From: Nitrosomonadales bacterium
GTDB taxonomy: Bacteria > Pseudomonadota > Gammaproteobacteria > Burkholderiales > Methylophilaceae
Length of the DNA stretch: 64,000 nt
Assembly: GCA_024642775.1 (NCBI GenBank)
Contig: JAHEAL010000001.1
Span: forward strand, 70,130-134,129
Reading direction: 5' to 3'
Made by a program: the position numbers and the translations under genes. Below, one piece after another: positions 1-64,000 of the stretch. The notes below the pieces were generated by a model. That model was not told the DNA's origin and made no database searches. It saw only the letters and a program-made list of their open reading frames with translations. Positions within the stretch are counted from its first letter, which is position 1. Each line of letters starts with the position of its first letter.

Positions 1-2975
1 ATATCGAATCTTTAAAAAATTTATTGGTTGAGAATGGATACTTTAATGTTAATAAGGTATTTCATCCTGGTGAGTTTGCCGTCCGAGGAGGCTTGATTGA
101 TCTCTTTCCAATGGGATCTCAAATTCCTTATAGGATTGATTTCTTTGATACTGAAATTGAATCAATTAAAACATTTGATATCGACACACAAAAAAGTATT
201 TACCCAATTAATAATATTGAAATTCTTCCTGCACGAGAGTGTCCATTAACCGACGATTCTGTTGAGTTATTTAGAAAATCATTTCGGGAAAAATTTTCTG
301 GCGACCCATCTAAGTCAGATATATATAACAAAGTATCAAAAAAAATACCTTTCGCTGGTATGGAATGGTATTTACCAATGTTTTTTGATGACACGGATAC
401 AATTTTTGATTACATAGCTGATGGATGCTTAGTACATTTACCAACTTCAGTTCAGGCAAGTATCGATCATTATTGGCTTGATGCAGCATCTCGTTTTAAG
501 ATGTATGCCTACGATACGGATAGACCTATACTCAGTCCATCAGAAATTATGATCTCTTCTGAAGCTTTTAAGAGCAGTTTGTCAAAATGTGAAAAATTAC
601 AGTTTTCATTGAGTTCATCAAGCCTACCCTCTATTAGGATAGATCATAAAAATGGGTATAAACAAATTATTGATCACATCAATTCTAATAATATCTCTAT
701 TATTTCTGCAGAAGGTTTAGGAAGAAGGGAGACCTTAAAAAAAATATTCTTAGATCATGGTTTGAATATTAATATTTGTGAAAATTTTAATTCTATAGAT
801 GATATTAATGAAAGTTGTTTAATTCACAGTCCAATTAAAGAGGGTTTTATTGGTGATAAATTTCAACTTTTTACAGAGTACGATCTTTTTCCAGATTTCA
901 TTCATCAGGAAAAAAATAGATCTAAAAATAAAGATTATAATTCAGAGGTCGTAATAAAGGATCTCTCTGAGATTTCTGCAGGAGATCCAGTTGTTCATGA
1001 AAACCATGGTGTTGGTCGTTATCAGGGACTTGTGCAATTAGATTTACTTGGAAGTAAAAACGAGTTTCTTTTACTTACTTATCACAATGAAGATAAACTT
1101 TATGTTCCAGTTACTCAACTCAATGCCATATCAAGATATACAGGCGGCCCATCAGAAAATGCCCCTTTGCATAAATTAGGTTCTGGACAATGGGAAAAGG
1201 AAAAGAAAAAAGCACTTAAGCAAGTCTATGACACGGCAGCAGAACTTTTGAACTTATACGCTTTAAGAGAAAAACGTCAGGGCCTGATATCTAAAATTGA
1301 TCTTATTGAATACCAGAAATTTTCAAACGAATTTCCTTTTGAAGAAACTCCAGATCAATTACAAGCTATTGAGTCAGTTATTAAAGATATGGAATCTACA
1401 AAACCAATGGATAGGCTTATTTGCGGTGATGTAGGCTTTGGCAAAACCGAGGTTGCCATGAGGGCAGCTTTTATTTCTGTGATGAATAATCGTCAAGTAG
1501 TTATTTTGGTTCCAACAACATTATTAGCTAATCAGCACTACAATAATTTTTTAGATCGATTTAGCTCATTACCAGTATCTATCGAAGAAATATCCCGATT
1601 TAAATCAGTTAAGCAACAGAAAGAAACAATCGAGAAATTAAATAATGGAAAAATTGACATAATTATTGGAACACATAGACTTCTTCAAAAAGATATTCAA
1701 CTAGAAAATGTTGGATTAATTATAGTTGATGAGGAGCATCGTTTTGGTGTTCGTCAAAAAGAAATGTTAAAGAAATTTAAAGCAAATACCGACTTTTTGA
1801 CATTAACAGCAACACCCATACCAAGAACATTATCAATGTCACTTGAGGGATTAAGAGACTTTTCAATAATATCTACTGCTCCTCAAAAAAGATTATCAAT
1901 CAAAACGTTGGTGAATGATTTTTCTGAAGGTATTATTAAAGAAGCACTAATGAGGGAGTTCAATAGAGGTGGTCAGGCCTACTTTTTACATAATGATGTA
2001 AATACAATTGAATCGATTAAAGTAAAATTAAATAAATTTATGCCTGAGGCAAATATAGCTATTGCTCACGGACAGATGAAAGAGAGAGACCTTGAGAGGG
2101 TGATGCAAGACTTTCATCAACAGAGATATAATCTTTTACTATGTACGACCATTATTGAAACAGGAATAGATATACCGTCCTCCAATACAATTATCATCAA
2201 TAATGCTGACCGATTTGGGTTATCTCAACTTCATCAACTAAGGGGTAGGGTAGGAAGATCGCATCATCAAGCTTTCGCATATTTGCTTATTGACCCAAAT
2301 AGAAATTTAAATACAAAAGCTAAAAAAAGACTTGAGGCTATTCAGTACTTAGAAGATTTAGGTTCTGGTTATTTTTTAGCGATGCATGACCTTGAGATCA
2401 GGGGTGCCGGAGAGATCCTAGGTGACCAACAGAGCGGTGAGATACATGAAATAGGTTTTTCTATGTATCTAAAAATGCTAAATCGTGCAGTTAAGCATTT
2501 AAAGAATAATGAGATATTAAATATTGAAGAAGATTTTGATCATGAAATTGATATTAATATTCATGCACCATCTATTCTTACAAATGAATATTGTTCAGAT
2601 CCCAATGAAAGGCTTGTTATATACAAAAGATTGTCTTCTTGTGAGTCACTTGATCAGCTCAAAGATATTCAGGAAGAATTGATCGATCGATTTGGCGTAA
2701 TGCCAGAGCAAACACAAAATCTAATTATTATTCATCACATAAGAATCTTAACAAAACAATCAGGTGTTATAAAAATTGATGCAGGAAAAAAATTGATATC
2801 AATTACATTTAGCAAAAAAACTGAGTTTGATCCTATAAGAATTATAGATATGGTTCAAACAAATAAAGACATTAAATTAGATGGCCCAAATAAATTATTA
2901 ATAACAAGAAATTTTGAGACGTCTGATCAAAAATTTAACGCAATTAAAAGTTTCATAGATGCATTGGAAGTTTAA
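1..2975 (+). CDS. mfd: Transcription-repair coupling factor Mfd (5'-truncated by window edge)
   Basis: Frame stays open to the window start. Protein has the Mfd N-terminal motif GEFAVRGGLIDLFPMGS, helicase motifs (GDVGFGKTEVAMRAAF, DEEHRFGVRQKE, LTATPIPRTL) and the RGRVGR motif. Confidence 0.97.
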   Translation, partial: IESLKNLLVENGYFNVNKVFHPGEFAVRGGLIDLFPMGSQIPYRIDFFDTEIESIKTFDIDTQKSIYPINNIEILPARECPLTDDSVELFRKSFREKFSGDPSKSDIYNKVSKKIPFAGMEWYLPMFFDDTDTIFDYIADGCLVHLPTSVQASIDHYWLDAASRFKMYAYDTDRPILSPSEIMISSEAFKSSLSKCEKLQFSLSSSSLPSIRIDHKNGYKQIIDHINSNNISIISAEGLGRRETLKKIFLDHGLNINICENFNSIDDINESCLIHSPIKEGFIGDKFQLFTEYDLFPDFIHQEKNRSKNKDYNSEVVIKDLSEISAGDPVVHENHGVGRYQGLVQLDLLGSKNEFLLLTYHNEDKLYVPVTQLNAISRYTGGPSENAPLHKLGSGQWEKEKKKALKQVYDTAAELLNLYALREKRQGLISKIDLIEYQKFSNEFPFEETPDQLQAIESVIKDMESTKPMDRLICGDVGFGKTEVAMRAAFISVMNNRQVVILVPTTLLANQHYNNFLDRFSSLPVSIEEISRFKSVKQQKETIEKLNNGKIDIIIGTHRLLQKDIQLENVGLIIVDEEHRFGVRQKEMLKKFKANTDFLTLTATPIPRTLSMSLEGLRDFSIISTAPQKRLSIKTLVNDFSEGIIKEALMREFNRGGQAYFLHNDVNTIESIKVKLNKFMPEANIAIAHGQMKERDLERVMQDFHQQRYNLLLCTTIIETGIDIPSSNTIIINNADRFGLSQLHQLRGRVGRSHHQAFAYLLIDPNRNLNTKAKKRLEAIQYLEDLGSGYFLAMHDLEIRGAGEILGDQQSGEIHEIGFSMYLKMLNRAVKHLKNNEILNIEEDFDHEIDINIHAPSILTNEYCSDPNERLVIYKRLSSCESLDQLKDIQEELIDRFGVMPEQTQNLIIIHHIRILTKQSGVIKIDAGKKLISITFSKKTEFDPIRIIDMVQTNKDIKLDGPNKLLITRNFETSDQKFNAIKSFIDALEV

Positions 2976-5900
2976 TTCAATGTTACCAGTTTTCCCTGCT
3001 TTAAAAAATAAATAGACTTATGAATGACTGCTTCGTCAAAAAAATTTGCGTAATTATTTAGTTGAGTGCGGTAATAGTTAGCTGTCTCAGTTAAGTCTTT
3101 ATCATTAGCGTGATATTTATAATCTATTAACCATCTTTCATTATTGAGTATAAAGGTTCTATCAAGTCTAAAATGACTTGTATGAGTTGTATTTCTATTA
3201 GATATTTTGTATTCAGAGAAGTCACTTTGGTATTTCTGAAGAATAAATTTCCCATCTTTGGATTGATAAAGTTTATTTACACATAATTGAAACTCACTAA
3301 ATAGGTTGTGATTTAAAGTTATATTTAAATTAAGCTGATTCAAACAATTTTCAAATAACATTTTTATGTTTGTAGAATCATTGATATATCCCAAGTGATG
3401 TAGCTCTAAATATTTGTGAACTACCAGACCAATATTAATTTCATCAGAGTTTACATCAACATTTTTTTTCTTACGATTTTTAATTAATATGTCTGGATTG
3501 TAATTTTTTTTTGAATTTTCAAAAAATTCTACTGGAAGACGAATACTCTTGGGTGAAAAGTTACTGATATTTTGTTTAATTTTTTTTGGTTCAATATTTT
3601 TGGGATTGATATGATCAAAATTTTTCCATACCAACTCCAGAAAAGTATTTTTTTGTGGTTTATGCTCATTGTTCGGTTTGTAGGATACCAGATCAAGCTG
3701 ACTCTTAGCTCTTGTTAATGCAACATAAAAGAGTCTTTTAAGTTCATTATGGTTTCGTATTTTATTTTTTATTGTATGATAACCATGAAGCGTATAAGTC
3801 TTATCATTGCTGGTTTTAACAGAAAAAGTATTTAAATTTTCAATAGAGTTAAAATCGAAATCAATCAGTGGGCTTGTCTGATTTCTAGTATTCTTATTTA
3901 AACTTGGAATTATAACGTGATCATATTCTAATCCCTTTGATTTATGAATTGTTAGGAAGTCAACAGCATCGCCCGATTGATCAATACTTGATACCATTGA
4001 TAATTCTATTTTTCTTATTAGTTCATCATCATCTATTAAATCGGAATCAAAAACTTTTAATTCATTAAGATATTGTTGAATATACTCATAATCATTTTTT
4101 TGATACAAAGTTCTAATTCCGTTTAAATCTGACCAAACGTCAAGAATTAGCTCACTCCAATTTTTTATGTAAATATTTTTTTTATGATAGTTAATTATCT
4201 CTTTTAAAAAGGTTATCCTTTTATTACCGTCTATGCTAATTTGTGATATTTTATTAGTGTTAATAATTTCCCAGATATTTCCTTCATCCTCATCTGAAAA
4301 AAGTATAGCCATATCACTCATTGTTATTCCACAAAGAGGAGAGTTTAATAAGCCAACCCAATATAATTTGTTTGAAAAATTATTAAGTGAAAGAGTTAAT
4401 GTAAGGATATCCTGAACACATTGATGATTAAATAGAGATTCAATTTCAATTGCATTCACTTTTATTTCGTTTGTATAATATTTTTTAATATACGAAAGAA
4501 CATTTTTTAAGTGAGTTCTTGATCTAGCAATAACTGCTTTTGTTTTATAAGGACTGTTTATTAGTTGTTGTGCAATTAATTCGGCCTCTGCTTGATCTGA
4601 ATCAAGTTCATTGTCACAGGTAAATGCCAATAAATTGACTTCACCACCAATATTATCAGCATTTGAAGAGCAGCTTTGATAACTTACTAATCCTTCATCG
4701 GTATCGTTAACATTTGGGAAAATTATTTTAAACTCTCTATTAAACCAATTAATCAAATTTGATTTTGATCGGTTATTTGTCGACAGTATAATATGTTCCA
4801 AGGTTTGATTACAAAATTTAGTTTTTAAGGTATTTAAAAAAATACCAACTTCTGATTTTCTGAATCGATATATTGATTGCATTGGATCACCAACACAAAA
4901 AATAGTATTTTCTTTATTCCATGACTTAGTTACTAGGTTAAAGATTTTTAATTGGGTACTATTAATATCCTGAAATTCATCAATTAGTAAATGTGAGAAT
5001 TTAAGACTTAGATAATTGTTTGGGTTATTTTCTTCTGAATCATTTGAAAGCGCATGAATTGCTTGCTGACTTATTTCAGAAAAATCTGCCTTATGAGATC
5101 CATTGAAATTAATCTTGAGCCTTGCAAGTAAGCTAATTAAAATCGGTTTAAGTCTTTTTATTAAATCTGAATCTTCCTGATGATTAATATTTATAAAATA
5201 AATGGATTTCTCAATCAAACTAAATTCAGGTATTTGGTTATCTGTGATTAGACTTTTTAATGCAATTAAATACTTTTTTTCAATTTGATCAAAATTTATT
5301 TTTTTTCTTACAGAACCTTGCTTTGTATATACCTGGTTAATAAAATTCACGATACCTTTACAATCTTCTTTATACTTGAGGTCAAGATTAAATAAAGTAT
5401 TGATTTGATCGATTGCTTTCTCTTTTTCGTTTTGGTAATAACTTGTAAATGAATCATATTGCGACTCAGTCAAAATTTCATATATCCAAAACTCACGATT
5501 ATTTAATAAGTCAAGCATATAGGATTCAAGACCGCTAAAAGTAATTTTTAACGTCTCTAGAAGATCATGAATACTTTCAGCAATATTTTCATCATAAAGT
5601 GTTTCTTGAATAGTCTTTTTATATATTGGGTTAGGATCCATTTCAATATTGGAATTAAACCCATATTTGCTGAATAACGGCATTGATTTAACGATTCGAT
5701 TATTGAGTGTATCGATTGTCATTATATTTAAATTATTGATAACTTCATCTAGATCCAGATTCCTTGTTTGAAATTCAATAATTACTTCTCTTACTAAATT
5801 TTCTGTGCGGTAAATTTTTGGTTTTAATGATCCATCTAGATATCCTATTATTCTTTTTTTCATTTCTGATGCTGCTTTGTTTGTAAAAGTAACAGCAAGA

Positions 5901-6046
5901 ATCTCTTCTGGCGAATTGGAGTGGGATAAAAGTTTTAAAAATCTTTGTGTTAGAAGTTCAGTTTTTCCAGAACCAGCTGGTGCTTGGACAATATATGAAT
6001 TAAGATTAAGGCATTTTTCTCTTAATGCTTCCTCATTATTAATCAT
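2972..6046 (-). CDS. UvrD/REP-family helicase with C-terminal PD-(D/E)XK nuclease, AddA/RecB-like
   Basis: Walker A QAPAGSGKTELLTQRFL, LLIDEFQDIN, VGDPMQSIYRFR, LTIHKSKGLEYDHVI, LFYVALTRAK; C-terminal WLIDYKYH nuclease-like motif. Confidence 0.9.
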   Translation of the reverse strand: MINNEEALREKCLNLNSYIVQAPAGSGKTELLTQRFLKLLSHSNSPEEILAVTFTNKAASEMKKRIIGYLDGSLKPKIYRTENLVREVIIEFQTRNLDLDEVINNLNIMTIDTLNNRIVKSMPLFSKYGFNSNIEMDPNPIYKKTIQETLYDENIAESIHDLLETLKITFSGLESYMLDLLNNREFWIYEILTESQYDSFTSYYQNEKEKAIDQINTLFNLDLKYKEDCKGIVNFINQVYTKQGSVRKKINFDQIEKKYLIALKSLITDNQIPEFSLIEKSIYFININHQEDSDLIKRLKPILISLLARLKINFNGSHKADFSEISQQAIHALSNDSEENNPNNYLSLKFSHLLIDEFQDINSTQLKIFNLVTKSWNKENTIFCVGDPMQSIYRFRKSEVGIFLNTLKTKFCNQTLEHIILSTNNRSKSNLINWFNREFKIIFPNVNDTDEGLVSYQSCSSNADNIGGEVNLLAFTCDNELDSDQAEAELIAQQLINSPYKTKAVIARSRTHLKNVLSYIKKYYTNEIKVNAIEIESLFNHQCVQDILTLTLSLNNFSNKLYWVGLLNSPLCGITMSDMAILFSDEDEGNIWEIINTNKISQISIDGNKRITFLKEIINYHKKNIYIKNWSELILDVWSDLNGIRTLYQKNDYEYIQQYLNELKVFDSDLIDDDELIRKIELSMVSSIDQSGDAVDFLTIHKSKGLEYDHVIIPSLNKNTRNQTSPLIDFDFNSIENLNTFSVKTSNDKTYTLHGYHTIKNKIRNHNELKRLFYVALTRAKSQLDLVSYKPNNEHKPQKNTFLELVWKNFDHINPKNIEPKKIKQNISNFSPKSIRLPVEFFENSKKNYNPDILIKNRKKKNVDVNSDEINIGLVVHKYLELHHLGYINDSTNIKMLFENCLNQLNLNITLNHNLFSEFQLCVNKLYQSKDGKFILQKYQSDFSEYKISNRNTTHTSHFRLDRTFILNNERWLIDYKYHANDKDLTETANYYRTQLNNYANFFDEAVIHKSIYFLKQGKLVTLN

Positions 6047-8531
6047 GATAATTCAATTCAAACAAAAAATTTCTTTCTGGTATTCTTAATAAGATTTTAC
6101 TATCTTTAAACATCAGATCATTTTCATTTTCAAAGGTATTTTTAAAATTACCTGATATAAATTGATGAATATGTTCTTCAAATGTGCTCATCCATAATTT
6201 TTTTAATTCGGAAAAATCTTTTTTTATTTTTACAATTTGTATATCTTCATGAGGAGATTTCTCAGTATTTCCAGAAATATCAAAATAATACTTTTTTATA
6301 CTGGTTTGATAATCTTTGATTTGGTATAGCATTAAATTTGTATTTCGATGTTTAGGGAAACATAGGTATAAAGGGATCTGAAAGTCTTTAAAGGGAGCTT
6401 CCGTCCATGATGCAATAGTAGGAAGCTTTCCTGTTTTGTAGTCAATAATATGAACTGATTTTTCATCGACATCTACTCGGTCTAAAATGAGATTAAAATT
6501 AATATTAGAAAACGAGTAAGACTCTTTCTGTTCGCATGAAATAACTTTAAAATCATCACGCATTTTTTCTATGTTAATTAACTTTTTAATCATATCTGTA
6601 CAGTATTTAATCTCAAACTCTCTGGTACTTTTATGTAAATTCTTAAATCTGAAATTATTTGTTAAGCAATGGGTAAGAGCAGCGATTATTTTACTTTCTT
6701 GGATATCAGACTTTACAGTCACATCTTCTGAGTAAATATTTTTTAGACTCTCATGTATTAAGATACCTCTGAGCTTGTTATTCATAGTCTCAGGTGACTC
6801 AATTTCTATTTTTCTACAGTGCAAAACATTCTCAAAAAAAGCTAACCTTGGACAGAGTTGATAATTTTCTAAAACATTACGCAAATTATTGATTTTATTG
6901 TCTTTTATTGTATATTTAACATTATTATCTGACTCCATTATTGTAGTATTATCATTTAAATAACCATATTTATTGACTGGATTTACTTGAGTAATTCTTT
7001 TGAAACTTACGTGCTTATTTATAGTATTTTCTATTTCATTTTTATTTTTTGAGTAACTGATATTTAAATTATGAGTATTTTTTTGATAGTCTATTAGTTG
7101 ACTATGTACATGCTCTTTAATGAAGGATTGAGTGTAGATATTTGTAAATAATCCATTAGGAATAAATGGATTTTTCTGAACCTCTAATGAAGGCCTATCA
7201 ATAAAATCAATAATATAAATTGAATCATATTTTCCAATAATTTGGTCATCAAAACCATATAAGTCAATTCCGCGCTCGAAGTATTCTGTCTTTATGCGTG
7301 AGTTTTTTATAAATTGAATAATTATTGATCGAAAATCATAGTAGGAAAGTTTTCGTGATTGAGTTTTGAATGTTTGCGCTAAATCAAGAATTTTTCTAAA
7401 TTCATCTATTTGCTGAATTTGTTTTTCATTTTGGAATTCTATGTCATTAAATAAAGAATTATCAAGCTGCTTAATGATCTTCTTTGACCAATTGGCTAGA
7501 TTTATATTAAAATTTTCCGCTCCTTCAGAATTTATTAATACGTAAGAGCTATCCTCAAAATAACTTGTTATTAAGTTATTTAATTGATTGTTATTAACTT
7601 TTTTAATTCCCGATTTATATAAATTTGCAAATAGTTTTTCATAAGGGTTAGTAATATTTGGATTTTTAAGGATGGTATAAAGCATTTTTACTTTTGATAA
7701 TTCTACGTATTGCAAGTTTTTTAAATCTAAGTAGGTAAGCAAATGTTGAACAATTGAAGAATTTATTAACGATTCTTTAAATGGCATGTTTAGAATATTT
7801 TTTTGCCTTATTAAAGCTGGGTCTGAAAGTGTGAGTCTAATGTTATCTAAATTTTCTTCAATCTGCTGCGATACAACTGCTATTTTCTTCCCATCAAGGA
7901 ATTCATCATAAACTTTTTTGAGAACATGTGAAAATTCAGATTTTAATTCATTGTATTCATCAATCAAAAATGAGTGTTTTTTTACTTTATCTATTTTTGG
8001 TGAATTAATTCTCAGCTTTAACTTAATTTTTTCACTTAAGGGAGTTTTAATTTTGAAACCAATTAATTTAACACCTTGCTGATCATAATTTATTTCTGAA
8101 ATAAATAATAAAATTGCTTGTTGATAAGTGATGTAGTTAGAATCTTTTAAGACTTCTAAATATTTAAGAATTATTTTTTTTAGAAATTTGTTTTCAGACG
8201 TAGAATTGAATATGGGTTCATTTATATTTGTTAAATTTTCAGTAATTTGAACGTAAGCATCCTGACAGTATTTTGTTATGGAATCAATGTCATACAATCT
8301 GTAATCTGAGTCATTTTTTAAATTCTCATTAATAATATCTTTTAAAATTAAAAATTCTTCAAAAGCATTTATAATTCTTTTACTACTTATGTTGTTGGCT
8401 AAGAAATAATTATTGATTTGATTTGATATGAACTCAAAAAGTGTAACTACATTGTATGAATATTGATGTTGATTTACGTACCTTTCTAGGTGAATTTCAT
8501 TTTGACAAATTGTTATAGTATTTTTTTCCAC
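6039..8531 (-). CDS. PD-(D/E)XK nuclease family protein, AddB-like partner of the upstream-adjacent helicase
   Basis: C-terminal LILDRVDVDEKSVHIIDYKTGK and Q-motif-like FQIPLYLC; overlaps the AddA-like gene by 8 bp on the same strand. Confidence 0.75.
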   Translation of the reverse strand: MEKNTITICQNEIHLERYVNQHQYSYNVVTLFEFISNQINNYFLANNISSKRIINAFEEFLILKDIINENLKNDSDYRLYDIDSITKYCQDAYVQITENLTNINEPIFNSTSENKFLKKIILKYLEVLKDSNYITYQQAILLFISEINYDQQGVKLIGFKIKTPLSEKIKLKLRINSPKIDKVKKHSFLIDEYNELKSEFSHVLKKVYDEFLDGKKIAVVSQQIEENLDNIRLTLSDPALIRQKNILNMPFKESLINSSIVQHLLTYLDLKNLQYVELSKVKMLYTILKNPNITNPYEKLFANLYKSGIKKVNNNQLNNLITSYFEDSSYVLINSEGAENFNINLANWSKKIIKQLDNSLFNDIEFQNEKQIQQIDEFRKILDLAQTFKTQSRKLSYYDFRSIIIQFIKNSRIKTEYFERGIDLYGFDDQIIGKYDSIYIIDFIDRPSLEVQKNPFIPNGLFTNIYTQSFIKEHVHSQLIDYQKNTHNLNISYSKNKNEIENTINKHVSFKRITQVNPVNKYGYLNDNTTIMESDNNVKYTIKDNKINNLRNVLENYQLCPRLAFFENVLHCRKIEIESPETMNNKLRGILIHESLKNIYSEDVTVKSDIQESKIIAALTHCLTNNFRFKNLHKSTREFEIKYCTDMIKKLINIEKMRDDFKVISCEQKESYSFSNINFNLILDRVDVDEKSVHIIDYKTGKLPTIASWTEAPFKDFQIPLYLCFPKHRNTNLMLYQIKDYQTSIKKYYFDISGNTEKSPHEDIQIVKIKKDFSELKKLWMSTFEEHIHQFISGNFKNTFENENDLMFKDSKILLRIPERNFLFELNYHD

Positions 8532-8559
8532 ATTTTGATTTTATATTAAAAACTACCTT

Positions 8560-9042
8560 ATGAGCGACTATAGATCCTATCTTACTAAAAATGGTTTTTT
8601 GATGCTACGAGATGAACTTAATCACCTTTTAAAAGTAGAGCGACCCAAGGTTGTAACTGATGTTTCTTGGGCTGCAAGTAATGGTGACCGTTCTGAAAAT
8701 GGGGATTACATCTATGGGAAAAAGCGATTAAGGCAAATCGATTCAAGAGTTAAATATTTATTAATTCAAATAGAGGATTCAACCATCGTAAATCCTCTCG
8801 AGCAAGTTAACAAGGATCAGATTTTTTTTGGTGCCACTGTCTCCTATTTAAATTTAAGCACTAATAAAAATAATACTATTCAAATTGTTGGCGTACCAGA
8901 AATTGATACAGCTCAAAATAAAATTAGTTGGATATCACCCATAGCAAAATCATTACTAGGGAAAAGAGTTGGTGATATTTCAATATTTGAAACCCCATCA
9001 GGAGATGTAGAGATTGAAATTTTAGAGATAAAATACGTATGA
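8560..9042 (+). CDS. greB: Transcription elongation factor GreB
   Basis: GreA/GreB family; N-terminal coiled coil with NGDRSENGDYIYGKKRLRQIDSRVKYL characteristic of GreB. Confidence 0.92.
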   Translation: MSDYRSYLTKNGFLMLRDELNHLLKVERPKVVTDVSWAASNGDRSENGDYIYGKKRLRQIDSRVKYLLIQIEDSTIVNPLEQVNKDQIFFGATVSYLNLSTNKNNTIQIVGVPEIDTAQNKISWISPIAKSLLGKRVGDISIFETPSGDVEIEILEIKYV

Positions 9043-10022
9043 TAAAAGTGGATATTTTTTCACGTTTTATTGATAATTACGGTGACCTAACAATCCCAGT
9101 AAGACTGGCTAATGGATTAGCTGATAAGTATGACGTTAGTGTAAATCTTTATATATCGATGAAAGATAACACCAGGAGAATATTATCAAATAATCAAATT
9201 AATTCAAATATTGCTATCATTGATATTGATAATATGGATGAATATCAAGAGCCCAATAATAAAATTATCTCCATCTTCGATACTAAATTACCCATCAGCT
9301 ACATAAATAATATACCCAGGAATGCAATGCTGATTAATTATGAATATTTTTCAGCTGAAACTTGGGTAGACGATTTTCATCTGCAAACATCTCCAGTGGA
9401 CAAAAGGTATGAAAAGATATTTTATTTTCCAGGATTGACAATCAAATCTGGATCACCAATTTATTGTATTCCAAAATTAAATAAACCCAAGATTACAATG
9501 AATCTCAATAATTTTCTGATTAATATTTTTTCATACCCTTCTGAGGGAATTACTAGGTCGTTAAAATCCCTGGACAGGATTGATATTAAAACTCAGTGCA
9601 ATCTATTTGATTCTAATTTAAGTATGTCATTGGTTAATATTGAATTAAATAATGTTGATTTTTGTAGTTTTGAGGTATTTGACCAATACTTAAATGAGGG
9701 AAATATAAATTTTATTAGGGGTGAGGATAGCTTGATAAGAGCAATACTTTCTGGCTCTATTTTTATTTGGCAACCCTATGCACAAGAAGAGGGCGAGCAT
9801 TTAAAAAAATTAAATGCATTTTTGGAAAATTATTTTACTGACATCCCAGAGAAACTTAAAAATATATTTTTTAAATGGAGTAGGTACAACCTTGAATTGG
9901 AGGACTGGATATATTTGACTAATAATTTTGAAAATTTAATTAATATTTATATTAGGGCTAGGGAATATTTTTTAAAAAAGGGATCAGGTATCGATGATAT
10001 TTATGCAAAATTTATAAGATAA
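9039..10022 (+). CDS. earP: Elongation factor P maturation arginine rhamnosyltransferase EarP
   Basis: N-terminal DIFSRFIDNYGDLTIPVRLANGLA resembles the EarP family; FIRGEDSLIRAILSGSIFIWQPYAQEEGEHLKKLNAFL; directly upstream of efp. Confidence 0.88.
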   Translation: MIKVDIFSRFIDNYGDLTIPVRLANGLADKYDVSVNLYISMKDNTRRILSNNQINSNIAIIDIDNMDEYQEPNNKIISIFDTKLPISYINNIPRNAMLINYEYFSAETWVDDFHLQTSPVDKRYEKIFYFPGLTIKSGSPIYCIPKLNKPKITMNLNNFLINIFSYPSEGITRSLKSLDRIDIKTQCNLFDSNLSMSLVNIELNNVDFCSFEVFDQYLNEGNINFIRGEDSLIRAILSGSIFIWQPYAQEEGEHLKKLNAFLENYFTDIPEKLKNIFFKWSRYNLELEDWIYLTNNFENLINIYIRAREYFLKKGSGIDDIYAKFIR

Positions 10023-10027
10023 TTTAG

Positions 10028-10033
10028 TATAAT
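10028..10033 (+). promoter_or_regulatory. Candidate -10 element for efp
   Basis: TATAAT in the 41-bp gap between earP and efp; no clear -35 identified. Confidence 0.4.
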
Positions 10034-10063
10034 TACATCCTCAATTTTTTTTAGGGTTTAACA

Positions 10064-10627
10064 ATGAAGACGGCACAAGAGGTAAGGATCGGAAATGTAA
10101 TCATGGTAGATGGTAACCCAATGGTTGCTTTAAAATGTGAATATAACAAGTCTGGAAGAAATTCTGCTGTTGTTAAGATGAAATTAAAGAATCTTTTAAA
10201 TGAATCTTCAACAGAATCAGTTTTTAATGCTTCCGATAAATTTGATGTTGTTATCCTTGAAAAGAAGGAAGTGACGTATTCTTATTTTGCAGACCCTATG
10301 TATGTTTTTATGGATGATGAGTATAACCAATTCGAAGTTGATTCGGAGAGTATGGAAGATGCACTTAAATTTCTTGAGGATGGTATGAAGTGTGATGTGG
10401 TCTTCTATGAAGGCAAAGCAATATCTGTTGAATTACCGAATTCAGTAAGTCGAGAAATTATATATACAGAGCCTGCAGTAAAAGGGGATACCTCATCAGG
10501 TAAAGTTATGAAAACAGCAAAGCTACAAACTGGTTTCGAATTAATGGTTCCGTTATTTTGCGATACTGGCGATATGATTGAAATTGATACCAGGACTCTT
10601 GAATACAAAAATCGGGTAAATAAGTAA
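10064..10627 (+). CDS. efp: Elongation factor P
   Basis: Full-length 187-aa EF-P; loop [10 protein letters not shown] places Arg at position 32, matching EarP-type EF-P. Confidence 0.97.
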
Positions 10628-10631
10628 TCCT

Positions 10632-12071
10632 CTAATTGCTTGTATTTGATCCACCCACTAAAATTTCATCAATTTTTAGGGTGGGTTGCCCAACTCCGAC
10701 TGGAACGCTTTGTCCATCTTTTCCACATGTGCCAACTCCGCTATCAAGACTTGAATCGTTCCCAACCATAGAAACTTTTTTTAAAATTTCTGGACCATTG
10801 CCGACAATCGATGCTCCCTTAATTGGTTTTGTTATTTTTCCATTCTCGATCATCCAAGCTAAAGATGAAGAAAAGACAAATTTTCCACTGGTTATATCAA
10901 CTTGGCCGCCTCCAAAATTAGGAGCATAGATCCCTTTTGAAACCGATTTAATAATTTCATCAGGATCATGATTACCATTTGTCATAAGGGTATTGGTCAT
11001 TCTGGGCATTGGAACGTGAGCATAAGATTCTCTTCTACCATTACCCGTTATTGGCATATTCATTAACCTAGCGTTAAGTGAATCCTGAAGATAGCCTTTA
11101 AGAAAACCATTTTCAATCAGGACAGTTCTTTGAGTTGCATTACCTTCATCATCAATATTTAGTGATCCTCGTCTATCTTGAATTGTGCCATCATCTACTA
11201 CAGTAATGTTTTTATTTGCAACTTGTTGGCCTAGTAAATTTGAAAATGCCGATGTTTTTTTTCTATTAAAGTCACCTTCTAAGCCATGGCCTATCGCTTC
11301 ATGAAGGAGAATACCAGGCCATCCCGGACCTAAAACAACAGTCATTAGACCTGCGGGAGATGCCACTGCATCAAGGTTCGTAATAGCTTGGTCATATGCT
11401 TCATTTATGTACGAGTTCATTACTTCTTCATTGAAATAATTAACATTAAATCGGCCACCACCACCTGCAGTTCCAATCTCTCTTCTTCCGTTATGTTCAA
11501 CAATGATGCTAAGTGATAGTCTTACTAGTGGTCTGATATCTGACTGAAAATTCGATTCACTATTAACAATTAAAATAGCATCATATTCAGCAGCAATTGA
11601 CGCATTCACTTTTTTAATTCTAGCGTCTTTTGCAAAAGCCATTTTTTCAATTTTTTTAAGAATTTCAATTTTCTCTAAAGTGGGTGCTAGGGTTGGATCT
11701 GATTGTATATACAAGGCTCTTTGAGTTGTATTTTGGATTAATGGGATAGATTTATTTTGACCACTCGATTCAAGAGCTTTCACAATGTCCGATGAATCTT
11801 GGAGTGTTTTAAGACTAACCTCATCTGTGTAAGCGAAGGCTGTTTTCTCACCTGATACTGCTCTTAATCCACAACCATTATCAATATTAAAAGTTGTATT
11901 TTTTACTTGCCCGTCCTCAATAGCGAAATATTCATTCTTTGAATACTGAAAATACATATCTGCATAATCAACATTCTTCCTCTTTAGTTTGTTAAAAATT
12001 TGTGCAATATTTACGTGATTTATCTCTGATGGATTAAGGATTAACTCTTTAATTTCTTGTCTTATATTCAT
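10632..12071 (-). CDS. tldD: Metalloprotease TldD
   Basis: HEAIGHGLEGDFNRK zinc-binding motif; full-length TldD/PmbA family protein. Confidence 0.96.
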   Translation of the reverse strand: MNIRQEIKELILNPSEINHVNIAQIFNKLKRKNVDYADMYFQYSKNEYFAIEDGQVKNTTFNIDNGCGLRAVSGEKTAFAYTDEVSLKTLQDSSDIVKALESSGQNKSIPLIQNTTQRALYIQSDPTLAPTLEKIEILKKIEKMAFAKDARIKKVNASIAAEYDAILIVNSESNFQSDIRPLVRLSLSIIVEHNGRREIGTAGGGGRFNVNYFNEEVMNSYINEAYDQAITNLDAVASPAGLMTVVLGPGWPGILLHEAIGHGLEGDFNRKKTSAFSNLLGQQVANKNITVVDDGTIQDRRGSLNIDDEGNATQRTVLIENGFLKGYLQDSLNARLMNMPITGNGRRESYAHVPMPRMTNTLMTNGNHDPDEIIKSVSKGIYAPNFGGGQVDITSGKFVFSSSLAWMIENGKITKPIKGASIVGNGPEILKKVSMVGNDSSLDSGVGTCGKDGQSVPVGVGQPTLKIDEILVGGSNTSN

Positions 12072-15000
12072 TTTTTAAAAATATTTAATTTATCCAGTAT
12101 ATCGCCTGATGGCTCGATAATCTCTTCATCAACTAATTTTGACAGCTCTTCCGATTTAGGCTTATCAGTCTCAACTGGTTCATCCCAGGTACCTGTGATT
12201 TGGTATTCATCAGTCAAGACTTTATTTAATGGGTCTTTTAGAATCTTTTGAGCAATAAATGCTGCCGCTCCTGCCAATGGGCCACCTGCAAGAGCAGCCA
12301 ATGATAAAGAGTCACTAACATATGGTCTAACAATAACATGAATATTTTGAGTTTCTTTAATAATATCTACCTCACCATCCATATTAACCTCAGCTGCTGG
12401 ACCCATCATTTTAAAATTATTCGAACTTAAAATTCCTAAATTCATTCTCACTCCAGCACTGATTGTGTCATAAATAAATCCTTTGGAGAATAAGTCACTA
12501 AAATCCAAGCTCAGTCTTTTAGGTAAATTTTGTAAGGTCAATAGTCCAAATAATCTTCCAATTCCAGGCTCAGCTTCCAAAATCTCTCCCTTTTTGAGGT
12601 CCATTGAGAAGGTTCCAGTAAGCTGGTCTGATGAAAAGTTAAAAGGACTCTCATCCCAATTTGCAATTCCATTTATCTTGGCTTCTCCTTTTCTGACTAA
12701 GTTAGGATGGCCAAGCTGATTAAGCGTTTGTTCAAGATCTTCAATTCGCCATTTAAAATTTAAACTGGTCTTATCGACCCCATCTTTATTTTGCCAATTC
12801 CCATCAGCAGAAAGAGTATGGAACGGGTTAGTTAGAGTAAAGTTATTTATTAACCAGTTTTGATTTTGTCTTTCAGCTAACAAATTTAGTGAGCCATAGC
12901 TTTTTTCATCTAGAATAAATTCATCAAATTTAATATCAATTTTAAAAGGTTTGCTTGAATCTTGAAATTCGTTTTTATCTTGAGTCTGTCCGTATTTATT
13001 TTTATTGTTTATAATTAATTTATTAAACCTTCCTACTAGTAAATTATCTTCATAGTTGTATAGAACGTTTCCTTTTAGCTCATTTGAATATAAGGAAAGT
13101 TTCAATCCTTTTTTTGATGGTGAAATTTGCGTCTCAAGCCTATTTAAAATAATGCCTCCAACCTTAATTTCCTCAAAGTTAATTTTTGATTCTGAGAAAA
13201 AAATTTTATTTTTTGAAGAATCATTTTCAAATAATTTTGTAAAATCGTTTAGATCAATTTTTTTCATATTAGCAAAAATTGATAAACCATTTCGATCACT
13301 AAAAGGCTCCTTGCTAAGTATATTAATCTGCCCAGAAATATTGTTTTGGTCATTAATTTTAATCTTTCCGTTAATTGAATTATCCATGGTAAGAACAAAA
13401 TTTGTTGATCCATTTTTACTGGGTTTTTTGATTAAAGAAGTTAACTTAATTTGATCTTTATCTTTTTTGAAAGGCTCGGGACCGTCGATTTTTAAACCCT
13501 TGAGATCGCTAGTGATTATTAAAGTGTCTGTATCTTCATTTATATTAGCTTCCGCCTTCCATGGCGATGATCCAGTTATTTTATCTTTCCAATTACTTCC
13601 AAGATTATTTGTAAAGAATTCCTCGTCTAAATAGCCGACGACTGTTATTTTCGTGTTGTTGTTTTCTTTTGATAAGTTGACATTAATTGGCATTGAAAAG
13701 AAAGTTGCTGATCCATTCAGAATTTTATATTTATCTCGATCTACTATTAAGGAGGCATTAAAGTTATCAACTTTCGGTAATCCAATTCGTTGATTCTGCA
13801 GGGAGGCGTTGAGGAAATCATATTTTGCAGTAAAGTTTATATCGTCGGGAGTATCTGCTGAAAAAATCATTTTAAGACCTAAAGATCCATTTCCTGTAGC
13901 AATAAGTTGATTCGTGAAACTTTTAGTATCTTCATATAGCGGACTATTATTTAAAGCGTCAACTATTGAATTGACTGGGCCCTCGATAATCCCCTCAACA
14001 TTTATTATCTTTTTCTTGTCTGCTAAATCGATTTTAGTTTCAAAAAACTTAATCGAGTTATTGGCAATCTTTCCGTTGAGGCTTTTGAACTGTGCATTGT
14101 TATTATTAATATTAATGTCAATATCGGTATCAATATATTCTGGATAATTTGTTGCATATTCAATCTGAGCATTCTTGTATTTCCCTGTGGCCACAAACTT
14201 TCCATTATTTTTGTTGAAAGGAAAGTCTTTTAAATGACCATTAAACTCAAGTTGTAGATTTTCAATTCTCCCGCCAAGTAAAGAGGTGTCAAGCCAATGC
14301 AGACTTTCTGGAGAAAGGGTATTTGGATAAAACTTTTTGAGTTGGGTAACATCATTAATTTCGGAATTGAGTTTAATATTGATTAAGGGATTTTTTTTAT
14401 CTTCAAAATCAATTAATCCATTAAATGTCGTCATAAGGTCATTATTTGACAGCACTGTATTTGAAAATTTTATGTTACTTTTATCCCATTTAGCAGTACC
14501 TTGGATTGTATTGAAATTAACCTGATCCCTTAGTATCTTGTGATCTATTTCCACATCTTTAGATTTGATCTCAATTGCACCTTTTTGGTTATTAGTATTT
14601 ATTTTTGCCGTTAAATTTTTAACTGAAGGAAATTCTTTGAACCTTGAAATTCCAAAATTATAAAATTCACCGCTCAGTAAAAAATCTGAATTTTTAATCC
14701 ACGATAACTGAAAATTTTTTATTAACCCTGAAGGATTAGCTTTATTTAATTCACTTTTTATCTCTTCAAAAAAAGGAGTCTGGGCTAGGATATGCTCAGC
14801 TGCATCAATATTTAATTCATTAAGCTTTACCTTGAATTGTTCCGGTTGGTTATCTTTTGTAATTACTTCAAATGCACTATTTTTTAAATTTATATTTTTA
14901 CTTACTAGATTTAAATTTGTTGTTGTTAGTTTAATTTCATCATTTTTGTTGCTGTATAAAGCTGACCCCGATAGTTGATTGATGTCTATATATTTATCAT

Positions 15001-15889
15001 TATTTTTATTGAAATTACCTACAAAATTTTTTACATTAAAAATGGTCTTAACTTTATTGATACTAAGTTTATTTATGGATAGTTGTAATTTTAAATCACC
15101 ATAACCCTCCTTAATGTCTGTGGGATAATCTACCCATTGTTTAAAAGCTGACAAGTTTGCTTCACTAAATGAGACATTTAACATCGATTCGAGTGAATTT
15201 ATTTGGCTTATGGAATCCAGATCGAAATAACCGCTCACATTTACTCTATTTTTTGACCCTGTTGAAATTTTTGTACTTATGTTAAATTTGTGACGGTCAA
15301 GATATGCAAGGTAAGTCGGAGAATGATAATGAAAGTTGATGTTAGAAAATACTAGATCTTCAGCATTTCTATAGTGATCACGCCACAAAATTTTAGCATT
15401 TATTATCTTAATGTTTCTTTGATTAAGGAGCCAATCTGAGAAATTTGAATTTGATGATTCTTTTACAGAAATCCCAGCTATCTTAAAAGATTCGTCAGGT
15501 AACCTTTCAATAAGAGCATTTAGATCTCCAATTATGATTTCGGTTAATACGGGTTTTAATTTTAAAAGACTTAACCAGGATAATTCAAAATCAACTGCCT
15601 TTAAATTTATGGTTTTATTGTTTTCTCTGTCCGTGATAGAAAAATTTCTGATTTGAAATCTTGGGTTAGTTAAATGCCATGCAATGTTTAAGTTTTCAAT
15701 ATTTACCTGACCACCCGTTTCAGAGGAAACAAAATTTTCAATCTGATTTTTAACTTTTCCTACATTAGGTTTTAGATAAAATTGATAACCAAAAGTGGCT
15801 GTTAACAAAAGAATCGTTAAAATAAAAAAAATGCCATATAAAGAATATCTAACTTTTTTATTTTTTAAAATGGCATTTTTTTTTAACAT
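12068..15889 (-). CDS. yhdP: YhdP family AsmA-like/DUF3971 protein
   Basis: 1273 aa, single N-terminal TM, AsmA-like C-terminus (GEILEAEPGIGRLFGLLTLQNLPKRLSLDFSDLFSKGFIYD); 4-bp overlap with tldD, a common pairing. Confidence 0.9.
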   Translation of the reverse strand: MLKKNAILKNKKVRYSLYGIFFILTILLLTATFGYQFYLKPNVGKVKNQIENFVSSETGGQVNIENLNIAWHLTNPRFQIRNFSITDRENNKTINLKAVDFELSWLSLLKLKPVLTEIIIGDLNALIERLPDESFKIAGISVKESSNSNFSDWLLNQRNIKIINAKILWRDHYRNAEDLVFSNINFHYHSPTYLAYLDRHKFNISTKISTGSKNRVNVSGYFDLDSISQINSLESMLNVSFSEANLSAFKQWVDYPTDIKEGYGDLKLQLSINKLSINKVKTIFNVKNFVGNFNKNNDKYIDINQLSGSALYSNKNDEIKLTTTNLNLVSKNINLKNSAFEVITKDNQPEQFKVKLNELNIDAAEHILAQTPFFEEIKSELNKANPSGLIKNFQLSWIKNSDFLLSGEFYNFGISRFKEFPSVKNLTAKINTNNQKGAIEIKSKDVEIDHKILRDQVNFNTIQGTAKWDKSNIKFSNTVLSNNDLMTTFNGLIDFEDKKNPLINIKLNSEINDVTQLKKFYPNTLSPESLHWLDTSLLGGRIENLQLEFNGHLKDFPFNKNNGKFVATGKYKNAQIEYATNYPEYIDTDIDININNNNAQFKSLNGKIANNSIKFFETKIDLADKKKIINVEGIIEGPVNSIVDALNNSPLYEDTKSFTNQLIATGNGSLGLKMIFSADTPDDINFTAKYDFLNASLQNQRIGLPKVDNFNASLIVDRDKYKILNGSATFFSMPINVNLSKENNNTKITVVGYLDEEFFTNNLGSNWKDKITGSSPWKAEANINEDTDTLIITSDLKGLKIDGPEPFKKDKDQIKLTSLIKKPSKNGSTNFVLTMDNSINGKIKINDQNNISGQINILSKEPFSDRNGLSIFANMKKIDLNDFTKLFENDSSKNKIFFSESKINFEEIKVGGIILNRLETQISPSKKGLKLSLYSNELKGNVLYNYEDNLLVGRFNKLIINNKNKYGQTQDKNEFQDSSKPFKIDIKFDEFILDEKSYGSLNLLAERQNQNWLINNFTLTNPFHTLSADGNWQNKDGVDKTSLNFKWRIEDLEQTLNQLGHPNLVRKGEAKINGIANWDESPFNFSSDQLTGTFSMDLKKGEILEAEPGIGRLFGLLTLQNLPKRLSLDFSDLFSKGFIYDTISAGVRMNLGILSSNNFKMMGPAAEVNMDGEVDIIKETQNIHVIVRPYVSDSLSLAALAGGPLAGAAAFIAQKILKDPLNKVLTDEYQITGTWDEPVETDKPKSEELSKLVDEEIIEPSGDILDKLNIFKK

Positions 15890-15898
15890 TCACATATT

Positions 15899-17872
15899 CT
15901 AAACTTTTTGCTTTAATTGTTCCAGGATTGTTGGATTTTCAAGTGTAGAAATATCTGCTGTTATTTCCTCATCTTTTGCAATACTTCTCAAAAGTCGTCT
16001 CATGATCTTACCCGATCTAGTTTTGGGTAAATTATCACCAAATCGAATCTCATCTGGCTTAGCTATTGGCCCAATTTCATTTCCTACCCAGGATCGAAGT
16101 TTCTCAATTATATCTTTTGCAACGTCGCCGTTCGGGCGATCTGATTTCAAAACCACGAAAGCAATTACCGACTCTCCTTTGACGTCATGAGGTCTTCCCA
16201 CTACAGCAGCTTCAGCAACTAAATCATTCGCAACTAATGCTGACTCAATCTCCATTGTACCTAGTCGATGACCAGAAACATTTAATACGTCATCAATGCG
16301 ACCCATTATTGTAAAATAACCAGACTCTTTGTCACGAATAGCTCCATCACCAGCCAAATACAAATTGCCACCAAGTTCCCCAGGAAAATAACTTTGCTTA
16401 AATCGTTCGGGATCATTCCAAATTGTTCTTATCATCGAAGGCCATGGTTTTTTTATAACAAGGAGTCCGCCTTGACCCCATTCTAGGTTTTGACCAGTTT
16501 CATCAACAACATCAATATCAATTCCAGGAAAGGGTAAGGTACATGAACCGGGAACTAAAGGTGTTGCGCCGGGAAGGGGGGTAATTACATGACCACCTGT
16601 TTCTGTTTGCCAGAAGGTATCGACAATTGGGCAAGATGAGTTACCAACATTTTCGTGGTACCACATCCATGCTTCTGGATTAATTGGCTCGCCAACAGTA
16701 CCTAGAATTCTTAAAGATTTAAGGTTGAAATTTTTTGGATGTACATCTTCGGATGTTTCAGATGCTTTAATAAGTGCGCGAATAGCAGTTGGGGCAGTAT
16801 AAAATATAGAAACTTTATATTTCTCAACAATCTCCCAAAAACGACCTGCATTAGGAAATGTGGGAACACCTTCAAAAATAACCTGTGTGCCACCTAATGC
16901 TAGAGGACCATAAGCAACGTAAGTATGGCCAGTGATCCAGCCCACATCTGCGGTACACCAAAAAATATCATCATCTTTTAGATCAAATGTCCATTGTGTT
17001 GTATTGATAGCATGCAACAGGTAACCAGCTGATGAGTGCTGAACCCCTTTGGGTTTTCCTGTTGAGCCTGAGGTGTAAAGAAGAAATAAAGGGTGTTCAG
17101 ATGATATCCATTCTGGCTCACACTCTTTGGGTTGATTTTTTGAAAGCACATCCCAGTCTAATTCATTCTCTTTTAGAGGCTCTTTCTTTCCTGTCCTGTT
17201 TAGTACAATAATTTTTTCAATAGAGTTACAACCTCCCAAGGCTATTGCTTCGTCAACAGCTTTTTTTAAAGGAAGTTCTTTTCCGCCTCTATTCTGATAA
17301 TCAGCAGTAATAATTGCTTTGGCTTGAGCGTCAATTACTCGCTCCTGAATACTTTTAGCTGAAAAACCACCAAAGACAACAGAATGCGTTAATCCTATTC
17401 GTGCACAGGCTTGCATGGCTACAACTGCCTCAATACCCATTGGGAGATAAATAATTACCCTGTCACCTAAAGATAGACCTAAAGTTTTAAGCCCATTTGC
17501 AAATTGACAAACCCTTTCATAGAGTTCTTGATAAGTCACATTAGTTGTTTTCCCATCATCAGATTCAAAGAGAATGGCAGTCTTATCTTTTTTGTGAGGT
17601 AAATGTCTATCAAGGCAGTTATATGAAACATTCAGCTTTCCATCTTCGAACCATTTAAAGAACGGGGCGCCATCAGAATTTAGTGTTTTGGTGAAAGGCT
17701 GTTTCCAATCTATTAAATTTTTAGCAAGACCGGCCCAGTATCCTTCATAGTCACTATTAGCTTTTTCACAAAGCGATTTGTATTCCTCCAGATTTTTAAT
17801 ATGTGCGCTGTTGCTAAGTTTATGCGGTGGATTGAAAATCCGATCTTCATGCATTACTGATTCAATAGCCAT
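15899..17872 (-). CDS. acs: Acetyl-CoA synthetase
   Basis: [42 protein letters not shown]; full-length 657 aa. Confidence 0.98.
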
Positions 17873-18000
17873 TCATTCCTCTCCTCTTGAATTACTAGAT
17901 ATGTGTAATAATTGAATTTAAAAAATATAATAATGTCGTAAAGAAATATAATACAAGTGTTTTTTTGATTTCCCAAATTTTGTGAAAGTTGCATTTGCAT

Positions 18001-19698
18001 ATGAGTTTAAGGTTGAGACTAAATTTATTGATCACAGCTATCATGGTTCTTTTTTTGATAGGAATGAGTTTTGTACTTGTTAAATCTTCAAAAAAAGCGA
18101 TTGAGGAAGGTGTTGAATCATCCCATCGTGTTACATTACAACTCCTAGATACTTTTATAACAAGCTCGGTTGATAATCCAGATTGGGGTTATACGCATGA
18201 GGTAATACAGCCATTTTTGCAAGAGCTTGGACAGGTTAGAAGTAATATTATTTCATTGTATGATCTTAATAATCATTTGCTGTATCGAACTCCAGATTCA
18301 ACATACAGGAACGACATTTCCCCGCCATCCTGGTTTGTAAATTTTATGGCGCCACCAAAAGAAATTAATTCGAGAATGATTCGTTATGGAAGGCTAATAA
18401 TTCAATCAAGCCCTTCAGGGTCAATTAGAGAAGCTTGGTATCATACAAGTAATTTCCTATTAATTTCATTGTTTATTTTTGTAATTATTAATTTGATCAT
18501 TTACTGGTTAATGGGCAGGTGGTTTGCTTCAATTTCAATTCTAATTCATGGAATAGAAAATTTTGGAAAGGGAAAATTTAAAACGCGACTACCAAATTTT
18601 TCAATATCCGATTTCCAATTAATTGCAAAAAATTTCAACAAGATGGGCGGATCTATTGAAAATTTTACTAGTGAAAACAGAAGATTAGCATTAATATCTC
18701 AACAAATTGCTGATGCCGTAATGATTCTAGATGCAGACCAAAAAATAACCTTTTGGAATAAATCTGCAGAAGTTCTATTTGGATATAAGCAATCCGAGAT
18801 CATTGGTAAAAGTGTAGAAATTATTGTTCCAAAGCAAAGATTAAATGAGCTTAAATCAAATCTAAACTACACACACAGAAATAAAAAAATACAAAATTTA
18901 GAAACAAGACGTATCACAAAAAATAAGAAAACAATTGATGTATCTCTATCCATCTCTCCATTATATGATCCTGAAAAAAAAATGGTTATGGGTGACATAG
19001 TCAGCATGAGAGATATTTCTGAGAAATTGAAAGCTGAAAAATCTAAAATTGCTCTTGATCAAAATCGAAAATTAACGGCACTGATTCAAGAGAAAATTGA
19101 AGATGAGAGAAGAAGTCTGGCTAGAGAGCTACATGATGAGTTGGGACAGTATGTTTCAGCAATAAAAATTTTTGCTCAAAACATTAAAAATAAGTCCGAA
19201 TCAAATATCGATATTAAAAATAGCGCTGAATCTGTTACATCTGCAGCAAACCAAATATATGACGGAATGCACAATATTATTAAGAAGCTAAGGCCTGGCT
19301 CTTTAGATAATTTGGGATTAATTGAGACTCTAAAGGATTTAGTTAATGCATGGAAAACTCAATATCCAAACATAAAGTGCAATTTTGAAAATGATGATAT
19401 TGGTTCTATTTCAGAAGAAATAAGTATAAATGTGTATCGGATTATTCAAGAATCAATGAATAATTGTGTAAAACATGCTAAAAGTGATGAAATTTCGATC
19501 TCAATTCGTAAAATTAATAATAATCTTGAGGTGGTTTTCAGGGATAACGGTGTAGGCTTTGATACTAAGATTTTAAAAAACACAAAACAATTTGGTCTTT
19601 TAGGAATGAGAGAGCGTATCCAAGGTTTGAACGGAAAGTTTGAATTACATTCAAATGAAAACGGAACGTTGATTAAAAGCTTAATTCCAATCAAATAA
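18001..19698 (+). CDS. PAS-domain sensor histidine kinase, NarL/UhpB type (HAMP-PAS-HisKA_3-HATPase)
   Basis: Two TM segments, PAS (ADAVMILDADQKITFWNKSAEVLFGY), HisKA_3 (RRSLARELHDELGQYVSAIK), HATPase (DNGVGFD, FGLLGMRERI). Start placed at M5 of the ORF track model. Confidence 0.92.
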   Translation: MSLRLRLNLLITAIMVLFLIGMSFVLVKSSKKAIEEGVESSHRVTLQLLDTFITSSVDNPDWGYTHEVIQPFLQELGQVRSNIISLYDLNNHLLYRTPDSTYRNDISPPSWFVNFMAPPKEINSRMIRYGRLIIQSSPSGSIREAWYHTSNFLLISLFIFVIINLIIYWLMGRWFASISILIHGIENFGKGKFKTRLPNFSISDFQLIAKNFNKMGGSIENFTSENRRLALISQQIADAVMILDADQKITFWNKSAEVLFGYKQSEIIGKSVEIIVPKQRLNELKSNLNYTHRNKKIQNLETRRITKNKKTIDVSLSISPLYDPEKKMVMGDIVSMRDISEKLKAEKSKIALDQNRKLTALIQEKIEDERRSLARELHDELGQYVSAIKIFAQNIKNKSESNIDIKNSAESVTSAANQIYDGMHNIIKKLRPGSLDNLGLIETLKDLVNAWKTQYPNIKCNFENDDIGSISEEISINVYRIIQESMNNCVKHAKSDEISISIRKINNNLEVVFRDNGVGFDTKILKNTKQFGLLGMRERIQGLNGKFELHSNENGTLIKSLIPIK

Positions 19699-19715
19699 TT
19701 TAAGGAAAAATATTT

Positions 19716-20354
19716 ATGCCAAAATTAAAAGTTCTGTTGGTTGATGATCATTCAGTAGTCAGAATGGGATTCAAGATGTTAATTGATGCTGAACAGGATA
19801 TGGAAGTAATAGCGGAAGCAGAAAGCGGAGAAGAAGGTATAAAGAAATTTCAAGAATTGAAACCTGACTTAATCGTAATGGATATTACTATGCCGGGTAT
19901 TGGTGGTCTAGAGGCGATCGAAAGAATTGTGGCTAAAGATAAAAATGTAAGGATTTTAGTGTTATCTGCCCATGAGGATTCCGTTCATCCTAAAAGAGTA
20001 TTAAGTGCTGGTGCAATTGGTTATTTAACCAAAAGAAGCGCGGCAGAAGAACTAATTATTGCAATTAGGACAGTGGGGTCAGGAAAAAAATATATAGAAT
20101 CTACTGTGGCTCAGCAATTAGCAATCACTCAGCTATCTGGAGAAAATGACCCAACGGAGATTTTATCGGACCGTGAATTTGAAGTGTTTATGTCTCTTGC
20201 AAAAGGTAAAAGTACAAATGAGATTGCAGATACGATGTGCTTAAGCCCCAGAACTGTTGGAACTCATTTATACAACATTAAGCAAAAGCTTAATGCTAAT
20301 AATTCTGCTGAGATTGCACTGATTGCTATTCGATCAGGATTGCTTGAGCCTTAA
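19716..20354 (+). CDS. LuxR/NarL-family response regulator (UvrY/GacA-like)
   Basis: REC domain (LLVDDHSVVRMGFKMLI, DLIVMDITMPG, LVLSAHED, YLTKRSA) and LuxR HTH (LSDREFEVFMSLAKGKSTNEIADTMCLSPRTVGTHLYNIKQKL). Confidence 0.95.
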   Translation: MPKLKVLLVDDHSVVRMGFKMLIDAEQDMEVIAEAESGEEGIKKFQELKPDLIVMDITMPGIGGLEAIERIVAKDKNVRILVLSAHEDSVHPKRVLSAGAIGYLTKRSAAEELIIAIRTVGSGKKYIESTVAQQLAITQLSGENDPTEILSDREFEVFMSLAKGKSTNEIADTMCLSPRTVGTHLYNIKQKLNANNSAEIALIAIRSGLLEP

Positions 20355-21236
20355 TTAACTTTTTTTTTGACTCGCCAAGGAGCCTGAGATAATTATAAAA
20401 ACTATCCCTACAAGGGTTAATAGGTCTAATATTTCCTTAAAAAATACAACTCCCCAAAGAACTGAAAATATTACGGTTAGATAAGAATAAGATGCATTAT
20501 TCAATGTTTTACCCTCACGATAAGCTCTTGTGATAGCAACTTGAGCAACAGTAGCACTTACACCTAAACCCAGTAAATAAATTAAATTATGATCCATGGT
20601 TATCGGGTTGATATTTGTATTTAACATTAAAGCGAATGATCCAACTGACGATATAAGCGTAAAATAAAATACAGTTCGAACATCAGGCTCTTTAAGTTGA
20701 CCAAGCTTTGCCACGAGAATATATGCAATAGCAGCACCTAGACCAGAAAGCAATCCAACAGACCCTGCAATAAAGTTGTTATTTAGTACAGGCTTTAAAA
20801 TAAAAATTATTCCTATAAACCCCAGAGCTATTAAAGTTAATTTGGTGGATTGGAATTTTTGCTTAGTTAGTAAGGGCATAAAAAGACCTAAAAAAATAGG
20901 GGAGGTGTAGTTAAGTGACATAGCTGTTCCTAGTGGCAGCTTGGTGATTGCATAAAAAAATAAAGCTAAGCTAATAAATCCAATGACTGATCGAGCAAGA
21001 TGAAGCTGAAAATATTTCGTTTTGAAGCTAATATTCTTTAACCTAATTATTGGTATAAGGATTAGAAGGCTAATGAAAGATCGATAAAAAACTAATTCAT
21101 ATTCGTTGTATGATCCTGAGCAAAGTTTTACACACAAACCCATTATGCTAAAAAAGAATGTGGCAATAAGCATCCATTTAAAACTTGTATATTTTGTTTT
21201 TTTTAATAATGGAGAGTTATTTGGAGCGTTAATCAT
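20355..21236 (-). CDS. EamA/DMT-family transporter
   Basis: About 10 hydrophobic segments; EamA-type repeats (LVFYRSFISLLILIPI, GTAMSLNYTSPIFLGLFMPLL). Confidence 0.88.
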   Translation of the reverse strand: MINAPNNSPLLKKTKYTSFKWMLIATFFFSIMGLCVKLCSGSYNEYELVFYRSFISLLILIPIIRLKNISFKTKYFQLHLARSVIGFISLALFFYAITKLPLGTAMSLNYTSPIFLGLFMPLLTKQKFQSTKLTLIALGFIGIIFILKPVLNNNFIAGSVGLLSGLGAAIAYILVAKLGQLKEPDVRTVFYFTLISSVGSFALMLNTNINPITMDHNLIYLLGLGVSATVAQVAITRAYREGKTLNNASYSYLTVIFSVLWGVVFFKEILDLLTLVGIVFIIISGSLASQKKS

Positions 21237-21237
21237 C

Positions 21238-21243
21238 TTGACA
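21238..21243 (+). promoter_or_regulatory. Candidate -35 hexamer upstream of the 30-aa microORF/PuuD-like gene
   Basis: Consensus TTGACA; the best -10 candidates (TCTAAT at 21263-21268, spacer 19) are imperfect. Confidence 0.4.
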
Positions 21244-21289
21244 ATGTTTATAAATGGTTTAGTCTAATTAAAAAATTTGGAGGTTATTT

Positions 21290-21382
21290 ATGAAAAATCC
21301 GTTAGATTCAATTTTAGGTACTATTGTAGCAGGAGTTATTCTTACTGTTGTTTTTGTTTATTTGTTGAAAAACTTTATTTAA
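21290..21382 (+). CDS. Unannotated 30-aa single-TM microprotein MKNPLDSILGTIVAGVILTVVFVYLLKNFI
   Basis: ATG preceded by GGAGG (21279-21283) at good spacing, in-frame TAA; hydrophobic core flanked by charged residues. Below the ORF-track length cutoff. Confidence 0.65.
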   Translation: MKNPLDSILGTIVAGVILTVVFVYLLKNFI

Positions 21383-21437
21383 TGCCTGGATTGAAGTCAT
21401 TCAGAATTAACTTTAAATAGATTCTTAGGAGATTTAT

Positions 21438-21935
21438 ATGGAATACGATTATTTTACGGCGATTATGCGATTTACTCATGTAGTGGTGGGTGTTGCATGG
21501 ATAGGCTTACTTTACTACTTTAATTTTGTTCAGGTTCCAGCATTAAAAAATGCTAATGCTGATGGAACGGCATCAGGAATCACAAAGCATGTAGCGCCTC
21601 TCGCTTTACTTTGGTTTAGATGGGCAGCCTTAGCAACTTGGATTGCAGGTGCAGCATTGCTTGGAGCTAATTTTGTTTCTGCATTTTCATTGGATACTGG
21701 ATATGAAGCAATTGGTTTAGGTTCATGGTTGGGAACAATTATGTTGTTTAATGTATGGGTTTTAATTTGGCCAAACCAGCAAAAAATTCTTGGTATGAAG
21801 CCTGCTTCTGATTCAGAAAAAACTGCCGCTAGAAGAATTGCTTTTTTAGCATCAAGAACTAACACGATGTTATCTATTCCTATGTTATTTTTAATGACGA
21901 ATGGACTATCACACAAAGGCTTAATTGGTTTATAA
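21438..21935 (+). CDS. PuuD-like (urate oxidase N-terminal domain family) membrane protein without a cytochrome c domain
   Basis: FTHVVVGVAWIGLLYYFNFVQVPAL and HVAPLALLWFRWAALATWIAG match the Urate_ox_N membrane domain; 165 aa only; SD AGGAG upstream. Confidence 0.75.
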   Translation: MEYDYFTAIMRFTHVVVGVAWIGLLYYFNFVQVPALKNANADGTASGITKHVAPLALLWFRWAALATWIAGAALLGANFVSAFSLDTGYEAIGLGSWLGTIMLFNVWVLIWPNQQKILGMKPASDSEKTAARRIAFLASRTNTMLSIPMLFLMTNGLSHKGLIGL

Positions 21936-21958
21936 TTAGTCTTTATAATTTAGAAAAT

Positions 21959-21985
21959 CGGCGGCATTAGTCGCCGTTTTTTATT
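21959..21985 (+). terminator. Rho-independent terminator-like hairpin with T-tract
   Basis: CGGCGG-CATTAG-TCGCCG followed by TTTTTTATTT; ends a few nt before the argD ATG. Confidence 0.75.
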
Positions 21986-21990
21986 TCGGT

Positions 21991-23181
21991 ATGAGCTCCA
22001 AAACTAACGCAGTACTTAACACCTATGGCAGACTTCCTATTTCTTTTGAAAAAGGGGAAGGTGTTTGGCTATTCGATAAAAATGGCCAAAAGTATCTTGA
22101 CGCTCTAGCGGGGGTTGCAGTAAATACTGTGGGGCATTCCCATACTTATTTTATTAATGGCTTAAAACAACAGCTTGATCAGTATATTCATTTGTCTAAC
22201 TATGTGAATATCCAAGAACAAGAAAAATTAGCTGAACGTTTAGTTAAGTATACCAATCTCGAGTCCGTATTCTTCTCAAATTCAGGTTGTGAAGCAAATG
22301 AAGCCGCAATAAAATTTGCCAGACTTTACGCTTCCAGTCGCAATATCGTCAACCCTGAGATTATTGTCATGGAAAACTCTTTCCATGGAAGGACTATGGC
22401 AACTTTGTCTGCTACTGGAAATAGAAAAGTTCAAGCTGGTTTTGAGCCCTTATTAAAAGGGTTTATTCGAGTTTCTTTTGACGATCTGGAATCAATAAAG
22501 AAAATATCTGAACAAAATAAAAATGTTGTGGCAATTCTAGTTGAGCCCATTCAAGGTGAAGGGGGGGTAAAATTACCCAAGAACCTGAATCATTATTTAT
22601 CAAGTTTAAGAAGTATTTGTGATGAAAACGATTGGTTGCTGATGTTTGATGAAGTGCAAACAGGCATAGGCAGGACAGGAAAATTGTATGCCCATCAATA
22701 TGCTGATGCATTACCTGACGTACTAACTTCTGCAAAAGGACTTGGTTCAGGTGTTCCAATTGGCGCAACTCTAGTAGGAAAAAAAATAACAAGCATTATT
22801 AAACCCGGTCAACACGGCTCTACCTTTGGAGGAAATCCATTAGCTTGCAAAGCAGGAAACCTTACGTTGGATGTAATTGAGAATGAGAATTTAATGTTGA
22901 ATGCCACTATTCAAGGAGCAAAAATTTCTCACCAATTAAGAGAAGCTTTAAAAGACTTTTCAGGTGTCAAAGATGTTAGGCAGCTGGGATTAATGATAGG
23001 TATCGAATTATATAAACCTTGTACTGAATTAATGACGATAGCTCTTAAATATAATTTGCTAATAAGTGTAACCGCATCAAGTGTTATAAGAATAGTGCCC
23101 CCGCTAATAATTAATGATGAAGAAGCTCAATTTTTAGTACAAAAGTTAAAAGAGTTGGTAACTGATTTTTTGGAAAGTTAA
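21991..23181 (+). CDS. argD: Acetylornithine aminotransferase
   Basis: Class III aminotransferase; GVAVNTVGHSH, LLMFDEVQTGIGRTGKLYAHQ, GQHGSTFGGNPLAC; followed by argF. Confidence 0.93.
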   Translation: MSSKTNAVLNTYGRLPISFEKGEGVWLFDKNGQKYLDALAGVAVNTVGHSHTYFINGLKQQLDQYIHLSNYVNIQEQEKLAERLVKYTNLESVFFSNSGCEANEAAIKFARLYASSRNIVNPEIIVMENSFHGRTMATLSATGNRKVQAGFEPLLKGFIRVSFDDLESIKKISEQNKNVVAILVEPIQGEGGVKLPKNLNHYLSSLRSICDENDWLLMFDEVQTGIGRTGKLYAHQYADALPDVLTSAKGLGSGVPIGATLVGKKITSIIKPGQHGSTFGGNPLACKAGNLTLDVIENENLMLNATIQGAKISHQLREALKDFSGVKDVRQLGLMIGIELYKPCTELMTIALKYNLLISVTASSVIRIVPPLIINDEEAQFLVQKLKELVTDFLES

Positions 23182-23190
23182 GATAGGAAT

Positions 23191-24108
23191 ATGAGTATTA
23201 AACATTATTTACAATTTAATGATCTTACTAAAGATGAGATTTATTATTTATTTGATCGAGCTAAATGGATAAAAGATCAATTTAAAAGTTACAAAAAATA
23301 TTGGCCATTAGAAGACCGCACTCTAGTCATGATTTTTGAAAAAGCAAGCACGAGAACAAGATTATCTTTTGAATCCGGAATGCAGCAATTAGGCGGGTCA
23401 GCAATATACTTAAATACGAAAGATTCACAGCTTGGAAGAGGTGAGCCCGTTGAGGATGCGGCACAAGTAATTTCAAGAATGAGTGATGTGGTCATGATCA
23501 GGACTTATGATCAGGAAATTATTGAGAGGTTTGCTGAAAACTCCAGAGTTCCAGTTATTAATGGTCTAACGAACGAGTACCACCCTTGTCAAATTTTAGC
23601 TGATATTTTTACTTATATTGAACACCGCGGACCTATTGAGGGTAAAACCGTTGCGTGGATTGGCGATTCAAATAATGTCTGTAATACATGGCTTCAAGCT
23701 GCAGAATTGTTAAATTTCAACATGCATGTTTCTACTCCTAAAGGATATGAGGTAGAAATAGAGCGTGCCGGTTTGTATGATGACTCTCATTTTGAGGAAT
23801 TTGAGAATCCGATGGATGCAGCAAAAGGCGCGCATCTTGTTACAACAGATGTTTGGACTAGTATGGGTTATGAAGCTGAGCAAAAAGAAAGAATGATGGA
23901 TTTTGCAGACTGGCAAGTCGATAGCGACATGATGGATGTTGCAGATAAAAGTGCATTATTCATGCATTGTCTCCCTGCTCATAGAGGAGAAGAAGTTACA
24001 GCAGAGGTGATTGATGGTAAACATTCAGTTGTATGGGATGAGGCTGAGAATAGACTTCATGTCCAAAAAGCTTTATTAGAATATCTTTTGGTGGGAGAAG
24101 TAAAATAA
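23191..24108 (+). CDS. argF: Ornithine carbamoyltransferase
   Basis: [35 protein letters not shown]. Confidence 0.97.
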
Positions 24109-25316
24109 TGAAATCAATTAAAAAAGTTGTTCTTGCTTACTCAGGAGGTTTAGATACTTCTGTAATTTTAAAATGGCTTCAAGAAAACTATGGCTGTGAA
24201 GTTGTAACCTTTACAGCTGATATTGGTCAGGGTGAAGAAATTGAACCAGCTAGAGAAAAAGCAAAAAGTGCAGGCCTAAAAGAAATATATATAGAAAATT
24301 TAGAAGAAGAATTCGCTAGAGATTATATTTTCCCGATGTTCAGAGCTAATGCTATTTATGAAGGTGAATATCTTTTAGGCACATCAATTGCGAGACCTCT
24401 AATCGCTAAACGCCTAATTGAGATTGCTAAAGAAACAGGTGCGGATGCCATTGCTCATGGAGCAACAGGAAAAGGAAATGATCAAGTTCGTTTTGAGTTA
24501 AATGCTTATGCGTTAAATCCTGATATTAAAGTTATAGCCCCATGGAGAGAGTGGGATTTATTGAGTAGAGAAAAATTATTAAATTTTGCAGAAAAACATA
24601 ATATTCCAGTTGAGATGAAGCATAAAAAAGGAGGCAGTCCTTACAGTATGGATGCTAACCTGCTGCATATCTCATACGAAGGAAGACATCTTGAAAACCC
24701 AGACAACAGTCCAGAAGACGACATGTGGAGATGGACTAAGTCCCCACAAGAGGCTCCAGATAAAGTGGAAGAGTTGGCAATATCATTCGAGAACGGTGAT
24801 CCTGTTGCAATTAACGGAAAAGTAAAAAAACCGCATGAAATTTTTCATGAATTAAATGCAATTGGCTCAAGAAATGGAATTGGAAGACTCGATCTGGTTG
24901 AAAATCGCTTTGTCGGTATGAAGTCCAGAGGTTGTTACGAAACACCGGGGGGAACAATTTTATTGAAGGCGCATAGAGCAATAGAGTCGATTACCCTTGA
25001 TAGAGAAGTGGCACATCTTAAAGATGAGTTAATGCCGAAATATGCTAAATTAATTTATAACGGTTTTTGGTTTGCCCCAGAAAGGGAAGCGCTTCAGACA
25101 TTGATCGATCATACTCAAAAATATGTGAATGGTGATGTAAGATTATCCTGCTACAAAGGGTCGATTCAAGTTTTAGGAAGATCAAGTTCAAATTCATTGT
25201 TTGATGAGACTATCTCAACGTTTGAAGATGATGCGGGCTCATATAACCAAAAAGATGCTGAAGGTTTTATTAAATTAAATGCCTTGAGGTTGAAAATTTT
25301 AGGAAAAAATAAATAA
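24108..25316 (+). CDS. argG: Argininosuccinate synthase
   Basis: [19 protein letters not shown]-terminus, [14 protein letters not shown]. Confidence 0.98.
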
Positions 25317-25328
25317 GGAACTTTAATT

Positions 25329-25823
25329 ATGCCAAGTTTTGATGTCAGCTCTTCAGCAGATAAAGTAAATCTAGCTAACGCAATAGACGTTGTTAAAAGA
25401 CAAATTCAAAATCGTTATGATTTTAAAAATACAAGTGCGGACATTGAGTTTCAAGAAAAAGATATGTTCATTATTTTATTTGGTGATAATGACTTCCAAA
25501 TTAATCAAATTAAAGACATATTGTTTCCTGCTTTGGAAAAAAAAGAGCCGGATTCTACTAAACGCCTTGATGAAAAAGGGCTGGAGTCAGTCTCAGGAAA
25601 TAACGTCAAACTGCAAATAAATGTTAAAAATGGAGTTGATACTGAGCTAGCAAAGAGAATCGTAAAGTTTTTAAAAGACAGTAAATTAAAAGTCCAAGGC
25701 TCAATCCAAGGAGATACGGTTAGAGTATCTGGACCAAAAAGGGATGTTCTACAAGAATCAATTGCCTTAATTAAGAGTCAAGTTAACGATTATCCTTTAA
25801 ATTTCGAAAATTTTAGGGATTAA
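25329..25823 (+). CDS. yajQ: YajQ family nucleotide-binding protein
   Basis: MPSFDVSSSADKVNLANAID...KRQIQNRYDFKNTSADIEF and IVKFLKDSKLKVQGSIQGDTVRVSGPKRD. Confidence 0.95.
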   Translation: MPSFDVSSSADKVNLANAIDVVKRQIQNRYDFKNTSADIEFQEKDMFIILFGDNDFQINQIKDILFPALEKKEPDSTKRLDEKGLESVSGNNVKLQINVKNGVDTELAKRIVKFLKDSKLKVQGSIQGDTVRVSGPKRDVLQESIALIKSQVNDYPLNFENFRD

Positions 25824-25826
25824 TGC

Positions 25827-27230
25827 ATGGCAAAAACATTATTTGAAAAAGTTTTTGATCAACATGTAGTCTCTCAAAAAAATGATACTTTTCTTGTTTA
25901 TATTGATAGGCATCTAATACATGAAGTAACTAGTCCACAAGCTTTTGAGGGTCTTAAGTTATCCAAAAGAAAACTTTGGAGAAAAGAATCTATTGTTGCC
26001 GTTCCAGACCATAATGTTCCAACCACAAAAAGAGAAGAGGGTATAGTTGATCCAGTTTCAAGAACCCAGGTAGAGACGTTAGACAAGAACTGTAAAGAAC
26101 ACTCTTTGCTTCAGTTTGATATGAGAGATCAAAGACAAGGGATTGTTCATGTTATTGGTCCTGAGCAAGGGCTAACACTTCCTGGTATGACAATTGTATG
26201 TGGTGATTCTCATACGAGTACACACGGTGCTTTTGGTTCGCTTGCAATGGGGATTGGGACATCTGAAGTTGAACATGTGATGGCAACGCAATGTTTAATT
26301 TTAAAAAAATTCAAAACATTAAAAGTTGATGTTTCTGGAAAATGTCATCCTTTAGTAACAGCGAAAGATATTGCTCTTTATATTATTGGACAAATCGGTA
26401 CTGCCGGGGGAACAGGCTATGCAATTGAATTTACTGGCGAGGCTATTAGAAATTTGACAATGGAAGGCCGAATGACTTTATGTAATATGGCTATTGAGGC
26501 CGGTGCTAGATCTGGTATGGTTGCGGTTGACCAAACAACAATTGATTATTTAAAAGATAAGCCTTTTGCTCCACAAGAAAGTTTATGGGAGCTGGCAGTT
26601 GAAAAATGGAAAACATTGCATTCAGATAATGATGCAGTATTTGATAAAGAGATAAATTTAATTGCTGAGAATATCGAGCCTCAAGTTACCTGGGGAACTT
26701 CGCCTGAGATGGTTGCTGGTATTAGCCAATCCATTCCTGATTCAGAATCAATAAGTGATAACAGAAAAGGTGATTTCATAAGAGCCCTAAAGTATATGGA
26801 CTTGAATGAAAAGACAGCTATTGTTGACATTAAGCTTGATAAGATTTTTATAGGCTCATGCACTAACTCAAGAATAGAAGATCTAAGAGATGCAGCAAAA
26901 GTACTAAAAGGAAAAAAAATACATGACTCCATCAAACTTGCTATTGCTGTTCCAGGTTCTGGAATTGTAAAAAAACAGGCAGAGTTTGAAGGTTTGGATA
27001 AAATTTTTATTGATGCTGGCTTCGAATGGCGTGATCCAGGTTGTTCAATGTGTTTGGCAATGAATGCTGACAGACTTGAGGATGGGGAAAGATGCGCCTC
27101 AACATCAAATAGAAACTTTGAGGGTAGACAAGGCAAGGGGGGAAGAACGCACCTAGTAAGCCCTGCTATGGCCGCAGCTGCATCGATCTATGGTAAATTT
27201 ATTGACATAAGGAATGAAATTAATGGATAA
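25827..27230 (+). CDS. leuC: 3-isopropylmalate dehydratase large subunit
   Basis: Aconitase family; [55 protein letters not shown]. Confidence 0.98.
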
Positions 27231-27870
27231 ATTTAACACTATAATCAGCAACGCAATTCCACTTGATAGATCAAATGTTGATACAGATGCAATAATCCCT
27301 AAGCAATTTTTAAAGTCGATTAAAAGATCAGGTTTTGGTCCGAATCTATTTGATGAATGGCGCTATCTTGATCATGGTGAGCCCGGGATGGATAATTCAA
27401 AAAGAAAAATTAATCCTGATTTTGTTTTAAATAAAATTGAATATACAGATTCTCAAATACTGTTAACAAGAGAGAACTTTGGCTGTGGCTCAAGCCGTGA
27501 ACATGCGCCTTGGGCATTGTTGGACCATGGAATTAAGGTTATTTTGGCAGAGAGTTTTGCTGATATTTTTTATAACAATTGTTTTAAAAATGGAATTCTT
27601 CCAATTTTTCTTAAAAAAAACGAAATCAATAAATTATTTAATTCAATAACAGATACACCAGATTTACAATTACAAATAAATCTTTCGGAACAAAAAATAT
27701 ATCTTGGTGATGATTCATTTACTGATTTTGAAATCGACCCATTTAAAAAACATTGTCTTTTAAATGGGTTAGATGAAATTGGTTTAACCCTGGAACAGTC
27801 ACACGAAATTAAAAATTTTGAAATAAGTTATTTCAAAAAAAACCCATGGCTAGTCAAGCAGAAAGTTTAA
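27223..27870 (+). CDS. leuD: 3-isopropylmalate dehydratase small subunit
   Basis: [31 protein letters not shown]. Start chosen at M4 of the ORF track. Confidence 0.97.
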
Positions 27871-27877
27871 GTTTTAT

Positions 27878-28942
27878 ATGAATATTTTAGTTTTACCAGG
27901 TGATGGCATAGGTCCAGAAATTGTTGATCAAGCTGTTGAAATCATTAAGATTTTGTCTCCTGATTTTAAATTGAATTATGGTTTAATTGGTGGAGCTGCC
28001 TATGATGCCCACAGCGACCCTTTCCCAAGCGATACTCTTGATAAAGCGCTAAGTGCCGACTCAGTTCTTCTGGGAGCAGTCGGTGATTGGAAATATGACA
28101 AATTACCTAGGGATAAGAGACCTGAAAGAGGGTTGTTAAGAATCCGCACAGCATTAAATCTTTTTGCAAATTTACGTCCAGCAATTCTTTATCCTCAACT
28201 TGCTGAAGCTTCAACATTAAAGCCAGAAATCGTTTCTGGACTTGATATTTTAATTGTTCGTGAGTTAACGGGAGATATATATTTCGGACAACCTAGGGGT
28301 ATTGAAAAAAATAATCATGGTGAGAGGGAAGGCATCAACACTATGAGATATTCAGAATCTGAAATCAGAAGAATTGGGCATGTTGCTTTTAAAATGGCTC
28401 AGTTAAGAGGAAAAAAGCTTTGCTCAGTTGATAAAGCGAATGTTTTAGAAGCAACTGAACTTTGGAGGGAGGTGATGACTGACCTTTCTTCTCACTATCC
28501 TGATGTTGATTTATCTCATATGTATGTTGATAATGCAGCCATGCAGTTAATTCGTGAACCTAAACAGTTTGATGTGATGGTTACGGGAAATATTTTTGGG
28601 GATATCTTATCAGATGAGGCGTCAATGTTGACTGGTTCAATCGGAATGTTGCCTTCAGCATCTCTCGATGAAAATCAAAAAGGATTGTATGAGCCAAGTC
28701 ATGGATCTGCTCCAGATATTGCGGGTAAAGATATTGCTAATCCAATTGCTACTATTCTCTCAGTAGCTATGATGTACAAGTACACATTTAATGAAATAAA
28801 TAAGGCAGAAAAAATTGAAAAAGCTGTAGGTAAGGTTTTAAATGACGGTTATCGCACGCTTGATATTATGAGCAAGGGTTGCAAACAAATTGGATGTAAA
28901 CAGATGGGTGAATTAATTCTTAGGAATATTATTAATGAGTAA
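27878..28942 (+). CDS. leuB: 3-isopropylmalate dehydrogenase
   Basis: [52 protein letters not shown]. Confidence 0.98.
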
Positions 28943-30050
28943 ATTTAAAGTTGGCTTTGTCGGATGGAGAGGGATGGTTGGCTCTGTTCTTATTTCAAGA
29001 ATGGTTCAAGAAAACGATTTTAAAAACATATCCTCATTTTTCTATACGACATCCCAGGTGGGAGAAAAATGCCCTTTTAGTTTTTCAGACTGCGATAAGC
29101 TCCTGGATGGATATAATTTGGATGAACTAAAGAAGATGGATATTATCCTGACTTGCCAAGGCTCTGACTATACAAAGAAAGTTTATCTGGATCTCAGAGA
29201 TTCAGGTTGGAATGGTCATTGGATTGATGCTGCTTCACATCTCCGAATGGAAAATGATGCAATCATTATTCTTGATCCAGTTAACAGGGACTTAATCGAT
29301 TCTTCATTCAAGCAGGGTATAAAAACATGGGTTGGCGGAAACTGTACTGTTTCTTTAATGCTGTTGGCCATTCACGGACTAGTCAAAGAAAATTTAGTTG
29401 AGTGGGTGTCGTCTATGACCTATCAAGCTGCCAGCGGAGCTGGTGCTAACAATATGAGAGAGCTGTTAGGACAAATGGGATATCTTTACAACTCTGTATC
29501 AGATTTGTTGCATGATAAAAATAGCCCAATTTTAGATATTGATGAAAAAGTATCAGAGTCATTTGAAGGTAAAGATTTTCCAAAATCATATTTTGGAGAA
29601 GCTCTTGCAGGAAGCGTCATTCCTTGGATAGACTCTGACTTAGGAAATGGTCAAAGTAAAGAGGAGTGGAAAGGTCCAAATGAGACACTTAAAATCCTGA
29701 ACACTAATTACGAACCGTTTAAAGTTGATGGGCTGTGTGTTCGAATTGGTACTATGCGTTGTCATAGTCAAGCAATTACCATCAAACTAAAAAAAGATTT
29801 ATCAGAAGAAAATGTCCTACAAAAAATTTCTAATGGTAACGATTGGGTTAAATTAGTACCAAATGATAGGGAAAATTCTATTCATAATTTATCACCTACA
29901 AAAGCCTCTGGAAAGTTAGATATTTTGGTAGGTCGTGTAAGGAAGTTAAATCTAGATAATAATATGTTCTCTTTATTTACGGTTGGCGATCAATTATTAT
30001 GGGGCGCTGCTGAGCCATTGAGAAGAATCTTGAGTATAATAACGAAATGA
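28935..30050 (+). CDS. asd: Aspartate-semialdehyde dehydrogenase
   Basis: [41 protein letters not shown]. Confidence 0.97.
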
Positions 30051-31444
30051 AAATCCATTTAATAAAATTAATCTTTACCGCTTTCATAGCATTTATGACA
30101 ATTTCCGTAAATGCTTTTCAGTTGGGAAAAATTACTGTTAATTCTAAGCAAGAGCAGCCTCTAAATGCGGATATTGAGGTAATTATCACTAAAACTGATG
30201 ATTTAACTAAAATGGTTCCTTCAATCGCATCTAAAGAAGACTTCGAATCTCAGGGTATTGAAAGACTTCCGGTGCATTCCAATATTGATGCAAATTTTGT
30301 TAAAAATTCTGAAGGAAAAACCTACCTCAAGCTTAAAAGTAGTAATCCAGTAAAAGACCCATTTCTAGATTTACTGATCCAGATTGATTCTGAAAGTGGA
30401 AGAAATTATCGTGAATATACGGTTCTATTAGACCCAGCTGATCCGATGGATAAGATCATTAACGAAAACTTAGAAAAAGATAAAGAGGCGAAAGAAGCTT
30501 CCAAAGAGCCTGCAAAAAAATTAGCTGAAGGTAAATCTGTTGAAATTGAAAAAAAGCCGATCAAATTAGAGGAAAAAAATCCTAAGCAAGTTGAAGAGCA
30601 GGAAATTAAACAAGAGCCTGTAAAAGCTGAAAAAAAAGAATTAAAAGATGAAAAAGTTAATACGGTTAAATCGACTCCTGGAAAAACTCTGTATCAGATA
30701 GGTCGAGAAAATAGTCTTTCGGGGATTACTCTAGAGCAGATGGTAGTGGCTATATTTTTGAATAATAAAAAAGCATTTGCTGAAGAAAATCTAAATGGAT
30801 TGAACAAAAACCAGGTCCTTACTATTCCTAACAAAGAATTTTTTGATGACTTCAGTCATCTAGAGGCTAGAAAAATTTTAAAAGAACAGAATGGTTTGTG
30901 GAAAAAATTAAGTCAATCAGCAGACAAACCAAAGGTTGAAGCAAAGCTTGCTGATAAACCAAAAGTTGAAGCAATATCTGTTGATAAAGCGAAGATTGAT
31001 GCTGAAAATGAAAAAATAAAAAATTTAGAACGTAAACTTGCTGAGGCTGAAAGAAAACTGCAAACGGTTACTGAAAAAAAATTAGATAGCGAAGAAGGTC
31101 TTAATATCGAAGATAAACAAGATATTTTAGAATTTGAAGATATTGGATTTTCTAAAGACATGGAGGAAAATGATGATGTATTTACTTCATCAATAACACC
31201 TAATGATGAAATCAAAGAGACAATAATTACAGATAATGAAAAAAAACAAGACAATCTTTTAATTGTGTTAGTTTTGCTTTTCGTTATCGTTCTTATTGCT
31301 GGTATAGCTTTTATTTTAAGCAAAAAGCGTAAGTCATCAAGCGAGTCATTATTTAGTAATAATGTCACTAATGATTCAGACAATGATGTTATCAATGAGT
31401 TTGGTAATAGTAATATTAATGATGAAAATAAAACTAATTTTTAA
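30047..31444 (+). CDS. FimV/HubP-like protein (short form)
   Basis: Signal peptide, FimV N-terminal domain (LGKITVNSKQEQPLNADIEV), LysM-like region (TLYQIGRENSLSGITLEQMVVAIFLNN), coiled coil, TM near the C-terminus; between asd and truA as in many beta/gammaproteobacteria. Confidence 0.85.
   Translation: MKIHLIKLIFTAFIAFMTISVNAFQLGKITVNSKQEQPLNADIEVIITKTDDLTKMVPSIASKEDFESQGIERLPVHSNIDANFVKNSEGKTYLKLKSSNPVKDPFLDLLIQIDSESGRNYREYTVLLDPADPMDKIINENLEKDKEAKEASKEPAKKLAEGKSVEIEKKPIKLEEKNPKQVEEQEIKQEPVKAEKKELKDEKVNTVKSTPGKTLYQIGRENSLSGITLEQMVVAIFLNNKKAFAEENLNGLNKNQVLTIPNKEFFDDFSHLEARKILKEQNGLWKKLSQSADKPKVEAKLADKPKVEAISVDKAKIDAENEKIKNLERKLAEAERKLQTVTEKKLDSEEGLNIEDKQDILEFEDIGFSKDMEENDDVFTSSITPNDEIKETIITDNEKKQDNLLIVLVLLFVIVLIAGIAFILSKKRKSSSESLFSNNVTNDSDNDVINEFGNSNINDENKTNF
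30920..31009 (+). repeat. Three imperfect 30-bp tandem repeats inside the fimV-like gene
   Basis: Units start at 30920, 30950 and 30980 and encode ADKPKVEAKL / ADKPKVEAIS / VDKAKIDAEN. Confidence 0.85.
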
Positions 31445-32044
31445 TTGTTTGAATTAATCAAATTACTTTCAGTTCTTTTTCTACTTTTTCATGTAAGTAG
31501 TTTTCAATTAACAGAAAATATCTTACTGTTTCTGATTTTATTTTCTTTGCTTAGTTATTTTAAGTTTGAAATTTTAAAGTTTCTATACAAATTAAAATAT
31601 TTAATTGTAAGTATTTTTTTGATCTATCCATTATCAATTCCAGGAGAAATAGTTTTTTCAATTGGAGTAATTCAATTTACTCAGGAAGGTATTTTGATTG
31701 GCTTATCCCAGGTAATTAAGCTATTGAATCTTTTTTTTATTGCTAGAATTTATACGTTAAAAACTAATAACAGTGATGTTATTAATTCAGTAATGTATTT
31801 TGTTTATCCTTTAAAATTCATGTCAATTAACGTTAAAAAAATTCACAAAATGATTTTTCTTTCCTTTGAATATTTTTATCTTTTAAATGAAAGGAATATA
31901 AATTTAAAAAAGCCAATATTTACCCTTAGTAGCTTACTGAATGACACAACTAAATTAAAAGTATCTGTCCCTTCTTTAAAGATTAATTTATTGGGTTACT
32001 TTTATATTTCTTTATTTGTTATTTCAATCATAATGTCTTTATGA
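31445..32044 (+). CDS. Orphan CbiQ/EcfT-like membrane protein (probable TTG start)
   Basis: 199-aa hydrophobic protein starting immediately after the fimV-like stop; GILIGLSQVIKLLNLFFIARIYTLKTNNSDVINSVMYFVYPLKFM resembles the ECF T-component core. Confidence 0.5.
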   Translation: MFELIKLLSVLFLLFHVSSFQLTENILLFLILFSLLSYFKFEILKFLYKLKYLIVSIFLIYPLSIPGEIVFSIGVIQFTQEGILIGLSQVIKLLNLFFIARIYTLKTNNSDVINSVMYFVYPLKFMSINVKKIHKMIFLSFEYFYLLNERNINLKKPIFTLSSLLNDTTKLKVSVPSLKINLLGYFYISLFVISIIMSL

Positions 32045-32817
32045 GATATGCCGCAATTGTAGAATATTTAGGTAAAAATTATTCAGGATTTCAAATTCAA
32101 CCAAATGTTAAGACAATTCAAGGTTGTTTAGAGGATTGTTTATCCAGGATAGCAAACGAGTCAATTAAAATAGAAGCTTCTGGTAGGACTGATGCTGGAG
32201 TACACGCACTCGGCCAGGTTTTTCACTTTGATACCTTATCGGTAAGATCAATAAATTCTTGGGTAAAAGGCACCAATTCATTTTTACCTGATGACATAAA
32301 AATACGATGGATTAATGAAGTAGAGCAAGATTTTCATGCAAGGTTTAATGCCCTTAAGAGAGAATATCAATATTTACTTTATTTAAATAAAACGAAGTCT
32401 GCTATTTGGAATGATCTCTCTGGTTGGTATTCAAGTGACTTAAACTTTTCCATTTTAGATGAAGCACTTTATTTGTTTAAGGGTAAGCATAATTTTAGTA
32501 GTTATCGATCCTCAGAGTGCCAATCAAAAAAACCCATCAAAGAAATTTATGAGGCATCATATATTCATAAAGATTCTTTTATTCTTTTTAAATTTGTTGC
32601 AGATGGATATCTTCATCATCAAATAAGAAATATGATGAGTGTAATATTAGAAGTTGCTTCTGGAAAAAAAGAAAAGGATTATATCGACTTCTTATTTAAG
32701 GTGAAAGACAGAACCAAGGCCTCAAATACTTTTTTACCAAATGGTCTCTATCTTGCTAACATTGAATATGATAAAAAATTCAAAATACCTTTTTTAAATA
32801 ATAAAATATTATTATGA
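32041..32817 (+). CDS. truA: tRNA pseudouridine synthase A
   Basis: VEYLGKNYSGFQIQ, EASGRTDAGVHALGQVFHFD. Confidence 0.97.
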   Translation: MRYAAIVEYLGKNYSGFQIQPNVKTIQGCLEDCLSRIANESIKIEASGRTDAGVHALGQVFHFDTLSVRSINSWVKGTNSFLPDDIKIRWINEVEQDFHARFNALKREYQYLLYLNKTKSAIWNDLSGWYSSDLNFSILDEALYLFKGKHNFSSYRSSECQSKKPIKEIYEASYIHKDSFILFKFVADGYLHHQIRNMMSVILEVASGKKEKDYIDFLFKVKDRTKASNTFLPNGLYLANIEYDKKFKIPFLNNKILL

Positions 32818-33443
32818 ATAACATAAAAGTTAAAATTTGCGGAATAACTAATCTACAGGACGCGATGGTTGCTATTGATTGCGGTGCAGACGCTCTCGGT
32901 TTTGTTTTTTTCGAAAAAAGTGCTCGTTATTGTAATCCAGAGAAAGCGCATGAAATTGTTAGACAATTACCCCCATTTATTTCCGTGGTAGGACTTTTTG
33001 TAGATGGTGATAAGGATACTATTCAAAAGATACTCGATAAAAATTTTTTGAATGTTCTGCAATTTCACGGTTCAGAGTCAAGTGCCTATTGCAGCTCATT
33101 TAATTTTCCATTTATTAAAGTAATTCCAGCAAAAAAAGATTTAGATATCACAAAATATAGCACTGATTTTATTGACGCGAAGGCTTTTCTCATTGATACT
33201 TTTGATAGCGAAAGCTTTGGTGGTACTGGAAAAACCTTTGATTGGTCATTAATCCCTAAAAATCTAGCAAAACCATTAATTATTGCGGGCGGGTTAAATG
33301 AAAAAAATGTCGTTGAACTTATTAATTTGGCAAAACCTTATGCAGTGGATGTTAGTGGGGGAGTCGAAGATGGCCAAAAAGGTATAAAAGATAAAATTTT
33401 AATGAAAACATTTATTAAGGCAGTAAAGTATGCAGAATTATAA
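32814..33443 (+). CDS. trpF: Phosphoribosylanthranilate isomerase
   Basis: [46 protein letters not shown]. Confidence 0.97.
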
Positions 33444-34632
33444 TTTCCCTGACATTGATGGACATTTTGGACCTTATGGAGGAACATTCGTTGCTGAGAC
33501 ACTCATCGAGGCATTAGATGAGCTTAAGGAGATGTATGCTAAATATCGAGATGATAAAGATTTTTTAGCTGAATTTAATCACGATCTTAAGCATTTTGTT
33601 GGTCGACCCAGCCCTATTTATTTTGCAGAACGCTTAACTAATAAAATTGGTGGTGCAAAAATATATTTTAAAAGGGAAGATTTAAATCATACCGGTGCAC
33701 ATAAAGTCAATAACACGGTCGGACAGGCATTGCTTGCAAAAAAAATGGGAAAACCAAGAGTTATTGCAGAAACCGGGGCTGGACAGCATGGTGTAGCAAC
33801 TGCAACAATTGCGGCAAGATTAGGCCTAGAATGTGTCGTTTATATGGGTGCTGAAGATGTTAAACGTCAAAGTCCTAATGTGTATCGAATGAAGTTATTA
33901 GGTGCAACCGTTATCCCGGTCGAAAGTGGCTCCAAAACGTTAAAAGATGCATTAAATGAAGCGCTTAGGGATTGGGTAACAAATGTAAGTAATACCTTTT
34001 ATATTATTGGCACAGTTGCCGGACCTCATCCCTATCCGATGATGGTAAGAGATTTTAACTCCGTTGTGGGAAAAGAGGCTATAACACAAATGGATGAGCT
34101 TGTAGGCTCTCAACCAGATGCAGTCGTTGCTTGTGTTGGAGGCGGATCGAATGCGATGGGTATTTTTTACCCGTATATTTCCTTCAAAGATACAAGGCTA
34201 ATTGGTGTTGAGGCAGCTGGTGATGGAATCGAGACTGGAAGACATGCTGCTCCACTGACCGCAAATAGCCCTATTGGTGTTTTACACGGTAATAGAACTT
34301 ATATGATGCAAAATGAAGAAGGACAAATCATTGAAACCCACTCTGTTTCTGCTGGGCTTGACTATCCTGGTGTTGGCCCAGAACACTCCTGGTTGAAAGA
34401 TATCGGCCGTGCGGAGTATGTAGCAATTAAGGACGATGAAGCATTAGCAGCTTTCCACAATTTGTGCCGAACGGAGGGAATTATTCCAGCTTTGGAGACC
34501 AGCCATGCAATAGCTTATGCTGAAAAACTTGCTAAGGAAATGGGACCAGATAAAACCATCTTAGTAAATTTATCTGGAAGAGGGGATAAAGACATAAACA
34601 CAGTAGCAGGTATAGCTGGAATCAAAATTTAG
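33430..34632 (+). CDS. trpB: Tryptophan synthase beta chain
   Basis: [59 protein letters not shown]. Confidence 0.98.
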
Positions 34633-34640
34633 GAAAGTAA

Positions 34641-35432
34641 ATGAGCAGAATAGAACAAGTATTTAAAGATCTAAAAAAACAAAACAAAAAGGCTTTGATT
34701 CCATTTATTACTGCAGGGGATCCTTCTGTTGATTTAACCTTAAAAATACTACATCAAATGGTAAAGTCAGGCGCTGATATGATTGAAATTGGAATTCCTT
34801 TTTCTGATCCTATGGCAGATGGTCCAGTCATTCAAAGAGCCAGTGAGCGTGCATTAGCAAATAATGTTGGAATTAAAAAAACTTTTGAAATTGTTAAAGA
34901 CTTCAGATCAACCAATAAAACAACCCCGATTATTTTAATGGGCTATGCTAATCCAATAGAGGCAATTGGACTCGATCAATTTTTAACGCTTTGCAAAGAT
35001 TCGGATATTGACGGTGTGATTACTGTAGATTATCCGCCTGAAGAGTCAGAGAATTACGTAAAAAAACTGAAAGAAATTAATGTTGACGCAATATTTTTAT
35101 TAGCTCCTACAACTGAAAAACAAAGAATTGAGAAGATAATTAAACAAGCTAGTGGTTTTTTGTATTATGTTTCACTAAAAGGCGTAACTGGTGCTCAAAA
35201 TATAGATATTGACCAAGTTAAAGGTAGAGTCCATGAAATTAAAGAACTTACAAATCTGCCAGTTGCAGTCGGCTTCGGTGTTAGAGATCCTGAGACCGCA
35301 AAAAAAGTGGCTGAATTTTCTGACGCGGTTGTGATCGGAAGCAGAATAATTCAAGAGGTTGAGTCATCAAGCGAGGATAACCTTATTCCAAATATTGCTA
35401 GCATTGTTGAGTCAATAAAGGAGGCAATTTAA
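34641..35432 (+). CDS. trpA: Tryptophan synthase alpha chain
   Basis: [42 protein letters not shown]. Confidence 0.98.
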
Positions 35433-35433
35433 T

Positions 35434-36288
35434 ATGAGTTGGTTGAAAAATGTAATTCCTCCAAAGATTAAGAAGATTGTTGGAACTGTCAAAAAAAGAG
35501 TGCCAGACGGTATTTGGCATAAATGTAAATCTTGTCAGACCGCCCTGTATAACTCCGACCTTGAAAAAAATTTATATGTTTGCCCAAAATGTGATCATCA
35601 TCATAGATTACCAGCCAAAGAGAGATTAAAGCTTTTATTTGACACTGTTGGCCAAAAAGAAATCTTACAAAATATTAAGCCTAAAGATCCGCTCAATTTT
35701 GTTGATACAGCACCTTATAAAGATAAGTTAGCTGAATCCCAAGAAAAATTTCAAACAAATGAGGCATTGATCGTCCTAACTGGAAAGATTGAGTCTGTTC
35801 CAGTCACTGCTGCAGCCTTTGAATTTTCATTCATGGGAGGTTCTATGGGAGCCGCAGTAGGAGAAAGATTTGTTAAAGCTGTAGAATTCTCAATTGAGAA
35901 TAAGACTCCCTTCATTTGTTTTTCTGCAAGCGGAGGTGCAAGAATGCAGGAAGGTTTATTCTCATTAATGCAAATGGCAAAAACTAGCGCAGCATTAACA
36001 TCCTTAAGTAAAGCTAAACTTCCTTTCATCTCAATTTTAACTGATCCAACGATGGGAGGCGTTTCTGCAAGCTTTGCAATGTTGGGCGATGTAATTATTG
36101 CAGAACCTAATGCACTCATTGGTTTTGCAGGACCTAGAGTTATTGAGCAAACTGTTCGAGAAAAGTTACCTAGCGGTTTTCAAAGAGCAGAATTTCTTTT
36201 AGAGCATGGGGCAATTGATTTCATTGTTGATCGTCGTGAGATGCGAAAATCATTGGTAAATATTATTACAAAACTAAATAGGCCTTAA
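35434..36288 (+). CDS. accD: Acetyl-CoA carboxylase carboxyltransferase subunit beta
   Basis: Zinc ribbon CKSC...[47 protein letters not shown]. Confidence 0.97.
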
Positions 36289-37536
36289 TTGACCTCCAGT
36301 CTTGAAACATTACTTTCTCATCTTGAGCTTAGAACAAGTAAATTAATTGACCTAAACTTAGAGCGAGTATTGCAGTTAAAAGATAGATTATCTATTAACC
36401 CAAGATTTAAAATTATTACCGTTGCAGGAACTAACGGAAAAGGGAGCATTTGTTTTTATTTAAACGAGTTTTTACTTAAAAAAAATAATTTAAATGTAGG
36501 GCTTTACACCTCACCACATTTTTTTAAATTTAACGAACGTATAAAAATTAATGGTAATGACGTTACCGATCAGGAGTTAGTTGATGCGATTAATTTAATT
36601 TTAAAAAATGATAAAGATCAACATTTAACGTATTTTGAAATCACAACACTGGCTGCAATAATTATTTTTGAAAAATATAAGATTGATATAGCGATTCTCG
36701 AGGTTGGTTTAGGTGGGAGACTTGATGCTGTCAACGCATTTGATTCTAATATTTCAATTATTTCATCTATTGGTATGGATCATACTGAGTACTTAGGAAA
36801 TACTATTAATAAAATAGCCTATGAAAAGTCAGGGGTAATGAGGCCTGAAAAAATATGTATTATTGGAGAGGAAATCAATAATTTAGCACTTATCGAAGCT
36901 GCAGATAAAGTGAAAGCAAAAGCTTTTATTTATAATAAAGATTTCTCTTATAAAAGTATCACCAAAATTTTTAATAAGAAAACCTCAAATCACCACAATA
37001 TTCTCAATAAAGATGAAATTTCAAAGAAAAATTTATCTTGTGCAGTATTTGCTCTTCAAGAACTTGGATTTAATTATGAATATGAGGATTTTATTGATGT
37101 TGCAAATAAAATTTTTTTTGGCAGATTTAATGTCATTGCAGAGTACCCTGAAGTAATTATTGATGTCGCTCATAATGAAGATAGCTTAAAAAATCTGGTT
37201 ATTAAAATTAATAAACTTCCTAAAAAGAGAACGCGGTTTATTTTTTCAATTTTAAAAGATAAAAATTTTAAAGATTTGGTTAGTATATTTAATACCTTGG
37301 ATAATGATTTTGATTGGTTCATTGCCCCTCTTAACACTGATAGAGCTGAGGGGGTTAATACAATAAACTCCGCGTTAACAAAGTCAGGCCATAAGGCTAT
37401 TTATCAATTTAATTCTATTAATGAAGCCTACAAACAGGCTTATAAGGCCTCTGGAAAAGATGATAGAATAATTGTATTCGGCAGTTTTTATGTAATTAGT
37501 GAAGTTTTTAAAGGCCAAGATTATGTCAATAAATAA
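36289..37536 (+). CDS. folC: Folylpolyglutamate synthase/dihydrofolate synthase (TTG start)
   Basis: ITVAGTNGKGSICFYLNEFL, LEVGLGGRLDAVNAFD; TTG start abuts the accD stop; accD-folC order conserved. Confidence 0.95.
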   Translation: MTSSLETLLSHLELRTSKLIDLNLERVLQLKDRLSINPRFKIITVAGTNGKGSICFYLNEFLLKKNNLNVGLYTSPHFFKFNERIKINGNDVTDQELVDAINLILKNDKDQHLTYFEITTLAAIIIFEKYKIDIAILEVGLGGRLDAVNAFDSNISIISSIGMDHTEYLGNTINKIAYEKSGVMRPEKICIIGEEINNLALIEAADKVKAKAFIYNKDFSYKSITKIFNKKTSNHHNILNKDEISKKNLSCAVFALQELGFNYEYEDFIDVANKIFFGRFNVIAEYPEVIIDVAHNEDSLKNLVIKINKLPKKRTRFIFSILKDKNFKDLVSIFNTLDNDFDWFIAPLNTDRAEGVNTINSALTKSGHKAIYQFNSINEAYKQAYKASGKDDRIIVFGSFYVISEVFKGQDYVNK

Positions 37537-37987
37537 AGATGACCCATTCTCAGAAGCGATACAGTTAAAAAAAGCTAAGAGAAGACTCATTGGTGCAATT
37601 ATCATTTTTGTTTTCTTACTGGTACTATCCATCTTTTTTATTGAAGACCGTTCACTTTTAAATGAAAAAGATCTTAAAATTTCCTTCATAGATGAAAATA
37701 ACCACCCAATTGATGAAATTATCGATGAGGTATCCTCAGAAATATCATCATCTAGCTATTATATTCAGGTCGGAATTTTCTCTGACCTGATGAAGACAAA
37801 ACAACTGTCTGAAAATATAAAAAAAAAAGGAGTGGATTGTAGTATAGATAAATTGCAGATCAAAGACAAAGAAATGTACCGTATTAAAACTATAAGCTAT
37901 GAATCTTTTTCTGATGCTGAAAAAATTTTAGAAATCTTACAAAGTAATAAAGTAGGTGGCATCATAAAAAATAATAATAATTTATGA
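37523..37987 (+). CDS. SPOR domain-containing protein (DedD-like)
   Basis: N-terminal TM, C-terminal SPOR-like YYIQVGIFSDLMKTKQLSENIKKKG; between folC and cvpA. Start set at ATG 37523. Confidence 0.85.
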   Translation: MSINKDDPFSEAIQLKKAKRRLIGAIIIFVFLLVLSIFFIEDRSLLNEKDLKISFIDENNHPIDEIIDEVSSEISSSSYYIQVGIFSDLMKTKQLSENIKKKGVDCSIDKLQIKDKEMYRIKTISYESFSDAEKILEILQSNKVGGIIKNNNNL

Positions 37988-38499
37988 CCACTTTTGACTA
38001 TTTTGTTTTATTTGTTTTATTAGTTTCATCTCTGTATGGTTTTTATAGGGGGTTAGTAAAAGAAGTTCTATCAATTGTGGGTTTGGTGTTATCTTTTTAT
38101 CTTGCTTCACGATACTCTGATTTACTTATTGGATTGCTGCCTATTAATGAGCCAGCTGAATGGGCAAACCTTTTTGCTTTTATAGTTATTTTTATCTCTA
38201 CGTTAATTTTTTTCTCAATTTTATCTAAGTTGATTACTAAAATTATTAAAGCTTCCGGATTGAGTTTCTTAAATCGAATTCTTGGAATGAGTTTTGGTAT
38301 CCTAAGAGGATTATTTTTTATTTTATTGCTTGTTTATGTTGCTAATCTAATACCATTCATAAATCTGATTAATAAAGAAAATTCAATTCTTATGCCATTT
38401 TTAGATCCAATCTTTGCAATTGTTTTGGACTATTTGCCAAAATACCAGCCAACCCATGTAGAATATGAATATCAAGAAATTACTAGGGAGTTATTCTAA
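37984..38499 (+). CDS. cvpA: CvpA family protein
   Basis: YFVLFVLLVSSLYGFYRGLVKEVLSIVGLVLSFYLASRYS; upstream of purF. Confidence 0.93.
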   Translation: MTTFDYFVLFVLLVSSLYGFYRGLVKEVLSIVGLVLSFYLASRYSDLLIGLLPINEPAEWANLFAFIVIFISTLIFFSILSKLITKIIKASGLSFLNRILGMSFGILRGLFFILLLVYVANLIPFINLINKENSILMPFLDPIFAIVLDYLPKYQPTHVEYEYQEITRELF

Positions 38500-40049
38500 T
38501 GTGTGGAGTCATTGGTATTGTCTCTAATAATCCTGTAAATCAGTTGCTCTATGATGGCTTACTGGTTCTTCAACATAGGGGCCAAGATGCTGCTGGAATT
38601 GTTACTACAGATGGTAACAGGTTCTATATGCACAAAAATAATGGCCTCGTAAAAGATGTTTTCCAAACGCGACACATGCGAAATCTTATTGGAAATGCCG
38701 GTATAGCACATGTGCGTTACCCAACAGCTGGTTCATCATCAGCTGCTGAAGCTCAACCTTTTTATGTAAATTCACCTTTTGGAATTGTGTTAGGCCATAA
38801 CGGAAACCTTACTAATTCAGATAAACTCAAGGAAGATATGTTTAAACAGGATTTGAGGCATATTAATACCAACTCAGATTCTGAAGTATTGATTAATGTT
38901 TTAGCTCATGAATTGGTTGAGTCATCAAAAAAAAGTGTTTTAACGTCTGATGTTATTTTCGATGCGGTAACATCTTTATATCATAGATGTAATGGAGCAT
39001 TTGCAGTTGTTTCGATGATAGCCAACTTTGGTCTCTTGGCTTTCCGAGATCAGCATGGTATTAGACCCCTGGTTATAGGTAAAAGGGATACTGAGGATGG
39101 ACCAGAATATGTAGTTGCTTCAGAAAGTGTTGCTTTGGATGTTCTCGGATTTGAGCTCCTTAGAGACGTGGAGCCAGGAGAAGCTATTTTTATAGATCTC
39201 AATGGTAACTTTTTTTCTAAGAAATGTGTTTCAAATAAGAAGAAAAGTCCATGTATTTTTGAGTATGTTTATTTAGCAAGACCGGATTCTGTTCTTGATG
39301 GCATTTCTGTTTATCAAACAAGGTTAAATATGGGCGACTCCTTGGCAAAAAGAATCAAAGAAAAATGGAAAGATGAAAATATCGATGTTGTTATTCCAAT
39401 TCCCGATACTAGCAGACCATCTGCACTTCAAGTGGCATTAAAATTAAATATTGATTTTAAAGAAGGATTTGTTAAAAATAGGTACATTGGTAGAACGTTT
39501 ATTATGCCGGGACAAGCTGTTAGAAAAAAATCGGTAAGACAAAAACTTAATCCTATAAGTATTGAATTTAAAAATAAAAATGTTCTTCTAATAGATGATT
39601 CTATAGTTCGAGGAACAACTTCAAAAGAAATTGTTGAGATGGCTAGGGATGCTGGAGCAAAAAAAGTCTTTCTTGCATCTGCAGCCCCACCAGTTAAATT
39701 TCCAAATGTTTATGGTATCGACATGCCATCACGGAATGAATTAATTGCTTTTAATAAAACTGAGGTAGAAATATGTAAAGAAATTGGTGCTGATGGAGTA
39801 ATTTATCAGAATCTTGATGATTTAAAATCAGGAATCAGCAAAGAAAATAAAGTCTTAACAAACTTTGATTCATCCTGCTTTGATGGAAAATATGTAACCA
39901 ATGACATTAGTGAGGATTATTTAAATATGATTGAATCTTTAAGGGCAGACTCAAGCAGTAATCAAAAGCCAAAAAACTCAATTACTCAATTAGATTTAAA
40001 TCTAATCACTAGCGAAGACAATGATGTCGATGATGTCATTGAGCTATAA
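38499..40049 (+). CDS. purF: Amidophosphoribosyltransferase
   Basis: MCGVIGIVSNNPVNQLLYDGLLVLQHRGQDAAGI, VLLIDDSIVRGTTSKEIV. Confidence 0.98.
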   Translation: MCGVIGIVSNNPVNQLLYDGLLVLQHRGQDAAGIVTTDGNRFYMHKNNGLVKDVFQTRHMRNLIGNAGIAHVRYPTAGSSSAAEAQPFYVNSPFGIVLGHNGNLTNSDKLKEDMFKQDLRHINTNSDSEVLINVLAHELVESSKKSVLTSDVIFDAVTSLYHRCNGAFAVVSMIANFGLLAFRDQHGIRPLVIGKRDTEDGPEYVVASESVALDVLGFELLRDVEPGEAIFIDLNGNFFSKKCVSNKKKSPCIFEYVYLARPDSVLDGISVYQTRLNMGDSLAKRIKEKWKDENIDVVIPIPDTSRPSALQVALKLNIDFKEGFVKNRYIGRTFIMPGQAVRKKSVRQKLNPISIEFKNKNVLLIDDSIVRGTTSKEIVEMARDAGAKKVFLASAAPPVKFPNVYGIDMPSRNELIAFNKTEVEICKEIGADGVIYQNLDDLKSGISKENKVLTNFDSSCFDGKYVTNDISEDYLNMIESLRADSSSNQKPKNSITQLDLNLITSEDNDVDDVIEL

Positions 40050-40088
40050 GTTGACCATTCACAAATTTTTGTCCATAATTTGTTTGCG

Positions 40089-40118
40089 TTGATTTGCACC
40101 AGCTTGCTAGCGCATAAT
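40089..40118 (+). promoter_or_regulatory. Candidate sigma70 promoter for metZ
   Basis: TTGATT - 18 bp - CATAAT in the purF-metZ gap. Confidence 0.35.
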
Positions 40119-40155
40119 TTAATTTAGCTAAACTGAGGATTGCCTGTTTTTAAAC

Positions 40156-41328
40156 ATGCCTAATATGAAAAAAAATACAAAAAATTTTGAAACAGATGCC
40201 GTTCGTGCAGGCATTGAAAGATCTCAATTTGGTGAACATTCAGAAGGATTGTTCTTAACGTCAAGTTTTGTTTTTAAGAATGCTCAGGAGGCGGCTGATC
40301 GTTTTTCAGGAAAAACTGATGGTAATGTCTATAGTAGGTTCACTAATCCCACAGTAAAAAACTTTGAAGACAGGTTGGCGTCGCTTGAAGGAGCGCAGCA
40401 ATGTATTGCAACATCATCAGGAATGTCAGCAATTTTAGCTACCTTTATGGCGCTATGTAAACCCGGCGATCACGTGGTTGCTTCAAAAAGTATTTTTGGA
40501 ACTTCTATTCAGCTTTTTAATAATTTTTTCTCAAAATGGGGTTTACGGGTAACTTATGTTCAGTTATCAGACTTGGAAGCTTGGAAAAATGCTGTTGAAA
40601 AAAATACAAAACTTTTTTTTATAGAGACCCCATCAAACCCGTTAACAGAGATTGTAGATATTCAAAAACTTGCATTAATTTCGAAATCAGCAAAGATTAA
40701 ATTAATTGTCGATAATTGTTTTTGTACGCCAGCAATTCAGAAGCCTTTGGAGCTTGGGGCTGATATTGTAATTCACTCAGCAACCAAATATCTTGATGGT
40801 CAGGGAAGGTGTCTTGGTGGCGCAGTTCTAGGTAAAAAGAATATTATGAAAAATGTATATATTTTTTTAAGAAATTCTGGTGTTACATTGAGTCCATTTA
40901 ATGCATGGATTTTCCTAAAAGGACTGGAGACTCTTCAAATAAGAATGGAGAGACAGTCAGAAAATGCACAAAAACTAGCTTCTTATCTTGAGAGTAGTAA
41001 AAATATTTCTCGGGTTTTTTATCCCGGTTTAAAAAGTCATGCTCAGTTCAGTATCGCAAATAAACAGCAAAAACTTGGAGGCGCAGTTCTATCATTTGAA
41101 GTCAATGGAGGTAAGAAGGCAGCATGGAAATTGATTAATCAAACTAAATTACTTTCTATAACTGCAAATTTAGGTGATACCAAAACCACAATAACTCATC
41201 CTGCAACAACTACTCATTCAAGATTAACTCAAGCTGAAAGAGATGATTCAGGAGTGAGCGATAGTCTTATTCGAATAGCTGTTGGCCTTGAAAATATTGA
41301 AGATATTAAAGCTGATCTTCACATTTAA
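40156..41328 (+). CDS. metZ: O-succinylhomoserine sulfhydrylase
   Basis: Cys/Met metabolism PLP enzyme; SATKYLDGQGRCLGGAVLG; purF-metZ adjacency typical of betaproteobacteria. Confidence 0.92.
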   Translation: MPNMKKNTKNFETDAVRAGIERSQFGEHSEGLFLTSSFVFKNAQEAADRFSGKTDGNVYSRFTNPTVKNFEDRLASLEGAQQCIATSSGMSAILATFMALCKPGDHVVASKSIFGTSIQLFNNFFSKWGLRVTYVQLSDLEAWKNAVEKNTKLFFIETPSNPLTEIVDIQKLALISKSAKIKLIVDNCFCTPAIQKPLELGADIVIHSATKYLDGQGRCLGGAVLGKKNIMKNVYIFLRNSGVTLSPFNAWIFLKGLETLQIRMERQSENAQKLASYLESSKNISRVFYPGLKSHAQFSIANKQQKLGGAVLSFEVNGGKKAAWKLINQTKLLSITANLGDTKTTITHPATTTHSRLTQAERDDSGVSDSLIRIAVGLENIEDIKADLHI

Positions 41329-41376
41329 CTTATCACTACTTTAAACACTTTTACCCAGTCATTTAGCGCTAAGCCA

Positions 41377-41385
41377 TGCTAAAAT
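41377..41385 (+). promoter_or_regulatory. Candidate extended -10 for gyrA
   Basis: TGCTAAAAT (TGn + TAAAAT) in the metZ-gyrA intergenic region, next to the palindrome TTAGCGCTAA (41363-41372). Confidence 0.4.
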
Positions 41386-41421
41386 AAAGGTAATATTTAT
41401 AATAAAATTTACACAAATTAT

Positions 41422-43983
41422 ATGACTAATTTTGCCAAAGAAACCCTTCCAGTAAGCCTTGAAAATGAAATGAAAAAATCCTACCTTGATTACGCAATGA
41501 GTGTAATTGTTGGTAGAGCATTACCTGATGTCAGAGATGGATTAAAACCAGTTCATAGAAGAGTTTTGTTTGCTATGCATGAATTAAGTAATTCTTATAA
41601 TCGACCATATAAAAAATCTGCCAGAATTGTCGGTGATGTCATCGGTAAATATCACCCACATGGAGATACTGCAGCTTACGATACGATCGTTAGGATGGCT
41701 CAGGATTTTAGTTTACGTTATATGTTGGTTGATGGACAAGGTAACTTTGGTTCAATTGACGGAGATAATGCCGCTGCAATGCGATATACCGAAATTAGGA
41801 TGTCTAAAATCTCTCATGAACTTTTAGCTGATATAGACAAAGATACAGTAGATTTTGGCCCAAATTATGATGGCTCCGAAAATGAACCCCTGATTATGCC
41901 CGCAAAGATTCCTAATTTATTAATCAACGGTAGCTCAGGAATTGCTGTTGGTATGGCAACCAATATTCCACCTCATAATCTATCTGAAGTAATTGATGCT
42001 TGTGTGGAAATTCTAAAAAATCCATCTATCTCTATTGATGAATTAGTAAATTTTATTCCAGGGCCTGATTTTCCTACGGCTGCAATAATCCATGGAAATT
42101 CAGGTATCAAAGAAGGATATCGCACTGGTAGGGGTAGGGTTGTGATGAGGGCTCGTACGCATTTTGAAGAGGCTGATAAAGGTAAAAGAGAAGTTATTAT
42201 TATTGATGAACTACCTTATCAAGTTAACAAGAAGAACCTACTGGAAAAAATTGCAGAACTTGTGAACGATAAAAAGCTTGAGGGAATATCTGACCTTAGA
42301 GATGAATCAGATAAATCTGGGATGCGAGTTGTTATTGAGCTTAAAAGAGGTGAGATTCCTGATGTTGTTTTAAACAATTTGTATAAACAAACTCAGCTTC
42401 AAGACTCATTTGGTATCAATATGGTAGCCTTAATTGATGGACAACCAAAATTATTAAATCTCAAGCAAGTTCTTGATGCTTTCTTGAATCATAGAAGGGA
42501 AGTAATCACACGAAGAACAGTTTTTGAGCTTAAAAAGGCGAGAGATAGAGGTCATGTTCTTGAAGGCCTTGCTGTTGCTTTAGAAAATGTTGATGAAATG
42601 ATAAGAATTATAAAATCATCACCCTCTCCAGTTGAGGCACGGAATGAGCTCATGAAAAGAGATTGGAGTTCTAAGGTCGTCACTGCGATGCTTTCAAAAG
42701 ATAATGCCGCTCTATATCAGCCTGAAGGATTGTTAGCTATTTATGGTTTAAAAGATAGTGGATACAAACTTTCAGATTCTCAAGCGCAAGAAATTTTACA
42801 AATGAGGTTGCAAAGACTCACTGGTCTTGAGCAAGATAAAATTGTAAATGAGTATAAGGAAGTGATGGAAGTCATAACAGATCTTATTGACATCCTTAAC
42901 AAGCCTGACCGAGTAACAACGATGATTCGCGAAGAGTTAATCGAAATAAAAGAATCTTATGGGGACCCCCGAAGAAGTGAGATTGTTGAAAATGCTGAAG
43001 ATCTTTCCATTGAGGATTTAATCGCCCCCCAAGATATGGTGGTAACTTTATCCCACACAGGATATATTAAGGCTCAGGTTCTGGATGACTATAGAGCACA
43101 AAAAAGAGGAGGCCGAGGTAAACAAGCAACTGCTACTAAAGACGATGATTTTATTGATCAAATGTTTGTGGCTAACTCTCACGACAACATTCTTTGTTTC
43201 TCTAGTAGAGGACAAGTTTATTGGCTAAAAGTCTACGAAGTGCCACAAGGAAGTAGAATTAGTCGTGGCAAGCCAATAGTGAATCTATTTCCTTTAATGC
43301 CTGGTGAAAAAATCAATGCAATATTGACAGTTAAAGAATTTGTGGATAATGAATTTATATTTATGGCTACGGCAAAAGGTACCGTTAAGAAAACACCATT
43401 ATCAGATTTTTCTAATCCAAGAAAATCAGGAATTATCTCAATAAAACTGGACAACGGAGATTACTTAATAGGTGCAGCAATAACTAAAGGTGAAAATGAT
43501 GTCGTATTGGTCGCAAATAATGGAAAAGCCGTATGGTTTGGTGAGTCTGATGTGCGAAGCATGGGAAGAAATGCTCGCGGAGTAAGAGGCATGAAACTTG
43601 GTGATGGATCAGAAGTTTTATCATTACTAATAGCTGAGAGTGATACACAGTCTGTTTTGGTCGCGACTGAAAATGGATATGGCAAAAGAACTCAGTTATC
43701 TGAATTTAGGAGATCGGGCAGGGGGACGCAGGGGGTTAAAGCCATTCAAGTGAGTGATAGAAACGGAAGCGTTGTGGGAGCAAAACTTGTAGGTGACCAT
43801 GATGAGATTATGTTGATTACAACGGGTGGTGTGCTTATAAGAACCCGAGTTTCTGAAATAAGGGAATTAGGTAGAGCAACACAGGGCGTGACTTTAATTA
43901 ATTTAGGTAAGGATGAGAAATTAAGGGGATTAGAGAAAGTCGCTGAAAGTGAACATGATGAAGATGAAGTGGACGCTAATTAA
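41422..43983 (+). CDS. gyrA: DNA gyrase subunit A
   Basis: [49 protein letters not shown]-terminal beta-pinwheel with GyrA-box-like QKRGGRGKQ. Confidence 0.99.
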
Positions 43984-45077
43984 TGATAAGCAAACCTTAT
44001 CCCTGTCAATTTAACTTTTCAGCAGGTCCAGCCATGCTTCCAAAAGAGGTAATGGAAAAAGCTAAGGATGAATTTTTGAATTGGAATGATACCGGTATGT
44101 CTGTTTTAGAAATGTCACATCGTGGCAAAGAATACATGAGTATTTTTAAGAAAACAGAAGAAAATCTAAGAGAACTATTCAATATTCCAAACAACTATAA
44201 AATTTTATTTCTTCAGGGTGGGGCGATTACACAAAATTTTATGGTCCCAATGAATCTTATTCAAGGTGAGGATGCATCGTATATTGTTTCTGGATATTGG
44301 TCTAAAAGAACCTTTAACGACGCTCAAGTTTTTGGCAACATAAACTTAGCCGCATCATCTGAATCTGACAATTATTTAACAGCTCCGAAATATGAAGATT
44401 GGAATTTCTCTCCTACTGACAAATATATTCATTTTTGTTTAAATGAAACAATTCATGGAGTTGAATATTTTGAGGATCCAAATATTGAAAATGTTCCAAT
44501 TGTGGTTGATATGTCTTCAACAATATTATCAAGGCAAGTTGATGTTGCAAAATATGGAGTTATTTATGCAGGGGCGCAAAAAAATATTGGTCCGTCTGGT
44601 TTAACGCTTGTAATTGTTAGAGATGATCTTATTGGATACTCACAAAAAGAGACTCCTACTACATTCAATTGGAAGATTCAGTCAGAAAACGACTCTATGA
44701 TAAATACCCCTTCAACATACAGTATATATATGGCTGGTTTGGTATTTAATTGGTTACTTGATATGGGCGGCTTGGATGTAATTGAGAAAAAAAATATTCA
44801 AAAATCAAAAATGTTATATGATTTTATCGACAATTCTGAATTTTATTATAATGAGATTAATAAATCTAATCGCTCTCGAATGAATGTTCCATTCAGAATG
44901 ATTAAGGATGAACTGACTATGAAGTTTGTTGAAGATGCAGAATTGGCGGGTTTGTATCAAATAAAAGGTCATAGGCTAGTTGGTGGCTTAAGAGCATCCA
45001 TTTATAATGCTATGCCTATTGAAGGTGTTGAAGCTTTAATAAATTTTATGATGGATTTTGAGTTAAAAAATAAATGA
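43983..45077 (+). CDS. serC: Phosphoserine aminotransferase
   Basis: FNFSAGPAMLPKEVMEKAKDEFLNW, FLQGGAITQNFMVPMNL, YAGAQKNIGPSGLTLVIVR. Confidence 0.97.
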   Translation: MISKPYPCQFNFSAGPAMLPKEVMEKAKDEFLNWNDTGMSVLEMSHRGKEYMSIFKKTEENLRELFNIPNNYKILFLQGGAITQNFMVPMNLIQGEDASYIVSGYWSKRTFNDAQVFGNINLAASSESDNYLTAPKYEDWNFSPTDKYIHFCLNETIHGVEYFEDPNIENVPIVVDMSSTILSRQVDVAKYGVIYAGAQKNIGPSGLTLVIVRDDLIGYSQKETPTTFNWKIQSENDSMINTPSTYSIYMAGLVFNWLLDMGGLDVIEKKNIQKSKMLYDFIDNSEFYYNEINKSNRSRMNVPFRMIKDELTMKFVEDAELAGLYQIKGHRLVGGLRASIYNAMPIEGVEALINFMMDFELKNK

Positions 45078-46132
45078 GTAAACTAATAAAATTAAGAGAT
45101 GCTATTGACAGTATTGATAAAAAAATACTTGATTTAGTATCTAAAAGAGCAAAATGTGCCAAAGAAATTGGTTTCCTAAAAAAAGATGGAGTGGTTTACA
45201 AGCCTGAAAGAGAGGCTCAAATTTATCAGAAACTCATTACGCTGAATAGCGGGCCCTTGTCTAATGAAAGCATAAGGTCAATTTTCTCCTCCGTAATTTC
45301 AAATTGCCGAGCATTAGAAAAAAAATTAACTGTAAGCTTTTTAGGCCCATTAGGAACATTTAGTGAAGAAGCAACGATAAAAAAATTTGGAGAAAATATT
45401 GACTTTCTTCCGACCACAAGTATCGATGAAGTTTTCAATAATGTAATCTCAGAAGAGAGCCAATATGGGGTTGTGCCAGTCGAAAACTCAACAGAAGGGG
45501 CCGTTAGTAGAACATTAGATCTTCTGCTTAGCTCTGATCTAAAGATATCGGGTGAAATCATCCTACCTGTTCATCATAACCTTCTGACTAACGCTTCATC
45601 ATTGAAATCAATAAAGAAAATTTATGCCCACGGTCAGTCGCTCGCACAATGTCATAATTGGATTTTAAATAATCTACCACACGTTGAAACACACGCGACT
45701 TTAAGTAATGCTGAGGGAGCAAGAATAGCTAAAAACGAAAAGGGTGCCGCAGCTATTGCTAGTATTAGAGCATCCAAGCTATTTAAATTAAAACCACTAA
45801 AGCTTAATATTGAAGATGAAAAAAATAATACTACCCGATTCTTAGTCTTAACTACTGACAACAATAAAAGAAGTGGAAATGATAAAACATCTATAGTTGT
45901 TGCTACTAAAAATAAGCCGGGTGCCATTGCTGATTTGGTCGGGCCATTTGCCAAACATAAAGTGAGTATGACTAAATTAGAATCTAGGCCTTCAAAAATT
46001 GGTATGTGGGAATATGTATTTTTCATTGATATTGAAGGTCATTGGGATGATCCAAAAGTCCAAAAATCGATTGCAGAGGTTGAATCAAAAGCAAGCTTCT
46101 TAAAGCATCTTGGATCTTATCCAAAATACTAA
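45074..46132 (+). CDS. pheA: Bifunctional chorismate mutase/prephenate dehydratase
   Basis: N-terminal chorismate mutase helix; FLGPLGTFSEEATIKKFG, VPVENSTEGAVSRTLD, ACT ESRPSKIGMWEYVFFIDIEGH. Confidence 0.97.
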   Translation: MSKLIKLRDAIDSIDKKILDLVSKRAKCAKEIGFLKKDGVVYKPEREAQIYQKLITLNSGPLSNESIRSIFSSVISNCRALEKKLTVSFLGPLGTFSEEATIKKFGENIDFLPTTSIDEVFNNVISEESQYGVVPVENSTEGAVSRTLDLLLSSDLKISGEIILPVHHNLLTNASSLKSIKKIYAHGQSLAQCHNWILNNLPHVETHATLSNAEGARIAKNEKGAAAIASIRASKLFKLKPLKLNIEDEKNNTTRFLVLTTDNNKRSGNDKTSIVVATKNKPGAIADLVGPFAKHKVSMTKLESRPSKIGMWEYVFFIDIEGHWDDPKVQKSIAEVESKASFLKHLGSYPKY

Positions 46133-46134
46133 AT

Positions 46135-47241
46135 ATGTCGATTTCTTTTTTAAAAAATCTTGAACAGATTATGCCTTATGTTGGAGGCATGCCAATTGAA
46201 GAGCTTTCAAGAAAAATAGGTATTTCAGAAAATAATATCATTAAACTTGCATCCAATGAAAACCCCTACGGTATAAGCCCGAAAACAAAAAAAGCAATAC
46301 AGGATTTTATTGATTTTAACTTATATCCAGATGGATCAGGTTACGAGTTAATCAAAACTATTTCAAAAAAATTTAACTTAGATCCTGAACAGGTAGTGCT
46401 AGGTAATGGTTCTAATGACATTTTAGAGCTTGCTGCAAGAATAGTTGTTAGTAAAAATTCTGAAATCATGTTTTCTGAGCATGCCTTTGCAGTATACAAT
46501 CTGGTTGCCAAGAGTATTGGTGCTCAAGAAAACATAATTCCATCTAAAAACTATGCCCACGATTTATTGGCTTTTGAAAAGCATATAAGTAAAAACACAA
46601 AATTAATATTTATAGCAAATCCTAATAATCCAACAGGTACTTATATCAATAAAAATGATTTGTATAGATTTATATCAAAAGTTCCATCAGAAGTTTTAAT
46701 CGTTTTGGATGAAGCTTATGATGAGTATCTCGATGAGGAGGATAAGTCAGAAGCTTTGAAATGGGTTAAAGATTTCAATAACCTGTTGGTAAGCAGAAGT
46801 TTCTCCAAAGCCTATGGCTTAGCATCTTTAAGAATAGGTTATGGAATTTCATCAAAAGCCGTTATTGAAATGATTAATCGAGTTAGACAGCCATTTAATG
46901 CTAATTCTATTGCTCAGGTTGCAGCAAATGCAGCAATAAAAGATAGTCCATTTGTTGAAATGTCTTATGAAAAAAACAAAGAACAAAAATTATTCATGGA
47001 GAATGCTTTTAAATCCCTTAATATTGATTTTATTAAAAGTTATGGAAATTTTATAAGTTTCCAGCTAGGCTCTGCGGATGAAGCAGTAGAGTGTTATGAA
47101 TATTTATTAAAAAAAGGTATCATACTACGTCCGATTTCAAATTATGGGATGCCAAAATTTTTGAGAGTAAGTATAGGAACACCAAAAGAAAATAAAACTT
47201 TTATAGAAGTATTGTCGGAATTTTTAGGAAAAAATAAATGA
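46135..47241 (+). CDS. hisC: Histidinol-phosphate aminotransferase
   Basis: IKLASNENPYGISPK, FIANPNNPTGTY, SRSFSKAYGLASLRIGYG. Confidence 0.95.
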   Translation: MSISFLKNLEQIMPYVGGMPIEELSRKIGISENNIIKLASNENPYGISPKTKKAIQDFIDFNLYPDGSGYELIKTISKKFNLDPEQVVLGNGSNDILELAARIVVSKNSEIMFSEHAFAVYNLVAKSIGAQENIIPSKNYAHDLLAFEKHISKNTKLIFIANPNNPTGTYINKNDLYRFISKVPSEVLIVLDEAYDEYLDEEDKSEALKWVKDFNNLLVSRSFSKAYGLASLRIGYGISSKAVIEMINRVRQPFNANSIAQVAANAAIKDSPFVEMSYEKNKEQKLFMENAFKSLNIDFIKSYGNFISFQLGSADEAVECYEYLLKKGIILRPISNYGMPKFLRVSIGTPKENKTFIEVLSEFLGKNK

Positions 47242-48254
47242 TTATAGTTATGGATAAATCTGCTACAGAATTGCAGATTGAGAATGTTATCAGCAAAATT
47301 AAAGACAAAGGCCTTGATGCTTCTGTATCTAAAGGTATAGAAAAAACTGTTATTGGTGCAATTGGTGATGAAAGAGTTCTAGACCCTGAACTTTTAGAAT
47401 CCTTACCTGGAGTCCAACAGGCTTTACATATTGTTAAACCCTATAAAATAGTTGCTAGAGAGTGGCACAAGGAAGACACTATAATCAATATTGGAGGTCA
47501 TCTATTAGGCGGAGAAAATATCCAAGTAATATCCGGTCCTTGTTCTGTTGAAACACCAGACCAAATGAAAAATTCAGCAGAAGCTGTCAAGGCAGCTGGT
47601 GTAAGACTAATGCGTGGCGGTGCATTCAAGCCAAGAACAAGTCCTTATTCTTTTCAAGGTGTTGGTTTTGATGGGCTTGATATGTTTAAAGAAGCTGCCA
47701 GTAAAGAGAATTTGCCAATTGTCACTGAATTATTAGATGTCCGCCACTTGGACACTTTCCTGAAAAAAGGTGTTGATGTAATTCAAATCGGTACAAGAAA
47801 TATGCAAAATTTTGAGTTACTGAAGGAAGTAGGAAAGATTCATGTTCCAGTAATTTTAAAAAGGGGTTTGTCAGCCACTATCTCAGAATGGTTAATGGCT
47901 GCAGAATATATAGCCTCTGGTGGTAATCATAATATTATTTTCTGTGAAAGAGGTATAAGAACTTTTGAAACAGCTTACCGAAATGTAATGGATGTTACTG
48001 CAGTTCCAGTCTTAAAAAGAGAAACCCATCTACCCGTTATTATCGATCCATCTCATGCTGGAGGTAAAGCCTGGATGGTTCCGTCTTTGGCAAGAGCGGC
48101 GATTGCTGCAGGAGCCGACGGACTTCTTGTTGAAATGCATCCAACTCCATGCGAGGCTTGGTGTGATGCTGATCAGGCGATCGATCCAACTGAGCTGAAG
48201 AATTTAATGGCTGAACTTTCTCAAATTGCATCAATCTTGAATCGTAAGATTTAA
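47238..48254 (+). CDS. aroF: 3-deoxy-7-phosphoheptulonate synthase (type I-beta, N-terminal ferredoxin-like domain)
   Basis: VISGPCSVETPDQM, LMRGGAFKPRTSPYSFQG, IDPSHAGGKAWMVPSLARAAIAAGADGLLVEMHP. Confidence 0.93.
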   Translation: MIIVMDKSATELQIENVISKIKDKGLDASVSKGIEKTVIGAIGDERVLDPELLESLPGVQQALHIVKPYKIVAREWHKEDTIINIGGHLLGGENIQVISGPCSVETPDQMKNSAEAVKAAGVRLMRGGAFKPRTSPYSFQGVGFDGLDMFKEAASKENLPIVTELLDVRHLDTFLKKGVDVIQIGTRNMQNFELLKEVGKIHVPVILKRGLSATISEWLMAAEYIASGGNHNIIFCERGIRTFETAYRNVMDVTAVPVLKRETHLPVIIDPSHAGGKAWMVPSLARAAIAAGADGLLVEMHPTPCEAWCDADQAIDPTELKNLMAELSQIASILNRKI

Positions 48255-48257
48255 TTT

Positions 48258-48285
48258 AACTCATGAATTCCATGAGTTTTCTTTG
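48258..48285 (+). terminator. Terminator-like hairpin downstream of the DAHP synthase gene
   Basis: AACTCATG-AATTC-CATGAGTT 8-bp perfect stem followed by TTCTTTG; weak T-tract. Confidence 0.55.
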
Positions 48286-48352
48286 CATATTTTTGCTTTA
48301 GCTATAATCACAACATTCCTTCATAATCAATTCTCTTAATTAAGGGGTAGTT

Positions 48353-49267
48353 ATGCATATAAGAGTTCTAGGATCTGGTGCTGGGGGAGGCTTTCCTCAG
48401 TGGAATTGTAATTGTGAAAACTGTAAGGGACTAAGGCAACATAATATTAAATCTTCAGCAAGAACGCAGTCATCTATTACTGTAAGTAGTAATGGTGAAG
48501 ATTGGATTTTGTTTAATGCTTCTCCAGATATTCGTGCTCAAATTGAATCATTCCCACCTTTACAACCTGCCCGTAAAATTAGAGACACTGGTATTGCGTC
48601 CATAATTATATGTGATGGACAAATCGATCATACAACTGGATTACTTATATTAAGAGAACACGATAAACCATGGGACATATATTGTACCCAATCTGTTTAT
48701 GAGGACATGACAACAGGATTTCCCATATTTAATATCTTGGGTCATTTTAGAGGTGTGAATTGGCATGAAGTTAAGACGGACCTAAAATCTTTTGAGATAC
48801 CTAAAGCTGACGATCTTGAATTTACAGCAGTTCCTCTCAAAAGCGAGGCTCCACCATATTCACCTCACAGACATAACACTGTTCCAGGAGACAACGTAGG
48901 TTATAGAGTTAGAGATAAGAAGACAGGAAAAAATCTCTTTTATGCACCTGGCTTAGGTGTTATTGAAGATCATGTATATGATTTCATGAAAGATGCCGAT
49001 GTGATTCTGGTCGATGGAACGGTATGGACTAACGATGAGATGTCACGATATGGTATCAATGATAAATTAGCTAGCGAGATGGGCCATTTAGATCAATCGA
49101 GCAAAGGAGGAATAGTGGATACACTTACCTCTTTAACAAAGCCAAGGAAAATACTCATTCATATCAACAATACGAATCCAATTTTAAGAGAAGACTCACC
49201 GGAAAGGCAAGTGTTGAATTCTCATGGTATTGAAGTGTCCTATGATGGTATGGATATTATAATTTAG
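48353..49267 (+). CDS. pqqB: PQQ biosynthesis protein PqqB
   Basis: Beta-lactamase-fold protein: [40 protein letters not shown] upstream. Confidence 0.97.
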
Positions 49268-49286
49268 TTACAGAAAGGTAAACAAA

Positions 49287-50024
49287 ATGACGGCACCATG
49301 GTCAAGAAAAGAATTTGAGGAAAAATTAAGAACCAAAGGGCAGGGTTATCATATCTACCACCCTTTTCATGTTGCAATGTATGAGGGTAAGTTATCAAAA
49401 GAGCAACTTCAAGCCTGGGTCCTAAATCGTTTTTATTATCAAATTGGTATACCAATGAAAGATGCATCAATTTTATCTAATTGCGATGATGTTGAGGTAA
49501 GAAAGCAGTGGATTGTAAGAATCATTGACCATGATGGAACTCCTGAAGACCCTTATGGTGGAATTGAGGCTTGGGTTGAGCTTGGTAAGGCGGTAGGATT
49601 AACTAGAGAAGACGTTACTTCTTTAAAACACGTTTCTCCAGGTGTTAAGTTTGCAGTAGATGCCTACATAAATTTTTGCAAACAAAGGCCTTGGCAAGAG
49701 TCAGTCTGCTCATCCCTAACAGAATTATTTGCCCCTCATATCCATCAACAAAGGATTAGTTCGTGGCCTGAAATGTACCCATGGGTAGACGAAAGTGGGC
49801 TTAAGTATTTCAAAAAGAGATTAACTGAAGCAAGAAGAGATGTGGAGCAGGGTTTGCATGTGACCCTTGACTATTTCAGCCAATCAAGAGAAATGCAGGA
49901 AAAGGCTTTAGAAATATTGCAATTTAAACTTAATATTTTGTGGGTAATTGCTGACTCAATAATGCTTCAATCTACCAAAGTAACCACTGATGGCGTGGAT
50001 TACTTAAAACAGCCGGTTTATTAA
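49287..50024 (+). CDS. pqqC: Pyrroloquinoline-quinone synthase PqqC
   Basis: [50 protein letters not shown]. Confidence 0.98.
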
Positions 50025-50025
50025 G

Positions 50026-50307
50026 ATGACTCAAAAAATTAATAATGCCGATGTTTATAAGATTGCTGCTCATCATAGATTTCAGTGGGAAGAGGCTCAA
50101 AATTGCTATGTAATTTTATTTCCTGAGGGAATGGTAAAACTGAATCCAAGTGGTGGTGAAATTTTAAGTTTAGTAAATGGAGAGAATGCGGTAGCAGATA
50201 TTATTAGCTCTCTTAACGAAAAGTTTAAAGATGCAGGTGACATATCTAATGACATTATTTCAATGTTTGAATTTGCGCTTGAAAAAGCATGGATAACAAA
50301 AATTTAA
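50026..50307 (+). CDS. pqqD: PQQ biosynthesis chaperone PqqD
   Basis: HRFQWEEAQNCYVILFPEGMVKLNPSGGEILSLVNG. Confidence 0.96.
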   Translation: MTQKINNADVYKIAAHHRFQWEEAQNCYVILFPEGMVKLNPSGGEILSLVNGENAVADIISSLNEKFKDAGDISNDIISMFEFALEKAWITKI

Positions 50308-50317
50308 AAGGACAATT

Positions 50318-51502
50318 ATGGCCAACTTAAACAACGGAGTCGAATCAAATGTAACCCAAACACAACCACTATGGTTGCTTGCGGAAATTACTTATAGATG
50401 CCCCCTCCACTGTGCTTTTTGTTACAACCCCACGGATTATGCAGACTACACTAAAAATGAGTTATCTACCGATCAATGGATAAAAGTCTTAAGAGATGCT
50501 CGAAAAATGGGCGCACTTCAATTAGGAATATCTGGTGGCGAGCCACTTTTGAGAGATGATATTGAAGATATTGTCGTTGAAGCAAATAGTTTAGGTTATT
50601 ACTCCAACCTGATTACTTCTGGAGTAGGGCTTACTGAAAAAAGAATTGATGCATTTAAGGCAGGTGGTTTAGATCATATTCAGCTATCAATGCACGATAT
50701 TACCGAAGAGATATCAAATTTTGTTACCGACACATCCACATTTAAGCTTAAACAAAAAGTAGCGGCAATGATCAAGGACAGAGGTTACCCAATGGTCTTG
50801 AATGTGGTTATTCATCGTTACAATATAGGTCATATTAAAGAAATATTAGAGATGGCTGAGGCACTTGGTGCGGATTATGTTGAACTTGCAAATACCCAGT
50901 ATTATGGATGGTCGTTAATTAACAGAAATCAGTTAATGCCAACTAAAGAGCAAATTGATGAAGCTGAAAAAATTACCAATGAGTTTAGAGAGTATATTGG
51001 TAATAAAATGAAAATTTTCTTTGTCGTTCCTGATTATTATGCTGAAAGACCGAAGAAATGTATGAATGGTTGGGGTGAAGTATTTATGATTGTAACCGCA
51101 AATGGTGATGTACTTCCTTGCCATTCCGCAAGAGTCTTGCCAGATATGAATTTCCCAAATGTACAAAACAATAATTTAAATGAGATTTGGTATGACTCCT
51201 CATCATTTAATAAGTACCGGGGAGATGAATGGATGAAAGAGCCATGCAGATCTTGTTCCGAAAAAGAAAATGATTTAGGCGGTTGTCGTTGTCAGGCATT
51301 TTTACTATCTGGTGATGCAGAAGCAGCTGATCCAATCTGCACTAAATCGCCACATCGTCATTTGATTGATCAAGCACTAGAAGACTCAAAAAATGAAAAG
51401 CTACAAGCACAGCCAATTATCTTTAGGACGGATAAAAACTCGAAAGAGCTTATTAATGGTGAGCACAAGGATAGATTAAAAGATTTTAAAGCAATGCCAT
51501 AA
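50318..51502 (+). CDS. pqqE: PqqA peptide cyclase PqqE (radical SAM)
   Basis: LLAEITYRCPLHCAFCYNP (CxxxCxxC), GISGGEPLLRDD, SPASM cysteines CMNGWGE...CHSAR...CRSCSEKENDLGGCRCQAF. Confidence 0.98.
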   Translation: MANLNNGVESNVTQTQPLWLLAEITYRCPLHCAFCYNPTDYADYTKNELSTDQWIKVLRDARKMGALQLGISGGEPLLRDDIEDIVVEANSLGYYSNLITSGVGLTEKRIDAFKAGGLDHIQLSMHDITEEISNFVTDTSTFKLKQKVAAMIKDRGYPMVLNVVIHRYNIGHIKEILEMAEALGADYVELANTQYYGWSLINRNQLMPTKEQIDEAEKITNEFREYIGNKMKIFFVVPDYYAERPKKCMNGWGEVFMIVTANGDVLPCHSARVLPDMNFPNVQNNNLNEIWYDSSSFNKYRGDEWMKEPCRSCSEKENDLGGCRCQAFLLSGDAEAADPICTKSPHRHLIDQALEDSKNEKLQAQPIIFRTDKNSKELINGEHKDRLKDFKAMP

Positions 51503-51522
51503 CATTCCTTTATAATTCTTTA

Positions 51523-52716
51523 ATGCTTTTTATAAATCCCAGAATACTGATACTTGCATCATTAACGGCGCTTGCTCCTTTTGCAATTGATACTTATTTA
51601 CCAGCCTTTCACGTCATGGAAATAGATTTGAGTACTAATTCAAATTATATCCAACAAACCTTAACTTTTTACTTAATCCCTTACACATTCATGACAATCT
51701 TCCACGGTGCTATTTCGGATTCGATTGGAAGAATAAAGACCATTAAATATGGATTAACGCTTTTTATTATTGGATCAATTGGGTGCGCCTTATCAACATC
51801 AATAGAGATGTTATGGATTTCAAGAATACTTCAAGGTATGGGGGGTGGGGCTGGTAATGTAGTAGCACGCGCAATGGTAAGAGACCTTTACAGTGGGGCT
51901 ATGGCACAAAAAGTAATGGCAACTGTACAAATTATATTTGGGATCGCACCCGCAATTGCACCAATGGTAGGTGGACTTTTACTTAATTTTAACTGGCAAT
52001 CCATTTTTATCTTTTTGGTTATTTATTCTATTTTAATCACTTTTTTTTCAACGCGATTTTTACCAGAAACTGTTGATGAAAAAGATAGGCTTCCTTTTAA
52101 TATGCACTCCGTATTAACGCGATATAAAAATTTATTAATAGATAATAATTTTATTTTTTTAGTACTTGCGGTGTCATTTAATTTCTCAGCATTTTTTTTA
52201 TATGTTCTCGCTAGTCCAATTTTTCTTGTTGACCACCTTGGACTTAACTCATCACAATTTGGGTACTTATTTATTCCTACTGTAACGGGAATGATACTAG
52301 GTTCTTTTATATCAAAAAGAACAGCAGGAATTGTTAGCCCAGATAAATTGCTAAAATTTGCATACACATGGATGATTTTAATTGCATCAGTAAATGTATT
52401 TTTTTGTTATTTCTTTCAAAATATTTTATGGATAAATATAGGTTTTGTGGCGTTATATAATGTTGGAATGGCTTCTGCTATGCCGCTTATATCTATCAAA
52501 GCATTAGACTGTTTTCCAAAAGCAAGAGGAACTGCCGCTTCAGGACAAGCATTTAGCCAGATGTTTATTTCATCAATAGTTGCAGGAGTTGTTGTTCCTT
52601 TAGTGTGGGGATCTACATTCACCTTATCCTGCGCTATGTTATTTATTTTTTTACTAGGGTATTTTTCTATTACCAAAACTCAATCTTGGAATGATAATAA
52701 ATCATTCCTCAATTAG
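51523..52716 (+). CDS. Bcr/CflA-family MFS transporter
   Basis: [64 protein letters not shown]. Confidence 0.9.
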
Positions 52717-53028
52717 TAACTCTCTTTTTCCCTCTTTACCATTAAAGCTGTCTGCATCAGGAAGAGGGTCTTTTCTTTCAGATAGTATTGGCCATACTTT
52801 AGCTAAGCGGGCATTAATTTCAATAAAATCTTGCTGATCCTCAGGAACATCATCCTCAGCAAAAATTGCTTCAGCAGGGCACTCAGCTACACATAAAGTA
52901 CAGTCAATACATTCTTCCGGATCGATAGCTAAAAAATTAGGCCCCTCCACAAAACAATCAACAGGACAAACATCTACACAATCTGTATATTTGCACTGAA
53001 TACAATTTTCTGTAACTACGTATGTCAT
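52702..53028 (-). CDS. fdxA: 7Fe-type ferredoxin FdxA
   Basis: [55 protein letters not shown]; 107-108 aa FdxA length. Confidence 0.95.
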
Positions 53029-53039
53029 TTTTATTTCCT

Positions 53040-54323
53040 TTAAAAAATTTCGTTAATCATTCCTGCGCCAACAGTCTGATTTGAAGAGTCGTCAATAATA
53101 ACAAATGAACCGGTCTTTCGATTTTCAAAATAAACATCCGCCATAATTGGCTGAGCTAATTTAAAATTAATATTAGCAATATCATTTGTTTCTATTTGAC
53201 TTCCTTCTATTGACACTAAATTATTTATATCTATTTTATCAAATATTTTGGCAATTTTTGCTTTTGTAACTTTACTGGTATGCATAATCTTATAGGCCCT
53301 CGAAGGATTTAAACTATCTTCAGAAAGCCAACATACGGTCGCATTAAATTCCTTAGTTATTTTAGGGTTGGATTTATCTACGATCATATCCCCACGTGAA
53401 ATATCAATTTCATCATTTAAAAGTATGGATACAGATTGAGGGGTTTGTGCTGACTCGATAATTTCATTACCTATTCTTATTTCTTTGATAGTTGTTTTTT
53501 GATTACCTGGTAGACATAAAACTTCATCACCTTTATTTATTTTTCCAGATTCAATCCTTCCCATAAAACTTCTGAAATCATGCAAGTCATGATTTTCTGA
53601 GTCTCTAGGCCGACATACATATTGTATTGGAAATCTGAATGATTCATGGGTGTCTGTTGGGTTAGTATCACAGTTTTCAAGTACCTCTAATAATGTTTTA
53701 CCTTTAAACCAGGACATATTTTCTAATCTATCAACAACCATATCTCCATTGAGTGCAGATAATGGTATAAAATTAACTTCAAATTTACTTGTTTCGTTTA
53801 TCTGAATTGATTTAAAAAGATGCGTATATTGATCTTTAATGTTGTTAAACGTACCCTCATCATAGTTAACTAGATCCATTTTATTGATTGCGACAATGAA
53901 CTGTTTTATTCCTAACAACTTTGATATATAAGTGTGTCTTTTTGTCTGAGTTAAGATACCTCTTCTTGCATCAATTAATATTACAGCTACCTTTGCTGTT
54001 GAGGCAGCAGTAACCATATTCCTAGTGTATTGCTCATGGCCTGGTGAGTCAGCAATAATATACTTTCTATCTGGAGTATTGAAATAACGATAGGCTACAT
54101 CGATAGTAATTCCTTGTTCACGCTCGGCTTGAAGTCCATCAGTTAATAAGGATAGATCAACCGCATCCAAACCTCTTTTTTTAGAAGTTTTTTCTATCTG
54201 ATTAAGAGTGTCAGAAAGGATTGTTTTGGTATCATACAAAAGGCGACCAATTAACGTGCTTTTTCCATCATCGACACTCCCGCAGGTTATAAATCTTAAT
54301 AATGAGTCTGATTTGTTAGTCAT
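53040..54323 (-). CDS. cysN: Sulfate adenylyltransferase large subunit CysN (no fused CysC)
   Basis: GTPase motifs [36 protein letters not shown]; ends at 427 aa, without an APS-kinase domain. Confidence 0.97.
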
Positions 54324-55225
54324 TAAAAATACCCTTCTTTTTTTCTTTGTTCCATCGAGGCTTCTGACATTTGATCATCAAGTCGAGTAGCGCCTCTTTC
54401 TGAAATTCGTGTATCAGCTGTTTCAGCAATAATTTTTTTGACGGTATCGGCGTCACTTTCAACCGGAGCAGTGCATGTAATATCACCAACAGTCCTAAAT
54501 CTAACCATTATATTTTCTATTATCTCCTTTTCTCTTTGAGGAGTAACTGGTGTGACTGGAACTATCGCTCCATCTCTCCTGATAATGTCTCTTTTATGAG
54601 CAAAGTAGATAGATGGTAATTCAAGATTTTCTCTTTCAATGTATTGCCACACATCCATCTCAGTCCAGTTTGATATTGGAAATGCTCTTATATTTTCTCC
54701 TTTATGGGATAGGGCATTATATAAATCCCATAACTCTGGCCTTTGATTTTTTGGATCCCACTGGCCGAACTCGTCACGAAAGCTCATAATTCTTTCTTTT
54801 GCTCGTGCCTTTTCCTCATCTCTTCTTGCTCCGCCTATGCAACAATCAAATCCAAATTCATCAATTGCCTCCAAAAGTGTCACGGATTGATATTTATTTC
54901 TAGGCTCGAGTTCATAATTTAATCTAACTGTACCTCGCTCCATAGAATCTTCAACAGACCTTACTAACAGACGCTCACCCAGCTCACTTGTTTTTCTGTC
55001 TCGAAATTCTATAACTTCATCATAATTATGACCGGTATCAATATGCATTAATGGAAAAGGAAACTTTCCAGGACGAAAGGCTTTTTCCGCAATTCGAAGT
55101 AGACATAAAGAATCTTTTCCACCAGAAAACAATAAAACCGGATTACTACATTGCCCAGCAACCTCTCTCATAATATGAATGGCCTCTGCTTCAAGCCAAT
55201 CTAAGTGTGATATTTCATTTTGCAT
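54323..55225 (-). CDS. cysD: Sulfate adenylyltransferase small subunit CysD
   Basis: HLDWLEAEAIHIMREVAGQCSNPVLLFSGGKDSLCLL, GGARRDEEKARAKERI. Confidence 0.98.
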   Translation of the reverse strand: MQNEISHLDWLEAEAIHIMREVAGQCSNPVLLFSGGKDSLCLLRIAEKAFRPGKFPFPLMHIDTGHNYDEVIEFRDRKTSELGERLLVRSVEDSMERGTVRLNYELEPRNKYQSVTLLEAIDEFGFDCCIGGARRDEEKARAKERIMSFRDEFGQWDPKNQRPELWDLYNALSHKGENIRAFPISNWTEMDVWQYIERENLELPSIYFAHKRDIIRRDGAIVPVTPVTPQREKEIIENIMVRFRTVGDITCTAPVESDADTVKKIIAETADTRISERGATRLDDQMSEASMEQRKKEGYF

Positions 55226-55959
55226 TAACTTTCCTTTTTATGAAGACCGCATTCTTTATTTTCTGCATTTTCCCACCACCATCTTCCGGCTCTTACATCC
55301 TCGCCAATCGATATGGGTCTTGTGCATGGAGCACAACCAATACTTGGATAGAATTGATCATGAAGAGTATTGTATGGAATATTGTGCATTTTTATATAAG
55401 CCCATATTTCATTTTCAGACCAGTTTATTAATGGACTTATCTTATCAATATTAAAGGCTGTATCTTTTTCGATTAGTTTGTTGTCGATACGAGTAATTGA
55501 CTGCTCTGAGCGTAGCCCGGTAATCCATGCATCATGTCCATTTAAAGCTTTCTTTAATGGTTCAATTTTACGTATTTTGCAACACTCTTTTCTCGATTCC
55601 AGTGAGTTGTAGAAATCATTTATACCCTTAGCATCCACATAGGTTTTAACTTGAGATGAATCCGGAAAAAAGATTTCTATTTTTTTTCTAAATTTAGAAT
55701 TCACAGATGCAATAAGGTCATATGTTTCTGGAGGTAGCCTTCCCGTATCTAAAGTAAAAATTTTAAACTCAAAATTATATTCATTAAGGATATAGTAAAT
55801 CACCATATCTTCAGCACCCATGCTCGAGGCAAAACATATTTTTTTATAACTTAGTTTTAATTTTTCAAAGAGGTTAACCGCGTCTTTTTCCTTTAAAAGG
55901 ATTGCCTTCTCCAATTCTGGAGTAATATTTATTTGTTCAATTTTCTTTAGATCAGCCAT
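55225..55959 (-). CDS. cysH: Assimilatory adenylylsulfate (APS) reductase, CysH family
   Basis: FASSMGAEDMVIYYIL, KECCKIRKIEPL and IGCAPCTRPISIGEDVRAGRWWWENAENKECGLH (Cys-Cys and CxxC of Fe-S APS reductases). Start chosen at internal ATG 55959. Confidence 0.93.
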   Translation of the reverse strand: MADLKKIEQINITPELEKAILLKEKDAVNLFEKLKLSYKKICFASSMGAEDMVIYYILNEYNFEFKIFTLDTGRLPPETYDLIASVNSKFRKKIEIFFPDSSQVKTYVDAKGINDFYNSLESRKECCKIRKIEPLKKALNGHDAWITGLRSEQSITRIDNKLIEKDTAFNIDKISPLINWSENEIWAYIKMHNIPYNTLHDQFYPSIGCAPCTRPISIGEDVRAGRWWWENAENKECGLHKKES

Positions 55960-56548
55960 TAAGATTTTTTCTCCAAGATGGTATTTCATCCAAAGTTGCT
56001 TGATAAGAATGGCTAAAGTCACTTAATCCTTTGATCGCCTCTTCTGCGGATCGACCTTCCTTAATTAAGAAGCTTGAAAAACCTGATCGGTCTAAAAAGA
56101 ATAGTTGATCTTTGAGAATGTCGCCTAAAGCTCGAAGATCATTCTTAAACTTTAGTTTTCGTCTGATAAGGTTACCCAGTGAATAAATTCTTCCGTCAGC
56201 AAATTTTTCTATATAAATACCAATGACTGAAAATTTATTTAAATCTAAATTTAAATTCGAAAGCCATTGAAAATCTTCATGAGAGTATAGCCATAATCCA
56301 ACTTCAGAATATTTTTTTTCTATTTCATCTTTCCTCAATAGATATAATTTAAGTGGCAATAAAATTTTGCTTACATCAGGTAATTTTATTTTATTTAAAT
56401 CATCATCCTCTGGGAAATTTTCCCCGGTTACTTTAAACATTACAACTTTACCAGCCTGTTTCTTTACTTCTTTTTGTTCGATTACTGGTAATAAAAACAC
56501 CCAATCATTATTAACAATTTTTTTATTTAAAATTAATTGATTACTCAT
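55952..56548 (-). CDS. DUF934 family protein associated with sulfite reductase
   Basis: C-terminal FSVIGIYIEKFADGRIYSLGNLIRRKLKFKNDLRALGDILKDQLFFLDRSGFSSFLI matches the DUF934 pattern; adjacent to cysI. Confidence 0.85.
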   Translation of the reverse strand: MSNQLILNKKIVNNDWVFLLPVIEQKEVKKQAGKVVMFKVTGENFPEDDDLNKIKLPDVSKILLPLKLYLLRKDEIEKKYSEVGLWLYSHEDFQWLSNLNLDLNKFSVIGIYIEKFADGRIYSLGNLIRRKLKFKNDLRALGDILKDQLFFLDRSGFSSFLIKEGRSAEEAIKGLSDFSHSYQATLDEIPSWRKNLNG

Positions 56549-58200
56549 GCTTCTTCCTGGTAAATAATTTGTTTAAATGGATCAATACCGATTCTTGTGA
56601 AACAATCAATAAATAATTCTGAATCATCATTTCTAAGACTTAAGTATGTATCCAGAATTTTTTTAACAACACCTGGAACTTGTTCTTCAGAAAATGAGGG
56701 ACCAATAACTTTTCCTAAAGAGGCTTCATTTCCTTGTTGGCCCCCAAGAGTAATTTGATACCATTCAGAACCATCTTTATCTACCCCAAGAATTCCAATA
56801 TTTCCAACGTGATGATGCCCACAAGCATTCATACAACCTGAAATATTTAATGAGATACTTCCAAGATCATAAATATAATCATAGTCATCAAATAAATTTT
56901 CTATATTTTTTGCGATGGGAATACTTTTAGCATTTGCGAGACTACAAAAATCTCCGCCAGGGCAGCATATGATGTCTGTTACTAGTCCAATATTTGCTTC
57001 GGCTAAATTATTTGTGATTAGGGATTCGTAAAGTTCGTATATTTTAGTTTCTTTAACATCCGCCAATACTAAATTCTGTTCATGAGTGGATCTAATTTCA
57101 CCATATGAAAATTGATCAGCTAGGTCTGCTACCGCTCTCATTTGATTCGATAAGATATCTCCAGGAGCACTCTGATACTTACCTTTAAGAGATATAGTTA
57201 CAGATCGATAGCCTAATTGTTTATGAGGTCTTGTATTTCGCTTCAGCCAATTCACGAATGACTTATTATCGGAATATAAATTTTCAAGTTCTTGGCTTTC
57301 CAGTATTTCATAATCCGGAGATGTAAAAAATACTTTAACTCGCTTAATTTCATTATCATCGAGCATGTTTGGTGAAGCATTACCATTATCCCAGTCAGCT
57401 TCTACCTGCCTCTTGAAATCATTAATACCCAAAGATTTAACTAAAATTTTAATTCTCGCTTTATACATGTTATCTCTTCGCCCATATAGGTTATAAATAC
57501 GGATGATTGATTCACAATAAGAAAGCAAGTGTTTGATAGGAAGAAGCTCTTTCATTAATACTCCTATCATAGGCGTCCTCCCTAAGCCACCGCCAACATA
57601 GATATTTGCATAGAGATCTTGATTTTTTTCAATTAACTCCAGGCCGATATCATGAGTTTTAATTAGGGCACGATCGCTTTTTGAACCACTAATGGAGATT
57701 TTAAATTTTCTTGGGAGTAGAGCAAACTCTGGATGAAATGTACTCCACTGTCTCAAAATTTCAGCAATATACCTTGTGTCTATAACTTCATCAGGTGAGA
57801 CGCCTGCAAAGGGGTCTGTGGTTATATTTCTGATACAGTTTCCAGAAGTTTGGATCGCATGCATTTCTACATCAGCCAATTTTTTAAGTATTTTTGGGGT
57901 ATCTTCAAGTTTTGGCCAATTATATTGAATATTCTGTCTGGTACTAAAGTGTCCATAACCTCGATCAAAATCATCTGCTATGTCAGCAAGGGTTCTTAGT
58001 TGAACTGATGACAACAAACCATAGGGAATGGCTACTCTAAGCATGGGAGCATGTCTTTGAATATAAAGACCATTTTGCAATCTCAAGGGCCTGAATTCTT
58101 CATCAGTCAATTCTTTTTTAAGAAAGCGATTCAGCTGGTCTTGGTACTGAGCAACTCTTTCATTAACTATATTTTGGTCTATTTGGTTGTATTTATACAT
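56545..58200 (-). CDS. cysI: Nitrite/sulfite reductase hemoprotein, CysI-like
   Basis: YGHFSTRQNIQYNWPKLED, CIRNITTDPFAGVSPDE, CPGGDFCSLA and NISGCMNACGHHHVGNIGILG siroheme/Fe-S ligand motifs. Confidence 0.93.
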   Translation of the reverse strand: MYKYNQIDQNIVNERVAQYQDQLNRFLKKELTDEEFRPLRLQNGLYIQRHAPMLRVAIPYGLLSSVQLRTLADIADDFDRGYGHFSTRQNIQYNWPKLEDTPKILKKLADVEMHAIQTSGNCIRNITTDPFAGVSPDEVIDTRYIAEILRQWSTFHPEFALLPRKFKISISGSKSDRALIKTHDIGLELIEKNQDLYANIYVGGGLGRTPMIGVLMKELLPIKHLLSYCESIIRIYNLYGRRDNMYKARIKILVKSLGINDFKRQVEADWDNGNASPNMLDDNEIKRVKVFFTSPDYEILESQELENLYSDNKSFVNWLKRNTRPHKQLGYRSVTISLKGKYQSAPGDILSNQMRAVADLADQFSYGEIRSTHEQNLVLADVKETKIYELYESLITNNLAEANIGLVTDIICCPGGDFCSLANAKSIPIAKNIENLFDDYDYIYDLGSISLNISGCMNACGHHHVGNIGILGVDKDGSEWYQITLGGQQGNEASLGKVIGPSFSEEQVPGVVKKILDTYLSLRNDDSELFIDCFTRIGIDPFKQIIYQEEA

Positions 58201-58969
58201 GTAGATTATTACCTATTAATTTAATTCCGATGCCTAACAAGATTATTACTAATAAAATCCGTACCCATTCGTCATTCGCTTTAGCATTTAATTTTGCTCC
58301 TAACCATACCCCTGGAATAGAGCCTAGAATTAGGTAAAGCAATAAACTAAAACTAACTGTACCAATTGCAGCATGTCCGATGCCGCTGATTAATGTTAAA
58401 GGAACAGCGTGAGCAATATCAGTACCAATTATCTTTTTTATTGATAAAGATGGATATATGAGCAAAAGCATAGTAACTCCAATTGCTCCAGCTCCAACTG
58501 AAGTTAAAGTAACAATAAAGCCCAATATTATACCTAAAACAATTGTGTATTTTTGTCTTTTAAAACTTGAAATATTAGGTCTTTTGAGAATTTTGGAGAT
58601 GATGAGTGGTTGAAAAAAAACAGCAAAAGAAGTGATAATCAGCGCTATACCTAGGAACAATTCAATAAAACTGGCCATTTGATTGTTATTTACAAGATTA
58701 TGGCTGAGAAAATAACTAGTTAAAAAAGATGCAGGAATACTTCCTAACATTAACTGCTTTACAATTGACCAATCTATATGGTTTTGTTTATGGTGGCCTA
58801 ATACGCCGAATGATTTAGTGATTGAGGCATACAAAAGATCAGTTCCAACAGCGATGGCAGCTGGAATCTTAAAAGCCATTATAAGAATAGGGGTCATGAG
58901 CGATCCGCCACCCACACCAGTGAGCCCAATTAAAATTCCAATAATAAATCCAGATAAAGTTAAAAGCAT
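58193..58969 (-). CDS. Sulfite exporter TauE/SafE (TSUP) family protein
   Basis: GFIIGILIGLTGVGGGSLMTPILIMAFKIPAAIAVGTDLLYASITKSFG; first gene of the cys operon. Confidence 0.9.
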   Translation of the reverse strand: MLLTLSGFIIGILIGLTGVGGGSLMTPILIMAFKIPAAIAVGTDLLYASITKSFGVLGHHKQNHIDWSIVKQLMLGSIPASFLTSYFLSHNLVNNNQMASFIELFLGIALIITSFAVFFQPLIISKILKRPNISSFKRQKYTIVLGIILGFIVTLTSVGAGAIGVTMLLLIYPSLSIKKIIGTDIAHAVPLTLISGIGHAAIGTVSFSLLLYLILGSIPGVWLGAKLNAKANDEWVRILLVIILLGIGIKLIGNNLHV

Positions 58970-59058
58970 AAAATTTTTTAAAAAAAACAGCTTGAATAAT
59001 ATCAGAATTTATATATAAAATAATAATATTAATAACTAATAATATATAAAAAAGTTAT
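58970..59058. promoter_or_regulatory. Extremely AT-rich divergent control region between the TSUP-cys operon and the cysB-like gene
   Basis: 8 G/C in 89 bp by hand count; 59006-59035 has no G or C; direct repeat TAATAATAT at 59021-59029 and 59037-59045. Confidence 0.5.
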
Positions 59059-59991
59059 ATGAAATTACAGCAACTGAAATGTATCTATGAAATAGTTAAT
59101 TCTGAATTCAATGTTTCTAGGGCTGCTGAAAACCTTCATACCTCTCAGCCAGGTGTGAGTAAACAAGTACAGCTTCTAGAAGATGAAATAAAAATTAAGA
59201 TTTTTTCCAGAAATGGAAAGCGCTTGGTGGGATTAACAGAGCCTGGTAAGCATGTTTATGAGGCTGTAAAGGAAATTCTAAAAAAGGTTAAAAATATAAA
59301 ACACGTATCTGATAATTATTCTAAATCAAATAAAGCTACCTTCACTATCGCGACAACTCACACTCAAGCACGTTATAAGTTGCCAAAAGTCGTTGAGTGG
59401 TTTATGAAAAAGTACCCAGACATTAAGCTAAATATACACCAAGGAAACCCACTTCAGGTTACTCAGCAAGTTGAATCAGGAGAGGCAGATATTGGTATTG
59501 CGACTGAGTCTATAGGCTTAAACGATAAAATTTTTTCCATTCCATGTTATAACTGGAATCGAATTTTGATCACCCCTAAAAATCATGAACTTACTTCACA
59601 AATAGAACCAATTTCTTTGCAAGAGTTGTCAAAACATCCAGTAATTACTTACGATTATGCTTTTACAGGTAGTACGGGGGTTTCAAAAGCTTTCAAGCAG
59701 GCGCATATTTCCCCAAACATAGTTTTGACAGCTATTGATGCGGATGTAATAAAGACTTATGTAAAACTTAATCTAGGGATTGGTTTAGTTGCAGAAATGG
59801 CATACGATATTAATAAGGACAGTGATTTAAGTGAGATAGATGTTAGTCATTTATTTCCTGTGAGCACAACCCTGCTTGGCTTTAGAAAAGATTTGTTTGT
59901 TAGAACTTTTGTATTTGATTTTATACAAAAGTTTACAGGCCTGTCACCTGAAGCAATAAGTAAAAAATTGAAGGATAGATATGAAGTCTGA
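59059..59991 (+). CDS. cysB: CysB-family LysR transcriptional regulator
   Basis: MKLQQLKCIYEIVNSEFNVSRAAENLHTSQPGVSKQVQLLEDEIKIKIFSRNGKRLVGLTEPG; ATTHTQARYKLPKVV; divergent from the cys operon. Confidence 0.93.
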   Translation: MKLQQLKCIYEIVNSEFNVSRAAENLHTSQPGVSKQVQLLEDEIKIKIFSRNGKRLVGLTEPGKHVYEAVKEILKKVKNIKHVSDNYSKSNKATFTIATTHTQARYKLPKVVEWFMKKYPDIKLNIHQGNPLQVTQQVESGEADIGIATESIGLNDKIFSIPCYNWNRILITPKNHELTSQIEPISLQELSKHPVITYDYAFTGSTGVSKAFKQAHISPNIVLTAIDADVIKTYVKLNLGIGLVAEMAYDINKDSDLSEIDVSHLFPVSTTLLGFRKDLFVRTFVFDFIQKFTGLSPEAISKKLKDRYEV

Positions 59992-61630
59992 TTTAGAGAT
60001 ATCTCGAGAAAAAAAATTATTAGACATCAAGGTTGTAGCTAAAAGAATTGGCCTAAGTGCTCAGGAGATAACCAGTTATGGTCCGTATATTGCAAAAATA
60101 AATAAAGTTCCAACCCGAAGAAAGCAGGGTAAATTAATTTTGGTGACGGCAATGAGCCCAACACCTGCGGGAGAAGGAAAGACCACCACCACTGTAGGAT
60201 TATCTGACGCTTTAAGAAAGCTTGGAAAAAATTCTATAGCTTGCCTAAGAGAGCCTTCATTAGGCCCAGTCTTTGGTATGAAGGGCGGTGCATCTGGAGG
60301 CGGCTATTCACAAGCACTACCCATGGAAGAGATTAACCTTCATTTCACTGGTGATTTTCATGCGATCACATCCGCAAATAATTTATTGGTTGCCATGATA
60401 GATAACCATATTTTTCATGGAAATAAGCTAAATATTGATACTAATAATATTTTAATTAGAAGATGCTTGGATATGAATGATCGATCTCTGAGGGATATTG
60501 AGCAAGATGGTATCAAGTACCAAAGACATTCAAAATTTGATATATCAGTAGCATCTGAGGTAATGGCGATATTTTGTTTAGCTAACGATTTAGATGATTT
60601 AAGTAAACGCTTGGGTAATATCTTAATCGGGTTTAGTAAAACTAATAAGCCAATATATGCCAAACAATTAAAAGCAAATGGTGCTATGACAGCCCTTGTA
60701 AGAGATGCTTTTAAGCCAAACCTAGTTCAAACCATTTACGGAACCCCTGTAATTATTCATGGTGGACCTTTTGCGAATATTGCCCATGGTTGCAATAGCC
60801 TTATGGCGACAAAATCAGCTTTAAAAATGTCGGACTATGTGGTGACTGAGGCTGGATTTGGAGCAGATCTGGGTGCTGAAAAATTCCTGGATATTAAAAC
60901 GAGATCGCTGGGCAAGGTTCCTGATGCGGTTGTTATTGTTGCTACAGTAAGAGCTCTTAAATACCATGGAGGGTTGGCAAAAGAAAAATTAAATAAAGAA
61001 AATCTTGATTGCTTAAGGAAAGGATTTTTGAATTTACAACGGCATATTCAGAACTGTAAGGATCAGTTTGGTTTAAACGCAGTGGTTGCAGTGAATAAGT
61101 TTAAATACGATACTCAAGCCGAACTCATGTGTTTAAAAGATCTTGTTGAGGGAGAATCAACAGCCATGTTTGTTTGTGAGCACTGGGAGAAAGGTAACCT
61201 TGGGGCACTTGATTTGGCAAATGGCGTAATCGCAGAGACTAAAAAGAAAAATAAATTCAAATACCTTTACAGTTTGAATGATGAGGTTGAAGAAAAAATA
61301 AAAAAAATAGCGACGAATATTTATAAAGCCAAAAAGATTCAATTGAGTGCTTTAGCTAAAAAGAAATTAAAATCATTTAAAATGCTACCAAATGTTCGTA
61401 AAATTCCTGTATGTATTGCTAAAACCCCATATTCATTTTCATCTGACCCCAAGCAACTAGGGGCTGCAAGCAACCATATTCTAGAAATAAGGGACATCGA
61501 TCTAAAATTCGGTGCAGGGTTTATTGTGGTAATCTGTGGTCCGGTGATGACCATGCCGGGACTGCCGAATAAACCAGCAGCTGAAAAAATTAAAATTAAT
61601 AACAAAGGTGAGTTGGAAGGCTTGTTTTAG
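59981..61630 (+). CDS. fhs: Formate-tetrahydrofolate ligase
   Basis: VTAMSPTPAGEGKTTTTVGLSDAL, REPSLGPVFGMKGGASGGGYSQ, MTMPGLPNKPAAEKI. Confidence 0.97.
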   Translation: MKSDLEISREKKLLDIKVVAKRIGLSAQEITSYGPYIAKINKVPTRRKQGKLILVTAMSPTPAGEGKTTTTVGLSDALRKLGKNSIACLREPSLGPVFGMKGGASGGGYSQALPMEEINLHFTGDFHAITSANNLLVAMIDNHIFHGNKLNIDTNNILIRRCLDMNDRSLRDIEQDGIKYQRHSKFDISVASEVMAIFCLANDLDDLSKRLGNILIGFSKTNKPIYAKQLKANGAMTALVRDAFKPNLVQTIYGTPVIIHGGPFANIAHGCNSLMATKSALKMSDYVVTEAGFGADLGAEKFLDIKTRSLGKVPDAVVIVATVRALKYHGGLAKEKLNKENLDCLRKGFLNLQRHIQNCKDQFGLNAVVAVNKFKYDTQAELMCLKDLVEGESTAMFVCEHWEKGNLGALDLANGVIAETKKKNKFKYLYSLNDEVEEKIKKIATNIYKAKKIQLSALAKKKLKSFKMLPNVRKIPVCIAKTPYSFSSDPKQLGAASNHILEIRDIDLKFGAGFIVVICGPVMTMPGLPNKPAAEKIKINNKGELEGLF

Positions 61631-62226
61631 TGCTTGAATTGGTATCAGAGCTGGATGAGACATCGCTTTTGGTGGTCAATAAGTCCAAGTTTATTGGATT
61701 AGTTGTAAGATGCCCTGATTTAGAATCGCTAAAAGAAAAATTAAGTAAGCTGTGGGCGGAACACAAAAATACTAGTCACATTGTTTATGCACTTAGGACT
61801 TATTCTGAGATAAAGGGAATTAGTTCTTATTTTAGTGATGATGGAGAACCTTCAGGAACTGCGGGTAAACCGTTACTTGGTATCCTTGAGGGGAATGATA
61901 TTATTAATACAGCGCTAATCGTTATTAGGTATTATGGAGGCATTAACCTGGGTACAGGAGGGCTGGTAAGAGCGTATAGCAAGACCGCAAAAGATATCTT
62001 TGATCAATGTAATTTCAAGAAATATATAACTCTAAAAAATTATAAAATAATATTAGATTACAATTACTTAGATAATTTTATTAATGTTTTATCTAGATTT
62101 AATGGGGAAGTCATAGATCGAAATTTTGATGAAAATATTACAGTAAATTTTAAATTACCCCTTAAAAACGAAGAGGAATTTAAAGCTATTTTGAAAACCA
62201 AGAATTTGGAAATAAACCATGCCTGA
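61630..62226 (+). CDS. YigZ/IMPACT family protein (GTG start)
   Basis: KSKFIGLVVRC, FSDDGEPSGTAGKPLLGILEG, VIRYYGGINLGTGGLVRAYS; GTG overlaps the fhs stop. Confidence 0.92.
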   Translation: MLELVSELDETSLLVVNKSKFIGLVVRCPDLESLKEKLSKLWAEHKNTSHIVYALRTYSEIKGISSYFSDDGEPSGTAGKPLLGILEGNDIINTALIVIRYYGGINLGTGGLVRAYSKTAKDIFDQCNFKKYITLKNYKIILDYNYLDNFINVLSRFNGEVIDRNFDENITVNFKLPLKNEEEFKAILKTKNLEINHA

Positions 62227-63514
62227 TCTGTTAATTTTGTTTGTTATTTCATTGCTAATTTTGATTGTCGTTTTATTACTTAAGAAAGATAAAACCTCTG
62301 ATTTGGATAAGGTATTGAGTGAGCAACATCGTAAAATATTATTGGATTTTAATGATTCTTTAAATAAGGTTACCGATCGATTTAATAAACTGGTTAGTGA
62401 GGAATTTAAATATAACCGTGATGTTCTTGAGAGTTTAAAAATTACCCAACAAGAAACCCTTAATCAGCTCAAATCGGATGTTCTCGAGAAGATTAATTCA
62501 AGCTTAAGGGATCAAGGCAAGGCTCAGCAGGAGTCAATTCAATCCTCTCTCAAAAACACTACGTTTCAACTATTGGCGTCGGTTGAGTCTTTAACCAAGT
62601 CAGTAGATAGTCGTCTTGAGGAGATTACGGGCAAAGTTCATGAGAGATTAGAGGAGGGGTTTAAAAAGACAAATGCTACATTTGTTAGCGTGATGGAGCG
62701 TTTAGCAACTATCGATGAGGCACAAAAGAAAATTGATGGTTTGACTACAAACGTTGTTAGCCTTCAGGAATTACTTGGTGACAAGCGATCGCGTGGTGCC
62801 TATGGGGAACTTCAGTTGGAAGGATTGGTTAAAAATATTCTGCCTCCTGATTCATTTTCATTCCAACATTCTTTTAAAAATGGTCTCAGAGCAGATTGCG
62901 TATTATTTTTGCCCGAACCAACGGGTACTGTTGCTGTGGACTCAAAATTCCCAATGGAAAATTATCAAAAGATGTTTGATATTAAATTGAGCGAGGCAGA
63001 AAAGCTTAAAGCTGAAAAACAATTTAAGCTAGACGTTAAAAAACACATTAATGATATTGCAAAAAAATATATCATTCCTGATGAAACTGCTGATGGTGCG
63101 GTGATGTTTGTCCCTGCAGAGGCTGTATTTGCAGAGATCCATGCTTATCATCCTGAATTAATTCAAGAATCCTTAAATTATAAAGTATGGGTAGTTTCGC
63201 CGACGACATTGATGGCAGTTCTTAATACAGCGAGAGCAGTTTTAAAAGATGTTGAAACTCGTAAACAGGTCCATATAATTAAGTCTGAGCTTGGTAAGCT
63301 AGGAAAAGAGTTTGATCGCTTTGACCAAAGAATGAAGAAGCTTGCGGACAATATTCGTCTTGCTCACGAAAATGCTCAAGATGTTCATGTAACTTCACAA
63401 AAGATCTCTCGACGGTTTTCTCAAATTGAAAAAGTAGAATTGGTGGATGACCCAAATGACTTATTAGAGTTTGAAGATAGTTTAATTGAAAAAGGGGTAA
63501 AAGATGAGGATTAA
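62219..63514 (+). CDS. rmuC: DNA recombination protein RmuC
   Basis: N-terminal TM plus coiled coil; SRGAYGELQLEGLVKNILP, VAVDSKFPMENYQKM, FVPAEAVFAEI. Confidence 0.95.
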   Translation: MPDLLILFVISLLILIVVLLLKKDKTSDLDKVLSEQHRKILLDFNDSLNKVTDRFNKLVSEEFKYNRDVLESLKITQQETLNQLKSDVLEKINSSLRDQGKAQQESIQSSLKNTTFQLLASVESLTKSVDSRLEEITGKVHERLEEGFKKTNATFVSVMERLATIDEAQKKIDGLTTNVVSLQELLGDKRSRGAYGELQLEGLVKNILPPDSFSFQHSFKNGLRADCVLFLPEPTGTVAVDSKFPMENYQKMFDIKLSEAEKLKAEKQFKLDVKKHINDIAKKYIIPDETADGAVMFVPAEAVFAEIHAYHPELIQESLNYKVWVVSPTTLMAVLNTARAVLKDVETRKQVHIIKSELGKLGKEFDRFDQRMKKLADNIRLAHENAQDVHVTSQKISRRFSQIEKVELVDDPNDLLEFEDSLIEKGVKDED

Positions 63515-63758
63515 TGTCTTATTCTTTGCCAAGCTTCGCGAGGAAGTTGGTGAAAATAAACTCAGTATTAATCTTGAAGAGTTTTCTTCTGCCACCATCA
63601 AGGATTTATTTGATGACTTATCAACAAACTATAAAAGATTGAGTTTATATAAAGGAGAAATCAAGGCGGCACTGAACCAGGAGATGGTGAAAGACTGGAA
63701 CGTTAAAATATCAGATGGAGATGAAATTGCTTTTTTCCCTCCTATTACGGGTGGATAA
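63504..63758 (+). CDS. moaD: Molybdopterin synthase sulfur carrier subunit MoaD
   Basis: 84-aa ubiquitin-like protein ending in GG (DGDEIAFFPPITGG). Confidence 0.95.
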   Translation: MRINVLFFAKLREEVGENKLSINLEEFSSATIKDLFDDLSTNYKRLSLYKGEIKAALNQEMVKDWNVKISDGDEIAFFPPITGG

Positions 63759-64000
63759 ATGACCGTTTTTGTCCAAAATAAAGACTTTAAAGCCGGTGAG
63801 ACTATAAATAGGCTGTCAAAAGAAAATACTACAGGTGCTGTGGTATCTTTTGTTGGTTTTGTCCGATCTTTTTATGACGGTCAAAGTGATGCTAAAGATA
63901 TGAAATTGGAGATTGAGCACTATCCAAAAATGACTTTAAAATCTTTGGAGCAAATTGAACAAGAGGCTAGATTGCGTTGGTCAATTAATAATGTAGAAAT
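63759..64000 (+). CDS. moaE: Molybdopterin synthase catalytic subunit MoaE (3'-truncated by window end)
   Basis: Translation MTVFVQNKDFKAGETINRLSKENTTGAVVSFVGFVRSF...LEIEHYPKMTLKSLEQIEQEA; GAVVSFVGFVR is the MoaE signature. Confidence 0.93.
   Translation, partial: MTVFVQNKDFKAGETINRLSKENTTGAVVSFVGFVRSFYDGQSDAKDMKLEIEHYPKMTLKSLEQIEQEARLRWSINNVE

Follow-up and report, generated by a model that had tools for sequence, protein, structure and literature searches.

A 30-aa microORF, here called TM0, precedes a gene for a short Urate_ox_N (DUF989, PuuD-like) membrane protein in the window, the whole 64,000-nucleotide stretch of DNA that was analysed (Table 1). Our data make it highly likely that TM0 is the separately translated N-terminal transmembrane helix of this short DUF989 protein, the two genes forming one two-gene unit that would encode a five-helix protein. 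It is very probable that annotation overlooks TM0 and thereby leaves its partner one piece short. The coding status of TM0, its strict linkage to the partner gene, its repeated fusion to the partner and the selection acting on it are direct results of sequence comparison.

Table 1. Features of the TM0-DUF989 unit and its putative signals, in window coordinates.
Feature	Position	Strand	Description
TTGACA, candidate -35 element	21238..21243	+	from sequence
Shine-Dalgarno sequence of the microORF, GGAGG	21279..21283	+	6 nt 5' of ATG
MicroORF TM0	21290..21382	+	30 aa, ATG...TAA, one hydrophobic helix, encodes MKNPLDSILGTIVAGVILTVVFVYLLKNFI
Short Urate_ox_N (DUF989, PuuD-like) membrane protein, partner of TM0	21438..21935	+	165 aa, PF06181 E 3e-19
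Intrinsic terminator ending the TM0-DUF989 unit, before argD	21959..21976	+	terminator scan

Organization of the two-gene unit

An earlier note on this DNA had described a 30-aa ORF with a GGAGG Shine-Dalgarno sequence followed by a 165-aa Urate_ox_N-type protein, and both genes were recovered here; the end given there for the finding (21435) takes in the spacer, the ORF itself ending at 21382. The Shine-Dalgarno sequence is retained as GGAGG or GAGG among window-type relatives. The conserved motif of the peptide is N-P-L-D-S-x-x-G-T-x-x-x-G, which in the family alignment forms an invariant or near-invariant core, N-P-L-[DE]-S-x-x-G-T-x-x-x-G. The partner scored 69.8 bits against PF06181 (cut-off 26.9) over two stretches, which places it among the short Urate_ox_N/DUF989 proteins. 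Between the TM0 stop and the partner start lie 55 nt in the window, and this spacer is near zero in many relatives.

The same note had placed a consensus TTGACA upstream of the ORF. This element is present and was conserved in 8/8 window-type loci (a re-check of six found it in all), but no -10 hexamer passing the consensus scan follows it, and a promoter at this site is plausible. A stem and T-run equivalent to the window's terminator occupy the same position in the same-genus relatives L002, L003, L004, L007, L008, L009 and L013, and TM0 and the DUF989 gene appear to be a shared two-gene transcription unit with a conserved terminator. On the 5' side of TM0 lies a divergent gene on the other strand, a putative EamA-type transporter by its sequence, and the genes 3' of the partner are argD, argF and argG, in agreement with the earlier statement that purine-catabolism neighbours are absent.

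Raw-ORF clustering of gene neighbours was noisy at high-GC loci and tblastn of the window genes was used instead, which located argD less than 1.2 kb 3' of the short DUF989 gene in 52/80 loci. In most of the Beta- and Gammaproteobacteria examined argD follows the short DUF989 gene directly, usually with argF next (21991-25316 in the window). This adjacency may be mere conserved gene order.

Linkage of TM0 to the short DUF989 gene

The peptide was upstream of or fused to the partner in all of the first 30 homologous loci fetched (30/30). When profiles of the peptide and of its downstream partner were each run against 250 genomes of the order, strong TM0 matches (E < 1e-12) occurred in 31/31 genomes with a close-clade partner and in 0/219 others (Fisher p about 3e-40), and every one of them was directly upstream of a close-clade DUF989 gene. 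The conservation and synteny in relatives by which the earlier note proposed to judge the ORF are both present. Across 80 named loci, drawn from the Methylophilaceae, Thiobacillus, Gallionella, Sulfuriferula and many Gammaproteobacteria, TM0 was found in 79, counting a diverged copy in L091; the exception, L114, begins at a contig edge. A hydrophobic helix is also seen at the N-terminus in twenty more distant relatives; in most it is fused and in the others a separate ORF, and its motif (MGAIFQSLGRTVxAG) often differs. Among these 20 loci L166 is the least secure, and in the most distant clade the helix was equated with TM0 by position more than by score (profile E-values 0.03-0.9).

The loci L164 and L165 belong to a distinct, long-branched short-DUF989 clade with its own separate TM0, carrying the motif H-P-[FY]-D-S-A-A-[GS]-T. 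Contigs titled Klebsiella pneumoniae, Nitrospira and Eremiobacterota (L118, L099, L096, L116) also carry TM0 and a short DUF989 gene, and their proteins fall among proteobacterial sequences in the tree; these may be mis-binned or mislabelled MAG contigs, or cases of transfer.

Repeated fusion of TM0 to its partner

Linkage alone is no proof of binding, since genomic neighbours are linked by inheritance anyway, and it is the fusions that carry the argument. In 14 genomes of the window's genus, peptide and protein occupy one reading frame of 193-207 aa, and these genomes are nested among split relatives. In-frame fusion of TM0 to the N-terminus of the partner is also found in several Gammaproteobacteria and in one distant clade. 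A tree of the core protein only, comprising 146 sequences (104 split, 41 fused and 1 untestable), needs about four changes between the fused and split states, at least three of them forced by well-supported branches, so the state, as read from this tree, has switched several times. The tree was rooted at its midpoint only, which leaves the ancestral state, split or fused, not fixed by it. AlphaFold2 models of two natural fusions, for which fused homologues and not the two window chains were the input, have five helices, with mean pLDDT of 87.9 and 90.9 and pTM of 0.80 and 0.84. The additional helix is N-terminal in these models, where the first 20 residues reach a pLDDT of about 88-91 and the linker is weaker.

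From these data we infer that split genomes would produce the helix as a chain of its own, immediately ahead of the partner, beside which it would then assemble, while other lineages make the same protein as one chain. TM0 would insert N-in/C-out and pack on the core of four helices, bringing the assembled membrane protein to five. The prediction for PuuD is an N-out topology in which helix I enters the membrane from the periplasmic side (Doniselli et al., 2015; PMC4562309), and the N-in/C-out orientation is proposed because a helix fused before helix I must cross from the cytoplasm to the periplasm. The complex may be a redox protein of the membrane that uses the framework of PuuD helices I, II, V and VI and has a substrate other than urate.

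We consider it improbable that TM0 is instead a microprotein in its own right, serving regulation or assembly in the manner of CydX or a chaperone, with only transient binding to the partner and with fusion tolerated rather than structural. Similar small single-helix proteins are known, and the window genes have their own ribosome sites and a 55-nt gap between them, but the several fusions and the occurrence of the helix in essentially every testable homologue favour a permanent part, as does the high confidence with which the fused helix was modelled. The earlier note had proposed an accessory subunit of the PuuD-like protein by analogy with the CydX-type subunits of heme-containing enzymes. 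Linkage, repeated in-frame fusion, purifying selection and the fusion models speak for a subunit. The proposal can be refined in one respect: TM0 matches the N-terminal helix of the fused homologues and is for this reason better described as a split-off part than as a CydX-like extra. The heme part of the analogy is only a hypothesis.

Coding status and purifying selection

The pN/pS of TM0 was about 0.10-0.17 when the window was set against its closest relatives; in comparisons with L002-L008, synonymous sites differed by 0.42-0.47 and nonsynonymous sites by 0.04-0.07. Fifteen pairs across the family gave 195 synonymous and 81 nonsynonymous differences, a pN/pS of 0.15, and the synonymous bias on which the earlier note made its reading of the ORF depend is evident as purifying selection. 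Because of the low pN/pS, and because among the 250 genomes it coincides precisely in occurrence with the neighbouring gene, the TM0 ORF is, by these sequence comparisons, a real conserved gene beyond chance. In many relatives only a few bases separate the stop codon from the start that follows, as might be expected of a leader peptide or translational-coupling device serving the downstream gene, with the peptide itself functionless; we consider this very unlikely, however, as the amino acids are strongly conserved while synonymous sites change freely, and fused homologues keep the peptide in the mature chain.

Searches for related families and structures

No Pfam or NCBIfam model recognising TM0 above its cut-off was found. 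DUF2970 was rejected for the micropeptide, having scored 16.3 bits against a gathering score of 27 with matches in only 2/48 members. That TM0 belongs to the small hydrophobic toxins of type I toxin-antitoxin systems, for example to the Fst family, is exceedingly improbable, since the profile matches, seen in 10/48 members, are weak (best E 0.0019; 16.7-18 bits, below the curated cut-off of 26, in the two members for which the cut-off was shown), the window's own peptide has no match, and TM0 is always linked or fused to one enzyme-like gene.

For the partner, a relation to HemJ (PF03653) was rejected at an hhalign probability of 0.5%, and replacement of HemJ by the partner was rejected too, a true HemJ being present in the genome. 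Comparison with DUF2269, to which only distant similarity was reported in 2015 (PMC4562309), gave an hhalign probability of 1.6% over 70 columns. Sequence searches of the PDB with the partner core and TM0, and with a long PuuD, returned no convincing relatives. Foldseek comparison of both fusion models with the PDB likewise gave no match at E <= 0.001, the hits being generic helical bundles and cytochrome b-like proteins only (E about 1).

Comparison with known small subunits

TM0 resembles CydX, the single-helix partner of about 30-40 aa of a membrane oxidoreductase (the small subunit of cytochrome bd), in its size and its single helix. CydX, however, is an added subunit, whereas TM0 is the counterpart of a helix in fused homologues, and no sequence relation between the two was found, there being no library match above cut-off. 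CydX is the looser parallel, and in behaviour the closest analogy is subunit IIa of the B-type (ba3) heme-copper oxidases. Subunit IIa is a single-helix protein (34-71 aa in bacteria) whose gene lies directly upstream of that of its partner and is frequently missed in annotation; it takes the place of the N-terminal helix in subunit II, two-helix homologues of which occur without the small gene (Prunetti et al., 2011; PMC3128077). TM0 would likewise be a single-helix protein, encoded upstream, that stands in for the N-terminal helix of its partner, although this partner is a short DUF989 protein and not a heme-copper oxidase subunit II, and the resemblance is functional only. Unlike in the ba3 system, fusion and splitting of short DUF989 occur within a single genus. 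In our view TM0 represents a new family of small subunits, though of a kind already known. A short four-helix DUF989 group with a different gene context has already been noted (Doniselli et al., 2015; PMC4562309); the parts of that paper drawn on here make no mention of an additional helix or microORF, and no description of the TM0 helix was found in the portion of the DUF989 and COG3748 literature covered.

Function of the partner protein

The partner keeps PuuD helices I, II, V and VI together with many residues of the framework (helix I His, WIG, LGTIM..NV, P.Q and N..L..P), so that the helix-I histidine is common to both. The PuuD urate oxidase consists of DUF989 and a cytochrome c (Doniselli et al., 2015; PMC4562309). 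In contrast to short DUF989, long PuuD has no TM0, and the long and short forms co-occur in several of the 250 genomes searched. Several features speak against identity of the partner with PuuD urate oxidase: the 165-aa protein lacks the C-terminal cytochrome c domain, as the earlier note had recognised, and has no CXXCH, which the long PuuDs of related genomes do have; the loop ELWAVHGGGFY is missing; and the arg genes next to it offer no purine-degradation context. In the window's genome (92% complete) neither the HIU hydrolase nor the OHCU decarboxylase family was matched. A function as urate oxidase is unlikely given the missing cytochrome c domain and loop and the lack of matches to these two downstream urate-pathway enzymes, and the earlier remark that the substrate of the short PuuD-like family is unclear still stands.

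Searches for a relation of the partner to heme proteins gave no significant profile or fold match, so heme binding can be put forward only as a hypothesis. It is conceivable, though we hold it rather doubtful, that TM0 and short DUF989 together make up a membrane oxidoreductase so far overlooked, with two subunits or, when fused, a single five-helix chain. Such an enzyme might bind heme b through the invariant histidine of helix I, would act on an as yet unassigned substrate, and would be widespread among Beta- and Gammaproteobacteria under the mistaken name of urate oxidase.

Implications

The finding of TM0 corrects the likely composition of its partner. Pfam and NCBIfam have no model for the helix, so the protein annotated in split genomes is probably one helix short of its five, and a short PuuD-like protein expressed alone for substrate hunting would probably be an incomplete protein. 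The subunit idea is directly testable since one genus holds both split and fused forms, and the natural fusions offer a ready single-chain form of the protein for structure and assay.
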